Below, piece after piece: positions 1 through 64,000 of a stretch of DNA of 64,000 nucleotides; within the stretch, counting starts at the first letter, position 1; every line of letters begins with the position of its first letter. The stretch spans positions 62,001 through 126,000 of the forward strand of contig JACTMO010000080.1 in assembly GCA_014584605.1 (NCBI GenBank), read 5' to 3'. The notes below the pieces were generated by a model that ran no database searches, was not told the DNA's origin, and saw only the letters and a list, made by a program, of their open reading frames with translations. A program made the position numbers and the translations under genes. This stretch comes from Bacteroidota bacterium (GTDB lineage Bacteria > Bacteroidota > Bacteroidia > Flavobacteriales_F > PHOS-HE28).

Positions 1-1
1 C

Positions 2-559
2 ATCGCCTACTGGACCCTGTTCTTCTTCATCCCGGCGCTCACCATGCGCACCCTGGCCGAGGAGCGCCGTACCGGAACCCTGGACCTGCTGCTCACCAAG
101 GCCGTCACCGACCGGCAGGTGGTGCTGGGCAAGTTCCTCTCCTGCCTGCTGCTGATCGCCCTGGCGCTGGCCTGCACCCTGCCCTACTACGTCACCGTGG
201 CGAGCATCGGCCCCATCGATCACGGTGCGGCCATCTGCGGCTACCTCGCCCTCTTGTTGATGAGCGCCAGTTACATCGGCATCGGGGTGTTCGCCAGCAG
301 CCTTGGCAGCAACCAGCTCGTGGCCTTCCTCATCGCCCTGCTGATCGGCACCTTCTTCCACCTGCTCGCCGGCATCGTGGCGGCCTCCTTCACGGGCGCG
401 GTCGGGCGGGTGTTCGACTTCCTGGGCATGGGCGTCCACTTCGATTCCATGTCGCGCGGGGTGGTGGACAGCCGCGATGTGCTCTTCTTCCTCAGCATCG
501 CCACTGCGGGTGTGGTGGGTGCCGAGCTCCAACTGTCCAAACGCGGGCTGCAGCGCTGA
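2..559 (+). CDS. gldF: Gliding-motility ABC transporter permease GldF (5' truncated by window edge)
   Basis: This is the C-terminal part of an ABC-2 type inner-membrane permease. The frame is already open at base 2, so the true start lies outside the window. The visible 186 residues begin in a hydrophobic helix, then show the cytoplasmic motif LAEERRTGTLDLLLTKAVTD, typical of GldF/NosY-like permeases, followed by about four further membrane segments. GldF works with GldG and the ATPase GldA in Bacteroidota gliding motility; gldA is not in view. The stop is 4 bases before the gldG start, indicating one transcript. The family assignment rests on the motif and on the gldG neighbour. Confidence 0.9.
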   Translation: MAYWTLFFFIPALTMRTLAEERRTGTLDLLLTKAVTDRQVVLGKFLSCLLLIALALACTLPYYVTVASIGPIDHGAAICGYLALLLMSASYIGIGVFASSLGSNQLVAFLIALLIGTFFHLLAGIVAASFTGAVGRVFDFLGMGVHFDSMSRGVVDSRDVLFFLSIATAGVVGAELQLSKRGLQR

Positions 560-563
560 TGCC

Positions 564-2078
564 ATGAGGACCCGCGCCGCCATGATCCGTTACACGCTGC
601 TCTTCGCGGCCGTGCTGGTGCTGCTCAACCTGGCGGGCGCGCTGTACCACTTCCGCATCGACCTCACCGGCGACCGGCGATACACCCTGAGCCAGGCCAC
701 CCGCGACATCCTCAAGGACCTGCCCGAGGCCGTCACCATCACCGGCTACTTCACCCGGGAACTGCCGCCCGACCTGGCGGTGGCCCGCGACGAGTTCCGC
801 GACCTGCTGGTGGAGTACGGCGAACGCTCCGGCGGCAACGTGGTGTACGAGATGATCGACCCGGCCACGGCCGATACGCTGGAACAGCAGGCCCTGGAAA
901 GCGGCATTCGGCCGCTGCTGGTCAACACTCGCGAGAAGGACAAAGCCGAACAGATCAAGGCCTTCATGGGCGCGGTGGTGCGCATGGGCGATCAACAGGC
1001 GGTGATCCCCGTGGTGCAGCCCGGGTCGCCCATGGAATGGGACCTCAGCTCGCGCATCAAGGAGGTGAGCGTGCCGGAGAAGCCCGTGGTGGGCATCATG
1101 CAGGGGCATGGAGAGCCCTCCGTGAACGCCATGGCGCAGGCCATGCAGGGGCTCAGCGTGCTCTACAGCGTGGAGCCGATGACCATCTACGACACCCTGC
1201 CCGTCCACGGGCGCTTCCGCACCCTCGCCATCATCGATCCGGCGGACACCATCAGCCCCATGGCCCTGCAGCGCATGGAAGAGTTCATGGCCCGCGGGGG
1301 CGGCGTGGTCATCGCCTTCAGCAATGCCGCCGCGGACCTTCAGCGCACGCCCCTGGTGGAGCCGCGCCATACCGGCATCGAGGGATGGCTGGCGCGGCAC
1401 GGCCTTCGTGCCGACGACGACCTGGTGACCGATGCCCAATGCGGCCAGGTGCAGGTGATGCAGCAGCGCGGCATGTTCAACCTGCAGACGGCCATGGCCT
1501 TCCCGTACTTCCCCCTGGTGACCCGTTTCGAGGAGCATCCGGTGAGCGCCGGGCTCGAGGCCGTGGTGCTGCAGTTCGCCCGCTCCTTCACCCCCGTGGG
1601 CGACAGCACCTACCGCCGCACCCCCCTGCTCACCACCAGCGACCGCACCGGCGCGGTGACCCTGCCGCATGCCATCGACCTGCAGCACCAGTGGGGCGAT
1701 GCCGACTTCACCCAGGCCCCACGCCATCTGGCCTATGCCGTGGAAGGCCCCTTCGGCAACGGCCCGGGGGCCCGCCTGGTGGTGATCGGGAACGGCAACT
1801 TCGCCGTGGGCGCCGACGGGGGGCAGCTGAACCCCGACAACATCAACCTGCTGGTGAACGCCGTGGACTGGGTCAGCGACCGGACCGGCCTGATCGAGCT
1901 GCGCGGCAAGGGGGTCAACTACAGGCCCCTCGAAAAGCTGGACGACGGCGAGCGCGGAGCGCTGAAATGGACCAACCTGCTGCTGCCCATCCTGCTCGTG
2001 GTGTGCGCTGGACTGCTGCGCATGCAGTGGCGCCGTCGGCAGCGAAAGGCCCGAACCGCACCCGGCCATGTGGCGTGA
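564..2078 (+). CDS. gldG: Gliding-motility ABC transporter substrate-binding protein GldG
   Basis: About 504 residues with one N-terminal membrane anchor (IRYTLLFAAVLVLLNLAGAL), a long extracytoplasmic ABC-type transport-associated region, and a second membrane helix at the very C-terminus (LLLPILLVVCAGLL) followed by a basic tail. This is the GldG layout. The segment DLTGDRRYTLSQATRDIL after the first helix and the IKEV/GIMQGHGEP stretch are characteristic of the family. I place the start at 564, with 582 as an alternative, because the frame upstream overlaps gldF. It partners GldF and is translationally close to the DUF4340 gene downstream, which it overlaps by 11 bases. Confidence 0.9.
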   Translation: MRTRAAMIRYTLLFAAVLVLLNLAGALYHFRIDLTGDRRYTLSQATRDILKDLPEAVTITGYFTRELPPDLAVARDEFRDLLVEYGERSGGNVVYEMIDPATADTLEQQALESGIRPLLVNTREKDKAEQIKAFMGAVVRMGDQQAVIPVVQPGSPMEWDLSSRIKEVSVPEKPVVGIMQGHGEPSVNAMAQAMQGLSVLYSVEPMTIYDTLPVHGRFRTLAIIDPADTISPMALQRMEEFMARGGGVVIAFSNAAADLQRTPLVEPRHTGIEGWLARHGLRADDDLVTDAQCGQVQVMQQRGMFNLQTAMAFPYFPLVTRFEEHPVSAGLEAVVLQFARSFTPVGDSTYRRTPLLTTSDRTGAVTLPHAIDLQHQWGDADFTQAPRHLAYAVEGPFGNGPGARLVVIGNGNFAVGADGGQLNPDNINLLVNAVDWVSDRTGLIELRGKGVNYRPLEKLDDGERGALKWTNLLLPILLVVCAGLLRMQWRRRQRKARTAPGHVA

Positions 2079-3003
2079 CCGCAGCACCCGCGCCCTGCTG
2101 ATCGCCGCCGTCGTGCTGGCGCTGCTCCTGCTGGTCTCCAAGCTCTGGAGCCCGCGCACCCGCGACCGCAGTTTCCGCGACGTGGTGATGACGTTGGACA
2201 CCGCCGCCGTCACCAGCTTCTCCCTCTTCCCCAGCACCCTGGGGCACCGCGAGCTCCGCTTCGATCGCAGTCCCGACGGCTGGACCGTGCGCGAAGGCGA
2301 CCGCAGCCACCGCGCCGACGACGCGCGCATCCGGGAGTTCCTCGGCGGCCACGCCCACATGCGCGTCAAGCGCCTCACCGGCTTCATGGACCTGGTGAAG
2401 GAGCGCTACGAACTGACCGACAGCCTGCGCGAGACGGCCGTCTTCCGCCTGGTGGACGGCGGGGAACGCACGGTGCACTACGGTCGCAACACCTTCGCCC
2501 CGGGCAACGTCGGCATGTGGTCCGCCGTGAACCTGCCGGGCGAGCGGGAGGTCTTCGCCGTGGAAGGCACCATGAGCATGTACGCCGAGCAGCCCCTGGA
2601 CGAATGGCGGACCAAGTGGCTGGTGCGCGGTGAGGCCGTCCATGTCCGCAGCCTCCGGTTCAACTACTCGATGGACACCGCGTTCACCGTGGAGCGCACG
2701 GGGGACACCTGGACCGTGGGTGCCGACACGGCGGACCAGAGCAAGGTGGACGGCTACCTGGCCTCCCTGATGCAGGCCCGTGCGCAGGCCTTCGCCGATA
2801 CGGTGAACATCACCGGCCTGGCCCCGGATTACAGCCTGGAGGTAGGCTTCGATGATGGCCGCCCCCCCATCACCATCCAGGTCTTCACGGGCTGGTCCAG
2901 CCTGGTGGCCGTCTCTTCGCTGGACCCGCGGTCCAAGCTGCGCTTCGATCCCTCGCGTGAGCTGCCCCGCTTGTTCAGGACGCGCGGGCACTTCCTGCCC
3001 TGA
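2068..3003 (+). CDS. DUF4340 domain-containing membrane-anchored protein
   Basis: A 311-residue protein with a single N-terminal transmembrane helix (about residues 9-26) and an extracytoplasmic remainder that matches the DUF4340 pattern: repeated modules of beta strands, with an RDRSFRD segment after the anchor and a 'VGADTADQSKVDGYLASL' type segment near residue 220. The family has no established biochemical role but is often found next to GldG-like ABC transport genes, as here, where it overlaps gldG by 11 bases. That placement suggests it is an accessory of the same transporter (inference). Confidence 0.8.
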   Translation: MWRDRSTRALLIAAVVLALLLLVSKLWSPRTRDRSFRDVVMTLDTAAVTSFSLFPSTLGHRELRFDRSPDGWTVREGDRSHRADDARIREFLGGHAHMRVKRLTGFMDLVKERYELTDSLRETAVFRLVDGGERTVHYGRNTFAPGNVGMWSAVNLPGEREVFAVEGTMSMYAEQPLDEWRTKWLVRGEAVHVRSLRFNYSMDTAFTVERTGDTWTVGADTADQSKVDGYLASLMQARAQAFADTVNITGLAPDYSLEVGFDDGRPPITIQVFTGWSSLVAVSSLDPRSKLRFDPSRELPRLFRTRGHFLP

Positions 3004-3143
3004 AGCGCCATGAACGGCGGGCTGTTCATGGCCCGGCGTGGTCTCCTACCGAACGAGGCGCCCCGCCGTTCACCTTTGCAGGGTCCTTCATCGGGGGCCG
3101 TGGGTATCGCCCCGGCTCCTGACCCCGTGGGACGACAGCACGC

Positions 3144-4385
3144 ATGCCTCCCTCCCGACGCAACGCCTTCAAGCTGTTCGAGGTCACCGGCATCGAGCTC
3201 GATTACATGGTGGTGCAACGCGACACCCTGCGTGTGCTGCCCATCGTGGACCAGTTGTTCCAGGATGTGACCGGCCAGCTGACCAGTGATGTGGAACACG
3301 GCGAGGTGACCTGGAGCAACGAGCTGGCGAGCCATGTGGTGGAGCTGAAGACCACGCGTCCCGCGCGCCGCATCCCCGCCTTCCGCCGCCGGTTCGCCAC
3401 CGAGGTGCGCGCCATTAACGACGCCCTGGCCACCCGCCAGGCCATGCTGCTGCCCACGGCGGCGCACCCGTTGATGGACCCCCTGACCGAGACGGTGATC
3501 TGGCCGCATGCGCACAACGAGGTGTATGCCCTGTACCACCGCATCTTCGACTGCCGGGGCCACGGCTGGAGCAACCGTCAGAGCACCCACCTCAACCTGC
3601 CCTTCGCCACGGACGAGGAGTTCGGCAAGCTGCACGCCGCCGTGCGCATGGTGCTGCCCCTCATCCCTGCCTTGGCGGCCAGCTCCCCCCTGCTCGACGG
3701 CAAGGCGACCGGCTTCCTCGATTCGCGCATGGAGGCCTACCTGCACCACCAGGAACGGCTGCCCGCGCTCATGGGTTCGTTGATCCCGGAGGCCGTCTTC
3801 ACCCAGGAGGACTATTACCGCATCGTCTTCGACCCCATCGGCCGCGCGCTGGCCCCTTACGATCCCGAGGGTTTGTTGGACCATCACGTCGCCAATTCCC
3901 GCGGTGCCGTTGCCCGCTTCGACCGCGGTGCGATCGAACTGCGGGTCATCGACGCCCAGGAATGCCCCGGCATGGACCTGGCCATCGCGGAGCTCATCAC
4001 GGCGCTCTGCCGCGCCATGGCCAAGGGCCGATGGACCAGCACCTACCTGCAACGGGCCTGGAGCGAAACGGACCTGCTGCCCATCTTCCTGCAAACGATC
4101 AAGGATGCGGGCAGGGCGGTGATCGCCAACAAGGATCTCCTGTTGATGTTCGGTGTGATGAAGGAACAGCGCATGACGGCCCAGCGCTTGTGGGAGCACA
4201 TCGTGCAGGAACTCCGCGGCGAGCTCAGCGAGGATGCCCGCGTGCTGATCGACCACATCCTGTCCAAGGGCTGCCTGGCCCAACGCATCCTGGCGCGCAC
4301 CGGGCGCAAGCCCTCCACGGAAAAGGTGCGGCAGGTCTATGCCGAACTGGCCGCCTGCCTGCACGACGACCGGCCCTTCGCCTGA
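3144..4385 (+). CDS. Glutamate-cysteine ligase family protein (GCS2 / carboxylate-amine ligase type)
   Basis: A 413-residue soluble protein resembling the GCS2 (YbdK-like) family, which joins a glutamate-type carboxylate to an amine using ATP. Supporting segments are FEVTGIELDYMVV near the N-terminus, the HPLMDPLTETVIWPH region near residue 110, the NRQSTHLNLPF strand and the late RGAIELRVIDAQECPGMDLA segment, which fit the conserved blocks of this family. Length is in the usual range. It lies alone between the gld unit and a convergent peptidase gene. Because the same organism has bshB1 (bacillithiol) the product need not be glutathione; substrate is unknown. Confidence 0.75.
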   Translation: MPPSRRNAFKLFEVTGIELDYMVVQRDTLRVLPIVDQLFQDVTGQLTSDVEHGEVTWSNELASHVVELKTTRPARRIPAFRRRFATEVRAINDALATRQAMLLPTAAHPLMDPLTETVIWPHAHNEVYALYHRIFDCRGHGWSNRQSTHLNLPFATDEEFGKLHAAVRMVLPLIPALAASSPLLDGKATGFLDSRMEAYLHHQERLPALMGSLIPEAVFTQEDYYRIVFDPIGRALAPYDPEGLLDHHVANSRGAVARFDRGAIELRVIDAQECPGMDLAIAELITALCRAMAKGRWTSTYLQRAWSETDLLPIFLQTIKDAGRAVIANKDLLLMFGVMKEQRMTAQRLWEHIVQELRGELSEDARVLIDHILSKGCLAQRILARTGRKPSTEKVRQVYAELAACLHDDRPFA

Positions 4386-4424
4386 GGTCTTCTTCGCCGG
4401 GCACCCCAAGGCCCCCCGGCCCGC

Positions 4425-7367
4425 TCAGCGCAGCACCTGGAACGGTTCGGCCCCGCTGGCCCGGTCGGTGGTCACCTGCAACACATAGCTGCCAGCCGCC
4501 AGGTCCGCGACGTTCAGGAGCACCCGGTCGTGCAGGTCCGCACCGCTCAACCGCCGGTGGAGGACCGACCGGCCTGCGGCGTCCACCACCCGCAGCTCGG
4601 CCCGGCGGGCATCGCCCCAAGCGGCATGCACCTGCAGCAGGTCGCTGGCCGGTCTGGGGAACAGCAGAAGGTCCACCGTGGCCTGCTCCTCCATGCCCAC
4701 CGTACCCAGGTCCCACAGCTGGATGTCGTCCACGGCGGCCTCCACCAGGCTGCCTCCGTCCAGGTACTCGCCGGGGCGGATGCTGTCCGATGCATGGTAC
4801 TTGATGTACACCGTGGCGTTGGGGCTCACGTGGTCGCCCACGCGGAACGCCACGCGGCGCCAGCTGCGGTCACTGGTGCGTGTGTTCTCCACCGGCACCC
4901 ACGTGCTGCCGTCGTTGCTCAGGAACACCTGCCACCAGTCCTGGCCGGGGTTGGCACCGCTGGGCGGATCGTTCACGTACCAGCGCCAGTAGGTGATCGC
5001 GGGCTCTTGCATGGCCGACAGGTCGAGCGCGGCGCTCCGCAGCGTGGTGGTGCCGTCGTCCACGTCGTTCTCGCCCAGGGGCGATTGCTCGGTGGCCGCG
5101 TTGCCCGTCACGTAGCAGATCTCGCCGTTGGGGGTGTGCTGCTCACCGGGTTGGACCACCGTGCTCGGGTCGCCCGGTGTGCCGTAACTGCCCACCGGCA
5201 GGTTGAACTCCCATTCGCCGGTGGTGGCGTTGTCCGTCGGGAGGCCGATGTCCCAATTGCCGAGCTGGGTGTTGTTGTCGGCATCGTCGGTGGCCACCAG
5301 GGCGAAGCCCACCAGGATGTGGTAGGGCACGTTGGGGTCGGGCTCGGCCGCACCCACCGGTACCACCGCGCTCAGCTGCTGAAAGCTGTCCTCCACGCCC
5401 ATGTAGTAGGAGATGAGGGTGCCCTGCGGTTGAGCGGGGATGGTGACATGGAAGTCGTTGCTCCCGAAGTCGACCATGGGCAGCATGTTCCACGTGGGGT
5501 CGTTGTTCACCCGGTAGAACAGCTTCACCTCCTGGAGGAAGGGCAGGAAGTCCAGGTCCAGGATCAGCTGGGCGTCCAGCTCGATGCCCTGGCCATGGGG
5601 AGCGAAACCTGCGTTGCTGTGCACCAGGGTGGCGTTGCTCAGGAGGGTGATGCCGTGCAGGGCGAAGGCTTCCACGATGACAGCGGCGTTGGGTGTGCCG
5701 TTGGTGATGTCGCCGTCGGTGTCGTCGGCTTGCAGCACGTCGAGCAGCACGTCGCGGAAGGCCTGGCCCTCGTTGCCGTCCGGCGTATTGGCCTGCAGGC
5801 CGGGGAAGGCCTCCACGAAGAGGGTGAGCATGGCGTTCATGTCATTGCCCAGCAACACGTAGGTGTCCCACCAGGCCCCGGCGATGATCTCCCCATCGGC
5901 ATGCACCTCGCCCACCAGGTCCACCGGATACACCTTGCGGTTCTCGTCGTAGCGTCGGATGAAGGCGTCGGGGTCACTCAGCGAACTGCCTTCGGCCATG
6001 ATGGGGTCCTCCGTGATCGACAGGGACCACACATCGGCGTAGCCTTCGTTCATGGCACCGTTGGTGAACTGGCTGAGCAGGGAGCCGTAGAACTTGTCGT
6101 TGATGCCGTGGCCGTACTCATGGTACACCACCTCGGCGATCTGCGCATAGCTCTGGCAGTCGTTGCCTTCCTGGTAGAAGTTGATCGACCCACCGTCGTA
6201 GAACGCGTTGCAGGTGCCGGCCACGTCCACGTTGGCCGTGAAGGGCAGGTCGAGCGATGTGAAGCCGGGCAGCCAGGTCTTCATGTGATCGTGGACCACG
6301 TTCACATGGTAGTAGGCACTGCGTTCCCGGAGGTTGGCATCGCCGTCGAAGCTGATGGCGTTGGCGCCTTCCTGCAACGTGGTCTGGAAGCTCGGTGTGC
6401 TGCCGCCGGTCTTCACGTTGCACCAGCGCCCGTCCAGGAAGAAGGTCGCGTTCACGGGCCCGCCCACCCCGGTGTTCAGGTAGCCCTGATCATCCAGGTA
6501 CTGGCTCAGCCCGTTCACCACCACGCGCAGGTCCGGCAGCACTTCGGTGGTGGCCGGGATGTACGGGTTCTGCGTGTAGGCGCTCGCGCTGGCGCTGATC
6601 TCGGCCCCCGCAGCGGCCGGGGGGGCGTGGTGCATCACCTGGTCCTGCCTGTGGAGCAGCTCGCCCGACCGGGCGTCCACCCAGCAGGCCCAGCGACCGG
6701 GGACCCCTGCTTCCACCGTATGCACCACGACCTCCTGCACGAGCTTGTGCACCACGGACCGATGCTCCGGGACCGGCAGGATGCGCAGGCCGTTCACGTC
6801 CGCGCCCACGATGCCGGTGAGCCTGGCCGATGCGCTGGCCACTGCGGCGGCCTCGCTGATGGAGGGTTGCGCCCCCACCTGAATGCCCGGGTACAGGTCG
6901 GTACCGAAGGCGATCACCCGCCCCTGTGCATCCAGTTTCACCATGGCCTGCCCGAAGAGCACGGGTAGTCCGTGGTGCTGCTGGGCGAAATGCACATAGG
7001 TATGCTTCGGTGTGGGATGGACCGAACGCAGGACCATCTCTTCCAGCGGCAGCCCGAAGCCCGCAAGCTGGTGCTGAAGGAAGTCCAGGGCCCGGGAGGC
7101 AGGGTCCGCACCCAGGGTGGCGATGGGCTTGCCGTAGGCGCGATGCGGCAGTCCGTTGGCCTCGTTGAACTCGACCAGCCAGGTGCCGTGCGTCGCCACG
7201 AACGAACGCCATTGCGGCCGGGCTCGCAGCGCCTCCTGCCAGGCGATGTCCGGTGTACGCACCCGGTCGCCCAGGAAGGTGATGCGCCTGTCATCGCGGC
7301 CGCCGTCGATGGACATGGCGGGCAGGGAAGCGACGAACAGGCCGATGAACAGCAGTGGGGTGCGCAT
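4425..7367 (-). CDS. Secreted M36-family (fungalysin-like) metallopeptidase with T9SS type A sorting domain
   Basis: A 980-residue secreted zinc peptidase. The start at 7367 gives a clean signal peptide (MRTPLLFIGLFVASLPAMS); a start further upstream would bury it. An FTP-like propeptide region precedes the catalytic domain, whose zinc motif HEYGHG sits near residue 415, followed by the EGYADVWSLS segment that supplies the third ligand in M36 enzymes. The C-terminal third contains a beta-sandwich domain ending in a T9SS type A sorting domain (LFPRPASDLLQVHAAW ... GSYVLQVTTDR). It is expected to be exported through T9SS and anchored or released at the surface for protein degradation. Confidence 0.92.
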   Translation of the reverse strand: MRTPLLFIGLFVASLPAMSIDGGRDDRRITFLGDRVRTPDIAWQEALRARPQWRSFVATHGTWLVEFNEANGLPHRAYGKPIATLGADPASRALDFLQHQLAGFGLPLEEMVLRSVHPTPKHTYVHFAQQHHGLPVLFGQAMVKLDAQGRVIAFGTDLYPGIQVGAQPSISEAAAVASASARLTGIVGADVNGLRILPVPEHRSVVHKLVQEVVVHTVEAGVPGRWACWVDARSGELLHRQDQVMHHAPPAAAGAEISASASAYTQNPYIPATTEVLPDLRVVVNGLSQYLDDQGYLNTGVGGPVNATFFLDGRWCNVKTGGSTPSFQTTLQEGANAISFDGDANLRERSAYYHVNVVHDHMKTWLPGFTSLDLPFTANVDVAGTCNAFYDGGSINFYQEGNDCQSYAQIAEVVYHEYGHGINDKFYGSLLSQFTNGAMNEGYADVWSLSITEDPIMAEGSSLSDPDAFIRRYDENRKVYPVDLVGEVHADGEIIAGAWWDTYVLLGNDMNAMLTLFVEAFPGLQANTPDGNEGQAFRDVLLDVLQADDTDGDITNGTPNAAVIVEAFALHGITLLSNATLVHSNAGFAPHGQGIELDAQLILDLDFLPFLQEVKLFYRVNNDPTWNMLPMVDFGSNDFHVTIPAQPQGTLISYYMGVEDSFQQLSAVVPVGAAEPDPNVPYHILVGFALVATDDADNNTQLGNWDIGLPTDNATTGEWEFNLPVGSYGTPGDPSTVVQPGEQHTPNGEICYVTGNAATEQSPLGENDVDDGTTTLRSAALDLSAMQEPAITYWRWYVNDPPSGANPGQDWWQVFLSNDGSTWVPVENTRTSDRSWRRVAFRVGDHVSPNATVYIKYHASDSIRPGEYLDGGSLVEAAVDDIQLWDLGTVGMEEQATVDLLLFPRPASDLLQVHAAWGDARRAELRVVDAAGRSVLHRRLSGADLHDRVLLNVADLAAGSYVLQVTTDRASGAEPFQVLR

Positions 7368-7448
7368 GGGGCAACAGGTTGGGGGGACCGAAGGTCGCAA
7401 GTAGGTGGCACCCGGGCAACCCGGGGTGCCGTCGCGCTTGGATGCCTG

Positions 7449-8219
7449 TCAGGGATCGGGGAGTTCGACCGTCAAGCCATCGTAGGCCAGCTCGACCCCG
7501 GTGGGCAAGGTGGGTGCCACGTGCGCGTGGGCGCCCAGCAGGTGGCTGATGTGGGTGAACAAGGTGCGGCGGGCACCGAGTTCCCCGGCCAGGTCCAGGG
7601 CCTCGCGCAGGTTGAGATGCGCCGCATGCGGTTCGTGGCGCAGGGCGTTCAGCACCAGCACCTCGGTGCCGCGCACGCGTTCCTTGGCGGCATCGGGCAG
7701 CACCTTGGCGTCCGTGATGTAGGTGAAGGCGCCGATGCGAAAGCCCAGAACGGGCATGCCGAGATGGAGCACTTCCACCGCCTCCAGGGCGGTGCCTGCG
7801 GCCGTGAAGGGGCCTGGAGCGATGGGATGCAGCTCCAGCTCGGGCACGCCGGGATAGCGCACCTCGGCGAACGCATAGGCGAAGATCCGCCGCACGGCCC
7901 CCAGCGTGGCCGCCGAACCGTACACCGGCATCGCGGCGCCCTGCAGGTGGTTGAAGCTGCGCAGGTCGTCCATGCCGCTGATGTGGTCCATGTGCTCGTG
8001 GGTCAGCAGCACCGCATCCACCCGGTCCACCCCTTCGCGCAGGCATTGCTGCCGCAGGTCGGGGCCGGCATCGATCAGGATGGAGCGCCCGCCCACCTGC
8101 AGCCAGCCCGCCGTGCGGGTCCGCCGGTCGCGGGCATCGGGGCTGGCGCACACCGCGCAGCGGCAGCCGATCACCGGCACACCCTGGCTGGTCCCTGTTC
8201 CGAGGAAGGTGAAGCGCAT
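7449..8219 (-). CDS. MBL-fold metal-dependent hydrolase (PhnP/RNase Z-like superfamily)
   Basis: A 256-residue metallo-beta-lactamase-fold protein. It starts MRFTFLGTGTSQGVPVIGC, the typical first strand and glycine-rich turn, followed by a CRCAVC cysteine cluster like that of PhnP-type phosphodiesterases, then the metal motif THEHMDHISG (HxHxDH) near residue 70. A later TYITDAK and an NALRHEPHAAHLN segment give further ligands. Start 8219 was chosen because the open frame upstream runs backward through tRNA-Ser. An AT-rich stretch just upstream may be its promoter. Substrate is unknown; cyclic phosphodiesters are one family precedent. Confidence 0.85.
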   Translation of the reverse strand: MRFTFLGTGTSQGVPVIGCRCAVCASPDARDRRTRTAGWLQVGGRSILIDAGPDLRQQCLREGVDRVDAVLLTHEHMDHISGMDDLRSFNHLQGAAMPVYGSAATLGAVRRIFAYAFAEVRYPGVPELELHPIAPGPFTAAGTALEAVEVLHLGMPVLGFRIGAFTYITDAKVLPDAAKERVRGTEVLVLNALRHEPHAAHLNLREALDLAGELGARRTLFTHISHLLGAHAHVAPTLPTGVELAYDGLTVELPDP

Positions 8220-8252
8220 CTCCGGCGCGCAAAATACCCCATCGCCCGGCGC

Positions 8253-8260
8253 TACCTTCG
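8253..8260 (+). promoter_or_regulatory. Putative -7 box (TACCTTCG) for tRNA-Ser
   Basis: The octamer TACCTTCG ends 9 nt before the mature tRNA 5' end and fits the Bacteroidota -7 consensus TAnnTTTG at seven of eight positions. Assignment is by motif and position only. Confidence 0.5.
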
Positions 8261-8269
8261 CCGCGCTCC

Positions 8270-8359
8270 GGAGAGGTGGCAGAGCGGTCGAATGCGGCGG
8301 TCTTGAAAACCGCTTTATCCGCAAGGGTAACGGGGGTTCGAATCCCTCCCTCTCCGCCA
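8270..8359 (+). tRNA. tRNA-Ser (UGA anticodon)
   Basis: The 90-nt sequence folds as a class II tRNA. The acceptor arm is GGAGAGG paired with CCTCTCC, the anticodon loop reads CTTGAAA with TGA flanked by the GCGGT/ACCGC stem, a long variable arm follows (about TTATCCGCAAGGGTAAC), and the T arm GGGGGTTCGAATCCCTC precedes discriminator G and an encoded CCA. A box TACCTTCG ends 9 nt upstream of the 5' end and is a plausible promoter -7 element. The 3' end is repeated downstream (see the repeat entries). Confidence 0.95.
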
Positions 8360-8406
8360 ACGCGGCCCGCGGAGCGGACGGACAAGCCGACCGGCGGATG
8401 GCCGGG
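8342..8406 (+). repeat. Direct repeat copy 1 (tRNA-Ser 3' end plus flank)
   Basis: This 65-base block covers the last 18 bases of tRNA-Ser including CCA, then 47 bases of flanking sequence. It recurs 151 bp downstream with three visible mismatches. Confidence 0.85.
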
Positions 8407-8492
8407 CCTGCCCGGGATCGGCCGCAGGTCGGCTTGGGCAAAGTCCGCGAAGCGGCTTCGCGTTGAAGCCTCCCCCAACGGGATGTCCTACC

Positions 8493-8557
8493 ATCCCTCC
8501 CTCTCCGCCAACGCGGCCCGCAGAGCGGGCGGACAGGCCGACCGGCGGATGGCCGGG
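8493..8557 (+). repeat. Direct repeat copy 2 (duplicated tRNA-Ser 3' end)
   Basis: The second copy of the block starting ATCCCTCCCTCTCCGCCA is not preceded by a tRNA body, so it is a 3'-end fragment only. It lies in the gene-free stretch 8360-8723, in which I see no gene, only these repeats and GC-rich low-complexity sequence. Such a fragment can be an attachment-site relic of an integrated element or a simple tandem duplication. Confidence 0.85.
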
Positions 8558-8710
8558 ATCGCACCCGCAAGCGCGTTCAACCAGGAGGATCGTGAGCGGT
8601 TCCTCCGGCCCTGCCCGCACCCCTTTCCGCCGCATGATCCCGTCGCGTCGCGGACCGTAGGAACGGCATTCCCGCCCAAGGAACGGTAAGGCCCCGGTCG
8701 CTGCCCGAAC

Positions 8711-8718
8711 TACCTTTG
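8711..8718 (+). promoter_or_regulatory. Putative -7 promoter box TACCTTTG for the GWxTD gene
   Basis: A perfect match to the Bacteroidota -7 consensus TAnnTTTG. It ends 5 nt before the ATG at 8724, so transcription would begin at or beside the start codon. Confidence 0.6.
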
Positions 8719-8723
8719 GTCTC

Positions 8724-10175
8724 ATGGCACGCACGCTCCTTCCCCTCCTGCTGGCCTTCTTCGCGCTGCCGGTGAACGCCCAGCAGGTGCCCGAGTTCCT
8801 GATGGAGGCGCGCCGGTTCGAGGTGCCGGGCCAGGGCCCGCTGGTGGACCTGAGCGTGGCCGTGCTGGGGAGCACGGTGGCACATGAGGACAGCACCGCT
8901 GGCCTGAACCAGGCCCGCTTGCAATTGGTGGCCCTGGTGGAACGGAACGGCAGCATCGTGGACCATCGCAAGGTGGAGCTCACCGGCCCGCCGCGCACCA
9001 CCGAGGTGCCGCCGGACCTGCTGTACACCACGGCCTTCGCGCTGCCCGCCGGGGAGTACATCCTGGAGGTGCAGGTGCGCGACCTGCAGGGTGCGGATAC
9101 GCTGCGCACCGAACGGCGTCCGCTGGCGGTGCCCGCCCTGCCGGGCGGCCCTTCCTTTTCCGATGTGCTGCTGGTGGCCGGCAGCGGTGCGGAAGGTGCC
9201 GAGGGTCACGTGCACGCCGGCCGCTCCTTCATCCCCTTCGTGGGCGCCTACTACCCGAGCAGCGTGGAGCGGCTGGACCTCTATGCCGAGCTGTACGGCA
9301 TGGATGAAAGGCTGGGCAAGGACAGCCTGTACCTGCTGAGCTATCAGATCGAAGGGCACGGGACCGGCACACCCGTGGGCGCGTTCCGGGCTGCGGCGCG
9401 GGTGAAGGCCCGTGCGGTGGAGCCCATCGTTGGCGGATTCGACATCCGCCAGCTGCCCAGCGGCAACTACGTGCTGGCCCTGGAGGCCCGCGACCGGTCC
9501 GGCCAGCTGCTGGCCCGCACCGAGCGGTTCCTGCAACGCAACAACCCCGTCGCCTACCGCATGGACGACCTTTCCGGCGTGGCCATGGGCGGCACCTTCG
9601 CCGACCGCATCGCCGAACCGGATACACTGGCCGAGTACATCCACTGCCTGCGCCCCATCGCCGACGACCTGGAGCGGAAGATGATCGACGACCGCTGGAA
9701 GGACCGGGACATGGACCTCATGCGCCGCTTCTTCTACAGCTTCTGGTTCAACCGCAACGGCCTGGACCCGGAGAACGCGTGGAAAGCCTATCGCGAGGAG
9801 GTGATCCGTGTGAACCGGCTCTATGGAACGCGCATCAAACGCGGCTATGAGACGGACCGGGGTTACGTGCACCTGAAGTACGGCGCCCCCAACACCGTGG
9901 TGGACCGGCCCAACGACATGGGCGTGTACCCCTATCAGATCTGGCACTACTACCGCGCGGGCCGTTACACCGACCGCCGCTTCGTGTTCTATCTGCCGGA
10001 CATGGTCACCAACGACTACGAGCTGCTGCACTCCGAGGTGCCCGGAGAGGTCCAGAACCCCCGCTGGAACCAGGTGCTGCACTCGCGCGACACGCCGATG
10101 AACAACGTGCAGCCCGGCGTGGTGAACTCCCAAAGCGGCGAACGCACGGACGAGTTCTTCCAGAACCCGCGCTGA
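8724..10175 (+). CDS. GWxTD domain-containing secreted protein
   Basis: A 483-residue protein with a signal peptide (MARTLLPLLLAFFALPVNA). The C-terminal 160 residues resemble the GWxTD domain: FYSFWFNRNGLDPENAWKAY, a RGYVHLKYGAPN segment and a YPYQIWHYY segment are typical conserved blocks, although the signature G-W-x-T-D itself is not intact here. The middle is beta-rich. The family is exported or periplasmic in Bacteroidota and has no settled function. A perfect TACCTTTG box stands 5 nt before the start, so it is probably expressed on its own. Confidence 0.8.
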   Translation: MARTLLPLLLAFFALPVNAQQVPEFLMEARRFEVPGQGPLVDLSVAVLGSTVAHEDSTAGLNQARLQLVALVERNGSIVDHRKVELTGPPRTTEVPPDLLYTTAFALPAGEYILEVQVRDLQGADTLRTERRPLAVPALPGGPSFSDVLLVAGSGAEGAEGHVHAGRSFIPFVGAYYPSSVERLDLYAELYGMDERLGKDSLYLLSYQIEGHGTGTPVGAFRAAARVKARAVEPIVGGFDIRQLPSGNYVLALEARDRSGQLLARTERFLQRNNPVAYRMDDLSGVAMGGTFADRIAEPDTLAEYIHCLRPIADDLERKMIDDRWKDRDMDLMRRFFYSFWFNRNGLDPENAWKAYREEVIRVNRLYGTRIKRGYETDRGYVHLKYGAPNTVVDRPNDMGVYPYQIWHYYRAGRYTDRRFVFYLPDMVTNDYELLHSEVPGEVQNPRWNQVLHSRDTPMNNVQPGVVNSQSGERTDEFFQNPR

Positions 10176-10217
10176 CGGTCGCGCCGGTGCGGCCATCTTT
10201 GCCGCCGTATCCCGCCC

Positions 10218-11252
10218 ATGCGCGACACGGCCATCGTCATCCTCAACTGGAACGGCCTCTCCTGGCTCCAACGGTTCCTGCCCGGGGTGTTGCAGCATGC
10301 CGAGGGCGCCCAGGTGGTCGTGGCCGACAACGGCAGCAGCGACGGCTCCCTGGCCTGGTTGCGAGGGCTGTCCGGTGTGCGTACCATCGCCCTGGACCAC
10401 AACATGGGCTTCGCGGGCGGGTACAACGCCGCCCTGGCCCAGGTGGAGGCGGCGTACTACGTGCTGCTCAACAGCGATGTGGAAGTGCGCCCGGGATGGC
10501 TGTCCTGCCTGCGCGCCCGGCTGGAGCGTGATCCCGGCATGGCGGCCTGCCAGCCCAAAGTGCTCGCACACGCCCATCCCGATCGCTTTGAACATGCCGG
10601 TGCCGCCGGCGGATTCATCGACCGCAACGGGTACCCTTTCTGCCGGGGCCGCATCTTCGAGATCACCGAGGCCGACCGGGGCCAGTACGATGACGACCGC
10701 GAACTGTTCTGGGCCACCGGCGCCTGTTTGATGGTACGCGCTGCGGCCTTCCACGAGGCCGGTGGGTTCGACCCCACCCTGTTCGCGCACATGGAAGAGA
10801 TCGACCTGTGCTGGCGGCTGAGGCGACGCGGCTGGCGGATCGGATACGCCGCCGGGGCGAGCGTGCTGCACGTGGGCGGCGGCGCCCTGGGCTATGGAAG
10901 CCCCCGCAAGACCTATCTCAACTTCCGCAACAGCCTGATCGTCCTCACCAAGAACCTGCGCACCGGATGGCTCCCGGGCCGCCTGCTGCGCCGCCTGCTG
11001 CTGGACGGTGCCGCCGCCTGGAAGTTCCTGCTGGAAGGGCACGGGGCCCACACCTGGCAGGTGGCCCGGGCGCATGCCCACTTCCTGCGCCGGCTGCCCG
11101 CACTGCTCGGTGAGCGCGACCGGCTCCTGCGCGAGGAGAAAGCCCCGGACCTCACGGGCATGTACACGCGCAACATCGCCGTGGACCGCTTCCTGCTGGG
11201 GCGCACCCGGTTCAGCGACCTGCCGGGCGAGGCCTTCATCACCCGCCGTTAG
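10218..11252 (+). CDS. Family 2 glycosyltransferase
   Basis: A 344-residue GT-A glycosyltransferase. It opens with TAIVILNWNGLSWLQRFLP, then VVVADNGSSDGS (nucleotide-sugar binding) and LLNSDVEVRPGW, which carries the DxD-like metal site. FWATGACLMVRAAAF and FAHMEEIDLCWRLRRRGWR are the usual acceptor-side blocks of the rhamnosyltransferase-like group. No transmembrane segments are evident. It likely transfers a sugar in surface polysaccharide or lipid glycan synthesis; donor and acceptor are unknown. Its stop shares bases with that of convergent aroQ. Confidence 0.88.
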   Translation: MRDTAIVILNWNGLSWLQRFLPGVLQHAEGAQVVVADNGSSDGSLAWLRGLSGVRTIALDHNMGFAGGYNAALAQVEAAYYVLLNSDVEVRPGWLSCLRARLERDPGMAACQPKVLAHAHPDRFEHAGAAGGFIDRNGYPFCRGRIFEITEADRGQYDDDRELFWATGACLMVRAAAFHEAGGFDPTLFAHMEEIDLCWRLRRRGWRIGYAAGASVLHVGGGALGYGSPRKTYLNFRNSLIVLTKNLRTGWLPGRLLRRLLLDGAAAWKFLLEGHGAHTWQVARAHAHFLRRLPALLGERDRLLREEKAPDLTGMYTRNIAVDRFLLGRTRFSDLPGEAFITRR

Positions 11253-11677
11253 CCCACCCGACGGAGCAGATGGTCCACCGCCAGGCGGTAGCTCTCGGGC
11301 CCCAGGCCCATGATGCTGCCCGCGCAGACGCCACCGATCAGGGAGACATGGCGGAACGGTTCGCGTGCGAGCAGGTTGGACAGGTGCACTTCCACCACGG
11401 GCACGGTCACGGCGGCCACGGCATCGCGCAACGCCACCGAGGTGTGGCTGTAGCCGCCGGCGTTCAGCACCACGCCGGTGTATGCGTCCTCCGCCACATG
11501 GACCCATCGCACCAGCTCGCCTTCGAGCTCGCTCTGCTGATGGTCGATGCGATGTCCGGGGAATTCGGCGCGGAGGCCGGCCACCAGTTGCTCCAGATCG
11601 CCCGCCCCGTAGATGGCCGGTTCGCGTCGGCCCAGCAGGGCCAGGTTGGGACCATTGAGCACCAGGATGTCCGCCAT
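11249..11677 (-). CDS. aroQ: Type II 3-dehydroquinate dehydratase
   Basis: A 142-residue enzyme of the shikimate pathway that dehydrates 3-dehydroquinate to 3-dehydroshikimate. It begins MADILVLNGPNLALLGRREP, where the NGPNLNLLG-type loop and the RREPxIYG segment (catalytic Arg and Tyr) are plain. Later GVVLNAGGYSHTSVALRDA and VEVHLSN carry the active-site Asn/His residues. Length is normal for the dodecameric type II enzyme. Start 11677 matches the family start. It diverges from xerD across a 44-bp gap. Confidence 0.95.
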   Translation of the reverse strand: MADILVLNGPNLALLGRREPAIYGAGDLEQLVAGLRAEFPGHRIDHQQSELEGELVRWVHVAEDAYTGVVLNAGGYSHTSVALRDAVAAVTVPVVEVHLSNLLAREPFRHVSLIGGVCAGSIMGLGPESYRLAVDHLLRRVG

Positions 11678-11709
11678 GACGGCGAAGTAACGAAAGGGCG
11701 CTGCGATGG

Positions 11710-11717
11710 CATCTTTG
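11710..11717 (+). promoter_or_regulatory. Putative -7 box CATCTTTG for xerD
   Basis: CATCTTTG ends 4 nt before the GTG start of xerD. It departs from TAnnTTTG only in the first base. The proximity supports the GTG start and a leaderless message. Confidence 0.5.
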
Positions 11718-11721
11718 TGCG

Positions 11722-12639
11722 GTGGACTGGCCCCGTGCGCTGAACCTCTTCCGCACCCACCTGAGGCTGGAGCGCTCGCTGAGCGACCGCACGGTGGAGG
11801 CCTACCTCTCCGACCTTGCCAAGCTGCGGGCCTTCGCCGAAGGCCACGCACCGGTGCTGGCCCCCGATGCGCTCCGGCTGGAGGATCTGCAGGCCTTCCT
11901 CACCCACGCCGTGAAGCAAGGGATCGGTGCGCGCAGCCAGGCAAGGCTGCTGAGCGCCGTGCGCGCCTTCCACCACGCCCTCCTGCTCGACCGGCGGATC
12001 GACACGGACCCCACCGGATCGCTGGAGTCGCCCAGGCCCGGGTTGTACCTGCCCGAGTTCCTCAGTATCGCGGAGATCGACACCATCGTGGCCGCGATCG
12101 ACCTCTCCCGCCCCCTGGCGCACCGCGACCGGGCCATCGTGGAGACCCTGTACGGCTGTGGACTGCGTGTGAGCGAACTGTGCGGCCTGCGGATCAGCGA
12201 CATCCACGGGGCGGAGCGTTTCATCCGGGTGCTGGGCAAGGGCGACAAGGAGCGGCTGGTGCCCATCGCCCCCCACACGCTGAGCCGCATTGCGGATTAC
12301 CGCGACCACGAACGGGTCCGCCTGCCCGTGGCCGCCCGCGCCGGGGATGTGCTCTTCCTCAACGCCCGCGGCGGGCCGCTATCCCGTGTGGCCGTGTTCA
12401 ACCTGGTGAAGGCCCTGGCGGTGAAGGCCGGCATCCGCAAGTCCATCAGCCCGCACACCTTCCGGCACAGCTTCGCCACCCATCTGGTGGAAGGCGGGGC
12501 CGATCTGCGTGCGGTACAGGAGATGCTGGGGCATGCCAGCATCACCACCACCGAGATCTATACGCACCTGGACCGCGAATACCTGCGGAGCAACATCCTG
12601 CAGCACCATCCCCGCGCGCGGGGACGGACGGCCGGTTGA
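11722..12639 (+). CDS. xerD: Site-specific tyrosine recombinase XerD-like
   Basis: A 305-residue tyrosine recombinase with an N-terminal SAM-like core-binding domain (about residues 5-90: FRTHLRLERSLSDRTVEAYL) and a catalytic domain. Visible catalytic elements are the first Arg in YGCGLRVSELCGL, Lys in VLGKGDKERLVP, HTFRHSFATHL (H-x-x-R), the HAS segment of MLGHASITTTEIYTH, and the Tyr nucleophile in the latter. These, with length near 300, fit chromosome-dimer resolution at dif by XerC/XerD rather than a phage integrase. It starts with GTG. It abuts the convergent downstream gene with no spacer. Confidence 0.9.
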   Translation: MDWPRALNLFRTHLRLERSLSDRTVEAYLSDLAKLRAFAEGHAPVLAPDALRLEDLQAFLTHAVKQGIGARSQARLLSAVRAFHHALLLDRRIDTDPTGSLESPRPGLYLPEFLSIAEIDTIVAAIDLSRPLAHRDRAIVETLYGCGLRVSELCGLRISDIHGAERFIRVLGKGDKERLVPIAPHTLSRIADYRDHERVRLPVAARAGDVLFLNARGGPLSRVAVFNLVKALAVKAGIRKSISPHTFRHSFATHLVEGGADLRAVQEMLGHASITTTEIYTHLDREYLRSNILQHHPRARGRTAG

Positions 12640-13167
12640 TCAGTCGAGTCGCGCGAGCGCTCCGCGTGCCGCAAGCGCACGGGTCACCGCGTCCATCAGC
12701 GTGGCCACCTCGCAGCGGATCCGGCCGTCGTACGCCTCGTCCCAGTCCATCCGCCCGTTCAAGGGATCGAAACGCGCGATCCCCATCGGCAGGTCGAAGA
12801 ACGAAAGGTCCAGGTCGTCCACCCGCTCGAACATCGTCATCTCGATGAACACCTCCTTCACACTGCGGTCACCCTCCCACTCGGGCCCGTGCGTGCTCAC
12901 CGTGAAGCACTTGGTGACGTGGCCGGGGCGCACGAACCGGATGACGAAATCCGCGTTGTTCTCCAGCGAGAGCTCATAACGGCCGGTGGGCCCGGTGGTC
13001 AGGGTCCGCACCTTTTCCCCGTTGCGGTACACCCGCACCTGGGCATCGGCCAGCGGCGCCGCGCTGAACTTGTCCGTGACCGTGCCCACGATCCGCAGGT
13101 GGGCCGCATGCGCCATGCCGCCGGACACCATGCACGCCACCACGATCAGGTTCTGCAGCCGTTTCAT
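12640..13167 (-). CDS. Exported protein with carboxypeptidase-regulatory-like (CarboxypepD_reg) domain
   Basis: A 175-residue protein with a signal peptide (MKRLQNLIVVACMVSGGMAHA). Residues about 25-95 form a one-domain beta sandwich of the carboxypeptidase-regulatory type: IVGTVTDKFSAAPLADAQVRVYRNG then TTGPTGRYELSLE. The remainder (FERVDDLDLSFFDLPMGIARFDPL) is seen in many Bacteroidota cell-envelope proteins but has no assigned role. Start 13167 was chosen for the signal peptide. A TAGTTTCG box lies 36 nt upstream. Function is unknown. Confidence 0.75.
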   Translation of the reverse strand: MKRLQNLIVVACMVSGGMAHAAHLRIVGTVTDKFSAAPLADAQVRVYRNGEKVRTLTTGPTGRYELSLENNADFVIRFVRPGHVTKCFTVSTHGPEWEGDRSVKEVFIEMTMFERVDDLDLSFFDLPMGIARFDPLNGRMDWDEAYDGRIRCEVATLMDAVTRALAARGALARLD

Positions 13168-13304
13168 CTCCGGTATGGCCCCACTGGTGTGCGGACCGGG
13201 CGGCGAAACTATCCGGGGGTGCGAGCGGATCCAAGGCTTGCGGGGACCCGTTCGGCCCGATCGATCAACAGGCACTTGTGCACAACCCCGGAAAAGCCAA
13301 GAAC

Positions 13305-13335
13305 GAGCGGGGCGGCCCTATGGACCGCCCCGCTC
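13305..13335 (-). terminator. Strong hairpin terminator downstream of the repeat surface-protein gene
   Basis: An 11-bp perfect stem (GAGCGGGGCGG / CCGCCCCGCTC) encloses a 9-nt loop just past the stop of the 13352 gene. On the minus strand it is followed by a T-rich GTTCTTGGCTTTT run, consistent with intrinsic termination. Confidence 0.7.
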
Positions 13336-13351
13336 CCGCCTGTCATCCGGA

Positions 13352-16336
13352 TCACTGCAGCACCAGGCGCTGCTCGGTTACCTGTTCGTTGGTACGGATG
13401 CGAAGCACATAGGTGCCCGGGGTCAACGTCGCGGCCACATCCCCCACGGTGTTCATGCCCTTGGCCAGCGTGGTGCGGGTGCTCCATACCGCACGGCCCG
13501 TGGCGTCGAAGAGCAGCAGTTGCGCTGTGGTCGCCTTCCCGGGCCACACCACGGCAACGACGCCCCCGCTGGGATTCGGGTACAGCATCCACTCCTCACC
13601 CGTGGCCTCGGCCAGGGTGGTGCTGATCGCGGCGGAAAGGCAGATGGAGAACTCCCCTCCCGCCCCGAACTGGGTGTTGGAATACACGCGCACCACATGG
13701 TCCGTGTTCGGCGCCACGGTGACGTCGTAGGGCGCCACGGGCCCGATCACGCAGCTGAGCTCCGTCCCGTTGCAACCATCGTACACCACCACCACCGCAT
13801 CGCCCATGCTCACATTGTCGAAGTTGATGGTGACGGCCGTGTTGGGCCCCGAGTTGAAGCTGTACCACATGTCCAGGTACTGGCCGGTGGTGGCATCGCA
13901 ACTGGGGTCGCCCGCATCCTGGGTGGCCTGTGCGTTGTTGCCTTGCGCACCGTTCTGCGGACAGTCCGTGGCGGTCCAAACGGGCAGACCGACGGCATTG
14001 GCACAGTCGTCGTTCGTCGGCTGGCCGGGGCATGCCGATGCCGCAAGCGTGAGGGTGTACGGCCCGGTGGTGCCCGACCCGAACTGGCCTACGGGCAGCC
14101 AATAGGTGCCCGGTGGCAAGGTGGCGAACCGGATGGTGACGTTGCCGTCCGCACAGGAGGTGGTGTCATAGGTGCCCGCATGGAAGGTGTCCGCCGGGCA
14201 GGAGGTCCACACGATGTACACCTGATCGAAGGCCGGTGTGGTGCCGCAGTAGGCCACGGTGACATCGGCGCAGTCGGCCAGGGTGAAGGCATGCCACACC
14301 TTGGGCACATTGTCGTCCATGGGCGAGCCGGCGACCGCATCCCCGGTGGATGTCGCGCCCACCGTGGTGCCGGTGAACGTCAGTCCGCCACCGATGGCCA
14401 GCGGTTGCGGGACCACGTTGGCACAGTTGTCGTTGACCGGTGCTGCACCCCCGCCGAAGACACAGATGTCGAATCCGGTCGTTGCCGGGATGTCCGTGTA
14501 ATAGTGGTACAGCCGCACGTGGTAGGTCTGTCCCACGGTGAGCCCCGTGGCCTGGATCACTTCCGTGCCTCCTTCCAGGGTGGCATCCGCGCAACCGAGG
14601 CTCGTCGGGTTCGCGCAACCACCGGACAGGAGCTCCACCACGGCGTCCAGCGAGTCGGAGCACGCCACTTCCACCGTGAGGTCCGTGGCCGTGGCCACGA
14701 AGCTGAACCACACATCGTCGTTCGCATCACCGGTGAAGCCATTGCAGGTGATGGCCGGCAGGGAGCCGGTGGCGTTGGCCACGCTGCCGGTCACGTACTG
14801 GCAGGTGGTCCCGGCCGTGAGCGTCGTGGCCCCTCCGCACTCGTCGTTGGGCGGCAGGCCCGTACAGGCCGTGGCGCTAACTTCCAGCGTGTAGGGTCCG
14901 GTCGACCCCGCCCCGAACTGACCCACCGGCAGGTAGTACGTGCCCGCCGGCAGCGCGTTGAAGAACACCGTTCCGTTGCCGTCCGGGCAGGTGGTGAAAT
15001 CGTAGGCGCCGAGGATGGCCGAGCCCGCCGGGCAATCCGGGGTGATCGCGATGTAGATCTCGTCGAACACGGGGGTGGTGCCGCAGTAGCTCACCTGCAC
15101 ATTGGCGCATCCCGAAAGGGTGAAGGCGTGCCAGACCTTGGGCGCGTTGTCGTCCAGGTCGGACAGGGGGACGGCATCGTTGGTGGTCGTGGCCCCGACC
15201 GTGGTGCCCGAGAAGGCGAGCGAACCGCCCACGCTCAAAGCCTGGGGAACGATGTTCTGGCACTGGTCGTTCGGCGGGGTGGGCGAGCAGGCTGTGGCGC
15301 TCAGGTGGATGGTGTAGGCACCCCATGAGCCGGCCCCGAACAGGCCCACGGGCAGGTAGTAACTGCCTGCGGGCAATTGCGCAAAGACCACCGTGCCGTT
15401 GCCGTCCGGGCAGGTGGTGAAATCGTAGGTGCCGAGGATGACCGAGTCCGCCGGACAATCCGGGGTGATCGCGATGTAGATCTCGTCGAACGCGGGGGTG
15501 GTGCCGCAGTAGTCCAGCGTGACGTTCGCACAGCTGCTCGTGGTGAACCGATGCCAGACCTTCGGCACACCGTCCTCGAAGTCGCTGCCGGCCACCACAT
15601 CGTTGACCGTTGTCGCACCTGCGGTGCTGCCCGTGAACGTGAGCGATCCACCGATGGGCAGGTTCTGCGCGACCACGCTGGCACATTGGTCGTGCGCGGG
15701 TGGCGGAGGGGTCGTGAACACACAGATGGCCAGGTCCGTGGTGGGCGCCGGTCCGGTGTAATAGTCATAGACCCGGACGAAGTAGGTGGCACCCACGGCG
15801 AGACCGGTCAGCGACACCATCTCGGTCCCGTCATCGACCACGGCGTCCGCACAGGCGATATTGGCCCCGTTACAGGCGCCGCTGCGCACGTCCACCACGG
15901 CGTCGAATTGCGCCGAGCCGTCCACCATGACGGTGATCGCCGGAGCCGTGGCGATGAACTTGTACCACACGTCGTCGTCCGCGTCGCCGGTGAAGGTGTT
16001 GCACGCGATCGCCGGAATGCTGTTCGTGGCCCCGGCCGCGCTTCCGGTCACCGGCATGCAGGTGGCCCCTACCGCAAGGGTGATGGCGCCGGCGCAATCG
16101 TCGTTCACCGGCCCCCCCCCGCGGAAGAGGTCCGCGCTTGCCGGCCTCCCGCTCTTCTCCTGCGCGGCATCGCCGGCCGTCAGCCGTCCTTGGCGATGGG
16201 AGCTGGCCGGTTGAAGCCCGTCCCGGCGGACCGTGGGGAACCGTTCAATGTCCTGTTTCGTTCGCTGGGCCGTGGCATCCATGGCCAGGAGGGCCAGGGC
16301 CGCCACCACCGCACGCATCGCATAGTGTCCGAGCAT
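13352..16336 (-). CDS. Large secreted repeat protein with T9SS type A sorting domain
   Basis: A 994-residue secreted protein (signal peptide near MRAVVAALALLAMDATAQ; start 16318 is an alternative). It is built from about 140-residue cysteine-containing beta modules in the order A-B-B-A-B-C. A modules contain NDDCAGAITLAVGATC and FTGDADDDVWYKF, resembling pre-peptidase C-terminal-like domains; B modules contain VWHAFTLSGCANVQVSYCGT and FTTCPDGNGTV. The last 80 residues (EEWMLYPNPSGG ... GTYVLRIRTNEQ) are a T9SS type A sorting domain. No catalytic domain is visible, so it is probably a surface adhesin or structural protein. A TAGCTTCG box precedes the start. Confidence 0.85.
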   Translation of the reverse strand: MLGHYAMRAVVAALALLAMDATAQRTKQDIERFPTVRRDGLQPASSHRQGRLTAGDAAQEKSGRPASADLFRGGGPVNDDCAGAITLAVGATCMPVTGSAAGATNSIPAIACNTFTGDADDDVWYKFIATAPAITVMVDGSAQFDAVVDVRSGACNGANIACADAVVDDGTEMVSLTGLAVGATYFVRVYDYYTGPAPTTDLAICVFTTPPPPAHDQCASVVAQNLPIGGSLTFTGSTAGATTVNDVVAGSDFEDGVPKVWHRFTTSSCANVTLDYCGTTPAFDEIYIAITPDCPADSVILGTYDFTTCPDGNGTVVFAQLPAGSYYLPVGLFGAGSWGAYTIHLSATACSPTPPNDQCQNIVPQALSVGGSLAFSGTTVGATTTNDAVPLSDLDDNAPKVWHAFTLSGCANVQVSYCGTTPVFDEIYIAITPDCPAGSAILGAYDFTTCPDGNGTVFFNALPAGTYYLPVGQFGAGSTGPYTLEVSATACTGLPPNDECGGATTLTAGTTCQYVTGSVANATGSLPAITCNGFTGDANDDVWFSFVATATDLTVEVACSDSLDAVVELLSGGCANPTSLGCADATLEGGTEVIQATGLTVGQTYHVRLYHYYTDIPATTGFDICVFGGGAAPVNDNCANVVPQPLAIGGGLTFTGTTVGATSTGDAVAGSPMDDNVPKVWHAFTLADCADVTVAYCGTTPAFDQVYIVWTSCPADTFHAGTYDTTSCADGNVTIRFATLPPGTYWLPVGQFGSGTTGPYTLTLAASACPGQPTNDDCANAVGLPVWTATDCPQNGAQGNNAQATQDAGDPSCDATTGQYLDMWYSFNSGPNTAVTINFDNVSMGDAVVVVYDGCNGTELSCVIGPVAPYDVTVAPNTDHVVRVYSNTQFGAGGEFSICLSAAISTTLAEATGEEWMLYPNPSGGVVAVVWPGKATTAQLLLFDATGRAVWSTRTTLAKGMNTVGDVAATLTPGTYVLRIRTNEQVTEQRLVLQ
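14973..15089 (-). repeat. Internal coding repeat, copy 1
   Basis: This 117-bp part of a B module is nearly identical to the part 423 bp further on (about five mismatches), so the two adjacent B modules are a recent in-frame duplication of 141 codons. Confidence 0.8.
15396..15512 (-). repeat. Internal coding repeat, copy 2
   Basis: This is the partner of the copy at 14973, encoding the same FDEIYIAITPDCPA segment of the preceding B module. Confidence 0.8.
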
Positions 16337-16412
16337 GTGTATGGTTTTGTGCCGCCGAAGCTAATGGGCCTCTGCGCCACAGCGCACGGTGCAGTGACCC
16401 ATTCGACGACCG

Positions 16413-18839
16413 TCAGCGGCCCACCAGCACCTGTCGGCGCCGCACGCCCCCGCGTCCGTCCCGCAGTTCCAGCACGTATGCACCAGATGGGATGCCGTCC
16501 ACCGCAAGGGTCTGCACCGGCTCGCGGGTACAGCGTTGCCGAAGCACTTCGCGGCCATCGGCCGCGATCAACCCGAGCTCCATCCCGGCGAATGCGTCCG
16601 CACACTCCACCAGCATGTGGTCCACCGCCGGGACCGGATACACGATCAGCTCTGCGTGGTCCGCGCTTTCGGGGCCCTGGACCGAGGCGATCGCTCCGCT
16701 CCTGCCCAGCGCGTACTCGCCCTGCAGCAGGGTGTCCAGTTCCATGTAGCCGGTGCCGTTGGTGAGCGAGCCGGCCACCACCACCTGGTGCGGATAGGTG
16801 GTCCACGGCTCACCCGGGTGCGCGCGGTACAGCACCGCAGCGCCAGCCTCGGAGGCATCGTACAGGTCGAAGTCCAGCTGTGCGTCCGAAGCGCCGTAGT
16901 AGTTGATGCGCGCCGACAGTTGGGTGCCCGCAGGCCAGATGCCATCCACCACCCAGTAGTGCGTGCTGCTGATGGCTTCCACCTCCGCCGTGGTCTGCGT
17001 CGCCTCCGGCCCGGCCCAGATATGGTCCACCCGGAACAACGTCGAATCGGGGATGGCCTCCGGGAACAGACGGAAGTCCACACGCGGCAGGGTGGAACTG
17101 AAGCTCTCGCCGGGTCGGATGGTGAACTCGTGGTCCATGCGCGCCTGGTTCAGCCGACGTTGCCCGTTCACCACCGCCATCACCGGTTCGAAAGGTGCGA
17201 TGAGGTCCACCGTCGTGAGCTCCCCGTCGGCCACGACCTGGTGCTCGCTGCGCTGCCAGTCGGCACCGATGAGCGTCACGTCCAGGGGAACCTGGTGGTG
17301 GTGGGCGGTGGTCCCACGCAGCCGCTGGCGCAGGGTGAGGTTCACTTCCCACGATCCGCCTTGCGGGCTCGCGCTCATCGCCTCCACCACGAACACGCTG
17401 AAGCCCGGAGCGAAGACCCAAGCATCGAAGAAGGGGTCGAGGTCGGCGCCGGTCACCTGTTCCAGGGCATCGCGGAACCCTGCGGCGTCCAGCGCGGTAT
17501 CGGCGTACGCCTGCTGCACCCCGGTCATGGCCTGCCGGAAAAGGGTGTCGCCCAGGTAGCCGCGCAGGTTGTGCATCACCGAGGCACCCTTGTAGTAGGT
17601 GTGGTGGCCGTAGATGTAGGGGTCGGGCATGGGCGACAAGGGCTGGAACCCGCCATCCTGCAGGTGGCTGTTCTTCAGCACATCGTAGTGGTTGTTCAGC
17701 ACGGTGGTGATGAACTGGTCGTGCCCGTACACCCACTCGTCCACCAGATGGCCGGTGTATTCCGCAGGCCCTTCCTTGAGCCACATATCGTTGTGGATGT
17801 AGGGGGTCACGATATCCCCCCACCAGTGGTGGCCCAGTTCGTGGCTCAGCAGCTGGCGGTTGTCCGACACCGGTTGCCCGGTCATGAACTGCGGGTAGGC
17901 GATGTTGGTGGGGATCTCCAGGGCGCCATCGGTGGTGAGCACATAGCCCACGCGCCCCCATCCATAGGGCCCGTACCAGTGTTCGCACGCGTCGATGGCC
18001 CCGTCCAGGTCGCCGAAGCGGGACACCATGCCCGCCAGATGCGTCGGCTTCGCGCTCAGGGTGACCGGTATGTTGCCGTAGGCACCGGCATGGATATAGG
18101 TGCTGTCCACATAGCTGGACACGGCCACGGCCGAGATGTGCGTGGGCAGGGCGCGGCCAATGCCGTAGGACCGGACCACCGTGTCGCCCCCCAACTGCAC
18201 CTCGCCCAGGAAGTCGCCCTGACCGCGCAGGCGGTAGGTGCCGGCGCTCTTCACATGATAGGTGTAGGTGGCCCGCTCCACGAACGAATCGAAACAGGGG
18301 TACCACACCTTGCCGAAGTTGGGCGGTATGGTGCTGATGCCGATCCCGAGGTTGTAGATGTAGCCGCTTTCGAAGTAGAAACCACCCCAGTCCGGGTCGC
18401 GCTGCGGGCTGCCCTGGTAGTACACTGTCAGCATGCGTTGTTCTCCCACGGCAGGTGCGCCCAGCAGGTCCACCACCAGGAAGGCCCCGTCGTAGGTGTA
18501 CGGGTGCGCACCCAACGGGCTCGTCACCGAGTCCACGGCCAGGTCCAGAAGATCCAAGCGGATGGCCGTCTGACCCGCCATGCGCGCGGCGAAGGTCACC
18601 GTGCAGGCCCCGGCGATCCACTGGTCCTGCACACGCGTGACGTCCAGGTCGATCTCGTAGTGCAGGATGTCAAAGGTGTCGCTGCGCGCGATGGTCTCGT
18701 CGATCTGCGTGCGTTGTGCGGAGCTCAGCTCGGGCCCGGGCCTGTATGGCTCATGCAGGATGCGGCAGCCCATGCGGTAGGGCTGCGCCAGACCGGCCAC
18801 GACGAGGAGCAGGGTTGGGACGAGGGTGAGGATACGCAT
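16413..18839 (-). CDS. Secreted M1-family aminopeptidase with T9SS type A sorting domain
   Basis: An 808-residue secreted zinc aminopeptidase. It has a signal peptide (MRILTLVPTLLLVVAGLAQ), an N-terminal beta domain (HYEIDLDVT), then the gluzincin catalytic domain. The zinc site HELGHHWWGD lies near residue 332 and is followed 18 residues later by KEGPAEY supplying the third ligand. The usual GxMEN exopeptidase motif appears as GALEIPTN, an atypical form, so strict aminopeptidase specificity is uncertain. The C-terminal 80 residues (AELIVYPVPAVDHMLVE ... GAYVLELRDGRG) are a T9SS type A sorting domain. A TAGCTTCG box is found upstream at 18869-18862. Confidence 0.88.
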   Translation of the reverse strand: MRILTLVPTLLLVVAGLAQPYRMGCRILHEPYRPGPELSSAQRTQIDETIARSDTFDILHYEIDLDVTRVQDQWIAGACTVTFAARMAGQTAIRLDLLDLAVDSVTSPLGAHPYTYDGAFLVVDLLGAPAVGEQRMLTVYYQGSPQRDPDWGGFYFESGYIYNLGIGISTIPPNFGKVWYPCFDSFVERATYTYHVKSAGTYRLRGQGDFLGEVQLGGDTVVRSYGIGRALPTHISAVAVSSYVDSTYIHAGAYGNIPVTLSAKPTHLAGMVSRFGDLDGAIDACEHWYGPYGWGRVGYVLTTDGALEIPTNIAYPQFMTGQPVSDNRQLLSHELGHHWWGDIVTPYIHNDMWLKEGPAEYTGHLVDEWVYGHDQFITTVLNNHYDVLKNSHLQDGGFQPLSPMPDPYIYGHHTYYKGASVMHNLRGYLGDTLFRQAMTGVQQAYADTALDAAGFRDALEQVTGADLDPFFDAWVFAPGFSVFVVEAMSASPQGGSWEVNLTLRQRLRGTTAHHHQVPLDVTLIGADWQRSEHQVVADGELTTVDLIAPFEPVMAVVNGQRRLNQARMDHEFTIRPGESFSSTLPRVDFRLFPEAIPDSTLFRVDHIWAGPEATQTTAEVEAISSTHYWVVDGIWPAGTQLSARINYYGASDAQLDFDLYDASEAGAAVLYRAHPGEPWTTYPHQVVVAGSLTNGTGYMELDTLLQGEYALGRSGAIASVQGPESADHAELIVYPVPAVDHMLVECADAFAGMELGLIAADGREVLRQRCTREPVQTLAVDGIPSGAYVLELRDGRGGVRRRQVLVGR

Positions 18840-19075
18840 CCGGTTCGGGGTTCGTTCCGCACGAAGCTAAGCGCCTGTCCGAAAGGGTGCGACCTTCCGT
18901 TGACCCACCGCCGGCGGTCCTCCACCGGTCCTTGGCCGATGGCGCGGAAAGGACATCGCTCGGCCCGCAATGCCGCTCCATCGTCCGTTGGTGACGCTTC
19001 GTCGAGATCACGTCAACCTCCCTCCTTCTCGATCGTATCGTTGTGTGCGCCCATCAGGGCCAAAATACCTCGCGC

Positions 19076-19828
19076 ATGAATCATCCCCGCATCCTGGTCG
19101 TCGAGGACGAAGCCCTCATCCGCAAGGACATCGAACGCAGCCTGACCCTCCTGGGCTATGATGTGGCCGGCAGCACGGGAGACGGCCAGGAGGCCGTGAG
19201 CTTGGCCATGGAGCAAAAGCCGGACATGGTGCTCATGGACATCCGGCTGCGGAGCGCCATGACCGGGATCGAGGCCGCCAAGGTCATCCGCACCAGCACG
19301 GGCATCCCCGTGGTCTTCCTCACCGCATTTTCCGAGGACAGCACCATCAACGAGGCCAAGGTGGCCGAACCCTTGGGCTACATCGTGAAGCCTTTCACCG
19401 AGGCGGCCCTGCGCTCCAACATCGAGATCGCGCTGTTCAAAGGCGGCGAGGAGGCGAAACTGCGCATGGAGCGCGACCGTCTGCTGCGCTCGGTGAGCAA
19501 GGGGCAGGACGACGACCACATCTTCATCAAGCACAAGGGCCGCGCCGTGCGGATCGCCTTCCGCGACATCATGCATGTGGAGGCCCTCAAGGACTACGCC
19601 TCCTTCCACGTGTCGGACCGCCGCTACGTGGTGCATGGCACCATGCAGGAGTTCGAGGCCATGCTCCCCGCAGGCGATTTCCTGCGCATCCACCGGTCCC
19701 ACATCATCCGCCTCGACCGAATCCAGAGCATCGACGACGGGGATGTGGTGATGGAAGGGTCCGGGAAGCGCATCCCCATCGGGCGTACCTATATGAGCCG
19801 CCTGCTCACGATCATCCAGCAGCTGTGA
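19076..19828 (+). CDS. LytTR-family response regulator
   Basis: A 250-residue two-component regulator. The receiver domain (residues 4-120) has the acidic pair EDE, the phospho-acceptor in VLMDIRLRS, the switch Thr in VVFLTAFSED and Lys in YIVKPF. A linker leads to a LytTR DNA-binding domain (about 150-248) with IAFRDIMHVEALKDYASFH and FLRIHRSHIIRLDRI. No histidine kinase gene is adjacent, so its partner is elsewhere. Start 19076 gives the standard receiver start MNHPRILVVEDE. Target genes cannot be told from the window. Confidence 0.9.
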   Translation: MNHPRILVVEDEALIRKDIERSLTLLGYDVAGSTGDGQEAVSLAMEQKPDMVLMDIRLRSAMTGIEAAKVIRTSTGIPVVFLTAFSEDSTINEAKVAEPLGYIVKPFTEAALRSNIEIALFKGGEEAKLRMERDRLLRSVSKGQDDDHIFIKHKGRAVRIAFRDIMHVEALKDYASFHVSDRRYVVHGTMQEFEAMLPAGDFLRIHRSHIIRLDRIQSIDDGDVVMEGSGKRIPIGRTYMSRLLTIIQQL

Positions 19829-19864
19829 TCCCTACGACCCACCGGTCGTAGCGAACTTCACCGG

Positions 19865-20767
19865 GTGCGCCTGGACCGCTGCATCGCCGTCGGCCTTTCC
19901 CTGCTCGTGTTCGTGCTCGTGTGTGCCGAGCTGGGACTGCGTGCCCTGGGTCGGCGTGAGCATCCGCTCTTCCGCTCCGATGGGCGATACGAATACCTCA
20001 TGCTGCCTGACCAGGACGTGCGCTATGGACGGGTCCGGTACAGCACCAACGCCCTCGGCCTCCGGTCGCCGCCCGTGGGCACCAAGCGCGGCCGGCGCGT
20101 CCGGGTCATCGGCGACTCGGTGATCAACGGCGGGCAGCAGACCACGCAGGACAGCCTGGCCACGGAAAAGGCCGCCCGCGCCACCGGCATCGAGCTCATC
20201 AACCTCAGCGCCGGAAGCTGGGGCACGGACAACGCCATGGCCTGGATCAGGGCGCATGGCCTTTTGGACGCCGATGCCCTCCTGGTCGTGCTCAGCAGCC
20301 ACGACGCCTTCGACCGGATGACCTTCGCCCCGGTGGTGGGCCACCACCCCTCCTATCCGGCCGAACGTCCCACCCTCGCGTTGTCCACCTTGATCGATCG
20401 CGGGCAGCACCGCCTCAAGGAGCACCCCGCGCGGCCCCAGGACCGCCGGTTCGCCGATGGCTGGCGTGCGCTTCGCGATACTGCGGCCAGCCGGAACCTC
20501 CCGCTGCTGGTGCTGCTCCATCCCGAGCTTGGCGAACTGGCCATGGGACACTACGATGCACGCGGCATGCGCATCCTCGATTCCCTGTCGGCCTGGCAGC
20601 TGCCGGTGCTGCCCTTGCTCGACCGTATGGACAGCAGCATGTACACCGACCGCATCCATCTCAACGACCGTGGCCAGGCGGCCCTCGCCGCCGTGCTCGT
20701 CGAGGTGATGCCCTCCCTGGTGCCCACCCATACCTTCGGCCATGATCCGGCCCCTCCCGCCCGCTGA
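19865..20767 (+). CDS. Membrane-anchored SGNH/GDSL hydrolase-like protein
   Basis: A 300-residue protein with an N-terminal hydrophobic anchor (IAVGLSLLVFVLVCAELGL) and a probable SGNH fold. RVIGDSVINGGQQT supplies block I (catalytic Ser), INLSAGSWGTDNAM the Gly/Asn region, LVVLSSHDAFD the block III position where Asn is expected (here S-S-H-D), and MYTDRIHLNDRGQAAL the Asp-His pair of block V. A GTG start at 19865 is used, 36 nt after the regulator stop. It overlaps mnmH by 26 bases. Substrate is unknown; SGNH proteins in this setting often modify acetyl groups on surface glycans. Confidence 0.7.
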   Translation: MRLDRCIAVGLSLLVFVLVCAELGLRALGRREHPLFRSDGRYEYLMLPDQDVRYGRVRYSTNALGLRSPPVGTKRGRRVRVIGDSVINGGQQTTQDSLATEKAARATGIELINLSAGSWGTDNAMAWIRAHGLLDADALLVVLSSHDAFDRMTFAPVVGHHPSYPAERPTLALSTLIDRGQHRLKEHPARPQDRRFADGWRALRDTAASRNLPLLVLLHPELGELAMGHYDARGMRILDSLSAWQLPVLPLLDRMDSSMYTDRIHLNDRGQAALAAVLVEVMPSLVPTHTFGHDPAPPAR

Positions 20768-21779
20768 GCTCCTGGGCGGCGCGGACACACCCCCGCTCAT
20801 CGACGTCCGTTCGCCGGCCGAACATGTGCGTGGCCACATACCCGGCAGCATCAACGTGCCGCTGTTCTCCGATCCGGAGCGCGCCGAGGTGGGCACCTGT
20901 TACAAGCATCAGGGCCGCGATGCCGCCGTACTGCTCGGCCTGCGTCTGGTGGGGCCACGCCTGGGCGACCTCGTGGAGCGTGCCCGCGCCATCGCACCCC
21001 AAGGACGCATCGCCGTGCACTGCTGGCGCGGTGGGGAACGAAGCGGCAGCGTGGCCTGGCTGCTGGACAAGGCCGGCTTCGCCGAGGTGTGCACCCTGCG
21101 CGGCGGCTACAAGGCCTTTCGGCAGCATGCCGCCGAACGCCTTGCGCGGCCCTGGGACCTCTGCGTGCTGGGTGGTTATACCGGCAGTGGAAAGACCGAA
21201 CTGCTGAACATGCTGCACGATCTGGGGCAGCAGACGGTGGACCTCGAGGGCCTGGCAAACCATAAAGGATCGGCCTTCGGCGGCCTCGGCCAGGGACCGC
21301 AGCCCAGCACCGAGCACTTCGGGAACCTGCTGTGGCAGGCCTTGGAAGGACTGGACATCCGGCGGCCCGTCTGGGTGGAGGACGAAAGTCTGCGGATCGG
21401 CCGGGTGGCGATCCCCGATCCCTTGTTCGCACGCATGCGCTCGGCGCCGTTGTTCTTCGTGGACATGCCCCTGGAGGACCGGGTGCAGCGCCTGGTGACC
21501 GACTATGGCAGCGCCTCCGTGGACGAACTGAAGGCGGCCGTGCAACGCATCGGCAGAAGGCTCGGACCCCAACACTGCAAAGCGGCCGTGGAGGCGTTGG
21601 ACCAGGGCGATCTGGCGGAGGTCGCTCGCATCACCCTACGCTACTACGACAAGGCCTACCTGCGCGGGGCTTCCATGCGCGATCCCGCCCGCACGCGCAC
21701 CGTTCCGGGCCGGGCGTCCGATCTTCGTGGCCTTGCCCAACACCTCGCCGAGCATGTCCGCCACGCCCAGTACCCCTGA
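20742..21779 (+). CDS. mnmH: tRNA 2-selenouridine/geranyl-2-thiouridine synthase
   Basis: A 345-residue enzyme that replaces sulfur with selenium in the wobble 2-thiouridine of tRNAs via a geranylated intermediate. The N-terminal rhodanese domain (residues 1-130) has PLIDVRSPAEHVRGHIPGS and the catalytic cysteine in HCWRGGERSGS. The C-terminal P-loop domain has GGYTGSGKTELL near residue 150 and the KGSAFGGLGQG segment diagnostic of this family. It overlaps the following selD by 26 bases, which provides its selenophosphate donor. No selA or selB is in the window. Confidence 0.95.
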   Translation: MIRPLPPAELLGGADTPPLIDVRSPAEHVRGHIPGSINVPLFSDPERAEVGTCYKHQGRDAAVLLGLRLVGPRLGDLVERARAIAPQGRIAVHCWRGGERSGSVAWLLDKAGFAEVCTLRGGYKAFRQHAAERLARPWDLCVLGGYTGSGKTELLNMLHDLGQQTVDLEGLANHKGSAFGGLGQGPQPSTEHFGNLLWQALEGLDIRRPVWVEDESLRIGRVAIPDPLFARMRSAPLFFVDMPLEDRVQRLVTDYGSASVDELKAAVQRIGRRLGPQHCKAAVEALDQGDLAEVARITLRYYDKAYLRGASMRDPARTRTVPGRASDLRGLAQHLAEHVRHAQYP

Positions 21780-22809
21780 CGCTCCCGTTCGCCTCACCAC
21801 CTTCAGCCACGGCGCCGGTTGCGGCTGCAAGCTGGCCCCCGACCTGCTCGACCGCATTCTGGGGAGCCAGCACGCACTCGCCGTGGACCCCCGCCTGCTC
21901 GTGGGCACCGGCACCAAGGACGATGCGGCGGTGTTCGCCTTGGACGGCGACAAGGTGCTCATCAGTACCGTGGATTTCTTCACCCCCATCGTGGACGATG
22001 CGCGCACCTTCGGGCGCATCGCCGCCGCCAACGCCTTGAGCGACGTGTACGCCATGGGTGGAACGCCGCTCTTCGCCATCGCCGTGCTCGGATGGCCGGC
22101 AGGCAAACTGCCGCCCGAGCTTGCGGCGGCAGTCGTTGAAGGTGGAAGGGAAACGTGCAGGGAGGCCGGCATCGTGATCGCTGGAGGCCACAGCATCGAC
22201 GCTCCTGAACCCTTCTTCGGCCTGGCCGTCACCGGTACCGCGCGGAAGGACCATGTCAAGCGCAACGACCAGGCCCGGCCCGGCGATGCGATCCTGCTCA
22301 CCAAGCCGCTCGGTACGGGCGTGCTGTCCACCGCGATGAAACGCGGTGCGCTCGACGACTCCCTCACAGCCGCGCTCACCGCACAGCTCTGCGCCCTGAA
22401 CCGCGCGGGGGGCGCGCTCGGACCGTTGTCGGCTGTGCATGCCATGACGGATGTGACCGGGTTCGGCCTGCTTGGCCATCTCTGGGAGATGTGCGAAGGT
22501 TCCGGCTGCTCCGCAGAGCTGGACTGGTCCCGTGTGCCGCTGATGGAAGGCGCCACGGAACTGGTGGCGCGAGGCATCTACACAGACGGCGGCATGCGCA
22601 ACTGGCGCGCCGTGCACACCCACATCCAGGGCGGGGCCGCCCTGGAAACGATGATCCTTGCGGCCGACCCGCAGACCAACGGCGGTCTGCTCCTGGCCGT
22701 AGCCCCGGGCGAACTGGAGGAGGTCCGCAATGTTCTGGATCAAAGCCGCACCACGGCCGTGCAAGTGGGCGCATTCTCAGAAGGACCTCCTTCGATCCTG
22801 ATCCGCTGA
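21754..22809 (+). CDS. selD: Selenide, water dikinase (selenophosphate synthetase), cysteine form
   Basis: A 351-residue ATP-dependent enzyme making selenophosphate from selenide. The start region shows SHGAGCGCKL, where the active site is cysteine rather than selenocysteine, with the essential Lys next. KDDAAVFALDGD, STVDFFTPIVDD and AAANALSDVYAMGG bind the nucleotide and metal; GAGxx-type turns follow (TKPLGTGVLSTA, MTDVTGFGLLGHLWEM). Start 21754 is chosen by family length; 21727 is possible. Overlap with mnmH points to selenouridine synthesis as its purpose. Confidence 0.95.
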   Translation: MSATPSTPDAPVRLTTFSHGAGCGCKLAPDLLDRILGSQHALAVDPRLLVGTGTKDDAAVFALDGDKVLISTVDFFTPIVDDARTFGRIAAANALSDVYAMGGTPLFAIAVLGWPAGKLPPELAAAVVEGGRETCREAGIVIAGGHSIDAPEPFFGLAVTGTARKDHVKRNDQARPGDAILLTKPLGTGVLSTAMKRGALDDSLTAALTAQLCALNRAGGALGPLSAVHAMTDVTGFGLLGHLWEMCEGSGCSAELDWSRVPLMEGATELVARGIYTDGGMRNWRAVHTHIQGGAALETMILAADPQTNGGLLLAVAPGELEEVRNVLDQSRTTAVQVGAFSEGPPSILIR

Positions 22810-22855
22810 TCGACGAACGTATTGCGGGATCAAGCGCGGCACGTGGCCGCCATCG

Positions 22856-22863
22856 TATGTTTG
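22856..22863 (+). promoter_or_regulatory. Putative -7 box TATGTTTG
   Basis: A perfect TAnnTTTG match located 44 nt before the start of the basic protein gene. No convincing -33 TTTG was found at the expected spacing. Confidence 0.5.
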
Positions 22864-22907
22864 TCGCCGAAAGATCCGCTGACCATCAGCCGGAAAACAA
22901 ACCTGAT

Positions 22908-23453
22908 ATGGCAAAGAAGAATTTCACGGAAAAGGACATCCAGCAACTGTTGCAGCATTATCGCGGCGAACGACGTCGTCTTGCCTTCCAGTTGGAAGGC
23001 GTGAAGAAGGCTATCCGAGAACTTCGCGCGATGGGAACCGACGCACCGGCACCGGCCAGGAAGAAGGCTGCAGCAAAGAAGCGGACCGCTACCCGCAAAC
23101 GCAAACCGGGTCGCAAGAAGAAGCGCACGAGCGCGGGCGGCGGATATCGCCTCAGCGGATGGGACGATGCGGTGATGAACGCCGTGAAGGGCGCCAACCG
23201 CATGATGACGAAACAGCAACTGCTGGACGCCGTCAAGAAGTGGGCCGCGAAGAACGAGCCCAAGACCCCCGCCGCCGAGGTGGAAGCCAGGCTCACACGT
23301 GTGCTGCAGAAGCTCAGTGGACGACGCGGGCTGCTCGGCACCTACCGCACGGGATTGCAGCGCGGCTATCACTACGGCCTGAAGGACTGGTTCTTCAAGA
23401 GCACCGGCAAGTTGCGACAGGCCCATCTCGACAAGCTCGTGATCGAGCGATGA
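22908..23453 (+). CDS. Lysine/arginine-rich basic protein of unknown function
   Basis: A 181-residue cytoplasmic protein. Residues 1-40 look like a helical coiled region (FTEKDIQQLLQHYRGERRRL), residues about 45-80 form an Ala/Lys/Arg-rich tail-like stretch resembling histone H1 (ARKKAAAKKRTATRKRK then GRKKKR), and the C-terminal 100 residues are a compact domain with tryptophans (MTKQQLLDAVKKWAAKNEP ... YGLKDWFFKSTGKL). Nucleic-acid binding is likely from composition only. The gene stands alone with its own promoter-like box and a strong terminator hairpin. Confidence 0.75.
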   Translation: MAKKNFTEKDIQQLLQHYRGERRRLAFQLEGVKKAIRELRAMGTDAPAPARKKAAAKKRTATRKRKPGRKKKRTSAGGGYRLSGWDDAVMNAVKGANRMMTKQQLLDAVKKWAAKNEPKTPAAEVEARLTRVLQKLSGRRGLLGTYRTGLQRGYHYGLKDWFFKSTGKLRQAHLDKLVIER

Positions 23454-23472
23454 GCAGCTTTGCACGGCAACA

Positions 23473-23502
23473 AAGGAGGGCGGCCTACAGGCCGCCCTCC
23501 TT
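23473..23502 (+). terminator. Bidirectional-looking hairpin terminator
   Basis: A 13-bp perfect stem AAGGAGGGCGGCC / GGCCGCCCTCCTT with a 4-nt loop TACA lies 20 bases after the stop of the basic protein gene. A-run and T-run ends give it terminator character on both strands. Confidence 0.75.
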
Positions 23503-23549
23503 GCTGAAGGAATTGCCGTCCGGCCCTTCGAAGTAACTTCGACGGTGCC

Positions 23550-23993
23550 ATGAAGAGCATCCTCGCCGCCGTCGATCTGTCCCCGGTCACCCAGGAGGTG
23601 CTCCGCGTGGCCGCTGCACAGGCGCGTTCGCATGCGGCCACCCTGTGGGTGGTCCATGTCGCCGCTCCAGACCCCGACCTCGTCGGCTTTGAACCCGGCC
23701 CGCAACACATCCGCGACCATCGTGCACAGGAATTGCGCGATGAGCATCTGGAATTGCAGGAGCTCGCGGCCGGCCTGTCCTTGTCGGGCATCGATGCGCG
23801 GGCGCTGCTGGTTCAGGGCCCCACGGTGGCCACCATCCTCGAAGAGGCCGACCGGCTCCTGGCGGACCTGGTGGTGCTGGGTACACATGGCCACGGCGCA
23901 TTGCACCGGCTCTTTGCGGGCAGTGTGTGCCAGCAGGTCCTGGCGGCGATCAAAGTCCCGTTGCTCATCGTGCCTTCGAGCTCCGCGTCATGA
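23550..23993 (+). CDS. Universal stress protein (UspA family)
   Basis: A 147-residue single-domain Usp. It starts MKSILAAVDLSPVTQEVLRVA, the typical first strand with its Asp, and ends with DLVVLGTHGHGALHRLFAGS, which contains the ATP-binding G-x2-G-x9-G-S motif, followed by KVPLLIVPS. It therefore probably binds ATP. Its stop overlaps the start of the next gene (ATGA), so stress adaptor and propeller are translated together; a functional link is inferred only from this. Confidence 0.92.
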   Translation: MKSILAAVDLSPVTQEVLRVAAAQARSHAATLWVVHVAAPDPDLVGFEPGPQHIRDHRAQELRDEHLELQELAAGLSLSGIDARALLVQGPTVATILEEADRLLADLVVLGTHGHGALHRLFAGSVCQQVLAAIKVPLLIVPSSSAS

Positions 23994-25129
23994 GCATCAC
24001 CGGCCGGCATGGGGTCGTGATGGTCTGCGCCGGCTGGCTGCTCCTGGGCGGGGTCTGCATGCCATCGCTCAACGCCGGGCCGCCGGAACTGGACACCATC
24101 CACCTGCCCGATGGTTTCCGCATATCGGTCTTCGCAGCCGGTGTCGCCAACGCACGGGCCATGTGCTGGGGCGATCGCGGTACGCTCTTCGTCGGTTCCC
24201 GGAGCGAGGGTGTGGTCCATGCCCTGAAGGACACGAACAACGATGGCCGCGCCGACCAGCATCACATCATCGCACGTGACCTTCGTATGCCGGCAGGCGT
24301 GGCCTTCCGGCAAGGCGCGCTCTACGTATCCGCCGTGGACCGCATCCTGCGCTTCGATTCCATGGAGTCCAGGCTCGGTGCTCCGCCGCCCCCCGTGGTC
24401 CTCCCGCAACGCTTCCCGGACGAGGACCACCACGGCTGGAAGTTCCTGGCCTTCGGTCCGGACGACCGGCTGTATGTGCCTGTCGGCGCACCCTGCAACA
24501 ACTGCCTGGGCGACGACAGCCTCTTCGCCACCATCACGAGCATGACGCCCGAGGGGACGGACCTGCGCATCGAAGCGCACGGGGTCCGGAACTCGGTGGG
24601 CTTCGACTGGCAGCCGGGAAGCGGTATGCTGTGGTTCACCGACAACGGCCGCGACCTCCTGGGCGACGACATGCCCGACTGCGAGCTGGACCGGCTGGGC
24701 ATGCGCGGCATGCACTTCGGCTTTCCATACTGCCACGGCGCCGATGTCCCAGACCCCGAGTTCGGTGCCCGCAGGGCCTGCAGCACCTTTGCCGCTCCGG
24801 CCGCACTTCTCGGCGCGCACGTGGCCCCCCTCGGCATGCGCTTCCTGCGCAGCACCTCCTTTCCGGAGAAGTACCGCGGTGCGATCCTGATCGCCGAGCA
24901 CGGCAGCTGGAACCGGACCACACCGGTGGGCTACCGCGTGGTCGCGGCTTTCCCGCAGCCGGACGGGACCGCCCGGACCGAGGTGTTCGCCGAAGGCTGG
25001 TTGAAGGGCAACAGCGCGTGGGGGCGACCCGTGGACGTGCTTGAGGCTCCGGACGGAAGCGTGCTGATCAGCGACGACGCGGCGGACATGATCTATCGCG
25101 TACAGTACGCGGGGCGTGCCGCGCCATAG
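23990..25129 (+). CDS. Exported PQQ-dependent sugar (sorbosone) dehydrogenase-like beta-propeller
   Basis: A 379-residue exported protein with a hydrophobic N-terminus (VVMVCAGWLLLGGVCM) that could be a signal or anchor. The rest is a six-bladed propeller of the GSDH/L-sorbosone type: LPDGFRISVFAAGVANARAM, GTLFVGSRSEG, the DRLYVPVGAPCNNC blade, GVRNSVGFDWQPGSGMLWFTDNGRD and ILIAEHGSWNRT are familiar conserved blocks. Family enzymes oxidise aldoses with pyrroloquinoline quinone; no PQQ biosynthesis genes are visible. Start 23990 gives the four-base overlap with the usp gene. Confidence 0.85.
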   Translation: MSITGRHGVVMVCAGWLLLGGVCMPSLNAGPPELDTIHLPDGFRISVFAAGVANARAMCWGDRGTLFVGSRSEGVVHALKDTNNDGRADQHHIIARDLRMPAGVAFRQGALYVSAVDRILRFDSMESRLGAPPPPVVLPQRFPDEDHHGWKFLAFGPDDRLYVPVGAPCNNCLGDDSLFATITSMTPEGTDLRIEAHGVRNSVGFDWQPGSGMLWFTDNGRDLLGDDMPDCELDRLGMRGMHFGFPYCHGADVPDPEFGARRACSTFAAPAALLGAHVAPLGMRFLRSTSFPEKYRGAILIAEHGSWNRTTPVGYRVVAAFPQPDGTARTEVFAEGWLKGNSAWGRPVDVLEAPDGSVLISDDAADMIYRVQYAGRAAP

Positions 25130-25168
25130 CACCGCACCCGCCGCTTGCTCACGGACCGGGGCCCATCG

Positions 25169-25825
25169 TCATCGCCGGCCTTGCGGCCATGGGCGGCGTT
25201 CCAGCCAGGGCGATCGCGACCAGGCCGAGCGGTACAACAGGGCCCACACCAGGGCCCCGGTGGCCGTGCCCAGCAAGGCCCCCGCCAGCACGTCCTCGGT
25301 GAAGTGCTGCGACAGGTACACGCGCGAAAAGGACAGCAGGGCGGCCAGCGCCGCCCATGCCGGTGCAGCCCCCACACGCCTTCCCAACACAGCGAACGAG
25401 AGGCACATGGCGAAGGCGCAGGTGGCGTGGCCCGAGGGAAAGCTGAAGTGATGGTTCATCGTCACACCATCCACCAGATGCAGCAGGGGCATGTCCCTGG
25501 CGAACATCACCGGTCGGTCGTGGTCGGCGAAGACCTGTCGCTTCAACAGCTGCACCGCGATGGCGCTCAACCCCGTGCTCAAGCCGAGCATGAGGAAGCT
25601 CCGCCATGTGCCGATGAACAACAGGAACACGGCGATCGCCGTGGGGACCAGGCCGTCGGCGAGATGGGTGATCGTGCGCATCACGGCATCGCACCACGAC
25701 GCATGCCAGCGGTTCACCCAGGCGTGCAGGTCCAGCTGACCGGTGTTCCACACCGCCCCTGCCACCGGCAGGGCCAGCGCGAACGCCGTGATGCTGAAGG
25801 CCTGAACGTTCCGACGACGGTCCAT
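25169..25825 (-). CDS. PAP2-family membrane phosphatase
   Basis: A 218-residue integral membrane protein with about five helices. The three phosphatase motifs are intact: KRQVFADHDRP (K-x6-RP variant), FSFPSGHATCAFA (PSGH) and SRVYLSQHFTEDVLAG (SR-x5-H-x3-D). Such enzymes remove phosphates from lipid phosphates such as phosphatidate, undecaprenyl pyrophosphate or lipid A; the substrate here is unknown. A TAGTTTTG box ends 4 nt before its start codon. Confidence 0.9.
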   Translation of the reverse strand: MDRRRNVQAFSITAFALALPVAGAVWNTGQLDLHAWVNRWHASWCDAVMRTITHLADGLVPTAIAVFLLFIGTWRSFLMLGLSTGLSAIAVQLLKRQVFADHDRPVMFARDMPLLHLVDGVTMNHHFSFPSGHATCAFAMCLSFAVLGRRVGAAPAWAALAALLSFSRVYLSQHFTEDVLAGALLGTATGALVWALLYRSAWSRSPWLERRPWPQGRR

Positions 25826-25829
25826 GCGC

Positions 25830-25862
25830 CAAAACTAACCGTGCGCACCGGTGGTACTTTTC
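25830..25862. promoter_or_regulatory. Back-to-back -7 boxes in a 41-bp divergent spacer
   Basis: On the minus strand TAGTTTTG (25837-25830) ends 4 nt before the PAP2 start. On the plus strand TACTTTTC (25855-25862) ends 4 nt before the ATG at 25867. The two promoters must overlap in their upstream halves. Confidence 0.55.
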
Positions 25863-25866
25863 GCCC

Positions 25867-27012
25867 ATGTGCCGATCGATGAAATGCCTCGCCGTCCTGC
25901 CTGTGCTTTGGGCCTCCGTGGCCAAGGCCCAACCGTCGTACGAGCTTGGATGGGGGCCGGCGGGGTCCCTGGGCCTGGGCAGCACACCCCAGGCCACCGG
26001 CTCGATCGTGGCCGCATCCGTGCGCGATGCCACCGGTGCGCGCGGAGCGGTGCTTGTCGCGCTGAACAGCTCGGGCCAGGTGTTGTCCGAGTCCCCTCTG
26101 CCCTTGAATGGACGGGTGTTCGGACAGGTCTTCGTCCCGGCCAGTGGCGGCGGTGGCTACCTGGTGGGCAGCATCCTCGTTGGCGACGCGGTGGACCACG
26201 ACCTTTTCGCGATGCGCATCGACGCGCAAGGCAACGTGCAGTGGACCTTGACCCACGCGGCCGCCCATGACCAGCATGTGCTGGCCGCTGCGGAGGCCGG
26301 GAACGCCGGGCTGCACATCGCCGGCATTGACAACAGCGGAGGTTCGCACGATGCCCTCGTGGGCCGGATCAGCCCCACGGGCACGCTGCTCTGGACCGAG
26401 GTCGTAGGCGGTCCGCTGGACGAGGAGGGCCTGGCGGTGGCCGGGGATGCCAGCGGCGCGATGGTCACGGGCCGGCAGCAGAACTTCAGCGGCGAGAGCG
26501 ATGCGTTGTTCTTCGCGGTGGATGCCGTGGGAGGCGTGCTGTGGTCCTCCAGCTGGGGCGGGGTCGCCAACGATGTGGGCAACGCCCTGGTCCAACGCGG
26601 CAACGGCAGCTATGTGATGGCCGGCACCACGGCGAGCTACGGGCCGGTGGACCAACTGGGCCAACGCCGTGCGAGCGTGTGGTTGATGGCCCTGGAGGGC
26701 GATGGCGATACCTTGTGGACGCGGGCCATCGGCGACACGCTGGAAGGTCTGTGGGGCCAGGCGCTCGTGGAAGCGTCGAACGGCGACCTGCTGGTTGCCG
26801 GGAGCGTGGGCATCGACCATGGGACCGACGCCTTGGTGCTGCGGCGCAATGCCGTGGGCGCGGCGGTGTGGGAGCGCCGATACGACCTGGGGCAGGAGGA
26901 AAGGCTGACGCACATCCGCATGGACGGCTCCGGTTTCCAGGGCCTCGGCCGGACCTTCGATGGTGCCGGTCTGCGGATGCTGGTGTTGCGCAAGAACGGC
27001 CAGGGACTCTGA
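25867..27012 (+). CDS. Secreted repeat (propeller-like) protein of unknown function
   Basis: A 381-residue protein with a signal peptide (start 25867 or 25879; MKCLAVLPVLWASVAKA). It consists of repeating about 50-residue units of the type 'GG..D.ALVQRGNGSYVMAGTT ... LMALEGDGDTLWTRAIGD', which resemble SBBP/delta-60-like beta-propeller repeats found in secreted Bacteroidota proteins. No T9SS sorting domain is visible at the C-terminus (LRMLVLRKNGQGL), and none of the repeats carries an obvious catalytic residue. It may be periplasmic. Function unknown. Confidence 0.65.
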   Translation: MCRSMKCLAVLPVLWASVAKAQPSYELGWGPAGSLGLGSTPQATGSIVAASVRDATGARGAVLVALNSSGQVLSESPLPLNGRVFGQVFVPASGGGGYLVGSILVGDAVDHDLFAMRIDAQGNVQWTLTHAAAHDQHVLAAAEAGNAGLHIAGIDNSGGSHDALVGRISPTGTLLWTEVVGGPLDEEGLAVAGDASGAMVTGRQQNFSGESDALFFAVDAVGGVLWSSSWGGVANDVGNALVQRGNGSYVMAGTTASYGPVDQLGQRRASVWLMALEGDGDTLWTRAIGDTLEGLWGQALVEASNGDLLVAGSVGIDHGTDALVLRRNAVGAAVWERRYDLGQEERLTHIRMDGSGFQGLGRTFDGAGLRMLVLRKNGQGL

Positions 27013-27116
27013 TCCGCCTCGATCGTCACCGTTGCGTCATCCGTGGAGGGGCTACTACGATCACGGTATTGGACGAGGTGCATGCACGGGAGCACCTTCG
27101 CCCAAAGCTCCGACCC

Positions 27117-27290
27117 ATGCCCACCACCGGCAAACGCTACACCGACCGCACCGGGGACCGTACGGTGCGCCGCATCCTCGACCAGCGCACGCGTGCGGTG
27201 CTCGATCGCGTCCGCAACGAACAGCGTGGCCAGCGCCTGGAGGCCTACCTGATGGCCCTGGGGCTTCGCAGTAAGGAAGGGCCCCATTAA
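27117..27290 (+). CDS. Small basic hypothetical protein
   Basis: A 57-residue open frame starting MPTTGKRYTDRTGDRTVRRI, rich in Arg, with a predicted helical stretch (RTRAVLDRVRNEQRGQRLEAYLMALG). A short AT-richer segment with a CACCTTCG box upstream is compatible with a promoter. The frame belongs to a longer shadow frame of the preceding gene, so coding is uncertain. No family is recognised. The following stretch to 27432 (about 140 bases) contains no gene that I can see. Confidence 0.35.
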   Translation: MPTTGKRYTDRTGDRTVRRILDQRTRAVLDRVRNEQRGQRLEAYLMALGLRSKEGPH

Positions 27291-27432
27291 CCCCCATTTC
27301 GCATTAAGGCGTAGGCTAAAGGTGCGAAGGGATTTTTTCGCTGGACGATACGACGTGGTCGTTGCAACGCCGAAGGCGTAGACCGCAGGGAGTGAAACTA
27401 CCGAGGGCCGGTGCTACGGAAGTGGTATAAGG

Positions 27433-30400
27433 TCAGGGCAGTTGTTGCTGACGCACGGCGGTGGGCAGTGAACCTCCGATGTTGAGCAGGATGGGGTCGC
27501 GGTCGTTGGCACCGCCGGCGTATTTCACCACCCCGTCCAGGTTCACGTCCTCGCTCCAGTAACCACCCACGGTGGCCGTCGGGACGTTACCGCCGATGCG
27601 CACCAGGACGGGGTCGCGGTCGTTGGCGCCGCCAGCATACTTCAGCACGGCGTCGCGCACCACGTTGCCCGACCAGAGCGCCCGCTTGCCATTGGCGAGC
27701 ACGGCCCTGGCATCGGTGCCGTAGGTGGCGGTGCTGCCCAGCGTCAGGTCCACGAGCTTCATGTTCTTGTTCAGCAGGGTGCTGGTGGCCGTCATCACGC
27801 CCAGGTGGTTCCGGTGCCGCACGGCGATGAAGTAGTTGTCCGAGGCCACGTTGAACAGCAGGCGGGGCTGTCCGTCCGTACCCACGATGTCACCGTCCCG
27901 CTGCAGCAGTGCGCTGCGCGTCTCCAACACCTGGGCCGAGTTGTTCTTGTTGCGCAGCTCCACGAGCACCCAGTCCACCACGGCGTTCGCACCGGTGGTG
28001 GCGAGCACGCCGCCTCCCACGGTTTCGCCCCCTCCGCTCCCGGCGTGCGTGAAGCCGAGTGCCGTAAAGGGTTCCACGGAGGGGATGAGGCCGCCGCTGC
28101 GCAGGGCATCACGCATCAGGTTGGCCTGGGTGTCGAAGGCGCCCTGCAGCATCACCCTCAGGTTCACACTGGGCGGGCAATCGAGCCAGCGCCACAGCAC
28201 ACTGCCCGGGATGATCGTGCGCGTGCCGTTCCCCGGGGTCTGCCAGTACAAGGCGAGGTGGTCGCCACCGGAGGACTCCTTATGCAGCATTTCCACATAG
28301 TAATACGCTCCGGCCTGCAGGGTGATCCCCGCGCTGGTCTGTTGCGGGTACTTGGTGAACTCGCCCGGATTGGCATACCCGGGTACCGAGCAGATCTGCT
28401 GCTTGTACCGCGGGTCGGCATTGGGGCTCAGGTACACGATGGATTCATCGTCGGAGACGGCCGTAAAGACATAGGTACCCGTCGTGGGCACCAGGATGTA
28501 CCCCCGCATGCGCGTGCCGTAGTTGTTGCCGATGTTCGACGAGTGGGTGAACGAGGTCGGATAGGTCGTGGAGGTGGGATTGTCGGGGTAGTTGGGGCTC
28601 GCCAGCAGGGAGGCGACCGTGCTGCCGGTGATCCCGCTCCAGTATTGCCGCAGCACGCTGCCCGAGGCACCGATGCACTGCGGCGGGTCGAGGGTGATCA
28701 CACTGATGGTCACGGTCGCCTGGCCCGTGAGCCCGTCATTGTCCGTCACCGTCAGGGTCACCAACCGGTCGCCCGTGTCCGTGAAGGAATGGGACGGCGC
28801 CACCTGGGTGGAGGTGCTGCCGTCGCCGAAATCCCAGAGGTAGCTCACGATGGTGCCGGGGTCGTGGGAATCCGCGCCGTTGAACTGCACGTTGAGCGGG
28901 CCGGTCCCCACCGTGACGTTCGTGCCGATGACCGCAATGGGTGCGATGGCGCTGCAACGCGGGAACAGCCATTGGGTGTCGGTGGTGCTCAGGCCCGCCG
29001 CGTCGGTCACGGTCAGGATGATCTCATAGCTGTACGATTCTCCATCGCAGCCCACGCCGCTGATGATCGTGCTGGTCACCGGGGCCGGGTCCGTCGGTTC
29101 GGGGTGCGTGTGCGTGTTGTGGTGCAGGACGGTCTGCCAGGCGTAGGTGAGCTGGGCCGGGCCGTGCTCGTTGTCGGTCACTGCGGCCTCCAGCAGGTAG
29201 GTGGTGTCCACGCCGACGGGGAAGGTGCCACCATCGATGAAGCTGGTGATGTCCACCGTGGGCGGCGAGTTGTTGACGCTCACCAGCAGGGTGGCCTGGT
29301 TGGTCTGGCTGTTGTTATCGGTCACCGTCAGGGTCACCGTGAAGCTGGTCGGGGTGTTGGGGGGAGCGGTGAAGACGTGGGCGGGGTTCGCCAGGGTGCT
29401 GGTCTGTCCATCCCCGAAATTCCACAGATAGGTCAAGGGGCCGGATTCCGGATCGTAGGAGGTGCTGCCGGTGAACTGCACGTTGAGCGGGCCCGGTCCA
29501 TACTGCAAGTTCTGTGAGGCCACGGCCACCGGTGGCAGGTTCACAGCCTGGGTGTAGCAGATGCGGCGAATGGCGTTGGTCGCGTAGTTGGAGTAATACA
29601 GGCAGCCGTCGGGCCCCTCGCCCACCCATACGATGGCGCCCAGCGAGGAGGCGAAGTCATGCCCGCTCTGCGGCTTGTCCTGGCCGTCGAACACGAACCG
29701 TTTGATCCAGGCGCCGGGGTAATCCGCGTGGAAATACACGTTCTGGTAACCGGCCGGCCAGCCGTTGCCCGTGATCCAGGTGCCGCCGATGGAGGCGTAA
29801 CCACCGAACATGGGCCCGGGCACGGGTGAGTTGGGGTCGTTGAGGTCGGTGGCCGTGGCCACTCCGTTGGAGAAAGTGGCCGTGCGCGCGTGATTCTGGC
29901 CGTGGCGCCAGTCGATCGCGGGCCGCGCATGGATGAACTTGCGGATGTTGCCCGGGACCTGCAACGCCGGATTGCAGGGGTTCGGATGCGCGTTCAAGGG
30001 ATTCTCCGTGTCCTGCTTGCACAGGTCCTGGAAGCGGAAGTACGGCATGGTGCAGTTGATGCCGTCATACAGCGGATTGGGTGCATCCATGTTGTAGGTC
30101 GGCGTGTTCATGTAGCTGTTCATCGGGTCCATCCCCTCGAACAGCGGCCAGCCGAAGTTCATCCCGCCCTCAATGCACACGTTCATGTCCTCCCAGGTGT
30201 TCCATTGCACGTCGCCGATGTAGATGGTGCCCGGATCGCCTGCGGCGGGATCCGGGCTGCCCGTGCCCGGGCGCAGCGTGCACCGGTAGGCGTTGCGCAG
30301 GCCCATGGCCCACATCCGGCTCTGGGCCGAACGCGGTTCAGCCGCGTTCCAGAAGGGGTTCGAGGGCAGTCCATCCCCGGTGGCCGGGTCAAGCCGCAAC

Positions 30401-31137
30401 AACTTGCCATTGAAGCTGTTCACCATCTGGGAACGGAAGGCCCCCACGTTCTCGGCCGGACGGATGATGCCGTCGATCAGGGCTTGCGAATAGTACGTCT
30501 CCCCCGCATTGCCCACGTCCGTGCTGGAATAGCTTGCACCGTCGCCCACCGTTACCAGCAGGGTGCCGTCCGTGCCGAAGAGCACCGTGCCCGTGCTGTG
30601 CGATTCGTGCAACAAGGGCGCGCCCGTGGACGGGCTCTCGCCCAGCAGGACCAGGCGGCTGCCGTAGTTCACCGTGTTGAAGGAGGGGCCCACGGCCGTG
30701 TAGCGCGTGAGCCGCATGATCGTGGCGCTGTAATACTCGTTGGTCGCCGCGTTGTAGTTGGGCGTTCCGAAGTTCATCAGGTGGTGGCGGTCCACCGCGT
30801 ACAACAGGTAGATGTAGCCGTTGGTCAGGAAGTTGGGGTCAAGGGCAAAGCCCAGGAAACCGTGGTCGCGCCAGTTGCCCACCTCCTCGCTGATGTCGAT
30901 CAACGGACTGGGGAGTCGAACGCCGTTCTCCACGATCCACACCTTGCCTTCCTTTTCCCATACGTACATGCGGTCGTTGGCATCCCACACCGCTCCCTGC
31001 GGAGCCACCCAGCCGCCCATCACCAGCACGTCCGCGAAGCCGGAAGGCACCGTTTGAGCATGGCAATCACGGACCAGCCCGGGGAGCAGGGACAGAAGGA
31101 TCAGGAACAAAGAGCGGAGCGGGTGAAGCTTGGACAT
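27433..31137 (-). CDS. Large secreted PQQ/sorbosone-dehydrogenase-like protein with PKD, PA14 and dockerin-like C-terminal module
   Basis: A 1234-residue secreted protein. After a signal peptide (LFLILLSLLPGLVRDCHAQ) comes a glucose/sorbosone-dehydrogenase-like propeller (about 30-540; WVAPQGAVWDANDRMYVWEK, HGFLGFALDPNF). A PKD domain follows (LTYLWNFGDGQTST), then a segment with ITSFIDGGTFPVG, a second PKD (VSYLWDFGDGSTST), a PA14 domain (about 830-1000; GTRMRGYILVPTTGTYVFTA), and a final 240-residue module with two KYAGGANDRDP repeats and a DVNLDGVVKY calcium-loop-like motif. There is no standard T9SS tail. The same module ends the 55237 gene. A TAAATTCG box lies 44 nt upstream. Confidence 0.82.
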   Translation of the reverse strand: MSKLHPLRSLFLILLSLLPGLVRDCHAQTVPSGFADVLVMGGWVAPQGAVWDANDRMYVWEKEGKVWIVENGVRLPSPLIDISEEVGNWRDHGFLGFALDPNFLTNGYIYLLYAVDRHHLMNFGTPNYNAATNEYYSATIMRLTRYTAVGPSFNTVNYGSRLVLLGESPSTGAPLLHESHSTGTVLFGTDGTLLVTVGDGASYSSTDVGNAGETYYSQALIDGIIRPAENVGAFRSQMVNSFNGKLLRLDPATGDGLPSNPFWNAAEPRSAQSRMWAMGLRNAYRCTLRPGTGSPDPAAGDPGTIYIGDVQWNTWEDMNVCIEGGMNFGWPLFEGMDPMNSYMNTPTYNMDAPNPLYDGINCTMPYFRFQDLCKQDTENPLNAHPNPCNPALQVPGNIRKFIHARPAIDWRHGQNHARTATFSNGVATATDLNDPNSPVPGPMFGGYASIGGTWITGNGWPAGYQNVYFHADYPGAWIKRFVFDGQDKPQSGHDFASSLGAIVWVGEGPDGCLYYSNYATNAIRRICYTQAVNLPPVAVASQNLQYGPGPLNVQFTGSTSYDPESGPLTYLWNFGDGQTSTLANPAHVFTAPPNTPTSFTVTLTVTDNNSQTNQATLLVSVNNSPPTVDITSFIDGGTFPVGVDTTYLLEAAVTDNEHGPAQLTYAWQTVLHHNTHTHPEPTDPAPVTSTIISGVGCDGESYSYEIILTVTDAAGLSTTDTQWLFPRCSAIAPIAVIGTNVTVGTGPLNVQFNGADSHDPGTIVSYLWDFGDGSTSTQVAPSHSFTDTGDRLVTLTVTDNDGLTGQATVTISVITLDPPQCIGASGSVLRQYWSGITGSTVASLLASPNYPDNPTSTTYPTSFTHSSNIGNNYGTRMRGYILVPTTGTYVFTAVSDDESIVYLSPNADPRYKQQICSVPGYANPGEFTKYPQQTSAGITLQAGAYYYVEMLHKESSGGDHLALYWQTPGNGTRTIIPGSVLWRWLDCPPSVNLRVMLQGAFDTQANLMRDALRSGGLIPSVEPFTALGFTHAGSGGGETVGGGVLATTGANAVVDWVLVELRNKNNSAQVLETRSALLQRDGDIVGTDGQPRLLFNVASDNYFIAVRHRNHLGVMTATSTLLNKNMKLVDLTLGSTATYGTDARAVLANGKRALWSGNVVRDAVLKYAGGANDRDPVLVRIGGNVPTATVGGYWSEDVNLDGVVKYAGGANDRDPILLNIGGSLPTAVRQQQLP

Positions 31138-31227
31138 GGGTTCGGACGGTGTTTGTTCGACCAGCCTGTTGAAATTGCCGACGAATTTACCGGATCCTCC
31201 GTCAAGCAGTCAAGCGACCTTTGTCCC

Positions 31228-31506
31228 ATGACCGGTCCGGTCCGCGTCCGCCTTCAGATCCAGGGAACCGTTCAGGGCGTGTGGTACCGCAAGCACGCCG
31301 CCGAGGAGGCCATTCGCCTGGGACTGACGGGATGGGTGCGCAACCTGCCCGATGGCCGCGTGGAGGCCGCAGCGCAAGGTCCGCAGGAAGCGGTGGACCG
31401 CTTCGTGGCCTGGTGCCGGCAGGGCCCTCCCCTCGCCCGGGTCACCGCCGTGGAGGTGCACGCTGAACCCGTGCAGCACACTGCGGACTTCGTCATCCGC
31501 CGCTGA
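31228..31506 (+). CDS. Acylphosphatase
   Basis: A 92-residue enzyme hydrolysing acyl phosphates. It shows the first-strand motif VRLQIQGTVQGVWYRKHAAEEA, with the catalytic Arg in GxWYR (usual GVGFR) and the Asn in GWVRNLPDGRVE. Length is standard. GACCTTTG ends 4 nt before the ATG. It sits 3 bases before thpR and is probably cotranscribed with it. Confidence 0.93.
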   Translation: MTGPVRVRLQIQGTVQGVWYRKHAAEEAIRLGLTGWVRNLPDGRVEAAAQGPQEAVDRFVAWCRQGPPLARVTAVEVHAEPVQHTADFVIRR

Positions 31507-31509
31507 CCG

Positions 31510-32061
31510 ATGCGCTTGTTCATCGCCGCGCCGATCCCCGGCACCTGGCATCATCGCCTTCGCGGCCTCTTGACCGGGCTCGATCTCACCGGCTGGGCAC
31601 CGACCGACCCGGCCGGATGGCACCTCACCGTGCGCTTCATCGGCGAGCGCCGACCTGCGGAGGTCGACGCGGTCAACGCCATGCTGCACCAGGTCTGTGC
31701 GTCCACGGCACCGTACGTACTGAACGCTTCGATCCTGTGCACCATGCCTGCGGAAAAGCCGGGCATGATCTGGCTGCGGTCCGCCCCGCACGGCGCCCAC
31801 CGTACGCTGCATCTGCGGCTGTCCCACGCCCTCGACCTGCCACCGGACGACCGTGAGCCCTTCTGGCCGCACGTGACCCTGGCGCGGAGCACCACCCGCC
31901 CCCCTGCTTCGATCGTGGAACGCGCCGTGCCGGGAGACCTCCGCGTGGATCGGCTGTCACTGTTCGAGAGCCGGCGCGAGCCCGTCGGCATGCGGTACAC
32001 CGCGCTCCTCACCCTTCCCCTGTCGGGAACAGCTCCAGCTGCCCCTGCGGCGGAGGCCTGA
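31510..32061 (+). CDS. thpR: RNA 2',3'-cyclic phosphodiesterase (2H family)
   Basis: A 183-residue 2H phosphoesterase that opens 2',3'-cyclic phosphate ends of RNA. Two H-x-T-x motifs are plain: HLTVRFIGE near residue 38 and HVTLARS near residue 122. The N-terminus MRLFIAAPIPGTW is the family start. The last 53 bases overlap the 3' end of the convergent radical SAM gene, so the alanine-rich tail PAAPAAEA is not conserved family sequence. Confidence 0.9.
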   Translation: MRLFIAAPIPGTWHHRLRGLLTGLDLTGWAPTDPAGWHLTVRFIGERRPAEVDAVNAMLHQVCASTAPYVLNASILCTMPAEKPGMIWLRSAPHGAHRTLHLRLSHALDLPPDDREPFWPHVTLARSTTRPPASIVERAVPGDLRVDRLSLFESRREPVGMRYTALLTLPLSGTAPAAPAAEA

Positions 32062-33088
32062 ACCCGGACCTGTCCAGCGCGGGGAAGCTGCTCTCCCCGA
32101 AGATGCGCCGACGCATCACGGTGAACAGGCGGTGGATCTGCAGCGCGAACGGGCCTTCGCCGCGCATGCGGACACCGGAGCGGGCATCGTGCATGCGCCC
32201 GCCGTGCAAGGCGCTGGTCTGCGCGATCACCTTGGCGGCACGCTCGGGGAAGTGGTGCTGCAGCCAGGCGCGGAAGATGGGTTCCACCGGGCCGTTGGTG
32301 CGCAGGACGGTGTAGCCGGCCCCACTGGCGCCCGCATCCCGCGCGGCCCGCAGCAACGCGGGGATATCCGGTTCGTTCAGCGTCGGTATCACCGGCGCGA
32401 TCATGGCGTACACCGGGACCCCGGCCGCAGCGAGCAGCTCCATCGCTTTCAAGCGGTTCGCTGCCGTGCTCGTGCGGGGCTCCAGCACACGGCGCAGGTC
32501 CTCGTTCAGGGTGGTGAGGCTGATGGCCACTGCCGCCCGTCGCTCACGGGCCATTTCGGCCAGCAGGTCGATGTCGCGCAGCACGAGCGCGTTCTTGGTG
32601 ATCACGCTCACGGGCTGCCCGAAGCGCGCGCACACCTCCAGACAGGCCCGCGTCAGCCGCTCCTGCCGCTCCACCGGCTGATAGGGATCCGTGGCCCCGG
32701 AGAGCATGATGGGCTCGGCCTTCCACGCGGAGGCGCGCAGCGCCTTCTCCAACAGCACCGGAGCCTCGCGCTTCACCAGGATCACCCGCTCGAAATCGAA
32801 GCCCGCGCTGTAGCCCCAGTACTCGTGCGTGGGCCGGGCGTAGCAATAGCTACAGCCGTGCTCGCAGCCCTGGTAGGGATTGAGGCTCCAGGTGAAGGGC
32901 AGGTCCGGACTGTCCACCCGGTTGAGGATGCTGCGCGGGAAGGTGGGCAGCAGCTTCGTGGCCTGATCCACTCCCAGTTCGGGCTCGTCGATGCCGCTCC
33001 AGTCCGCCACACCGTAGTGGTGCCGCAGGAAGCGGTTGGCCACCTGGCGGTCCGCGCCTCGGCCCTTGACGACCTTCCCGTCATCCAT
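32009..33088 (-). CDS. Radical SAM protein of the PA0069/Rv2578c-like family
   Basis: A 359-residue radical SAM enzyme. The iron-sulfur cluster motif is CEHGCSYCYARP (C-x3-C-x2-C) near residue 78, preceded by LNPYQG. SGATDPYQPVERQ and the SVITKNALVLRD segment match spore photoproduct lyase-like members. The family has no assigned substrate. Start 33088 is chosen over longer frames because TACCTTCT ends 6 nt upstream. It overlaps convergent thpR by 53 bases. Confidence 0.87.
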   Translation of the reverse strand: MDDGKVVKGRGADRQVANRFLRHHYGVADWSGIDEPELGVDQATKLLPTFPRSILNRVDSPDLPFTWSLNPYQGCEHGCSYCYARPTHEYWGYSAGFDFERVILVKREAPVLLEKALRASAWKAEPIMLSGATDPYQPVERQERLTRACLEVCARFGQPVSVITKNALVLRDIDLLAEMARERRAAVAISLTTLNEDLRRVLEPRTSTAANRLKAMELLAAAGVPVYAMIAPVIPTLNEPDIPALLRAARDAGASGAGYTVLRTNGPVEPIFRAWLQHHFPERAAKVIAQTSALHGGRMHDARSGVRMRGEGPFALQIHRLFTVMRRRIFGESSFPALDRSGFRPPPQGQLELFPTGEG

Positions 33089-33211
33089 CGGGTGAGAAGG
33101 TAATGGGCCTTGCGGTCCGGTGGAACAGCCCTGTGCGCAATGGGGTGGTGATGTCCACACGCTCAGATACGCACCCTAAGGATCCAGAAAGGACAGGAAC
33201 GGTTGGACAGC

Positions 33212-34590
33212 TCAGGGCATCACGAACCGCGCAGCGCGTTCCGCGTCGCTGAGCGTGTAGACGCCCGGCGGCAACCGGACCGTTTGAATACTGGCAGGCT
33301 CACCGGCCACGACCGATGCGGTACCCACCAGCAGCACCCGGCCCATGGCATCGGAAATGCGGTAGGTGTGCGCGCCGGAGGACCAGCCCTGGACACGCAT
33401 TTGGCCGTCAGCCTCCACCACCACGCCGAATTCGGCTGCGGGCGCAGGCCCCTCCACCACACCCACGGGAGCGGAGCAGGTGTCCGCATACCCGGTGCCG
33501 CCCAGGTACTTGACCACACGGTTCACGAACACGCCATCGATAAAGGGCTGGGTGCAACTGGCGTAGAGCGTATCACCCAGCCAGGCGAACGAATACGTTT
33601 GTTCGGGAAGTTCCCCGCCCAGACCGAATGGGTGCCGTCCCATGCGGCGATGTTCATGGCGGGCACGTTGCCCGCGTAGTTAAAGGTCCTACTGACGAAG
33701 AGCCGTCCGTCACGGACCTCCAACTGATTTCCGCCACCCACCGGAGCGAACTCATTCGGGGCAAAGGACAGGCCCGGGCCTGAACCCACTGGGTGCCAGG
33801 TCGCACCATCCCATCGTTGGATGTGGTTGCCGGCGTTACCGGCGGCCACCGCGAGGCCCCCGGTGACATAGAGGTCCCCTTGATAGACAGCCATGGACAT
33901 GGGCACAGAGAACCCGTCCTGGATGTTGGGGATGGTAAGCTGATACCAGACCGTACCGTCGTACGCCATGATGTCCCTGCCAATACTGCCTGGCGCCGTG
34001 ATCGCCCCGCAGATCACCCGCTCACCTTGGTAGTTCACGATATCCTGCACCGGAGAATTGGAGCTCTCGAACGCTAGGTTGCCCACGTTCACCCATTGGC
34101 CGCCCTGCCGCCGCGCGAGGCCATTACAGAGTTGTCCATCCGCATAGGCAAAGGCGCCCAGGGCAAAGAGCTCGCCCTCCACCACCTTCAAGCGACCAAC
34201 GGCCGTGCTGAACGTACCGAAAGGATGCCATTGACCATCGTACCAAGCGGCTACACCGGCGATGTTCAGCCCGTTCACCGAGGTGAATGAGCCGGACACC
34301 AGCAGGGTATCGCCCCATCTCACCGCCGTTTCCGTTTGGTTCCCAAAGAGGCCCAGGGTATCACAAACACCGTTCCGCAGCCTGGACACACCCATGCCGG
34401 TTTGCCCGTTCATGCTGATGCTCTGCGTAACTCCACACACCAGCAAGGCTTCATCCAGCGTATCCGCGTACAGTTGCGTCACCCGAACGTTCGGCAACGG
34501 AACCCCAGCGGGGCCCCAACTGCTTTGAGCGGTGGCGGTGAGGTATCCACCCCATACACACACAGTGAACACCAGAGCGCGCTCTATCAT
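33212..34590 (-). pseudogene. Secreted beta-propeller-like protein with sorting-like C-terminus, split by a frameshift
   Basis: Reading begins at 34590 with a signal peptide (ALVFTVCVWGGYLTATAQ) and continues through kelch/DUF5122-like repeats (GVAAWYDGQWHPFGTF, HIQRWDGATWHPVGSG) to about 33620. The frame then runs into non-homologous sequence and stops at 33523. A second frame picks up immediately (GELPEQTYSFAWLGDTLYAS) and ends at 33212 with a T9SS-like tail (YRISDAMGRVLLVG ... GVYTLSDAERAARFVMP). One missing G in the GCGGGG run near 33615 would join them. It is either a real pseudogene or a homopolymer sequence error. Confidence 0.75.
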
Positions 34591-34603
34591 GTTCGGCTAC
34601 TGG

Positions 34604-34963
34604 TCAATGCCGGACGACCAACTTGGATGCCCCCACACCTGCTACCGACACAGTGTATAGGCCACTGGCCAAGTCGCTTGGTGTGATGCGTACCTGAGCC
34701 ATGCCAACACTGGTGACCATCCCGTCCCAGACCAGCCGGCCCGCAGCGTCCATGATCCGTACTGCAAGCCTGCCCACCGGCAGGCCGACCAGAAGGATCG
34801 AACCATCCCCTTGATCGAACGTCGTGAAGATACCCCCAGGCTCTTTCGTATCTGGTACGCCAACGGATAGTCCATCCCCACAGAACTGGGTGATGAAGCC
34901 TTGTGTGCCCCCTTGATGCAAGTCGATGGAGGAAGCATGTGGTTGTGAGCCCAGAACGGAGTA
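34604..34963 (-). pseudogene. Remnant of a T9SS-sorted protein (C-terminal fragment)
   Basis: An open stretch of about 120 codons without a plausible start encodes ITQFCGDGLSVGVPDTKEPG followed by a sorting-domain-like end (LAVRIMDAAGRLVWDGMV ... ASGLYTVSVAGVGASKLVVRH). The in-frame stop at 34964 and an overlapping alternative frame upstream (TPFWAHNHMLPPS) suggest the rest of the gene has been lost or frameshifted. It lies directly upstream of the frameshifted secreted gene. The base composition here is visibly less GC-rich than the surroundings. Confidence 0.45.
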
Positions 34964-35097
34964 TCAGCTAGTGGCGCGGAGTACGGACATACGGACCACC
35001 GATCACCTCCTTCATCCACCTGCCGCGAAGCAAACTGTCTTGTGACAATGCCCTCGGCCCTCCCCGCCTATTTTCGCGGCCCGTTCCAACCAACCCG

Positions 35098-36213
35098 ATG
35101 AAACGCTATCTCCTGCTCGCTCCGCTGGCGGCCTTTGGCTGCGGCACCGCCCCCACCTCCACCGATCAACAGACCCCGCCATCGGCCGATACCCTGACGG
35201 CCGCTGCGGACACCGCGCACATCCTGCCCGGTGAGAAGCACTTCAAGAGCCTCAAGCAGCTCACCTTCGGCGGTGACAACGCCGAGGCCTACTGGAGCTT
35301 CGCCAACGACCGGCTGGTATTCCAGGTGACCAACCGGGCCTGGGGCGACAGCTGCGACCAGATCCGCTGGTTCAACCCGTTCACCGATGACCTGAAGGCC
35401 GCAGCACCCACCAAAGTGAGCGTGCATGGCGGACGCACCACATGCAGTTACTTCCTGCCCGGCGACAGCCTGGTGCTCTTCGCCAGCACCCACGAGGCCG
35501 GACCTGCCTGCCCGCCGGTGCCCGAACGCAAGCCGGGCGGCGCGTATGTCTGGCCGCTCTACGACAGCTTCGACATCTACGTGAGCGATCTGCAGGGCGG
35601 CATCCGCCGCAAGCTGACCAACAGCCCGGGCTATGATGCGGAGGGCACCGTGAGCCCGAAGGGCGATCGCATCGTGTTCACCAGCACGCGCGACGGCGAC
35701 CTGGACCTGTACACCATGGCCATCGACGGCAGTGACGTGAAGCGGGTGACCACCGAACTGGGCTACGACGGCGGTGCCTTCTTCAGCCCCGACGGCAGCA
35801 AGCTGGTATGGCGCGCCAGCCGGCCGAAGACACCGGAGGAGGTGAAGGAGTACAAGGACCTGTTGAACAAAGGGCTGGTGCAGCCCACCAACATGGAACT
35901 CTTCGTGGCCAACGCCGACGGCAGCGACGCGCGCCAGGTGACCGCGCTCGGCAAGGCCAACTGGGCCCCGTACTGGCACCCCTCGGGCAACAAGATCATC
36001 TTCGCCAGCAATCACCTCTCGGAACGCGGCTTCCCCTTCAGCCTCTACCTGATCAACGTGGACGGCAGCGGCCTGGAACGCCTTACCACGAGCGATACCT
36101 TCGATGCTTTCCCGGTGTTCACCCGGGATGGGAAGCACCTGGTGTTCAGCAGCAACCGCAACAACGGCGGCACGCACGACACCAACCTGTTCCTGGCCGA
36201 ATGGAAGGAGTGA
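35098..36213 (+). CDS. PD40 (TolB-like) beta-propeller lipoprotein
   Basis: A 371-residue exported lipoprotein: the N-terminus MKRYLLLAPLAAFGCG has a lipobox with Cys at about residue 15. The body is a WD40-like/PD40 propeller, with blades containing AEGTVSPKGDRIVFTSTRDG, DGGAFFSPDGSKLVWRAS, APYWHPSGNKIIFASN and FPVFTRDGKHLVFSSNRN. TolB-type repeats commonly bind proteins or peptides in the periplasm; no peptidase domain is fused. TATTTTCG lies 21 nt upstream. Function beyond the fold is unknown. Confidence 0.85.
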   Translation: MKRYLLLAPLAAFGCGTAPTSTDQQTPPSADTLTAAADTAHILPGEKHFKSLKQLTFGGDNAEAYWSFANDRLVFQVTNRAWGDSCDQIRWFNPFTDDLKAAAPTKVSVHGGRTTCSYFLPGDSLVLFASTHEAGPACPPVPERKPGGAYVWPLYDSFDIYVSDLQGGIRRKLTNSPGYDAEGTVSPKGDRIVFTSTRDGDLDLYTMAIDGSDVKRVTTELGYDGGAFFSPDGSKLVWRASRPKTPEEVKEYKDLLNKGLVQPTNMELFVANADGSDARQVTALGKANWAPYWHPSGNKIIFASNHLSERGFPFSLYLINVDGSGLERLTTSDTFDAFPVFTRDGKHLVFSSNRNNGGTHDTNLFLAEWKE

Positions 36214-36289
36214 GACCGGGCACCCGCATGCCCTGCCGAACAGGTGCATGGCCGCGCATGCTGTTCGCGGCGATCTTCGCGCCCCGGGC

Positions 36290-36601
36290 ATGAACGAACG
36301 GAGGGGCTGGACCGATAGGCTGGCGGCGCGCTGGAACGTGAGCCCTTCGCGGGTGCTCATCATCCTGCTGGTGTTCGCATGCACGGGCCTCACGGTGATG
36401 TTCCTGAAGCGCCCCGTGGTGGCCTGGGCAACGGGCGAGGGGGAGCCCAGCATGTGGTTCTCCGTGCTCTACTACATCCTCATCCTTCCCTTCTACAACC
36501 TGGTGCTGCTGCTGTACGGGGCGCTGTTGGGCCAGTTCCGCTTCTTCTGGGAGTTCGAAAAGCGGTTCTTCGGCCGCCTGCTGGGGCGGAAGACCCGTTG
36601 A
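36290..36601 (+). CDS. DUF6787-family small membrane protein
   Basis: A 103-residue protein with two hydrophobic helices (VLIILLVFACTGLTVMFLK and WFSVLYYILILPFYNLVLLL), joined by a short loop, and a positively charged C-terminus (FEKRFFGRLLGRKTR). The start context WTDRLAARWNVSPSRVLII is characteristic of this Bacteroidota family. The role is unknown. It follows the PD40 gene after 76 bases. Confidence 0.75.
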   Translation: MNERRGWTDRLAARWNVSPSRVLIILLVFACTGLTVMFLKRPVVAWATGEGEPSMWFSVLYYILILPFYNLVLLLYGALLGQFRFFWEFEKRFFGRLLGRKTR

Positions 36602-36607
36602 GCGGAC

Positions 36608-36668
36608 ACCGGCCATGGGTTGGCCGGTCGCCACCGGTCAGTTCGACCGGTCCAGGTCATGTGGACCT
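36608..36668. other. Array of three short hairpins
   Basis: Three adjacent stem-loops follow the DUF6787 stop: ACCGGCCA/TGGCCGGT (36608-36628), ACCGGTC/GACCGGT (36633-36651) and AGGTC/GACCT (36654-36668). Each has a 5-nt loop. Together with the next terminator-like palindrome they form a run of four. Confidence 0.5.
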
Positions 36669-36677
36669 ACGAACGAA

Positions 36678-36699
36678 GAAGCGCCCACGTGGGCGCTTC
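36678..36699. terminator. Palindromic terminator between convergent genes
   Basis: A perfect 22-bp palindrome GAAGCGCCCAC/GTGGGCGCTTC (9-bp stem plus ACGT loop as a hairpin) is flanked by A-rich and T-rich bases. It lies between the DUF6787 gene and the convergent tRNA-His and can stop transcription from both. Confidence 0.65.
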
Positions 36700-36708
36700 C
36701 TTCATCCG

Positions 36709-36782
<74 letters not shown>

Positions 36783-36877
36783 CATGACCGCGCCTTGCAG
36801 GCAACGGGGCCGCAAATATACGTGTCGCGCACTTGCTCCCTGCGCGCCCCTTGGTGCTGCCTACCTTGCGCCGGGCG

Positions 36878-38020
36878 ATGCACGTGCTCCTGATCCCCAA
36901 GTGGTACCCCGGTCCGCGCGACCCGCAGTTGGGTGACTTCATCCGCAAGCAAGCCCTGGCGCTGGCCCGCCACACGCCTGTGAGCGTGCTGGTGGTCCAG
37001 GCCGATCCCGAGGCATCCGCCCCCCTGACCTTGGACGCCGCCGGCAGCGAGGGGTTGTGGGAGGTGCGCGCCACCTACCGCGCCAGCACCCATGCCCTGG
37101 CGCCGATGCGCAAAGCGTTGAACCTGTGGCGGCACATGCGTGCGGCCACCCGCGGGCTGCGGATGATCGATCGCGATCGTCCACCGGTGGACCTGGTGCT
37201 GGCGTACATCCTGGTCCGACCGGTGCTGCCGACGTTGTTGCTGCGCCGTCGGGGCATCCCCTTCGTGCTGGCCGAGCAGAGCAGCGCGTTCCTCGATGGC
37301 ACGTACGCCCGCACGGGTGTGTTGCACCGGGCGTTCGTGCGGGCCGTGGCCCGGCGGGCCCGCGCCTTCATCGCCGTGAGCCCCCATCTGGGCCAGGCGC
37401 TCGTGCGCCACGGCCTGTGCACCGAAGCACGGGTGGTGCCCAACACCATCCCCGGGCTCGAACGGCCCCTGCCGCCCCAGGGACCTGCGGGCCATTTCCT
37501 GATGGTGGCCGACCTGGTGGACCGGATCAAGCGCGTGAGCGGTGTGCTGCGCGCGCTCGCGAAAGCCCGGAAAGAGGAACCCGCTATCCAGCTCGCGGTG
37601 ATCGGCGATGGTCCGGACCGCGCCGACCTGGAGGCGCTCGTGCGCACCCTCGGCCTCACCGACCACGTGCGCTTCCTGGGCCGCCTGCCGAACAGCGCCG
37701 TGCTCGACCACATGGCCGGGGCCTTCGCCGTGGTGGTGAACAGCCGCGTGGAGACCTTCAGCGTGGTGACGGGCGAGGCGCTGGCCCAGGGACGTCCGGT
37801 GATCGCCACACGCTGCGGCGGTCCCGAAGCGTTCATCACCCCGATGAACGGACTGCTCATTCCCGTGGACGACGACGCAGCCCTGGCCGACGCGATGCTG
37901 CAGCTGACGCGACAGGCCGACCGCTACCGCCCCGAGGCTATCCGCGCCAGTGTGAACGAGCGCTACGGCGCCGACGCGGTGGGCAGGACCCTGCTGCGCA
38001 CCCTTGAACAAGCCCGATGA
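36878..38020 (+). CDS. Group 1 (GT4-like) glycosyltransferase
   Basis: A 380-residue GT-B glycosyltransferase. MHVLLIPKWYPGPRDPQLGDF is the typical start for surface-glycan members. The C-terminal half has QLAVIGDGPDRADLEALV, HVRFLGRLPNSAVLDHMAGA, and the donor-binding segment VVNSRVETFSVVTGEALAQG (E-x7-E). Start 36878 is family-consistent. Its stop overlaps the next start (ATGA), so it heads a coupled three-gene glycan operon. Confidence 0.9.
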   Translation: MHVLLIPKWYPGPRDPQLGDFIRKQALALARHTPVSVLVVQADPEASAPLTLDAAGSEGLWEVRATYRASTHALAPMRKALNLWRHMRAATRGLRMIDRDRPPVDLVLAYILVRPVLPTLLLRRRGIPFVLAEQSSAFLDGTYARTGVLHRAFVRAVARRARAFIAVSPHLGQALVRHGLCTEARVVPNTIPGLERPLPPQGPAGHFLMVADLVDRIKRVSGVLRALAKARKEEPAIQLAVIGDGPDRADLEALVRTLGLTDHVRFLGRLPNSAVLDHMAGAFAVVVNSRVETFSVVTGEALAQGRPVIATRCGGPEAFITPMNGLLIPVDDDAALADAMLQLTRQADRYRPEAIRASVNERYGADAVGRTLLRTLEQAR

Positions 38021-39714
38021 GCACCACCGAACCCCGGCTCCGTGTGGGCGTGCTGTGCGACGGCCCCGTGCTGCAGCGCTGGCAGGCCGAATGCCTGCGC
38101 CAAGTGCTGGCCGAGGAGGGGGTGGGTCTGGTGCTCGTGGTGCGCCCGGAGCCGTCAGCCTCCGCGGCGCGGAGCACGTGGCAGCGCCTTCGCCGGCATC
38201 CATGGCGCATCACCCTGTACCTGCGCTATCGCCGGAGACACTTCAAGCCCGCGGCCATGGAGCCGGTGGACGTGACCGAGCTGCTGCAGGGCGTGCCGCA
38301 GATCGCCTGCGCCGTGGAGAAGCGCGGGCACGGGCAGTACTTCCGTACGCAGGACCTCGACCGCATCCGTGCGCACCGGCCCGATGTGCTGCTGCGCTTC
38401 GGGTTCAACATCCTGCGCGGCGAGGTGCTGGAGGTGGCCACCCACGGGGTGTGGAGCTTCCACCACGGCGACGAGGAGCACTACCGCGGCGGTCCGCCGG
38501 GCTTGTGGGAGCTGTTGCGCGGTGAGCCCGTGATGGGCGCGGTGCTGCAGCGCCTCACCGACAGGCTCGACGGCGGGCGCATCCTCCACAAAGGATGGTT
38601 CGGCGTGGTGGACCATTCGCTCCTCGAGACGGTGGACACCGTGCTGCGCCATAGCGCCGCCTGGCCCGCGCTGGTGATGCGCCGCTTCCTGGCCGGCGAT
38701 GCCGACGCGGTACTGGGCACGCCGAGCCGCACCACGGCCCCCATCCTGCGCTATCCGGGCAACTTCACCTTCCTGCGTTTCCTGCTGGTGCAGTTCCGCA
38801 ACAAACTGCGCTTCCATCACGCGGGGCTCAACGAGCACGAGGAATGGAACATCGGTGTGCTGTACCGCCCCATCCATCACCTGCTGGAGGAGAAGCCCAG
38901 CCTGAACGTGCGCTGGCTGCCCGCGCCGGCCAGAGGGTCCTTCCGCGCCGACCCCTTCGGGTTCGTGGACCCGGAAGGGCAGTTGCACGTGCTTTACGAG
39001 AAGTACGACCATGCCCGGGCCAAGGGCGAGATCGCCCGGCTGCGACCCAAGCGCGACAACGTGCTCAAGCGATCGCGCACCGTGCTCGACCTGCCGCAGC
39101 ACCTCTCCTACCCTTTTGTGCTGCAGCATGAGGGGTGTATCTACGTGATCCCCGAACAGGCCGCCACGGGCCGGGTGCAGCTCTACACCCTGGACGCCGC
39201 ACTATCGTCCATGGACCCCGTGGCCACGCTGCTGGAGGAACCGCTCTTCGACCCCACGCCGGTGCATTGGCAGGGGCGCTGGTGGCTCTTCGGCACCAAG
39301 GCCCCGCTCACCAACGTCGAGCTCTTCCTGTACCACGCACCCACGCTCACAGGTCCCTACGTGCCCCACGCCCTGAACCCGGTGAAGACCGACATCCGGT
39401 CGGCCCGCCCGGCGGGAACACCTTTCGTGCACGAAGGCGTGTTGTACCGACCTGGCCAGGACAGCAGCCGCACGTACGGCGGACGCGTGGTGTTGCACCG
39501 CGTGCTGGAGCTGAGCCCTTCGGCCTTCCGCGAGGAGGCCGTGCGCACCGTGGGGCCGGTGGTGAACAGCTCCTATGCCAAGGGGCTCCACACGGTGAGC
39601 GCGGTGGGCGACGTGACGCTCGTGGACGGCAAGCGGACCTTGCGTGTGAAGGACCAGGCCGCACGGGAACGCAAGCGCAAGTGGTCCGTCCTGCTCGAAC
39701 GATCGCGCCCATGA
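38017..39714 (+). CDS. Formyltransferase-like domain fused to a glucosamine-transferase/propeller-like domain
   Basis: A 565-residue protein. The N-terminal about 230 residues look like a formyl-transferase fold: VDVTELLQGVPQIACAVEK, RAHRPDVLLRFGFNILRGEV, GVWSFHHGDEEHYRGGPPG with the His that is catalytic in the family, and GAVLQRLTDRLDGGRIL. The C-terminal half (GSFRADPFGFVDPEGQLHV, YPFVLQHEGCIYVIPEQA, HWQGRWWLFGTK) resembles the five-bladed domain of plant glucosamine inositolphosphorylceramide transferases. It is likely to act on a lipid-linked sugar beside the GT4 and flippase. Exact reaction unknown. Confidence 0.7.
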   Translation: MSTTEPRLRVGVLCDGPVLQRWQAECLRQVLAEEGVGLVLVVRPEPSASAARSTWQRLRRHPWRITLYLRYRRRHFKPAAMEPVDVTELLQGVPQIACAVEKRGHGQYFRTQDLDRIRAHRPDVLLRFGFNILRGEVLEVATHGVWSFHHGDEEHYRGGPPGLWELLRGEPVMGAVLQRLTDRLDGGRILHKGWFGVVDHSLLETVDTVLRHSAAWPALVMRRFLAGDADAVLGTPSRTTAPILRYPGNFTFLRFLLVQFRNKLRFHHAGLNEHEEWNIGVLYRPIHHLLEEKPSLNVRWLPAPARGSFRADPFGFVDPEGQLHVLYEKYDHARAKGEIARLRPKRDNVLKRSRTVLDLPQHLSYPFVLQHEGCIYVIPEQAATGRVQLYTLDAALSSMDPVATLLEEPLFDPTPVHWQGRWWLFGTKAPLTNVELFLYHAPTLTGPYVPHALNPVKTDIRSARPAGTPFVHEGVLYRPGQDSSRTYGGRVVLHRVLELSPSAFREEAVRTVGPVVNSSYAKGLHTVSAVGDVTLVDGKRTLRVKDQAARERKRKWSVLLERSRP

Positions 39715-40964
39715 TCCGTCCCGCCATCGGCTCGGTGATCGCGCGTGCGTGGAACACGCTTGCGAACCTGCTGTTGGGTATGGTCGCCGGCCATCTGCTG
39801 GGTGCCTCGGGACTGGGTTCCATCAGCCTGGTGGTGCTGGCCATCACGCTGGTGCAGCTGCTCAACAACGTGGTGGGCGGCGGTGCGCTGGTCCACCTGG
39901 TGCCCCGCGCGCCTTTGCGCGACCTGCTGCGTCCCGCTTACGCCTGGGCGGTGCTCACTGCGGGGGTCGCCTTCGCCGTGCTGTCGCTGGCACCCCTGGT
40001 ACCCCAGGGGCTGTCCGGCCATGTGGCGGCGCTCGCATTGCTGCAGTCGCTCTACACCATCCACCTGAACGTGCTGCTGGGCCGGCAGTGCATCGCGGCG
40101 TACAACCGCATCACGGCGCTGCACGGCCTCGTGCTCCTGGCGGTCTTTGTGACCCTGGTGCGGATGCCCGGTGGCGCCACCGTCCATGCGTACGTGCACG
40201 CCTGCTATGCGGCCTTCGCCGGTACGCTCGCCCTGAGCGCATGGGCCCTGGCGCGGCGCGTGTCGGGACCTGCGGTGCCTGCGATGGAGGGCCTGCTCCG
40301 ACGCATGGTGATGCAGGGGTTGCACGTGCAGGGTGCGAACGCGATGCAGCTGCTGAACTACCGTTTCGCCTACTACCTGATCGAACATTACTTGGGGCTG
40401 GCCGCCCTGGGCGTGTATGCCGTGTCCACACAGCTGGCCGAGGGGGCCTGGCTGGTGCCCCGTAGCCTGGGGATGGTGCTGTACAGCACGGTGAGCAACG
40501 AAACGGCCGCCGAGCGGCAGCGGGCGCTCACGCTCACGGTGTTCAAGACCTCGGTGCTGGCGGCTTCCACGGCCCTCCTGCTGGCCCTGCTGCTGCCCGA
40601 CGCGGTGTACGCCCTGCTCTTCGGCCCCGAGGTACGCGGGGTGCGCCGGCTGCTGGCGTGCCTTGCGCCCGGCATCGTGGCCATGGCCGCCTCCCAAGCC
40701 TACAGCCACTACTTCAGCGGCGTGGGCCGCAACGTGCACAACGCCATCGGTTCGGCGCTTGGCCTGGTGGTGACCCTCGGCGTGGGGCTGGTGCTGGTGC
40801 TGGCCTGGGGCACCGTGGGCGCGGCGCTCACCGCCTCCCTGGCCTACACGGTCAACGCGCTCTACCAGGCCTGGCGCTTCATGGCGATCAGCGGGGCAGG
40901 TGCCCACGACCATCTGCCGGACCGCAGCGACCTGGACCGGTTGCGCCGGCTGCTGCAGCGTTGA
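39711..40964 (+). CDS. Polysaccharide flippase (Wzx/MATE-like)
   Basis: A 417-residue multi-spanning protein of about 12 helices, starting MIRPAIGSVIARAWNTLANLLLGMVAGHLLGASG, matching the start of MOP-superfamily O-antigen flippases (the first Arg-rich segment is followed by LGxxxFG-like turns). The middle has LNYRFAYYLIEHYLGLAALGVYAVSTQLAE, typical of Wzx. Its start overlaps the previous stop (ATGA). It probably moves the lipid-linked glycan made by the two upstream enzymes across the inner membrane. Confidence 0.82.
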   Translation: MIRPAIGSVIARAWNTLANLLLGMVAGHLLGASGLGSISLVVLAITLVQLLNNVVGGGALVHLVPRAPLRDLLRPAYAWAVLTAGVAFAVLSLAPLVPQGLSGHVAALALLQSLYTIHLNVLLGRQCIAAYNRITALHGLVLLAVFVTLVRMPGGATVHAYVHACYAAFAGTLALSAWALARRVSGPAVPAMEGLLRRMVMQGLHVQGANAMQLLNYRFAYYLIEHYLGLAALGVYAVSTQLAEGAWLVPRSLGMVLYSTVSNETAAERQRALTLTVFKTSVLAASTALLLALLLPDAVYALLFGPEVRGVRRLLACLAPGIVAMAASQAYSHYFSGVGRNVHNAIGSALGLVVTLGVGLVLVLAWGTVGAALTASLAYTVNALYQAWRFMAISGAGAHDHLPDRSDLDRLRRLLQR

Positions 40965-40970
40965 GGGCGA

Positions 40971-41696
40971 TCACAGCAACTGCATCACGTCGGCCACCCC
41001 CGGGGCCCGTTGCACCGTGAAGCCTTCGCCGAAAGGCACCTGGATGATGCGCCCCATGGCCCGGTGACGCCCTTCGAGGAAGGGCATGAACTCCGGGGTG
41101 GCGATGGGGCTCACCGGTTCGGTGCTCTCCGGGTCGTGGAACTGCGAGCGGAAGCAGCCCAGCGCCTCCAGCTTGCGCGACCAGTGCGCGGTGATGTCCA
41201 CCACGAGGTCCGGTGCGATCCAGTTGTCCTGCACACAGTGCAGCACGGTCACCGGCCGCCAGGGCTCCTGCGCCTTTCCGCCGAAGTCGGTCCCCACGCG
41301 CCGCAAACCGCTCAGGAAGGCCGCTTCGCCCACCAGCCCGGCGCCCCGCCCGTGGTCCGGATGCCGGTCCTGCACGGCGTTGGTGATCAGTACGCGGGGG
41401 CGGTGCAGCCGCAGGGCGGTGATGACGCGGAGGAGCGCATCGCGATCGGCCCGGAAGAAGCCGTCGGGCAGCCCCAGATCGTAGCGGAAGTCGGCGCCGA
41501 TGACCCGGCGTGCGGCCTCGGCCTCCTCCCGGCGCAGGGTGGCGTTGCCACGGGTGCCCAGTTCGCCAGCCGTCAGTTCCACCAGGCCTGCGGTATGCCC
41601 CTGCGCAATGTGCCGCATCAGGGTGCCGGCACAGGAGATCTCCACATCGTCAGGATGTGCGGTGATGCAAAGGATGTCGACCGGTCCGCCGTGCAT
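40971..41696 (-). CDS. bshB1: Bacillithiol biosynthesis N-acetylglucosaminyl-malate deacetylase BshB1
   Basis: A 241-residue LmbE-type zinc deacetylase removing the acetyl group from GlcNAc-malate in bacillithiol synthesis. Metal ligands are visible in ITAHPDDVE (AHPDD) and TNAVQDRHPDHGRG (HPDH). GELGTRGNATLRREEA and DLGLPDGFF are diagnostic of BshB1. A CATCTTTG box ends 7 nt before the start (41696). bshA and bshC are not in the window. Confidence 0.93.
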   Translation of the reverse strand: MHGGPVDILCITAHPDDVEISCAGTLMRHIAQGHTAGLVELTAGELGTRGNATLRREEAEAARRVIGADFRYDLGLPDGFFRADRDALLRVITALRLHRPRVLITNAVQDRHPDHGRGAGLVGEAAFLSGLRRVGTDFGGKAQEPWRPVTVLHCVQDNWIAPDLVVDITAHWSRKLEALGCFRSQFHDPESTEPVSPIATPEFMPFLEGRHRAMGRIIQVPFGEGFTVQRAPGVADVMQLL

Positions 41697-41755
41697 GGGG
41701 CTGCAAAGATGATCGGTGCGCCGGGGTCCGTTGGGCATGGTCTATCGCGCGGCGG

Positions 41756-42337
41756 TCAGCGGCCGTTGGCGATCAGCCCGGTGATGGCCGGGTCCAGCGG
41801 ATCGGTGCCCGGGCTGAAGACGCCGATCAAGCGGCCCTGTCCGTCCACGAGGTACTTCTGGAAGTTCCACTTCACCTTGCTGTCCTGAGCGCCGTTCAGG
41901 TCCTTGCGCGTGAGCCATTGGTACACCGGGTCGCGGTCCCCGTCCTTCACCCGCACCTTGGCCATCATCGGGAAGGAGACCCCGTAGTTCTCCTTGCAGA
42001 ACCCGGCGATCTCCGCGTTGTCCCCCGGTTCCTGCCCCAGGAAATCGTTGCTGGGGAAGCCCAGCACCACCAGGCCCTGTTCCTGATAGCGCCGGTACAG
42101 CTCCTGCAGCTGGGCGTACTGGGGTGTGTAGCCGCACCGGCTGGCGGTGTTGACCAGGAGCACCGTTCGGCCTTTGAACGCCTCGAAATGCACGGTATCC
42201 CCGGTGATGCCGATGGCCTTGAGCGCGTGGAAGGGGGCCACGGGGGGTACGGGAGTGATCGGGCCCTGGGCGCGACCGCATGCGAAAAGGGAGAACAGGA
42301 ACATGACGAAGAGCAGTATCCGGGGCATGGTGTTCAT
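41756..42337 (-). CDS. Glutathione-peroxidase-family thiol peroxidase (lipoprotein-like)
   Basis: A 193-residue exported peroxidase. The N-terminus has a lipobox-like LFSLFACGR (Cys about 20). The active-site Cys is in VNTASRCGYTPQYAQL, followed by GFPSNDFLGQEPG with the catalytic Gln and WNFQKYLVDGQG with the Trp. The family reduces hydroperoxides using thioredoxin or a low-molecular-weight thiol. A CACCTTTG box lies 8 nt upstream. It is codirectional with and upstream of bshB1. Confidence 0.9.
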   Translation of the reverse strand: MNTMPRILLFVMFLFSLFACGRAQGPITPVPPVAPFHALKAIGITGDTVHFEAFKGRTVLLVNTASRCGYTPQYAQLQELYRRYQEQGLVVLGFPSNDFLGQEPGDNAEIAGFCKENYGVSFPMMAKVRVKDGDRDPVYQWLTRKDLNGAQDSKVKWNFQKYLVDGQGRLIGVFSPGTDPLDPAITGLIANGR

Positions 42338-42517
42338 CGGTGCTGCAAAGGTGGGGACGTCGGCGCCAGGAAGGGCCATGAGCTTCCGAGCCCCGACCCT
42401 GGCATCCTGCGCCAAAGCCAGCAGGGACAAGGGCCGACAGGGTTTCCGGGCCGACCGGCCGGAGCGGAGGGTACCTTTCCGGCATCCTTCTGCGTAGGAA
42501 GGTCCCTAACGACACCC

Positions 42518-43348
42518 ATGAGGACCGTCATCACCCTGACCGCGGTGTGCTGCCTGCTCGCCGCACATGCCCAGCAACAGGTGCGCTTCACGCGTTGGGA
42601 CGCCATCCGTACGGACAACGACCTGGTCAAGGGCCGTGCGGCGAAAGCCGCCCTGCAGGCCACCGGACTGCCCGAGGAGCAGCAGGCCCTGGTGCTCTCG
42701 AACAGCGCCCCGGAGTTCCTGCCCGCCTCGTTGCGCAACGACAGTGCGCGACAGGCCAACGCGCCCTACCTGACCAACTACGTGGCCTTCCGCGTGTTCA
42801 GCTTCCATGAGGACACGGTGCCCTTCACGGTGGTGATGGTGCCTGCCAAGGACAACATCCACATGCCCGAGGACCTGCGTCCAACGGCGGACCTGTTCCT
42901 GGCCGTGGTGGACAGCGGGCTGGCCGAGGCGACCCAGGCACGGCCACGACCGGAGATCAGTCGGGGGCCGCGTTGGAAGAACCTCCCACAGGCCACCATC
43001 CTGGCCCCCGCCGAAGTGTATGCCACCTATGACCTGGGCTCCGATGCGGTGGCCCGACAGGCGCTCGCCGACGCGGGCATGAGCGTGCCGGAGATCGAGG
43101 CCGTGACCTTCCGCAGCCATGAGCGCAACTGGCCGGACGGCATCGACAGCTTCGAGGAACGCAGCAAGCTTATCAGCAGCTTCGGCAAGTACAAGGCGTA
43201 CGTGGGGGCCTCCTGGGACGACAAGGTGGTGCTGATCGTGCCGGTGGAGAAGAACAAGCGGATGCCCAAGCTGATGCGGCCCTACGTGGACATCTATCTG
43301 GTGTACGCCAAGAGTGCTGTCTCGATCAAGGCCCGCAAGCGCAAGTAA
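42518..43348 (+). CDS. Exported protein of unknown function
   Basis: A 276-residue protein with a signal peptide (MRTVITLTAVCCLLAAHA). It is rich in polar residues, with no recognised domain. Two halves contain a similar 'F..V.MVPAKDNIHMPEDLRP' and 'KVVLIVPVEKNKRMPKLMRP' block, each followed by a hydrophobic strand (TADLFLAVVDS and YVDIYLVYAKS), suggesting an internal duplication. TACCTTTC lies upstream. It immediately precedes ccmB but is separated by 31 bases holding a separate promoter-like box. Confidence 0.7.
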   Translation: MRTVITLTAVCCLLAAHAQQQVRFTRWDAIRTDNDLVKGRAAKAALQATGLPEEQQALVLSNSAPEFLPASLRNDSARQANAPYLTNYVAFRVFSFHEDTVPFTVVMVPAKDNIHMPEDLRPTADLFLAVVDSGLAEATQARPRPEISRGPRWKNLPQATILAPAEVYATYDLGSDAVARQALADAGMSVPEIEAVTFRSHERNWPDGIDSFEERSKLISSFGKYKAYVGASWDDKVVLIVPVEKNKRMPKLMRPYVDIYLVYAKSAVSIKARKRK

Positions 43349-43364
43349 CCACCGTGCCGCGGGG

Positions 43365-43372
43365 TAGCTTTG
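43365..43372 (+). promoter_or_regulatory. Putative -7 box TAGCTTTG for the ccm operon
   Basis: An exact TAnnTTTG match ends 7 nt before the ccmB start. It is a likely promoter for ccmBCDEF and perhaps the genes beyond. Confidence 0.6.
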
Positions 43373-43379
43373 GCCCCGC

Positions 43380-44048
43380 ATGCGCCCTGCGGAGATCCTC
43401 GCCCTGATCCGTCTGGAGCTGACCCTGGACCTGCGCCAGCGTGCCGCATGGGCCGGTCTGCTGCTGTACTCGGTGGGCGCCTGCTACATCGGTTTCCTGG
43501 CCCTGCGCAGCGGTGCGGCCACACCCGTATGGAACGCCCTGCTGTGGATCATCCTCCTCTTTGCCGCCTTCAACACCCTGACGCGGGCCTTCCAGCGCGA
43601 GGATGCCGGGCGCCAGCTCTACCTGCACACCCTGGCCGACCCGCGCAGCGTGGTGCTCGCCCGCACGCTGTACAGCATGGGCCTGATGCTGGTGCTGGCC
43701 CTGGTCACCGTGGCCGTGTACGTGCTGCTGCTGGGCGGGCATGCCCTGCGTGAGGCCGATGTGGCCCTCTTCCTGCTCACCGTGGCGCTGGGCGGCACCG
43801 GGTTCGCCGCCGTGCTCACCCTGATCTCGGCCATCGCCGCCCGGGTCGGCAACGGGGTGGGCCTCACCGCGGTGCTCGGCCTGCCGCTGGTGCTGCCCCT
43901 GTTGCTGAGCGCCCTGCGCGCCAGCAAACTGGCCCTCGACGGCATCGGCCTCAACGCAACGGGCACCTACCTGCTGTGGCTGGTGCTGATCGATGCGCTC
44001 ACCGTGGCCCTGGCCTACTTGCTGTTCCCCTACCTTTGGCGCGACTGA
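43380..44048 (+). CDS. ccmB: Heme exporter membrane subunit CcmB
   Basis: A 222-residue six-helix membrane subunit of the CcmAB transporter used in System I cytochrome c maturation. EILALIRLELTLDLRQRAAW, LLWIILLFAAFNTLTRAFQRED and LALGGTGFAAVLTLISAIAA-type blocks match the family. ccmA is not in view. It is joined to ccmC by a TGATG overlap. Confidence 0.92.
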   Translation: MRPAEILALIRLELTLDLRQRAAWAGLLLYSVGACYIGFLALRSGAATPVWNALLWIILLFAAFNTLTRAFQREDAGRQLYLHTLADPRSVVLARTLYSMGLMLVLALVTVAVYVLLLGGHALREADVALFLLTVALGGTGFAAVLTLISAIAARVGNGVGLTAVLGLPLVLPLLLSALRASKLALDGIGLNATGTYLLWLVLIDALTVALAYLLFPYLWRD

Positions 44049-45064
44049 TGAGGCATTGGTGGAAGGCCCTGGCCATCGCGCTGTTGTTGGGCGTGGTGTG
44101 CGTCGGCTTGGGGGTCGGACTGGCCCCAGCCCTGGTGCATGTGGACCGCGACCGGATCGCCCCCGGTGCAGTGGACCTGCGGATCACCACCTACCGCACC
44201 GACCTGCACCCCGGGCAGCCGCCGCAGGTCTGGCTCAGCAACGACAACCAGCGGGTGTGTGCCCGTGCGGTGACGGTGGACGATGCCACGCACCTGCGGG
44301 CCACCGTGGAAGTGCCCGCCGGGCTGCGCGCCGAGCTGACGCATCTGGTGGTGCTGCCGCCGGGCGGTGACACCCTGGCGCTGCTCGACGCCTTCTGGAC
44401 CGAGGCGCGGGGGGCGGGCATCGCGAACAGCCCCTGTCCGGACCGCCATGCCCCGGCCCGGGCGAGCGCCTTCAGCTTCCCCAACCGCAGCCTGCTCACC
44501 GAGAGCATCCGCAACCTGTTCTTCCATGTGCCCATGTGGTTCACCATGATGCTGCTGATGACCATCGGCGTGGTGATGAGCATGCGCCACCTGCGCTCCG
44601 GATCGGCGGACGATGACGGGGCGGCCCTGGCCGCCGTGCGCATGGGCCTGCTCTTCGCCGTGCTGGGCCTGGTGACCGGGAGCATCTGGGCCCGGGTGAC
44701 CTGGGGCGACTGGTGGACCAGCGACACCAAGCTCAATGGCGCGGCGGTGACCGCCCTGGTGTATGCCGCCTACCTGGTGCTGCGCGGCTCGGTGAGCGAC
44801 CCCCGCAAGGCCGCGCGCCTGGCCGCCGTGTACAACATCTTCGCCTATGCCCTGATGATGGTGTTCCTGATGGTGCTGCCGCGCCTGAGCGATTCGCTGC
44901 ATCCGGGCAACGGCGGCAACCCCGCCTTCAACCAGTACGACCTGGACGACCGGCTGCGCCTGGTGTTCTACCCCGCCGTGCTGGGATGGATGCTGCTGGG
45001 CACCTGGGCCTGGACCCTGGCCCGCCGGCTGGAACGCCTGCAACGCCTGCATGAACATGGCTGA
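44048..45064 (+). CDS. ccmC: Cytochrome c biogenesis protein CcmC/CcsA-like
   Basis: A 338-residue heme-handling membrane protein. Six or so helices follow a long first extracytoplasmic loop (about 30-145) that is absent from classic CcmC. The heme-binding tryptophan motif is WGDWWTSDTKL, near residue 220. HVPMWFTMMLLMTIGV and an NIFAYALMMVFLMVLPRL stretch carry the flanking helices and histidine. It hands heme to CcmE. Its start overlaps the ccmB stop. Confidence 0.88.
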   Translation: MRHWWKALAIALLLGVVCVGLGVGLAPALVHVDRDRIAPGAVDLRITTYRTDLHPGQPPQVWLSNDNQRVCARAVTVDDATHLRATVEVPAGLRAELTHLVVLPPGGDTLALLDAFWTEARGAGIANSPCPDRHAPARASAFSFPNRSLLTESIRNLFFHVPMWFTMMLLMTIGVVMSMRHLRSGSADDDGAALAAVRMGLLFAVLGLVTGSIWARVTWGDWWTSDTKLNGAAVTALVYAAYLVLRGSVSDPRKAARLAAVYNIFAYALMMVFLMVLPRLSDSLHPGNGGNPAFNQYDLDDRLRLVFYPAVLGWMLLGTWAWTLARRLERLQRLHEHG

Positions 45065-45293
45065 ACGACGGCTCCCCCTGCTTTTTGTCGCCGCGCTGGC
45101 CCCCCTGGGTACCTTTGCGGCCGTGGAAGCACCCTCCTGGCTGGCCGACACCCTCTACGGTTCGGGGCGCATGTACGCCGTGATCGCCGTGGTGGCCGTG
45201 GTGTTGCTGGGCCTGGCGGCCTGGATGGCCGCCTTCGACCGCCGCCTATCCCGCCTGGAGCGTCACCACCGCGACACCGAACGGAACGCATGA
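45051..45293 (+). CDS. ccmD: CcmD-family protein
   Basis: An 80-residue protein with a short N-terminal hydrophobic part and a single clear helix (MYAVIAVVAVVLLGLAAWM) followed by a positively charged tail DRRLSRLERHHRDTERN, the typical CcmD topology. It overlaps both ccmC and ccmE. Start could be 45051 or 45057. Confidence 0.8.
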   Translation: MNMAERRLPLLFVAALAPLGTFAAVEAPSWLADTLYGSGRMYAVIAVVAVVLLGLAAWMAAFDRRLSRLERHHRDTERNA

Positions 45294-45679
45294 AGCGCAG
45301 CCACCTCATCGCCATCGCCATCATCGCCGTGGCCATCGCAGCCCTGATCGGCTCGTTGAGCGACAGCAGCACCTACGCCGACCTGGACGAAGCCCTGGCC
45401 AACCCGGGCCGCGAGTACCATGTGGTGGGCGTACTGGACCGCAGCCAGGACATCGTGTACGAACCCAGCGTGAACGCCAGCCTCACGGAGTTCACCATGC
45501 AGGACCTGCAGGGCCGCCGCTGCCGGGTGAAGCTGGCCAAGGCCAAGCCCCAGGACTTCGAGCGCAGCGAACGGCTCGTGCTGATCGGCGAGGCCACCGA
45601 GGGCGGGGAGTTCCACGCCACCGACATGCTGATGAAGTGCCCCAGCAAGTACAACGAACAGAACCAGGTGGGCGTGTGA
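45290..45679 (+). CDS. ccmE: Cytochrome c maturation heme chaperone CcmE, cysteine (CxxxY) type
   Basis: A 129-residue protein with one N-terminal anchor (LIAIAIIAVAIAALIG) and an OB-fold periplasmic domain (REYHVVGVLD, FTMQDLQGRRCRVKL). In Proteobacteria heme attaches to a His in a H-x3-Y motif. Here the position reads KCPSKYNE, a C-x3-Y motif, as known for the variant CcmE of some archaea and sulfate reducers. Heme is thus expected to bind through cysteine (inference). It overlaps ccmD by four bases. Confidence 0.88.
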   Translation: MKRSHLIAIAIIAVAIAALIGSLSDSSTYADLDEALANPGREYHVVGVLDRSQDIVYEPSVNASLTEFTMQDLQGRRCRVKLAKAKPQDFERSERLVLIGEATEGGEFHATDMLMKCPSKYNEQNQVGV

Positions 45680-45704
45680 CCCATCGGGGGCAGGAGGCAG
45701 CTCG

Positions 45705-48494
45705 ATGACCTACAGCGGCGAACACACCTGGGCGGGACAGCTCGGCCACCTGCTCACGGTGCTCTCCTTCACCGGCGCCCTGCTGGCCGCGGCGGGCTTC
45801 GGCCTGGCCACCGGTCGCCACGACGAACGCTGGCGCGGCGTGGGGCGCACAGGCTTCCTGCTTCATGCCGCCTCCGTGCTGGGCATCGTGACGGTGCTCT
45901 TCACCATGCTGTTCAACCACTGGTTCGAGTACGACTACGTGTGGAAGCACAGCAACCTGCAGATGCCGTTGCGCTACATCCTGAGCTGTTTCTGGGAGGG
46001 CCAGGAGGGCAGCTTCCTGCTGTGGACCTTCTGGCATGTCTGCATCGGCCTGGTCCTGATCCGGCGCGCCGGGACCTGGGAGGCCCCGGTGATGACCGTG
46101 GTGTCCCTCGTGCAGTTGTTCCTGGCGAGCATGCTGCTGGGGGTGCATGTCGGTGACGTGCGCATCGGGAGCAGCCCCTTCCTGCTGGTGCGTGAGCTGC
46201 CCGAGAACATCGGTCTGCCGTGGACACGCCTGGAGGATTACCTCAGCCGCATTCCGCAGTTCGCCGACGGCCGCGGCCTGAACCCCCTGCTGCAGAACTA
46301 CTGGATGGTGCTGCATCCGCCCACCCTCTTCCTGGGCTTCGCTGCCACGCTGGTACCCTTCGCCTACGCCGTCGCCGGGTTGTGGCGGCGCGAGCCCCAG
46401 GCTTGGATCGCCCCGGCCCTGCCCTGGACCTTCTTCGGGGTGATGGTGCTGGGCACCGGCATCCTGATGGGCGGGGCCTGGGCTTATGAGGCGCTCAGCT
46501 TCGGTGGCTTCTGGGCCTGGGACCCCGTGGAGAACGCCTCGCTCGTGCCCTGGCTCACCCTGGTGGCCGCCGGCCACCTGATGCTGGTGAACCGCAACCG
46601 CCCCACCTCCCTGTTCACCACGCTGCTGCTCACGCTGGTCACCTTCCACCTGGTGCTTTACAGCACCTTCCTCACCCGCAGCGGTGTGCTGGGCGACACC
46701 AGCGTGCACAGCTTCACGGGCGACGGCATGATGCCGGGGCTGACCCTGTTCATGCTGTTCTTCGTCTGGCTGGCGGTGGTGATGCTGCACAAGGACCGTG
46801 GCCAACGGCGGTTCTACACGCTGATCGCCGTCGCCCTGCTGACCATCGGCGTTGCGCTGGGCCAGCCCGTACCGGCGATCCTGCTCTTCCTGGCGGTGAG
46901 CGCCGTGTGGACCTACACCGCCCAGCGGCTGGCCTTCCCGCAACCGGAAAAGGAGGAGGCGGTGTGGAGCCGGGAGTTCTGGATTTTCATCGGCGCCCTG
47001 GTGCTTTTGCTGAGCGCGGCCCAGATCACTTTCAGCACCTCGGTGCCCGTGCTCAACCTGCTGCTGGAGCCCTTCCAGGCACCCTTGTCCTCCCTTGCCG
47101 ATACGCTGGACAGCGACCTGCTTCGCCGCGCGGCCCGCGCCCGGATGGCCCCGCCCACCGAGGCCATCGCGCACTTCAACAAGTGGCAGCTCCCCTTCGC
47201 GTTCATCGTCAGCCTCCTCAGTGCCTTCGCGCAATACCTCCGCTACCGGTCCACGGACATGCGGCGGTTCCGTCGCGCCATCGCCCTCTCCTTCGTGGTG
47301 TCCCTGGTGCTCACTGCGGTGGGCACGGTGCTGTTGAAGTACCGCGCCGCCGAGCTCAACCTGATCCTGGTGCTCTTCGCGACCACCTTCTCGGCGGCGG
47401 CGAACCTGGACCTGATCCGCACCGCCTTCAAGGGGCGCCTTACCAACGCCGGTCCGTCGGTGGCCCACGTGGGCTTCGCCCTCGTGCTGCTGGGCGCCCT
47501 GGTGAGCACCAGCCGCCAGCACGAGGTGAGCCGGAACACCCAGGGCATGGACCTGCGCTTCCTGAACCAGGAGTTCAGCAACAGCACCGACATCCTGCTG
47601 TATCGAGGCGACACCGTTCGCATGGGGGAGTTCTATGTGCACTATGCCGCCAAGCGCCCCGAGGGGGTGAACTTGCGCTATGTCACCGAGTACTTCCGTC
47701 CGGTGCCCGCCACCTACGCCGTGGGCGACACGGTGAAGGTGGGCGACATGCTCTTCCGTTGTCGCGCTCCGCACGAGGCCTCCACCGCGTTCCTGGAGGA
47801 CCAGCCGGCGCGCTGGACCCCGATCGAGGAGTTCCCCCGGCGTGCGCTGTGGCGTGCGAAGCCATGGTCGGCCGCCCGGCCCGGCGAGCATCTGTTCACC
47901 CTGGAGCCCTTCGTGCAGCTGAACCCACGCTTCGGCAACGTGGCCGAGCCCAGCACCAAGCACTGGCCGCACCGCGACCTCTACACCCACGTGCGCTACG
48001 CCGACCTGGCCGCCGACGAGGCCGAGGACAGCGCCGGGGTCCACTACATGCCGCCCCGCCTGTACGAAAAGGAGATCGGCGACACCATCGTCACCCCCAC
48101 CTGCCTGATCCTGATCGACAGCCTGCGCACCGTGCGCGACAGCGTCACCCTGCGCATGCTGGGTCCCGAGTTCCTGGTGTACGCCCTGCGCATGCGGGTG
48201 CGCGACCTCTACGATCAGGAACGCTGGTTCGAGGCCAGCCCTGTGATCATCTACCGCGACGGCGCACCGGTGGCCGGCAAGGGGTTCGAGGTGGACCCGC
48301 TGCGCGTGAAGTTCGAGCTGGCCACGGTGAACGGTGAACGGGTGGGCCTCAACGTGTTCGAGCGCGAGTTCGTGGTGATGCAGGCCATCGTGTTCCCGGG
48401 CATCAACATCCTGTGGACCGGCTGCATCCTGATGGTGGTGGGCACCTTCATGGCCGTGCGGCGGCGTCTGAGGAACCGGACGGGCACCTCCTGA
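45705..48494 (+). CDS. ccmF: Cytochrome c heme lyase subunit CcmF-like (CcmF/CcsA family)
   Basis: A 929-residue integral membrane protein, longer than the usual about 650. The tryptophan-rich WWD domain shows GGFWAWDPVENASLVPW, near residue 270, with ligand histidines in HSNLQMPLRY and LHPPTLFLGFAA. A C-terminal extracytoplasmic domain of about 330 residues follows the last major helix cluster, ending with a helix VMQAIVFPGINILWTGCILM. It probably performs heme transfer to apocytochromes. It follows ccmE after 25 bases and ends 2 bases before the next gene. Confidence 0.9.
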   Translation: MTYSGEHTWAGQLGHLLTVLSFTGALLAAAGFGLATGRHDERWRGVGRTGFLLHAASVLGIVTVLFTMLFNHWFEYDYVWKHSNLQMPLRYILSCFWEGQEGSFLLWTFWHVCIGLVLIRRAGTWEAPVMTVVSLVQLFLASMLLGVHVGDVRIGSSPFLLVRELPENIGLPWTRLEDYLSRIPQFADGRGLNPLLQNYWMVLHPPTLFLGFAATLVPFAYAVAGLWRREPQAWIAPALPWTFFGVMVLGTGILMGGAWAYEALSFGGFWAWDPVENASLVPWLTLVAAGHLMLVNRNRPTSLFTTLLLTLVTFHLVLYSTFLTRSGVLGDTSVHSFTGDGMMPGLTLFMLFFVWLAVVMLHKDRGQRRFYTLIAVALLTIGVALGQPVPAILLFLAVSAVWTYTAQRLAFPQPEKEEAVWSREFWIFIGALVLLLSAAQITFSTSVPVLNLLLEPFQAPLSSLADTLDSDLLRRAARARMAPPTEAIAHFNKWQLPFAFIVSLLSAFAQYLRYRSTDMRRFRRAIALSFVVSLVLTAVGTVLLKYRAAELNLILVLFATTFSAAANLDLIRTAFKGRLTNAGPSVAHVGFALVLLGALVSTSRQHEVSRNTQGMDLRFLNQEFSNSTDILLYRGDTVRMGEFYVHYAAKRPEGVNLRYVTEYFRPVPATYAVGDTVKVGDMLFRCRAPHEASTAFLEDQPARWTPIEEFPRRALWRAKPWSAARPGEHLFTLEPFVQLNPRFGNVAEPSTKHWPHRDLYTHVRYADLAADEAEDSAGVHYMPPRLYEKEIGDTIVTPTCLILIDSLRTVRDSVTLRMLGPEFLVYALRMRVRDLYDQERWFEASPVIIYRDGAPVAGKGFEVDPLRVKFELATVNGERVGLNVFEREFVVMQAIVFPGINILWTGCILMVVGTFMAVRRRLRNRTGTS

Positions 48495-48496
48495 CC

Positions 48497-49270
48497 ATGT
48501 CCTTGCAAGCGGGCATCCTCCTGGTGGGAACGGGCCGTGCGGCCTACCATCTGGGCCATGCCATCGCACGGAGCGGCCAGACGTTGGTGGGTGTGGCGGG
48601 GCGGAACACCGCCCTGACCGAAGCCCTTGCACAGGCCCTGGGCACCGCCGCGTTCGCCCTGGACGCCCCGCTGCCGGATGCCGCCCTGAACCTGCTCGCC
48701 GTGAGCGACGATGCGATCACAGCCGTTGGTGCGCGCCTGGGCGCGCGCAGCGGTGTGGTGGTCCATCTCTCCGGAGCCTCCGAACTGGACCGCCTGCTGC
48801 CCCATGCCCACCGCGGTGTGCTCTGGCCCGTGATGAGCCTGAGCCCTGGCGCTCCCCTGGACCTGCGCGAAGTGCCCATGGTGGTGGATGCCAACGGCCC
48901 CCAGGCCCGCGAGGCCCTGTTACGGCTGGCCAAGGGCCTGAGCGGCCACGTGGAGGAACTGGGCGGGGAACAGCGCCGGCTGGTGCACCTGGCCGCAGTG
49001 GTCGCTGCCAACTTTCCCGTCGCCCTGTTCGCCGAGGCCCGTGCGTTGCTGCTGAAGAACGACATCGGTCCCGACCTGCTGACCCCGTTGTGGACGAGCA
49101 CCGCCGCCAAGGCCGCGGCTGTGGGCCCGGAGGCGGCCCTCACCGGCCCCGCACGCCGCGGCGACCGCAGCACCGTGGACCGCCACCTGGCCCTGCTCGC
49201 CACCGACCCCGACCTGCAACGCATCTACCGCGCGATCTCCGAGCGGATCGCCCGAAGGCACACCGCATAG
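48497..49270 (+). CDS. DUF2520 Rossmann-fold protein
   Basis: A 257-residue protein with an NAD(P)-binding Rossmann start (LQAGILLVGTGRAAYHLG), then a DUF2520 region with VVHLSGASELDRLLPHAHRGVLWPVMSL and a helical C-terminal domain with LVHLAAVVAANFPVALFAEA and AALTGPARRGDRSTVDRHL. These segments are diagnostic of this ketopantoate-reductase-like family, whose substrate is not established. It is part of the run 48497-52132. Confidence 0.85.
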   Translation: MSLQAGILLVGTGRAAYHLGHAIARSGQTLVGVAGRNTALTEALAQALGTAAFALDAPLPDAALNLLAVSDDAITAVGARLGARSGVVVHLSGASELDRLLPHAHRGVLWPVMSLSPGAPLDLREVPMVVDANGPQAREALLRLAKGLSGHVEELGGEQRRLVHLAAVVAANFPVALFAEARALLLKNDIGPDLLTPLWTSTAAKAAAVGPEAALTGPARRGDRSTVDRHLALLATDPDLQRIYRAISERIARRHTA

Positions 49271-49274
49271 GCCG

Positions 49275-49805
49275 ATGCCCACCGAACCCACCTACAAGGA
49301 ACGCCTCGCCGGGCTGGACACGTTCATGTTCGACGTGGATGGCGTGTTCACCGACAACCGGGTGTTGCTGATGCCCGACATGGACCCGGTGCGCACCTTC
49401 CACTCCCGCGACGCCTATGCCGTGCAGCTCGCCGTGCGCGAGGGCCTGCGCATCGTGATCGTCACCGGCGGCCACAGCGACGGCGTGGTGCAGAGCTTCC
49501 ACCGCCTGGGGGTCACCGAGGTGCACACCCGTACCCGCGACAAGTTCGTGCTCGTGCAGGGCCTGATCGCCGATGGGCGCCTCGATCCCGCGCGCGCGGC
49601 TTACATGGGCGATGACATCCCCGACCTTCGCGTGATGCGACACGTGGCGCTGGCCTGCTGCCCCAACGATGCGGCCGAGGAGGTGAAGGCCATCAGCCAT
49701 TTCGTGAGCCGGGCCCCCGGCGGCGCCGGATGCGTGCGCGACCTGCTGGAACAGGCGCTGAAGGTGAAGGGGCTCTGGTTGACGGACGCGGCGTACACCT
49801 GGTGA
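49275..49805 (+). CDS. KdsC-like HAD phosphatase
   Basis: A 176-residue HAD superfamily hydrolase without a cap domain. DTFMFDVDGVFTDN holds the nucleophile Asp-x-Asp, IVIVTGGHSDGVVQSF the Ser/Thr motif II, DKFVLVQGLIADG motif III Lys and YMGDDIPDLRVMRHVALA motif IV. These match KDO-8-phosphate phosphatase, in LPS inner-core synthesis. Lipid A/KDO genes are not adjacent, so related sugar acids are possible substrates. Confidence 0.87.
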   Translation: MPTEPTYKERLAGLDTFMFDVDGVFTDNRVLLMPDMDPVRTFHSRDAYAVQLAVREGLRIVIVTGGHSDGVVQSFHRLGVTEVHTRTRDKFVLVQGLIADGRLDPARAAYMGDDIPDLRVMRHVALACCPNDAAEEVKAISHFVSRAPGGAGCVRDLLEQALKVKGLWLTDAAYTW

Positions 49806-49809
49806 TCCG

Positions 49810-50775
49810 ATGCGCGACCTGATCCGCCTCACCCGGCCCGTGAACCTGCTGATCATCGCGGGCACGATGGTGGTGCTGCGCCACGGCGTGGTGGGCGGTC
49901 TGCTCGGCGCCAGTGGCCTTGCCCTGGGCCTCGGCGAGGCGTGGTTCGTGGTGCTCGTGCTCAGCACGGTGCTCATCGCGGCCGGTGGCAATGTGATCAA
50001 CGACTACTTCGACACCCGGATCGACCGGATCAACAAACCCGATGCGCTGATCGTGGGGCGCACCGTGCCGCGGCGTACGGCCATGATGGCCCACCTGGTG
50101 TTGAGCGGGGCGGGCCTGCTGCTGGGCTGGGCGGTGGTGTTGCACACCGGCCTGTGGCGCCTGGCGGTGATCGCCCCCTTCGCCATCGGCGCGCTCTGGT
50201 CGTACAGCACCACCTTCAAACGGCGCTTGATCCTGGGCAACGGCCTGGTGGCCACGCTGACCGCGTTGGTGCCGCTCACGGTGGGCCTGTACGAGATCCC
50301 CCTCGCCCAGCGCCTCCACAGCGTGGAACTGATGGATGCCTTCCAGGAGGAGGAGGCCGTAGGGCTCTATTTCCGGGTGATCTGGTACTGGGTCTTCGCC
50401 TTCACCGCCTTCGCATTCCTGGCGACGCTGGTGCGCGAGCTTCAGAAGGACATGGCGGATGTGCCCGGCGACCGCGCCCAGGGCTGCCGTACCATCCCCA
50501 TCGTGTGGGGCATGGGGGCCGCACGCGTCCTGGTGGTGCTGCACACGCTGCTGCTGGTGGCCACCCTGTTGCTGCTGCGCCGCGCCTTCCTCGACGACCG
50601 GATCTCCTACTGGTACATCGCGGCCCTGATCCTCACCCTGCTCATCGCCGCCGGGCTCACCTGGAGCGCCCGCGACCGCGCCGGACATGTGCGCGCGGGC
50701 CTGGTGATGAAGGCCGCCATGGTGCTTGCCGTGGGCTACGGCCTGCTGGTGCCCCTGCTGCTGGACCTGCCATGA
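49810..50775 (+). CDS. UbiA-family prenyltransferase (geranylgeranylglycerol-phosphate type)
   Basis: A 321-residue membrane enzyme with about nine helices. The two magnesium/prenyl-diphosphate motifs are visible: NVINDYFDTRIDRINKPD near residue 60 and RELQKDMADVPGDRAQG near residue 215. The sequence resembles the archaeal-type digeranylgeranylglyceryl-phosphate synthases also present in Bacteroidota; its acceptor (glycerol phosphate or quinone precursor) is unsure. It overlaps maf by an ATGA. Confidence 0.88.
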   Translation: MRDLIRLTRPVNLLIIAGTMVVLRHGVVGGLLGASGLALGLGEAWFVVLVLSTVLIAAGGNVINDYFDTRIDRINKPDALIVGRTVPRRTAMMAHLVLSGAGLLLGWAVVLHTGLWRLAVIAPFAIGALWSYSTTFKRRLILGNGLVATLTALVPLTVGLYEIPLAQRLHSVELMDAFQEEEAVGLYFRVIWYWVFAFTAFAFLATLVRELQKDMADVPGDRAQGCRTIPIVWGMGAARVLVVLHTLLLVATLLLLRRAFLDDRISYWYIAALILTLLIAAGLTWSARDRAGHVRAGLVMKAAMVLAVGYGLLVPLLLDLP

Positions 50776-51389
50776 CCGCGCCTCCGATGCACCGCTGGCG
50801 GATCGTCCTGGCCTCCGCCTCACCCCGCCGCCGCCAGCTGCTGGAGGGACTGGACCTGCCCTTGCGCACCGTGCCGCTGGATGTGGACGAATCGTCGCCT
50901 CCAGGGCTCGCGCCCGAGGCCGTGGCCGAACATCTGGCCGTGCGCAAGGCCATGGCCTACCGGCCGGCGCTTGACCCGGATGAAGTGCTGGTGGCGGCGG
51001 ACACCACCGTGCTCCTCGACGACCCGTCCGGCACCGGACCGGGCCTGCTGCTGAACAAGCCCATGGACGAGCGCGATGCCCGTCGCATGCTCGGTCTTCT
51101 CAGCGGCCGCACCCACCGTGTGGTCACGGGCGTTTGCCTGCGCAGCACCTTGCACACCGTGCAGTTCAGCGATGAAGCGCAGGTGACCTTCCGCACCCTG
51201 GATGAGGCGGAGATCGCCTATTACGTGGCGCGGCATCGTCCGTTGGACAAGGCGGGAGCCTATGGGGTTCAGGACTGGATCGGCTACACGGCGGTGACCC
51301 GTATCGTGGGGAGCTTCTACACCGTGATGGGCCTGCCGATGCACCGTCTCTACCAGGCGCTGCGCGACCTTCCGCCGCCGCGGCCATGA
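50772..51389 (+). CDS. maf: Maf-like nucleotide pyrophosphatase
   Basis: A 205-residue Maf/Ham1-fold enzyme hydrolysing noncanonical or modified nucleotide triphosphates. IVLASASPRRRQLLEGLDL is the family signature (S-x-S-P-R-R). VLVAADTTVLLDD, LLSGRTHRVVTGVCL, and DKAGAYGVQDWIGY supply active-site residues. Length is usual. Its stop overlaps the next start. Confidence 0.92.
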   Translation: MTAPPMHRWRIVLASASPRRRQLLEGLDLPLRTVPLDVDESSPPGLAPEAVAEHLAVRKAMAYRPALDPDEVLVAADTTVLLDDPSGTGPGLLLNKPMDERDARRMLGLLSGRTHRVVTGVCLRSTLHTVQFSDEAQVTFRTLDEAEIAYYVARHRPLDKAGAYGVQDWIGYTAVTRIVGSFYTVMGLPMHRLYQALRDLPPPRP

Positions 51390-52132
51390 AGGCCTCGGCC
51401 CTGCTTACGATCGCGTCGCTCCTCGTCCTGGGCGACCTGTCCGCACAGGTGTCCCCCTTCGCCGTTCCTGAACGGCCCAAGGTGCGGACCTTCTACCTCA
51501 CCAACGGCACCGAGTGGATCCTCTCCTTTCCCGTGCTGCACGTTTCGCGCGACCAGGTGCCGGCCGGCCGCGGCGGCATCGTGCGCTTCACGCCCTTCTT
51601 CAACCCCCGCGCGCTCATCCATTGGGACGCCTCGGCCCGCTTGGGCTTTTTCAGCGGCCTGGGCATACGCAACCTGGGCTTCATCTACGATGTGCCGGGC
51701 AGCGATGAGCGCTTCAAGTACCGGGCCTACACCCTCAGCCTTCCGCTGGGCATCAAGGCGGGCCGCATGCACGAGGTGCTCGCCTTTTTCGGATACGACC
51801 TGGACCTTCCGTTCAACTACCGGGAGAAACGCTACGTAGGCGGCGAGCGCGTGGACCGGAGCAGCGCCTGGTTCAGCGACCGGACGCGACACCTGTTGCA
51901 CAGCGTGATGCTCGGGGTGCAGGCGCCGTACGGCATCAACCTCACGCTGAAGTACACCTTCACCAACTTCCACAACACCGGGTTCCGCGACCAGGTGGAC
52001 GGTATGATCCGGGAGCCGTACGCCGGGCTTCGTGCCGATCTGGTCTGCCTGTCCTTGAACTGGGGCATGCATGCCGGCCGCGAACGGGGCCGTGGGTCCG
52101 GAGCCCCTGCGCCGACCATGCCCCGCTCCTGA
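51386..52132 (+). CDS. Outer-membrane beta-barrel-like protein of unknown function
   Basis: A 248-residue protein with a signal peptide (MKASALLTIASLLVLGDLSA). Alternating polar/hydrophobic strands with aromatic ends (RLGFFSGLGIRNLGFIYDV, YTLSLPLGIKAG, LAFFGYDLDLPFNYREKRYV, GINLTLKYTFTNF) suggest a small beta barrel. No family name is recognised. It is the last gene of the operon and overlaps maf by four bases. Confidence 0.72.
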   Translation: MKASALLTIASLLVLGDLSAQVSPFAVPERPKVRTFYLTNGTEWILSFPVLHVSRDQVPAGRGGIVRFTPFFNPRALIHWDASARLGFFSGLGIRNLGFIYDVPGSDERFKYRAYTLSLPLGIKAGRMHEVLAFFGYDLDLPFNYREKRYVGGERVDRSSAWFSDRTRHLLHSVMLGVQAPYGINLTLKYTFTNFHNTGFRDQVDGMIREPYAGLRADLVCLSLNWGMHAGRERGRGSGAPAPTMPRS

Positions 52133-52148
52133 CCGAAGGGCGCGGCGT

Positions 52149-54275
52149 CTATCGCAGCAACGACACGTGGCCCCGGTGCTGATGCCGTCGGCCGAACCCA
52201 TCGCGGAGCACCACCGTCCAGGCATACACCCCTTGCGGCTCACCCTGGCCCGACCAGCCCTGTGACGGTTCGGTGGACAGGAAGCGCTGGGCGCCCCAGC
52301 GGTCGAAGATGCGCAGTTCATAGCCCAGCGCACGTTGAACGCTGGTGACCGGCAGGAACAGCTCGTTCACGCCGTCCCCGTCGGGGGTGAAGGCGTTGGG
52401 GGCGAAAAAGAGGTAGTCGCCCTCCACGCAGAGCTCCGTGGCAGCCGTATCGGTGCAGCCTTCCGCATCGGTCACCACCAGGGTGATGGGGTGGCAACCG
52501 GGGCCTGTGAAGGCGTGCAGCGGCGAGGCCCCGCTGGCCGTGGTGCCATCCCCAAAGTCCCAGGTCCATTGCACGGCATCGGCGGAAGCATCCTGGGGGG
52601 CCACGGGGCCACTTCCCTCCTGCACCACGGCCGGCACGGTGAATGCCGCCACCGGTGGTGCATGCACCGCGATCGCGGCACCGGCGGCACTACCCACGCA
52701 GCCCGGCGGCACCACTTCCACCACCGACGGGGCGAAGGTCCCCGCCTGCGCATAGCAGTGCTGCACAACGGCGCCGATGGCCGTGCTGCCGTCCCCCAGG
52801 GCCCAGGTGAAGGTCCCCTGCCCCACGGCGGTGAGTGATACGCACAGCGGTGCACAGCCCCCCTGGACATCGGCCTGCACGATGGGCGTCGGAAGCGAGG
52901 CCACCGCCACGACCACGGCATCCGGGGCGCTGACGCATCCCGCTGCATCGGTGGCCACCACGCTGTACGTGCCGGCGGTGGCCGGGTTCAGCAGCGGACC
53001 TGAAGGCGTCCAGGTGAACTGCAAAGCGCCGGTGCCACCGCTGCCTGAAGCCGTGAGCAGGAGCGCGGAGCCGTCGCACACCGTCGTATCGGCCATGGCC
53101 TGTACCTGCACGCCGGCAGGCGCGTTCACCACCCCGGTCGCCGAGGAGGAACAACCGCCCGCATCGGTCACCGTCACGGTGTAGGTGCCCGGCGCGAGCC
53201 CGCTGAGCGCGGGGCCGTTGCCGCCTCCCGGCGACCAGCTGTAGGCGATGCCGGAGGTGTCCGTGGTCACCACGGCCGCGACCGAACCCGGTCCTCCAGC
53301 GCAGGTCGCGTCGGTGACATCCACCGTCACTTCAGGCACGACCACGGTCCTGGCCACGCTCACCGGCCCGGTGCAAGGCCCCACGGTGGTGAGGGTCACG
53401 GTGTAGGTCCCTGGGGCGGAGAACGCATGCACGGGGGTCTGGGCGGTGGAGCTGTTCAGCGCGCCGCTGGCCGGATCGCCGAGATCCCAGTTCCACGCCG
53501 AAGGGCATCCGCCCGGTGCGGGCGTGAAGCTGGCCGTGGCCCCGATGCAGCTCCAGGTGAAGTCGGCGACCGCTCCTTCGGCCTCCTGGATGAGGATGTC
53601 GTCGATGGCGATGCCGTCGTAGCCGTTGCACTGGGTGCCGGCGCCGAAGAGAAAGCGGAACAGCACCTGCGGCTGGTTGGCCGCGGCCGGTACGCAATGC
53701 CTGGCGGTGACCCATCCGCCGCTCCCGAAGCCGCCCTGACAGCTGCCGCCGGTGGCACCGCTGCGTCCGCTCCAGCCATGCTTGGGGCTGGCGGAGGTGA
53801 GGTTGGTGATGTTGCCCGCGTTGAACCAGTTGTCGTTGAGGCAGTCCACCGGATCGCCCCAGGCCCCCACGTTGCTCCAGCTCAACCCTCCGTTCAGCGA
53901 GATCTGGAAGGTCATGCCATCATACTGGCGTTCACACTCCCAGTAAAGCTTGAAAGAGACCCAGGGGTGGTCCAACGCGCTCATGTCGAAGCAGGGGCTC
54001 TCCAGCCAGCTCAGCTGCCCATAGTTGTAGAAGGTGCCTGAAAGGCCGCCAACGCACCAACTGCGGAGCCCGCCGCCGGCGGTGTTGATCGACGGATGGG
54101 CGGGAGTGCCCCACGCCCAGTCGCTGCTGACGCCGCCGGCGGTCCATTGCGGGCCGTTCTCGAACCCTTCCGCATAGGGGAAGGAGCTGATGGGGGCCAC
54201 GCACTGTGCCCATAGACCGCCTCCGCATGGGGTCAGGAGCAGAACGGCGATCGCGCGATGGAAGGGACTGCGCAC
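52149..54275 (-). CDS. PKD-domain secreted protein with T9SS type B (gliding-associated) C-terminal domain
   Basis: A 708-residue secreted protein. A GTG start at 54275 gives a hydrophobic leader (HRAIAVLLLTPCGGGLWAQ); the open frame extends upstream into the next gene but without signal logic. The N-terminal about 200 residues resemble a MAM/jelly-roll module (FPYAEGFENG, WVSFKLYWECERQYDGMTFQ). Several PKD-like domains follow (WNWDLGDPASG, FTWALGDGSTAIG, WTWDFGDGTTASG). The end LFFAPNAFTPDGDGVNELF with FDRWGAQRF is the classic type B sorting domain, directing secretion through T9SS. Confidence 0.87.
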   Translation of the reverse strand: MRSPFHRAIAVLLLTPCGGGLWAQCVAPISSFPYAEGFENGPQWTAGGVSSDWAWGTPAHPSINTAGGGLRSWCVGGLSGTFYNYGQLSWLESPCFDMSALDHPWVSFKLYWECERQYDGMTFQISLNGGLSWSNVGAWGDPVDCLNDNWFNAGNITNLTSASPKHGWSGRSGATGGSCQGGFGSGGWVTARHCVPAAANQPQVLFRFLFGAGTQCNGYDGIAIDDILIQEAEGAVADFTWSCIGATASFTPAPGGCPSAWNWDLGDPASGALNSSTAQTPVHAFSAPGTYTVTLTTVGPCTGPVSVARTVVVPEVTVDVTDATCAGGPGSVAAVVTTDTSGIAYSWSPGGGNGPALSGLAPGTYTVTVTDAGGCSSSATGVVNAPAGVQVQAMADTTVCDGSALLLTASGSGGTGALQFTWTPSGPLLNPATAGTYSVVATDAAGCVSAPDAVVVAVASLPTPIVQADVQGGCAPLCVSLTAVGQGTFTWALGDGSTAIGAVVQHCYAQAGTFAPSVVEVVPPGCVGSAAGAAIAVHAPPVAAFTVPAVVQEGSGPVAPQDASADAVQWTWDFGDGTTASGASPLHAFTGPGCHPITLVVTDAEGCTDTAATELCVEGDYLFFAPNAFTPDGDGVNELFLPVTSVQRALGYELRIFDRWGAQRFLSTEPSQGWSGQGEPQGVYAWTVVLRDGFGRRHQHRGHVSLLR

Positions 54276-54322
54276 CGGATGGTCGCTTCTCGGAGCGCGA
54301 AGTTCGTGGATCCGGCGCCGGC

Positions 54323-55162
54323 CTACCCTCCCGTGGCGCGGTACAGCCGGAACTGGCCGCCCACGACCACGGCGTACTGCCAGAACCAGAAGTGCTGGCG
54401 GGCCCGGTCGGATGAAGTCCCCGTGGTGAGCACATCGGGCATGTCCACCCAGCCCGCCTTGCCGATGATCCGTAGGAAGCCGTGGCGGAAGAAGTCCAGG
54501 TGCATCCCGGCCTGGGCCCCGACACCGAAGCCCGCGACATGGAAGCGGTTGTTGATGCCCTCTCCGAACAACCGCACGTCGGTGCGCGGGATGACGGGCC
54601 CGGCATGCAGGCCCTCGAAGAACAGGAGCGCATGGCGCCCGTTCCGGCTCTTCCAAAGCGCGTCGTAACGGTCCACGTCCAGGCTCAGCAGGTTGAGCCC
54701 GTCGCTGTGCTCGTAGGTCAGCAGTTCCGGGTCGAGGACCACCTCCCGCACCCCCTCCTCCATGGCGTAGGTCGAGGACCGTTCGGCATCCACATGACCG
54801 TCCATCCGGACCTGCTGGCCGCCCACCATCACGTATTTCATGTGGTCCATGCCGACCGACACGCTCCAGCGGTCCCGGAAGAACCAGCCCAGCCGATAGT
54901 TGTACTGCGGCAGGGTGATGGTCGCCGGGGAGAAATAGAGCCCGGCATCGAACGGACTGGGGCGGTCCTTGGCCACCACCTGCTTCAAGGTGAAGGCATA
55001 GCCGGGCCCCTTGAAGTGGATGTCGCTGCGGCTGTAGCCGGACCGGTTGTAGCCCCAGTACAGGAAGAGGTCGCCCCGATGCTCGTGGACCGGTGGTCGC
55101 TGCGCCTGGAGCCCAAACGGAGCAGCGAACAGGAGCAGGGGAAGGAGGATGGTGCCGCGCAT
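54323..55162 (-). CDS. Outer-membrane beta-barrel-like protein
   Basis: A 279-residue protein with a signal peptide (MRGTILLPLLLFAAPFGLQA). GDLFLYWGYNRSGYSRSDI, GYAFTLKQVVAKDRPSPF and YNYRLGWFFRDRWSVSVGMDHMKYV look like porin-type strands; the segment is common in Bacteroidota exported hypothetical proteins. The C-terminal QHFWFWQYAVVVGGQFRLY ends in an aromatic-rich strand as in outer-membrane barrels. TACATTCG lies upstream of the start. Function unknown. Confidence 0.75.
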   Translation of the reverse strand: MRGTILLPLLLFAAPFGLQAQRPPVHEHRGDLFLYWGYNRSGYSRSDIHFKGPGYAFTLKQVVAKDRPSPFDAGLYFSPATITLPQYNYRLGWFFRDRWSVSVGMDHMKYVMVGGQQVRMDGHVDAERSSTYAMEEGVREVVLDPELLTYEHSDGLNLLSLDVDRYDALWKSRNGRHALLFFEGLHAGPVIPRTDVRLFGEGINNRFHVAGFGVGAQAGMHLDFFRHGFLRIIGKAGWVDMPDVLTTGTSSDRARQHFWFWQYAVVVGGQFRLYRATGG

Positions 55163-55236
55163 CTCACGGATGCGTCCGCATCCGGGCGGCGAATGTAGGG
55201 CTGCGCGCCGGAGGGGTGGGTGGCCGGTGCCGGTGG

Positions 55237-57120
55237 TCAGGGCAGCTGTTCCAGGCGGACGGCCGTGGGCACGGCCCCACCGATGTTGACCAGGATGGGG
55301 TCGCGATCGTTCGAGGACCCGGCATACTTGACCACGCCGTCGAGGTTGATGTCGGCCGTGTGGTAGCCAGTGGCGACGGCCGTGGGCACGCTCCCACCCA
55401 CGGTCGTCAGCACCGGGTCGCGGTCGTTGCCGGCACCGGCGTACTTCAAGCGGTCGTCGTGCTGCACATTGCCGGTGCGGAGGACCTGAACGTTCCCGAT
55501 CGCCTTGCGGGCATCGGTACCATAAGTGGCCGTACCCGGGAGCCGCAGGTCCAGTGCGGTCGCGGCGGCCGTGAGCGTCATGGGGGCGGCGGTCATCACC
55601 CCGAGGTGGTTCCTGTGGCGGAGGGCGACGTAGTAGGCTCCGTTGCCCACCTTGAAGCTCAGGGAAGGGCTGCCGTCATGCGCCACGATGTCGCCGTCCC
55701 GTTGGAGCAGGCCGTGGCGCGTGGCCACGACCACGGTGGGGTCGGCGGCGCTGCGCAGCTCCAGCCGCACCCAGTCCACAATGGCGTCCGGGCCGTTGAC
55801 GGCAAGCATGGCCGTAGTGGTGCTCTCACCGGCCCCACCGGCCACCGCAGGCCACCCGCTGCCCGTGTACGGCTCGGTGAGCGGGACAGGTCCAGTCGTG
55901 CGGAGCGCATCGTTCATCAGCATGGTGACGGTGTTGTACGGTCCTTCGAGCAGTGCCTTGGGGGCCAGGCGCACCGTGGCCGCCGGGTCCACGATGCGGT
56001 ACACCTGCCCCGCGTACATGTTGCACGCGAAAAGATCGCCGATGGCGTTGGCCCCGATGGCCGTGACACCCGCCGTGCCATTGGCCATGAGGACCTGGGC
56101 GGACCATCCGCCCTGGCCGTCGGGCACGAGCGCTCGCACCTGCCCCTGGCAGAAGTCGGTGTAGATGTAGCGCCCCTGCAGGGAAGGATAGGTCATGCCC
56201 CGGTACACCCTGCCGCCGATCACCGAACAATGGCCATCGGTATGCGCATGTACCTGCACGGGCGGCACGTACGCGGCGGGTGGTTCGCATCCCGCCGAAT
56301 TGTAGCTCGCGTGGCCTTCGAAACAGCGCCATCCGAAGTTGGCACCGGCGCCTGTGCCGAGGCCCACGTGGTCCACCTCCTCCCAGGCCCCCTGGCCCAC
56401 GTCCCCGATCCACACATCGCCATTGGCCGGATCGAAGCAGAAGCGCCACGGGTTGCGCAGACCGCTCGCCCAGATCTCGGGCATGGTGTCCGCCGGGTTC
56501 GCCGAGGCGAAAGGATTGTCCGACGGGATGGTGTAACCGGCGCCGGTGCCCACAGCGATGCGCAGGAGCTTGCCGAAAGGCAGGGACATGTCCTGCGCCC
56601 GGTCGCCCGGGTCGCCGGCACCGCCCCCATCGCCCATGGCGAACCACAGATGACCATCGGGCCCGAAGTGCAGGTCGCCGCCGTTGTGGTTGGTATAGGG
56701 CTGATCGACGGTGAACACGACCACCTCGCTCGTGGGGTCGGCGATGTCGGGGTCGGCGCTCACGCTGAAGCGGGAGATCCGCGAGGTCCCGTTGCCTGTT
56801 CCGGTGGTGTAGTGCACATAGAAGAAGCCGTTCTGGGGATATCCCGGATGGAAGGCCAATCCGAGCAACCCCTGCTCATTGCCTGCATCGAGGACCTGGG
56901 CGGTGATGTCCAGGAAGGGTTGAGACCGCGCCCTTCCGTCAGGCCCCACGATGCGGATGCGGCCCTGGCGTTCCACGACGAAGAGGCGGCCGTCGCCGGC
57001 ATGGGCCAGGGCCACGGGATCGTCGAACGCGATGCCCAGGGCCTGCAGTTCCACGGTCTGTGCGTGTAGTCCACCGATGATCGCCGTGCAGGCCAGCAGG
57101 CAGGGAAGCAGGTGTCGCAT
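55237..57120 (-). CDS. Secreted sorbosone/glucose dehydrogenase-like propeller with dockerin-like C-terminal module
   Basis: A 627-residue secreted protein. A signal peptide (LLPCLLACTAIIGGLHAQ) precedes a PQQ-type dehydrogenase propeller (about 25-380): IAFDDPVALAHAGDGRLFVV, GLLGLAFHPGYPQNGFFYVH, GDLHFGPDGHLWFAMGDGG and ASGLRNPWRFCFDPANGD are the canonical blocks. The remaining 240 residues are the same module as in the 27433 gene, ending DINLDGVVKYAGSSNDRDP ... PTAVRLEQLP. There is no T9SS type A or B tail. It is likely a paralogue lacking the PKD and PA14 insertion. Confidence 0.85.
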   Translation of the reverse strand: MRHLLPCLLACTAIIGGLHAQTVELQALGIAFDDPVALAHAGDGRLFVVERQGRIRIVGPDGRARSQPFLDITAQVLDAGNEQGLLGLAFHPGYPQNGFFYVHYTTGTGNGTSRISRFSVSADPDIADPTSEVVVFTVDQPYTNHNGGDLHFGPDGHLWFAMGDGGGAGDPGDRAQDMSLPFGKLLRIAVGTGAGYTIPSDNPFASANPADTMPEIWASGLRNPWRFCFDPANGDVWIGDVGQGAWEEVDHVGLGTGAGANFGWRCFEGHASYNSAGCEPPAAYVPPVQVHAHTDGHCSVIGGRVYRGMTYPSLQGRYIYTDFCQGQVRALVPDGQGGWSAQVLMANGTAGVTAIGANAIGDLFACNMYAGQVYRIVDPAATVRLAPKALLEGPYNTVTMLMNDALRTTGPVPLTEPYTGSGWPAVAGGAGESTTTAMLAVNGPDAIVDWVRLELRSAADPTVVVATRHGLLQRDGDIVAHDGSPSLSFKVGNGAYYVALRHRNHLGVMTAAPMTLTAAATALDLRLPGTATYGTDARKAIGNVQVLRTGNVQHDDRLKYAGAGNDRDPVLTTVGGSVPTAVATGYHTADINLDGVVKYAGSSNDRDPILVNIGGAVPTAVRLEQLP

Positions 57121-57246
57121 CGTCGTGTGTTTCGGCCCAAATTGGCCTGCACACGCGACCAGCGCCAGCGGATCTCGGCGGACGGTCCACCGCTTCCGAT
57201 CTTACCCCGACCTGTTTCGACGGCCGTAAGTGTGGTGGCCTCCACC

Positions 57247-58047
57247 TCAGCGCCTCTCCTCCTCCTTGGCACGGTCCCAGTAGGCGTCCATCTCCGCCAG
57301 GGTCATCTCCCCCAGCCTGCGCCCGTCCTTTCGGCTCTCGCGCTCCAGGAAGCGAAAGCGTTGGATGAACTTCCGGTTGGTGCGTTCCAGCGCCTCGTCC
57401 GGGTCCACCCCGATGAACCGCGCATAGTTCACCACGCTGAACAGTACATCGCCCAGTTCGTCCGCACGCCGGTCGCTTTCGGCCTCCACCTCCCGCCTCA
57501 GTTCGGCGAGCTCCTCCTGCACCTTGTTCCATACCTGATCGAGGTGCTCCCAGTCAAAGCCCACTCCGCGCGCCTTGTCCTGGATGCGCATGGCCTTCAC
57601 CAGGGAGGGCAACCCCTTGGGCACACCCTCCAGCACGCTTGGTTCGCGCCCGGTACCATCCGCAGGCTTCTCGGCCAGCTTGATCCGTTCCCAGTTCGCC
57701 TTCACCTGCTCCTCGTCCTGCACCTGTACATCGCCGTAGATGTGCGGATGGCGGTGGATCAGCTTGTCGCAGATGCCGTTCAACACCTCCGTGATCCCGA
57801 AGCTTCCGCGCTCCGCTCCGATCCTGGCGTAGAAGACCAGATGGAGCATCAGGTCGCCCAGCTCCTTGCGCACCCCCTCCATGTCGTTCTCCAGGATGGC
57901 ATCGCCCAGCTCATAGGTCTCTTCGATGGTCAACGGCCGCAGCGTTTCCATCGTCTGTTTCCGGTCCCAGGGGCACTTGGTGCGCAGGTCGTCCATGATC
58001 GCCAGCAGGCGGAGGAAGGCCTGTGCACGGGGGTCGTTGCCTTTCAT
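57247..58047 (-). CDS. mazG: Nucleoside triphosphate pyrophosphohydrolase MazG
   Basis: A 266-residue tandem MazG protein hydrolysing NTPs to NMPs. The first domain has CPWDRKQTMETLRPLTIEET and EEVGDLML-like KELGDLMLHLVFYARI; the second has NKVQEELAELRREVEAESD and DELGDVLFSVVNYARFIGVD, where the acidic E-x-x-E and E-x-x-D residues bind metal. Start 58047 starts MKGNDPRAQAFLRLLAIMDD. A CACCTTTG box ends 4 nt before it. Confidence 0.93.
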   Translation of the reverse strand: MKGNDPRAQAFLRLLAIMDDLRTKCPWDRKQTMETLRPLTIEETYELGDAILENDMEGVRKELGDLMLHLVFYARIGAERGSFGITEVLNGICDKLIHRHPHIYGDVQVQDEEQVKANWERIKLAEKPADGTGREPSVLEGVPKGLPSLVKAMRIQDKARGVGFDWEHLDQVWNKVQEELAELRREVEAESDRRADELGDVLFSVVNYARFIGVDPDEALERTNRKFIQRFRFLERESRKDGRRLGEMTLAEMDAYWDRAKEEERR

Positions 58048-58111
58048 GCCGCAAAGGTGCTTCTTGACGGGCTTGTGCATGCTACCTTCGGGCACCAACC
58101 CAAAGGCATCC

Positions 58112-58753
58112 ATGAAGATCGGCATCCTCGGCACGGGCATGGTGGGCCAAGTGCTCGCCTCCGGATTCCTGGACCACGGCCATGAAGTGACCATCGCCAC
58201 GCGAACACCGGCAAAAGTCGCCGATTGGCTGGACAAGAACCCGAAGGGCGCGGTGGGCTCGCACAAGGAGGTGGGCGCCTGGGCCGACCTCATCGTGCTG
58301 AGCAGCAAAGGCACCGCTGCGGAGGCCGCCCTTGGCCTGTGCGACCCCGATGACCTTGCGGGCAAGACCGTGATCGATACGACCAACCCCATCGCCGACG
58401 CCCCTCCGGAGAACGGCGTACTGCGCTTTTTCACCTCCCTGGATGAGAGCCTGATGGAGCGCCTCCAGCGCGCGAACCCCGGGGTGAACCTGGTCAAGGC
58501 GTTCAACAGTGTGGGCAACGCCTACATGGTGGACCCGGATTTCGGAGGTGTACGCCCCACCATGTTCATTTGCGGGAACCACCCGGCGGCCAAGGCGCAG
58601 GTCGCTGCGATCCTTGCGGACTTCGGCTGGGAGGCGGAGGACATGGGAGGCGTTGAAGCCGCCCGTGCCATTGAGCCCTTGTGCATCCTTTGGTGCATAC
58701 CCGGGTTCATTCGCAATCAGTGGACGCACGCCTTCAAGCTGCTGAAGCACTAA
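58112..58753 (+). CDS. NADPH-dependent F420 reductase-like / NAD(P)-binding oxidoreductase
   Basis: A 213-residue Rossmann protein. MKIGILGTGMVGQVLASGF is the dinucleotide site; ATRTPAKVADWL marks NADP preference; VIDTTNPIADAPPENG and VNLVKAFNSVGNAYM fit the F420H2:NADP oxidoreductase/NPD family. Actual F420 use is doubtful in this phylum. TACCTTCG lies 21 nt upstream and it diverges from mazG. Confidence 0.85.
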   Translation: MKIGILGTGMVGQVLASGFLDHGHEVTIATRTPAKVADWLDKNPKGAVGSHKEVGAWADLIVLSSKGTAAEAALGLCDPDDLAGKTVIDTTNPIADAPPENGVLRFFTSLDESLMERLQRANPGVNLVKAFNSVGNAYMVDPDFGGVRPTMFICGNHPAAKAQVAAILADFGWEAEDMGGVEAARAIEPLCILWCIPGFIRNQWTHAFKLLKH

Positions 58754-58814
58754 GGACGGGTTCCCGTACGACCCGCCTTTACCGTCGCATTTTTGTTCGT
58801 ACGTATCGCATGTG

Positions 58815-58822
58815 TATCTTTG
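58815..58822 (+). promoter_or_regulatory. Putative -7 box TATCTTTG for the toxin-antitoxin pair
   Basis: An exact TAnnTTTG match ends 8 nt before the first ATG of the DUF6364 antitoxin gene, in a locally AT-rich stretch. Confidence 0.6.
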
Positions 58823-58830
58823 TCGTATAA

Positions 58831-59100
58831 ATGAAGGTCATGGACACCAAGCTCACCCTCAGCTTCGATGCAGGCGTGGCCGAACAGGCCAAACGCTTCG
58901 CCGAGGCGAACAACATCAGCCTGTCGCGGCTCATCGAGTTCATGCTGAGCAAGGTGACCGACAAGCGATACCGCAGCCTGGATGAGCTCCCCGTGAGCGA
59001 CTGGATCAGCCAGGTGGCGGAGGGCGAAGCCACCTATGTGCGCAAGAACGCCGCAGATCGCGACCTCAAGAAGGATTACTTGAAGAGCAGAAGGCGGTAA
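58831..59100 (+). CDS. DUF6364-family antitoxin-like protein
   Basis: An 89-residue protein (start 58831 or 58840). MDTKLTLSFDAGVAEQAKRF begins a ribbon-helix-helix-like fold, typical of antitoxins that bind DNA and neutralise a partner. NNISLSRLIEFMLSKVT and LPVSDWISQVAEGEATYV match DUF6364 members. It precedes a PIN-domain gene by 74 bases, the usual toxin-antitoxin order. Confidence 0.8.
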   Translation: MKVMDTKLTLSFDAGVAEQAKRFAEANNISLSRLIEFMLSKVTDKRYRSLDELPVSDWISQVAEGEATYVRKNAADRDLKKDYLKSRRR

Positions 59101-59174
59101 GAGGATAGAGCGCAAGGGTGCCTGGGCCATGCACCCCCGTACGCTCGTGCCCCTTTAACCGCAGCACATCCCCC

Positions 59175-59597
59175 ATGCGGATCTTCCTCGACGCCAACGT
59201 GCTGGTGACGGTGCTCTGCAACGAGTACCCACGCTTCGGGCCATGCGCGCGCGTGTTGAGCCTGGCCGACGACAAGCGTTTCGAGGTGTACACCTCACCG
59301 CTTTGCCTGGCCATCGGCGCCTATTTCGCCGAGAAGAAGAACGGGCGCAAGGCGGCTCGAAAGAAAGTGGCCCTGCTTGCCGAAAAACTGAAGGTGACCA
59401 CTATGGGTCCGAAGGCGGTCGAGCGCACCTTCGCCGATCCGCGCATCACCGACGTAGAGGACGGCTTTCAGTATTTCTCTGCGGTGGATGCGGGATGCAG
59501 CGCGATCGTGACCTACGACAAGCGGGACTGGCATTTCGCCGGGATGGAGGTTCTGGACCCCATGACCTTCCTGCTGAAGTACGCGGTGAAGCGGTGA
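59175..59597 (+). CDS. PIN-domain toxin-like ribonuclease
   Basis: A 140-residue PIN domain. MRIFLDANVLVTVLCNEYPR holds the first catalytic Asp, ITDVEDGFQYFSAVDAGCSA the central acidic pair and AIVTYDKRDWHF the last Asp. Such proteins cleave RNA when freed of the antitoxin. Start 59175 gives the family start. It follows the DUF6364 gene and is convergent with the next. Confidence 0.85.
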   Translation: MRIFLDANVLVTVLCNEYPRFGPCARVLSLADDKRFEVYTSPLCLAIGAYFAEKKNGRKAARKKVALLAEKLKVTTMGPKAVERTFADPRITDVEDGFQYFSAVDAGCSAIVTYDKRDWHFAGMEVLDPMTFLLKYAVKR

Positions 59598-59628
59598 CCC
59601 CAACGAGGTTGCCGACCCCGCATCGGGA

Positions 59629-60150
59629 TCATCGCTCCGCCACCGCTTTCAACCCCGCCAGACCCGTCTCGAAGTCCTTGCCGATCATCTTGTCCATGTT
59701 CACGAACAGGCTGAAGACCTTGCCCATGAACAGGTTGGGGCCGTCCATCTCCCAGCGCACCTGCGTGCCGCCGGCCTGCGGGTTGAAGCGGACATGCGTG
59801 ATGCACTCCGACTTCCACGGCTTCAGGAAGCGCAGGTCGATCTTCACGCCTTGGGGACCGGCCTCCAGCACCTCCATGGTGCCTTCGCCCACCTTCTTGT
59901 TACCGACCCAGGCATAGCGCGCGCCCACGCCGCTCTCCGCGCCGCTGAAGCTGCGCTTCATCTCCGGGTCCAGTTTGTCCCATGGGCTCCAAGCGGACCA
60001 CATGTGGAAGTCGGCCACGTGCGGCAGGATCCGTTCCGGCGGTGCGTTGATCACGGTGCTCCGTTCGTAGTGGACGGTGTTGGGCTTCATGGCGGCGGCG
60101 ATGAGCACCAGGGCGATGATGGCCAGCAGGCCGAGGAGTAGGTACATCAT
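59629..60150 (-). CDS. SRPBCC-family protein with N-terminal anchor
   Basis: A 173-residue protein: one N-terminal membrane helix (YLLLGLLAIIALVLIAAAM) followed by a START/Bet v1-like ligand-binding domain (VHYERSTVINAPPERILPHV, FHMWSAWSPWDKLDPEM, GGTQVRWEMDGPNLFMG). It is the polyketide-cyclase-like type. Ligand is unknown. It follows the DoxX gene by 24 bases on the same strand. Confidence 0.83.
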   Translation of the reverse strand: MMYLLLGLLAIIALVLIAAAMKPNTVHYERSTVINAPPERILPHVADFHMWSAWSPWDKLDPEMKRSFSGAESGVGARYAWVGNKKVGEGTMEVLEAGPQGVKIDLRFLKPWKSECITHVRFNPQAGGTQVRWEMDGPNLFMGKVFSLFVNMDKMIGKDFETGLAGLKAVAER

Positions 60151-60174
60151 GGTCGGTTCAGGTGCTGGTGAGGT

Positions 60175-60552
60175 TCAGGCGTTGTTGGCGAGCCGTTTGT
60201 GGTGCAACAGGTAGGCGGCGATGAGCACGCCGATGAACAGGAACATGGGCGCCCAGCCGCTCACCGGATCCCCCACGGCCCGGAACGAAAATGCGGCGGT
60301 CGTCAGATCAATGAAGAAGCCGAAATAGGCCCATTCCTTTACGCGGGCCGGCACGAAGGACAGAAGGATGGCCACGGCTCCGATGATCTTGGAAGCGGAG
60401 ATCAGCCGGATGAAGTAGAGCGGATAGCCCAGATGGTCGTGGAGGAAGGCCAAGGTCTGTTCGTCGAGCTTGAGCCCTCCGAGGCTGGACCAGATCATGA
60501 AGGCGCTGAAGAGCGCGGTGATGATCCAGTAGGCGATGTGGGTGCGTTTCAT
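60175..60552 (-). CDS. DoxX-family membrane protein
   Basis: A 125-residue protein with four helices (IAYWIITALFSAFMIWSSL, YFIRLISASKIIGAVAILL, EWAYFGFFIDLTTAAFSF, PMFLFIGVLIAAYLLHH). The pattern FxxPxYFIRLISASKIIGA matches DoxX-like proteins, which are found in small-protein redox or stress clusters. It lies 15 bases after the SRPBCC gene. Confidence 0.82.
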   Translation of the reverse strand: MKRTHIAYWIITALFSAFMIWSSLGGLKLDEQTLAFLHDHLGYPLYFIRLISASKIIGAVAILLSFVPARVKEWAYFGFFIDLTTAAFSFRAVGDPVSGWAPMFLFIGVLIAAYLLHHKRLANNA

Positions 60553-60567
60553 TGGTGATGGGGCGCG

Positions 60568-61002
60568 TCATGACGCGCCTTTACATAGTACTTGCAGCTT
60601 ATCCATATTCTCCTCGTTCGCGCGCTCGATGAAGGTGCGGATCGGTGCGAGTTCCTTGGCCGTGTCGAAGCGCATGGTCCATTCGATCCGGGTGCCGCCC
60701 TCCACTTCGATGAAGTGCACCATGGCCTTGTAGAAGTGCATCTCCTTCAAGTGGTCGAACTCCAGGTAGCCCGGCGGTTCGATCCACTTGAAGACACAGG
60801 TGTTGTGGAAGTCCTGGCCGTTAGGGCCGTGCATGGTGAAGTCCCAGATGCCCTCCGGCTTCAGCTCGAAGCGGTGGATGGTGTTGGTGAAGCCGTTCGG
60901 GCCCCACCAGCGTGCGAGTTGCTCGGGGTCAGTCCATGCGGCGAATACAAGCTCGCGCGGGGCGTTGACCGTTCTGACCGTTCGCACCTCCCTGTCGCTC
61001 AT
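60568..61002 (-). CDS. SRPBCC/AHSA1-family protein
   Basis: A 144-residue protein with the AHSA1 pattern VRTVNAPRELVFAAWTDPEQLARWWGP, followed by GFTNTIHRFELKPEGIWDFT and FIERANEENMDKL. It is a soluble hydrophobic-ligand-binding fold; function is unknown. Its start overlaps the DUF1801 stop (ATGA), indicating cotranslation. Confidence 0.87.
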   Translation of the reverse strand: MSDREVRTVRTVNAPRELVFAAWTDPEQLARWWGPNGFTNTIHRFELKPEGIWDFTMHGPNGQDFHNTCVFKWIEPPGYLEFDHLKEMHFYKAMVHFIEVEGGTRIEWTMRFDTAKELAPIRTFIERANEENMDKLQVLCKGAS

Positions 61003-61424
61003 CGCTTCTTCCCAGTTGCCTGTGTAGCTGACTTTCGAGCGGTAGCCTTCTTCTCCTGCGCCGGCCACCTCACCTCGATCTCCGCGCACTTGGCTTTCAC
61101 GATATCCTTCACCAGCGCGGCGGGCAGGGGCTTCTCCGGCGTGAACTGGATGGCCCCCTTGCTCGTGGTGAAGTCTTTCAGGCGGTCCTTGAAGCCGACC
61201 GGCACCGAACCATAGAGCGCGCAGTGGTGCTTCGCCGCGCCGATGTACAGCATGGGATGCCCGTGGTACTTGAATCCGGGAAGGCCGTAGCCGAAGTACT
61301 CTTCCGCGCCAGGGGCGGCAACGAGGATCTGCTTGCGCAAGTGCTCCAAAGCATCGCGCTGATCGGCAGGCAACGCCGCAATGTAGTCGACGGTGCTCGC
61401 GGGTTTCTTCTGGGGTGTAGCCAT
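60999..61424 (-). CDS. DUF1801-family protein (first copy)
   Basis: A 141-residue protein: TVDYIAALPADQRDALEHLRK, EEYFGYGLPGFKYHG and YIGAAKHHCALYGS match DUF1801 (YdhG-like). The C-terminal 25 residues are Lys/Ala-rich, possibly nucleic-acid contacting. The family is common in Bacteroidota and Actinobacteria stress clusters; role unknown. Confidence 0.85.
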   Translation of the reverse strand: MATPQKKPASTVDYIAALPADQRDALEHLRKQILVAAPGAEEYFGYGLPGFKYHGHPMLYIGAAKHHCALYGSVPVGFKDRLKDFTTSKGAIQFTPEKPLPAALVKDIVKAKCAEIEVRWPAQEKKATARKSATQATGKKR

Positions 61425-61444
61425 GGTCGGAATGGTTCAATGGA

Positions 61445-62044
61445 TCATGGATGGAACACCTCACCGCGCTCCAGCATGCCGATGAAAGTCTCCAGGCGCT
61501 TGGCGCGGGTCTCGGGCTTCTTGGCGGTAACGAGCCGGTGCAGGAAGGCGTAGCGGTTGCTGCCCTTCAATGTTTCGAAGAAGGTGCGGGCCTTCTTGTT
61601 CTTCTTCAGCGCGGCCGCCAGGTCGGGCGGCACGGTGATGGTGCTCGCTGGCGCATACGCATTGGCCCATTGGCCGTTGGCTTTGGCGCGTTCCACGGCT
61701 GCAAGACCTGCGGGTCGCATGAGCTTCGCCTTCATCAGCTCTTGCACCTTCTTCTTGTTGATCTCGCTCCAGATGCTGCGGGGACCACGCGGTGTGTACC
61801 GTTGCAGGAAGGTCTTCGCGTCGCCCGCCTTGCGGATGGCATCGATCCAGCCGTGGCAGAGCGCCACCTCCAACGCTTCCGGCGCGGTGATGGACCGAAT
61901 GCCGCTATCCTTCTTGCCGATGCGGATGAACACGCCCTTGGATGATGCGTGGTTCTTCACGAGCCACGCATCCCATTCCGCCGGTGTCTCGAAGCTGATG
62001 ATCTCGGGATCACTAAATGTTGTGGAAGTCTTCTTTGTTGACAT
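61445..62044 (-). CDS. YdeI/OmpD-associated family protein
   Basis: A 199-residue soluble protein. FETPAEWDAWLVKNHASSKG, EALEVALCHGWIDAIRK, FLQRYTPRGPRSIWSEIN and FFETLKGSNRYAFLHRLVTA are the conserved blocks of this family, which is often linked to peptide-antibiotic or acid resistance. Start 62044 selected from family pattern. The repeat at 62104 lies upstream. Confidence 0.85.
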   Translation of the reverse strand: MSTKKTSTTFSDPEIISFETPAEWDAWLVKNHASSKGVFIRIGKKDSGIRSITAPEALEVALCHGWIDAIRKAGDAKTFLQRYTPRGPRSIWSEINKKKVQELMKAKLMRPAGLAAVERAKANGQWANAYAPASTITVPPDLAAALKKNKKARTFFETLKGSNRYAFLHRLVTAKKPETRAKRLETFIGMLERGEVFHP

Positions 62045-62103
62045 ACAAGTAGGGAAGGGTGAGGGTGAAGAGAATTCGTGCTCCGTGAGCCACACTACTG
62101 ATA

Positions 62104-62181
62104 TTCACCACAGAGGCACAGAGGGCACGGAGAAAATGGACGGTGCCCCCCCCTCTGTGTACTCTGTGCCTCTGTGGTGAA
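62104..62181. repeat. CACAGAGG-type palindromic dispersed repeat
   Basis: Two 20-bp perfect inverted arms, TTCACCACAGAGGCACAGAG (62104-62123) and its complement (62162-62181), flank a 38-base centre with a C-run. This form is a known type of noncoding repeat scattered in many environmental bacterial genomes. It lies between the YdeI and VOC genes and contains no ORF. Confidence 0.75.
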
Positions 62182-62194
62182 GCATTCGCATTGC

Positions 62195-62692
62195 TCAACC
62201 GTTGAACGCCTTCTCCAGTTTCGCCAGGTTCATCTTCTTCATGGGCATCATCGCCTTCATCATACGGTCGACCTTACGGGCGTCGCGGCTCTTCACCATC
62301 TCCATTTGCCGCATGGGCACCACCTGCCAGGTCACTCCGAACTTGTCCTGCAGCCAGCCGCAGTTCTGCAACTCCTTGGGTCCGCCCGCGCCGAGCTTCT
62401 TCCAGTAGTGGTCCACTTCCTTCTGGTCCTTGCACAGGATGATGTGCGACACGGACATGCTGGGCGTGATCACGGAGGGACGGCCACTGAGTGCCAGGAA
62501 GCGTTGGCCGTCGAGATCGAGCTCCACACAGAGCGTGGAGCCGACCTTCATGCCGTTGGCCGCGCTCACCTCCAGTGTCACCGGGATCCGCGCCACGATG
62601 CGCGACTTGGGGAAGATGCCCATGTAGAACTTGGCGGCCTTCTCGGCGTCGCCCTCGATCCACAGGCAGGTCTGGAAGCGTTGGGTTTTCAT
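62195..62692 (-). CDS. VOC-family protein (PhnB-like)
   Basis: A 165-residue glyoxalase/VOC-fold protein: CLWIEGDAEKAAKFYMGIFP, SVSHIILCKDQKEVDHYWKK, and NCGWLQDKFGVTWQVVP match the PhnB/YjdN-like branch. These often bind metals or small molecules. The C-terminus VDRMMKAMMPMKKMNLAKLE is a Met/Lys-rich helix. Upstream neighbour is a DUF1801 gene. Confidence 0.88.
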   Translation of the reverse strand: MKTQRFQTCLWIEGDAEKAAKFYMGIFPKSRIVARIPVTLEVSAANGMKVGSTLCVELDLDGQRFLALSGRPSVITPSMSVSHIILCKDQKEVDHYWKKLGAGGPKELQNCGWLQDKFGVTWQVVPMRQMEMVKSRDARKVDRMMKAMMPMKKMNLAKLEKAFNG

Positions 62693-62736
62693 GGTTCAGT
62701 TGAATGGTTGGTGCGTCTCACGAAGTTGCGATTGGA

Positions 62737-63186
62737 TCAGTCTTTTTGTGCCAGGCCGAAGCGGATGGCCTCCTCCAGGACGGCCAGGTCGATGTCACCC
62801 AGCGTTTTGAAGCTGATGCAATAGCCGGTCACTTTGGCCTTGCCCAGGCGCTTGCCGTAGGCGGTCTGCAAGTGGGCCTTGTCCGTCAGGCCGAAGATGT
62901 ACACCGAGATCCCGGTCGTGGTGGCGCAGGTGCCGATGCGGAACCATTCCGCGGTCATTCCACCGGCGTACTTCATCATGAAGGAGCCGTAGCCGATGGT
63001 GGGATTGGCGATCGCGCGCCCTTCCTCGTTCCTGCCATCGGAGAACCAGAGTTCCTTCACGGCCAGCTTGCCGGTCAATAGGCGGTGCAAGGCTTGCAGG
63101 TCGGCGCGTTTGGGTTCCGGCAAGGTGGTGAGGTGCAGGTCGATCATGGCCTGGGCCTTCTTCCGTTCCGGTTGGATCTGTGCCAT
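62737..63186 (-). CDS. DUF1801-family protein (second copy)
   Basis: A 149-residue protein: EPKRADLQALHRLLTGKLAV, NPTIGYGSFMMKYAGG and GISVYIFGLTDKAHLQTAYG fit the DUF1801 fold. It is diverged from the copy at 60999. It begins 3 bases after the SRPBCC stop, so is part of the same transcript. Confidence 0.8.
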   Translation of the reverse strand: MAQIQPERKKAQAMIDLHLTTLPEPKRADLQALHRLLTGKLAVKELWFSDGRNEEGRAIANPTIGYGSFMMKYAGGMTAEWFRIGTCATTTGISVYIFGLTDKAHLQTAYGKRLGKAKVTGYCISFKTLGDIDLAVLEEAIRFGLAQKD

Positions 63187-63189
63187 GGC

Positions 63190-63711
63190 TCACTGTTCCT
63201 GGTGGTGAAGGACGACGAACTGCGCCAATCGGTCGAGGCATTGATTCCATCCGAAGGCATGCTCCTCGCAATGCGCCACGGTGGCGAAGGTGGTCTGCTC
63301 CAGGGTGAGCAAGGTGCCTTCCTGGCGTTCTTCCAAGGTGATGGAAACTACGGTGTCGCACCAGATGTCGCCCTCGGCATCCTCGCGCAGCCAGGTGAAG
63401 ACCAGTCGCGACGGCGGATCGATGTAGGTGTACTCGCCACGTACCCAGTGGTCGCTGCCATCGGGCGCACGCATGCAAAAGCGGTACTGGCCGCCTACGT
63501 GGAAGTCCTGTTCGCAATGCGGCAGGGTGAAATCAGTGGGGCCCCACCATTTCACCAGGTGCTTGGGGTGCGCCCATGCTTCGAATACGAGCTCGCGCGG
63601 AGCCTTGAAGGTCCGCTTGAGCACGAGCGTGCGCTGGTCCACAGCGACTCGCTGATCGGCTTCGGCGGCTTGGCCTGCCATTTCGAGTTTCTTCTCGGTG
63701 GCCTTGGTCAT
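63190..63711 (-). CDS. SRPBCC/AHSA1-family protein
   Basis: A 173-residue protein whose AHSA1 domain starts near residue 28 (LKRTFKAPRELVFEAWAHP, KWWGPTDFTLPHCEQDFHVG, LTLEQTTFATVAHCEEHAFGW). The N-terminal 25 residues are charged and may be an alternative-start extension. It is related to the copy at 60568. Confidence 0.85.
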   Translation of the reverse strand: MTKATEKKLEMAGQAAEADQRVAVDQRTLVLKRTFKAPRELVFEAWAHPKHLVKWWGPTDFTLPHCEQDFHVGGQYRFCMRAPDGSDHWVRGEYTYIDPPSRLVFTWLREDAEGDIWCDTVVSITLEERQEGTLLTLEQTTFATVAHCEEHAFGWNQCLDRLAQFVVLHHQEQ

Positions 63712-63725
63712 TGGTGTTGCGTTGG

Positions 63726-63744
63726 GTCGACCCGGTGGGTCGAC
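63726..63744. promoter_or_regulatory. Perfect palindrome GTCGACCC-GGT-GGGTCGAC upstream of the SRPBCC gene
   Basis: An 8-bp perfect inverted repeat with a 3-base spacer lies 15 bases before the SRPBCC start. It could be an operator or a terminator of the GyrI-like gene; there is no clear T-run. Confidence 0.35.
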
Positions 63745-63770
63745 GGTGCATTGGATCAGCCTATGGTCCA
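63743..63770. repeat. Degenerate short direct repeat copy 1
   Basis: A 28-base block with the core GATCAGCCTATG recurs 46 bases to the right with about four mismatches. It appears to copy the 3' end of the GyrI-like gene into the spacer. Confidence 0.5.
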
Positions 63771-63788
63771 AGGTCGCCCCGGTGGTGG

Positions 63789-63816
63789 ACGGCACATTCG
63801 ATCAGCCTATGATCCA
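63789..63816. repeat. Degenerate short direct repeat copy 2 (in 3' end of GyrI-like gene)
   Basis: This copy covers the final codons and stop of the GyrI-like gene; see the partner copy. Confidence 0.5.
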
Positions 63817-64000
63817 GTTGAGTTCCGTCAGGTACTCCTTCGGGTCCTTCACCTCGTTCGGGTTGTTGAGGTAGCTCTCCCAGAACCTGCCGGTCTCGCC
63901 GTGGCCGTGGGTGCGCACCCATTGCTGCAGTGCGGGCCATGCCTGCGCCAGACCTTCATAGGGGCCTTGGTACACGCTGCGCACCACGTTCACTGCGGGC
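63802..64000 (-). CDS. GyrI-like (effector-binding) domain protein, 5' end outside window
   Basis: The last about 66 codons show VVRSVYQGPYEGLAQAWPAL, HGHGETGRFWESYLNNPNEV and a TELNWIIG terminal strand, matching the C-terminal half of GyrI-like small-molecule-binding domains. The frame is open to the window edge, so the visible GTG at 63993 is not the true start. It is codirectional with the SRPBCC gene. Confidence 0.8.
   Translation of the reverse strand, partial: PAVNVVRSVYQGPYEGLAQAWPALQQWVRTHGHGETGRFWESYLNNPNEVKDPKEYLTELNWIIG

Follow-up and report, generated by a model that had tools for sequence, protein, structure and literature searches.

The repeat that follows the tRNA-Ser(UGA) gene in a 64,000-nt stretch of a Bacteroidota genome (contig JACTMO010000080.1, positions 62,001 to 126,000; this whole stretch is referred to below as the window) probably belongs, on balance, to a family of tRNA/tmRNA-trailer modules that is spread across the Bacteroidia and of which it is a single unit; that unit would have been duplicated in situ and would act on the tRNA transcript. 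The module family, its anatomy, its location and the self-specificity of its copies are well supported by comparison of sequences; we infer that its function is exercised at the level of RNA, through a terminator and a spare tRNA 3' strand carried on the transcript. By sequence, a unit measures ~150-180 nt and opens at the 3' terminus of its tRNA or tmRNA host, and the copy of that terminus includes CCA where CCA is encoded.

A repeat behind tRNA-Ser(UGA)

A preliminary description of this locus had reported a 65-base block repeated with three mismatches, the first copy opening with the final 18 nt of tRNA-Ser (ATCCCTCCCTCTCCGCCA). All of this is recovered: the direct repeat 8342-8406/8493-8557 is identical at 62 of 65 positions, its copies start 151 nt apart, and 86 nt lie between them, the same two distances as had been given. 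The longest exact direct repeat in the segment 8201-8700 is 29 nt long; the maximum in 200 dinucleotide-preserving shuffles was 14. The features of the locus are collected in Table 1. Unit 1 scores 94.7 bits (E 3e-17) against covariance model R2, which was built without the window's own unit, and it folds into the same architecture as the units of relatives.

Table 1. Features at and near the tRNA-Ser(UGA) gene, in window coordinates
Feature	Position	Strand	Basis or remark
tRNA-Ser(UGA), host gene	8270..8359	+	ARAGORN; Rfam tRNA
Own 3' end of the tRNA, copied downstream (T-stem 3' strand, acceptor 3' strand, discriminator, CCA)	8342..8359	+	
Repeat unit 1, 151 nt: structured trailer and tRNA-end copy	8359..8509	+	covariance model R2
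Closing stem, 5' strand AACGC, pairs with 8460-8464	8359..8363	+	fold; covariation in relatives
Hairpin H1	8365..8379	+	no T-run behind H1 in the window
Long hairpin, CAAGCCGACC...GGTCGGCTTG	8383..8436	+	fold; covariation in relatives
Hairpin H3, CCGC-GAA-GCGG	8445..8455	+	
Closing stem, 3' strand GCGTT	8460..8464	+	fold
Conserved linker GAAGCCTCCCCC	8465..8476	+	alignments
T-stem-mimic hairpin GGGATG-TCCTAC-CATCCC; 3' arm is the start of the copy	8480..8497	+	fold; host covariation in relatives
Exact copy of the tRNA 3' end	8493..8510	+	
Second unit, truncated start: 47 nt similar to the opening of unit 1, followed by unrelated DNA	8510..8557	+	
XerC/D-like tyrosine recombinase gene	11722-12639	+	syntenic with tRNA-Ser(UGA) in many relatives

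Searching the window's own assembly with the 261-nt region returned four matches: the window locus itself and the genes for tRNA-Ser(CGA), tRNA-Ser(GGA) and tRNA-Ser(GCU). An exact 3'-end copy lies 150 nt downstream of tRNA-Ser(CGA), across a spacer whose sequence differs from the window's; a 3'-end copy was looked for behind the GGA and GCU genes of this genome and is absent. A 14-letter tRNA-end pattern, with one mismatch allowed, matches the genome nine times, six of these in tRNA-Ser ends or their copies. As to whether the block occurs elsewhere in the genome, a question that the preliminary description had raised, it is not dispersed, and its pattern is shared with tRNA-Ser(CGA), so that it is not unique either.

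Tandem units in the genus

Of 58 genomes searched by DNA, many of the same genus carry one to three tandem units (~150-180 nt) behind tRNA-Ser. These units end in the last 17-18 nt of their own tRNA: the GGA variant of the end is carried behind the GGA gene in three loci (L057, L062, L180), and the Pro end behind tRNA-Pro(CGG) in another (L181). One array has three identical 152-nt units (L053); partial units terminate this array, that of L058 and the window's own. Among near relatives, the orthologous loci L084, L085, L087 and L088 are without a copy, and the copy in L086 is degraded. Model R2 finds the module in 37 of 45 genus genomes at E <= 0.01 (the order-level genome set consists of the same 45 genomes), and in 24 of the 30 genus genomes with at least 90% completeness and at most 5% contamination.

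Some arrays depart from the simple tandem plan. Half-unit arrays (L173, L174, L175, L184, L197, L228) restart at the apex of the long hairpin, one 5' arm then facing several 3' arms, which suggests that duplications begin in hairpin loops. Two loci of one genome, G020, have units of 216 and 215 nt (L048, L060) with a second palindromic insert of ~55 nt inside the unit's last hairpin. Behind the Leu unit of a tRNA-Leu(GAG) gene (L207, G013:C9) stand three more Leu 3'-end copies, spaced at 92-96 nt by a different and shorter spacer.

Host genes across the Bacteroidia

In the class as a whole, model R2 matches 28 of 395 genomes at E <= 1e-4; of the 16 loci fetched at that stage from outside the genus, 14 lie directly behind tRNA-Ser and two near contig ends. 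A broader model, R3, built from 49 rows, matches 142 of 395 Bacteroidia genomes and 82 of 196 genera, and 23 of 395 genomes in a sample of the phylum, eight of them outside the class. (Families f96 and f101 of the phylum sample have the module outside the class. The host is tRNA-Ser in all 11 phylum-sample loci that were fetched: L270, L272-L276, L280, L285, L291, L294 and L355.)

Ninety-four non-genus loci were given to R3 and the top match of 93 was analysed, L298 being dropped as the same place as L267. In 79 of the 93 matches a same-strand tRNA ends 0-14 nt before the module begins, and the hosts span 12 amino-acid types: Ser (48), Pro (11), Met (4), Cys, Lys and Val (3 each), Leu (2), and Gly, Glu, Asp, Arg and Gln (1 each). 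Four more lie behind a tmRNA called by ARAGORN (L314, L323, L327, L332). By reading of the sequence, two others have tmRNA-like ends upstream (L325, L335) and four stand behind tRNA-like 3' ends that ARAGORN leaves uncalled (L271, L281, L287, L299); of the remaining four, L320 lies behind another unit at the edge of a contig, and L289, L344 and L347 have no recognised tRNA or tmRNA upstream. With 79 of 93 matches behind tRNA and four behind called tmRNA, the dispersal away from one gene class that would mark a REP or MITE element is not what is found. Where the host belongs to a cluster of tRNA genes it is the last tRNA, in seven clusters of seven, with no tRNA in the 150 nt that follow.

The family is, apparently, an undescribed one for the trailers of tRNA and tmRNA in the Bacteroidia. 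Rfam 15, applied at gathering score to 24 loci, recognises tRNA only, plus RtT in E. coli, and no family matching the module; a scan of the window yields weak sub-threshold matches to sX4 and a plastid UTR, both overlapping the tRNA. The literature on rtT, tRNA repeats and fragments, leuZ, Bacteroidetes RNAs and integrases, in the portions consulted, does not describe the module family, which leaves its absence from print unproven.

A shared fold

Units of widely different sequence fold alike. From 5' to 3' the shared fold opens, directly at the tRNA 3' end, with one half of an outer stem, which encloses H1, a long hairpin and H3 before its other half closes it; a linker that resembles GAAGCCTCCCCC comes next, and then a last hairpin, with the beginning of the tRNA-end copy as its 3' arm. 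(The outer boxes of integron attC sites read GTTRRRY and RYYYAAC. An attC site was considered and rejected: the outer stem varies (AACGC, AAGCC, GATCGCC, AAAC) with its pairing kept, and the boxes are not conserved.)

An alignment of 14 units has standard pairs in 91.4% of its pair cells and double changes at 27 of 49 pairs; its double-change cells number 111, where shuffles have 38 +/- 5 and slid controls 17-29. Forty-nine structure-fitted rows give 673 such cells against 195 +/- 12. Of the 25 pairs in the helix of the long hairpin, 20 show double changes in relatives. (Some technical remarks on the alignments: the structure of alignment A1 was set by hand from folds, in place of a first RNAalifold structure; two alternative closed forms of the structure score alike; and alignment A3 includes one opposite-strand row, L044.)

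Is the pairing kept in DNA or in RNA? In a palindrome test that left out loci L084-L138 and L229, 89 of 150 trailers score at or above a cut-off of 18, as do none of 150 shuffles. The arms of the 89 trailers at the cut-off contain 89 G-U and 73 A-C oppositions, numbers that do not differ (p = 0.24) and that lend RNA no support, so that the pairing could persist at the level of DNA, or through template-switch repair of palindromes. In the same test purine-purine mismatches outnumber pyrimidine-pyrimidine ones by 425 to 66, at positions that share ancestry. This bias is strand-specific and points to the tRNA-sense strand, even if it is partly shared by descent.

The copied 3' end

At loci fetched for their resemblance to a query or model, so that these frequencies are not unbiased rates, a copy of the host's end with at most one mismatch in 14 is found behind 78 distinct tRNAs (62 Ser, 8 Pro, 4 Leu, 2 Lys, 1 Met, 1 Val; L229 alone was omitted from this count and from the T-stem tests below) and at three of six tmRNA-like loci (exact in L314 and L332, with one mismatch in L323). 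Spacing of the copies is mostly 145-216 nt. For 112 Ser genes (L084-L138 and L229 left out) the mismatches in 16 are distributed bimodally, 37 genes having none, seven having 1-3 and 68 having 4-8; no shuffle among 2240 fell below three. Eleven pairs of units with bodies less than 85% identical (mean 70.7%) have copies that differ at 14 of 352 positions, in a test that called a copy only at three mismatches or fewer and left out tRNA-Leu as well as the loci just named. The copy is not essential, because many loci have the module without it: 55 of the 79 tRNA-hosted matches show no copy at two mismatches or fewer in 16.

To the right of the copy, 25 of the 78 diverge at once at the annotated 3' boundary of the gene, and 26 carry on into a new unit over 14 nt or more. 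On its left, the Leu and Lys copies begin at the 3' strand of the T-stem; the letters before it are the unit's own, and the T-loop letters are unlike those of the tRNA. The AATCC shared in Ser and Pro would agree with a block of identity that reaches from a crossover in the T-loop as far as the end of the tRNA; the loop letters of Leu and Lys would not.

Just upstream of the copy, with helix letters chosen post hoc from folds, 55 of 78 loci have a complement to the word of their own copy (one loop and three stem letters), where shuffles average 6.7 and never exceed 16; an earlier choice of four letters performed less well (21 of 78, against 7.5 shuffled), and in a few rows (L149, L248, L308) the placement seems to be off by 2-3 nt. 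Where the stem begins otherwise than with CCC, the complement is there in 12 of 21 rows, a number that was reached in 0 of 1000 word swaps (mean 4.4). Because its letters covary with the host's copied word, the last hairpin tracks the identity of the host tRNA.

How the module may work, and what else it may be

tRNA trailers are usually treated as waste. Why, then, should a tRNA gene be followed by a structured replica of its own end? In the favored account, new units would arise on the spot through tandem duplication, with the AATCCC-like T-arm and a similar unit end as its two sites, and each copy would match its own gene because units duplicate where they stand. Tandem duplication had been named in the preliminary description as an alternative to insertion; it fits the multiplication of copies and misses the point that the unit is a conserved module. 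Hairpin H1 would be the operon's terminator: read as sequences, AT-rich relatives have H1 followed by a T-run, as expected of one. RNA that reads through would bring with it a T-arm-like hairpin bearing a spare tRNA 3' strand, and this strand might pair with the 5' acceptor strand of the tRNA or occupy tRNA 3'-end factors. Maturation or supply of the tRNA would be tuned as the outcome, and the structured trailer would be retained because its structure works. It tells against this account that H1 in the window has no T-run and that efficient termination at H1 would leave the copy seldom transcribed, as do the missing G-U excess and the many loci whose module has no copy.

One should set against this a reading in which the trailers are neutral, hairpin-prone DNA: template switching into loops (the T-loop, the hairpin apex) would multiply the units, palindrome-templated repair would maintain the pairing, and the exact copies would simply be young. 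This is possible, if doubtful. The partial units that end arrays, the three identical units of L053, the near-relative loci whose copy is missing or degraded, the lack of a G-U excess, and the resumption of five half-unit arrays (L173, L174, L175, L184, L197) at the long-hairpin apex are all to its liking. It deals less well with a position locked to tRNA and tmRNA 3' ends in many families, with the 25 of 78 copies that stop at the annotated gene boundary and have different DNA after it, with a T-stem mimic that covaries with its host, and with copies mismatched at only 14 of 352 positions between bodies that have diverged to 70.7% (a biased figure, copies being called at three mismatches or fewer).

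Rather unlikely, in our view, is that the module is "merely" a tRNA-operon terminator under selection, perhaps a bidirectional one, with the 3'-end copies as by-products. The H1 and T-run of AT-rich relatives and the position behind the last tRNA of all seven clusters accord with it, and, again as a reading of sequences, the complementary A-run ahead of H3 might act for the opposite strand; the conserved linker, the host-tracking T-stem mimic and the near-perfect copies are left unexplained.

A more exacting proposal, which we hold to be improbable, makes the read-through RNA a natural external guide sequence composed of a T-arm-like hairpin, the host's acceptor 3' strand and CCA. Such an RNA would pair in trans with RNAs carrying the tRNA 5' strand (GGAGAGG for Ser) and direct RNase P or tRNA 3'-end enzymes to them; if true, it would constitute a self-specific regulator for each tRNA or tmRNA.

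Integrases and islands

The preliminary description had seen in the repeat the classic trace of an integrase-mediated insertion whose element is gone, which would make the 3'-end copy a displaced attR. The 3' ends of tRNA and tmRNA genes are indeed integrase targets, and there is one clear case among relatives: a prophage sits at tRNA-Ser(GGA) in G007 (L230, G007:C108:13000-22000), its integrase gene directly behind the tRNA, and it has a tape-measure-like gene as well. Its presumed far end, an out-of-place TCCCTCTCTCTCCGCC, precedes a unit on another contig (L219, G007:C75), and L188 (G019:C5) has the same junction letters as L219. As an account of the repeats themselves, insertion nonetheless looks quite unlikely: 1) The interval between the copies is occupied by a conserved, covarying structure, which takes the same position behind many tRNA genes and behind tmRNA, in many families; the same block behind many other tRNAs had been named in advance as what would speak against insertion. 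2) The copy is the host gene's own end, the Leu and Lys copies start at the T-stem with different T-loop letters, unlike an identity block that spans a T-loop crossover, and the arms around the copy are variably spaced. 3) Integrase and cargo between tRNA and copy are found in none of the matches listed, and the gap in the window is 86 nt. 4) Among the PF00589 matches listed, compared by eye with the positions of arrays, none lies within ~10 kb of a genus array on the same contig, with three exceptions: the XerD-like gene, at a distance of 3.3 kb; the prophage of G007; and, on G062:C51, a partial match at ~9 kb.

An association of the module with the XerD-like gene (Table 1), 3.3 kb downstream, was considered and rejected; many relatives have the gene in synteny and other arrays have none beside them, and for these reasons it is read as housekeeping. 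Islands do use the 3' end of tRNA-Ser, but the repeats are in all probability neither islands nor the scars of islands.

That the extra 3' ends are decoy attachment sites in DNA, drawing integrases off the tRNA, is very improbable: tRNA and tmRNA are both classical integrase targets (PMC4383910, in the part consulted) and the att core inferred for the G007 prophage (L230/L219) falls on the very segment that is copied, but the copies have no T-arm-like core with a 7-nt loop, the spacing of the arms varies, and among the loci read no element is seen inserted in a copy.

Relation to known systems

A trailer module that is duplicated in place and may act on the tRNA transcript, the reading favored here, touches on several known systems. 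With Islander-type islands and prophages it has in common that a piece of the 3' end lies downstream of a tRNA or tmRNA gene that is itself intact; it differs in having a conserved non-coding structure between the copies instead of an integrase or cargo. REP and REPIN elements are likewise palindromic intergenic DNA (PMC3116915 and PMC3733652, in the parts consulted), but are dispersed, whereas matches to the module sit behind tRNA and tmRNA genes. The 3'ETS-leuZ of E. coli is, similarly, a tRNA precursor trailer, one with a regulatory role: RyhB interacts with it (PMC7154689, in the part consulted). That part does not describe 3'ETS-leuZ as carrying a copied tRNA end, a difference that is drawn from the description.

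The closest likeness is to the tyrT operon of E. coli K-12 (L229), in which three 178-nt units stand behind tyrV, each with an exact 19-nt end of tRNA-Tyr onto which a predicted hairpin pairs. The defining arrangement of RtT, a tandem unit behind a tRNA gene that ends in a copy of the gene's 3' end, is also that of the locus described here. RtT RNAs are released from the transcripts of tyrT and other tRNA operons and have effects on the stringent response (PMC4986893, in the part consulted). The differences are equally plain: the unit of tyrT has another architecture and contains the tpr reading frame, and the Bacteroidia module has mainly Ser hosts but extends to 12 tRNA types and tmRNA. The RtT model (RF00391) finds no match in the window's own genome, its E. 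coli control matching as it should; over 11 + 13 loci it matches in L229 only, and model R2 finds no match in L229. Because RtT is absent here and R2 is silent in E. coli, the likeness is one of design rather than of shown descent: on sequence grounds, this is a new tRNA-trailer module family, analogous to rtT.

A word of caution follows for the annotation of genomes: a displaced tRNA 3' end is not always the scar of an island, and copies of this kind should not be scored as tRNA fragments. If a whole class of bacteria keeps, behind tRNA and tmRNA genes, a structured module that replicates the 3' strand of each gene, then the tyrT/rtT of E. coli is one of at least two such solutions, and the poorly understood function of rtT becomes open to comparative testing.

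Follow-up and report, generated by a model that had tools for sequence, protein, structure and literature searches.

Two secreted proteins encoded in the window, the 64,000-nucleotide stretch of a Bacteroidota genome analysed here (GCA_014584605.1, contig JACTMO010000080.1, positions 62,001 to 126,000), end in the same strongly conserved, multi-copy module, which is well supported as dockerin-like and is probably a diverged X-dockerin through which exoenzymes attach to a surface partner that depends on the T9SS. Host protein 1 (1234 aa; 27433..31137, minus strand) consists of a signal peptide, a GSDH propeller (~30076-30993), two PKD domains, one PA14 domain and the module, and host protein 2 (627 aa; 55237..57120, minus strand) of a signal peptide and a GSDH propeller (~56119-57027) fused directly to the module. 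The GSDH domain is common to both, and the PKD and PA14 domains occur in protein 1 only; GSDH-bearing frames like host protein 1 (~1230-1320 aa) are found across the genus, several of them with the module. By alignment, copy 1 corresponds to the last 241 residues of host protein 1 (27436..28158, minus strand) and ends at the stop codon, and copy 2 to the last 245 residues of host protein 2 (55240..55974, minus strand). The original prediction that the two tails align over their full length was confirmed, with an end-to-end identity of 54% and E = 2.5e-77 in a search space of one genome. The motifs that it quoted (LLQRDGDIV, RHRNHLGVMTA, ATYGTDAR, two KYAGxxNDRDP repeats, D(V/I)NLDGVVKY and PTAVRxxQLP) are all present, and the module end that it gave, 28170, lies about 12 bases beyond our boundary, an immaterial difference. 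It was also correct in finding no type A or type B T9SS tail on either protein, as no type A, B or C model matched them at E <= 1; other proteins of the same window gave a type A match (13355-13585, minus strand) and a sub-cutoff type B match (52152-52403, minus strand). Both carriers of the module are indeed propeller proteins of the GSDH kind, but the extent of the family had been understated, with 25 full copies present in the genome. The window copies matched no known family in Pfam or NCBIfam, and a PDB search by sequence returned no relatives of the module.

Searching the source assembly (3.7 Mb, 99.9% complete) yielded 27 module matches; besides the 25 full copies there were a degraded copy and a stub. 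Each host protein carries one full copy. The match runs right up to the stop codon in 24 of these copies and falls three residues short in the other. In the 25-copy alignment the mean column identity was 62%, and 39 columns were invariant, including HRNHL and both NDRD motifs; the second loop kept D1 and NDRD in every copy. Because the full copies are conserved and nearly all stop-terminal, the tail is a strongly conserved, multi-copy, C-terminal module. Its hosts are otherwise unrelated secreted proteins: GSDH propellers, M36 fungalysin, M43 and M12-like metalloproteases, a Porphyromonas-type arginine deiminase, a trypsin-like protease, a lysyl oxidase with a MAM domain, a purple acid phosphatase, and FG-GAP/UnbV, beta-helix and sortilin-like proteins. 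A signal-peptide-like N terminus was recognized in 23 of the 25 hosts (the exceptions being L033 and L036) by a crude hydropathy scan and the reading of two ORF starts. The degraded copy (L031:13915-14694; G000:C79:34067) lies in a frame that begins within the module and has an altered end, and the stub (L035, near 6395-6649; G000:C66:43433) retains only about the last 38 residues; these are possibly decaying genes or assembly breaks. The lysyl oxidase and MAM protein (L028:130-3609) has an additional sub-threshold match to a classical dockerin at residues 708-757, upstream of the module.

Within the window's genus, all 23 genomes examined contained the module, with 5-48 matches each. Outside the genus, a single genome, from a different family of the same class, gave 15 matches, and the 15 further relatives in the sample gave none. 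The module was present in 52 of 395 evenly drawn Bacteroidota genomes.

The nature of the C-terminal half became apparent from distant members of the family. These proteins (e.g. L150, L165, L167 and L188) retain the first domain, recognizable by DWVLVELR and HRNHL, and also terminate with, or close to, ..[VIL]P, and their tails carry classical dockerin repeats, e.g. GDTNGDGVIDDTDR...YINQDTDMSGIVTTRD. When both kinds were aligned, KYxGxxNDRD lined up with an ordinary DxNxDGxVxxxD loop that is longer by four residues, added ahead of the final acidic position. In copy 1, the N-terminal beta-rich (Ig/X-module-like) part covers module residues 1-162 (27673..28158, minus strand; approximate boundary), was modelled by AF2 with pLDDT >92 nearly throughout and has a profile match to the classical-loop relatives. 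It is followed by the first extended EF/dockerin-type loop (NVVRDAVLKYAGGANDRD; 27613..27666, minus strand) and by the second (DVNLDGVVKYAGGANDRD; 27496..27549, minus strand), the better conserved of the two. The corresponding loops of copy 2 are NVQHDDRLKYAGAGNDRD (55417..55470, minus strand) and DINLDGVVKYAGSSNDRD (55300..55353, minus strand). The first loop is weaker than the second in both window copies. Like dockerin type I (PF00404), the relatives have two DxNxDG loops and then helices, whereas each loop of the window copies, with its insertion, takes 16 residues to run from the first acidic position to the last, against 12 in dockerin type I, and the window proteins were unmatched by PF00404 at E <= 1. 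Of 22 distant tails, 9 gave a Dockerin_1 (PF00404) match at E <= 0.1; the best one, scored as an isolated tail, exactly equalled the curated cut-off of 22.9 bits, and the others were sub-threshold. A profile-profile comparison of the own-genome copies with the classical-loop relatives gave probability 100 and E 1.1e-54 over the whole module and both repeats. At the level of sequence, the module was thus shown to share ancestry with a family of Bacteroidota tails whose dockerin loops are classical.

Structure prediction pointed in the same direction. An AF2 model of a distant relative (pLDDT 96.8) was compared with 350,542 PDB chains, and the five best matches were all type II X-module-dockerins (XDoc) of Clostridium thermocellum, with E values from 6.6e-4 to 5.4e-3 and probability 1.00 (4u3s_B, E 6.6e-4; 5g5d_B, TMt 0.62). 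The model of a window copy reached a pLDDT of 89.5, with lower confidence in the dockerin half, and found XDoc chains at ranks 1, 3 and 7, weakly (E 0.2-0.6). For the classical-loop family, the predicted fold was shown in this way to resemble the clostridial type II XDoc. The dockerin-like call of the original prediction was borne out by the classical loops of distant members, by PF00404 in 9 of 22 tails and by the XDoc fold match, and NDRD, which it had taken to supply the second acidic position, belongs in the alignment to a normal loop with four inserted residues. It had also named terminal position, T9SS-negative genomes and fold as points on which it could fail: the copies are C-terminal, no T9SS-negative genome within the sample has a module copy, and the predicted structure has dockerin-type loops.

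X-dockerins bind cohesins. Pfam cohesin was present in 127 of the 395 Bacteroidota genomes, although its matches there scored moderately and may include other beta-sandwich domains. It was enriched among module-positive genomes (33 of 52, against 94 of 343 others; p 7e-7, shared ancestry ignored), and this enrichment persisted when only SprA-positive genomes were compared (p 3e-4, shared ancestry again ignored). In genome G353, a 274-aa protein at L188:5056-5877 combines a cohesin with a type A CTD (TIGR04183), both over cut-off. A gap of 7 bp separates it from the downstream gene for a 388-aa protein, whose module lies at L188:6388-7047. Genome G078 encodes a 787-aa protein in which the module is joined to two Pfam cohesins, with a cohesin and TIGR04183 protein 1.7 kb downstream, and in G014 a 460-aa cohesin and module protein is clustered with proteins that bear a cohesin and a CTD. 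By analogy, these clusters appear to follow the logic of anchoring scaffoldins, the T9SS tail taking over the role of the S-layer anchor. In G014 (L186, L187), several cohesin and T9SS CTD proteins surround module genes, making this locus a candidate multi-part surface assembly. Three cohesin-like repeats in a module protein of G124 (L155) were found by an iterated profile only and were set aside, being unconfirmed by Pfam. The source genome itself contained no cohesin by PF00963 at E <= 0.1 or by a Bacteroidota cohesin profile (best E 0.77), nor did the fetched loci of the window's genus, and the neighbourhoods of the 25 copies showed no recurrent partner-like gene, only antisense artefact ORFs.

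We propose that the tail is a C-terminal docking module of XDoc type, in which a beta-sandwich X-like domain would be followed by two EF-hand-like dockerin repeats. The calcium-ordered loops would present a surface that binds a partner non-covalently on the T9SS-served cell surface, and one kind of socket could thereby display many unrelated exoenzymes. In the distant relatives, the socket is probably a cohesin on a neighbouring protein whose CTD is of T9SS type A. In the window's genus, where both loops are longer by four residues (KYxGxxNDRD) and the family has apparently expanded to 5-48 copies per genome, the partner may have diverged past recognition or have been replaced by another surface or T9SS component. 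The cargo would cross the outer membrane either bound to a CTD-bearing partner or through direct recognition of the tail. A bolder version, which we advance only tentatively, is that T9SS-displayed cohesins and X-dockerin plugs form a cellulosome-like system with non-cellulolytic exoenzymes, whose plug was remodelled in the window's lineage, with longer loops and as many as 48 copies, and came to serve independently in place of the type A sorting signal.

The strongest competing explanation, which we consider possible but rather unlikely, is that the module is itself a fourth type of CTD, a T9SS sorting signal read by the translocon or by a PorV-like shuttle, its dockerin ancestry being incidental. 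Like the known T9SS CTDs (TIGR04183/PF18962, TIGR04131 and NF033708), the module is multi-copy and exactly C-terminal, and it is carried by the same kinds of cargo, as PAD, M36, M43 and P-domain proteins are typical T9SS cargo. The Porphyromonas-type peptidylarginine deiminase that bears the module (L029:3171-5453) has a counterpart in P. gingivalis that is a T9SS type A cargo. The module was likewise confined to T9SS-positive genomes of the sample: SprA, the T9SS translocon, was present in 52 of 52 module-positive genomes, and none of the 91 SprA-negative genomes had the module (hypergeometric p 4e-7, with genomes treated as independent despite their kinship). However, the listed SprA-negative genomes belong mostly to one family, so that few independent events underlie this co-occurrence. 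Above cut-off, the source genome yields about 127 matches to type A and 31 to type B, and none of its 25 module tails matched TIGR04183, TIGR04131 or NF033708. The module also differs from the CTDs in its size (~240 aa against ~72-100) and in its dockerin pair, and it shows no significant profile similarity to them; homology to the type A CTD was not supported, hhalign giving an unconvincing probability of 18-22%.

The GSDH enzyme of host protein 2, which has close relatives throughout the genus, allowed the history of the tail to be traced. The tree set contained five rows with the module, together with 17 genus rows and four outgroups with other tails, and 20 of 24 non-module tails tested matched the type A model. 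The five module-bearing rows formed one group (support 97/92), for which a single replacement suffices; one replacement of another GSDH tail by the module within the genus explains the data. Because the outgroups carry type A tails, the replaced tail was probably of type A, and the second GSDH paralogue of the source genome (C19) bears a type A tail. This interchangeability on one enzyme suggests that module proteins reach the same compartment as type A cargo. It fits a sorting signal well, but a docking module with a T9SS-exported socket predicts the identical co-occurrence and swap, and docking and sorting are not told apart by them. The source genome further has 12 PorP/SprF genes and five PorV-family matches (C64, C67, C35, C60 and C50), four of which exceed the cut-off. 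Additional shuttles of the PorV kind could handle different classes of tail, and a dedicated shuttle for the module could be among the five; against this, neither PorV nor PorP genes adjoin the module genes in this genome. A sorting signal would also leave the dockerin pair and the cohesin clusters unexplained.

We regard as quite improbable that the tail is a calcium-stabilised adhesion, carbohydrate-binding or LPS-binding domain that needs no protein socket. Beta-sandwiches and calcium loops are common in surface domains, and the failure to find a cohesin partner in the source genome would fit such a function. On the other hand, the module is almost invariably C-terminal and present as a single full copy per protein, cohesin genes lie nearby in some distant relatives, and XDoc is the top fold match. 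Chance or compositional similarity between two high-GC ORFs is virtually impossible given E values down to 1e-118, the 25 copies and the hundreds of loci elsewhere.

Of the known systems, the docking module proposed here comes closest to the type II XDoc of C. (Acetivibrio) thermocellum CipA (PDB 2b59, 4u3s, 4wi0, 5g5d), the best fold match, with which it shares the order of its parts and the C-terminal position; the cohesin genes that adjoin the module in some distant relatives add to the likeness. The Bacteroidota module differs in its outer-membrane setting and in a sequence identity of only 11-16%, and the window's genus differs further in the four-residue insertion in both loops, the very many copies and the varied enzymes that carry them. 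Its putative anchoring socket has a T9SS CTD, and no cohesin was found in the source genome. A review of T9SS effectors names CTD types A, B and C only (PMC10202324). Our literature search returned no relevant paper with the module motifs, though it may have been described before, and the material found, mostly titles and abstracts, described no T9SS-anchored cohesins. The X-dockerin kind as such is already known, and the apparent novelty lies in the Bacteroidota family, with its longer loops and its expansion, and in its neighbours with a cohesin and a T9SS CTD. If our interpretation is true, a tail that current family databases do not see, and that an environmental lineage carries on dozens of secreted proteins in each genome, would gain a name and a mechanism. 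The interpretation would also link T9SS surface display to cohesin-dockerin assembly, two systems usually studied separately, and it makes directly testable the question of whether docking brings Bacteroidota proteins that lack a known CTD to the surface.

A search across all GTDB species gave at least 575 matches, and the best 80 were titled as Flavobacteriales or Bacteroidota MAGs. Among these best 80, all 106 closed module ORFs ended exactly at the stop codon, 93 of them with QLP. The modules of one MAG titled Chryseobacterium gleum (L076, L107 and L110) were very close to those of Flavobacteriales MAGs, and its name may be wrong.
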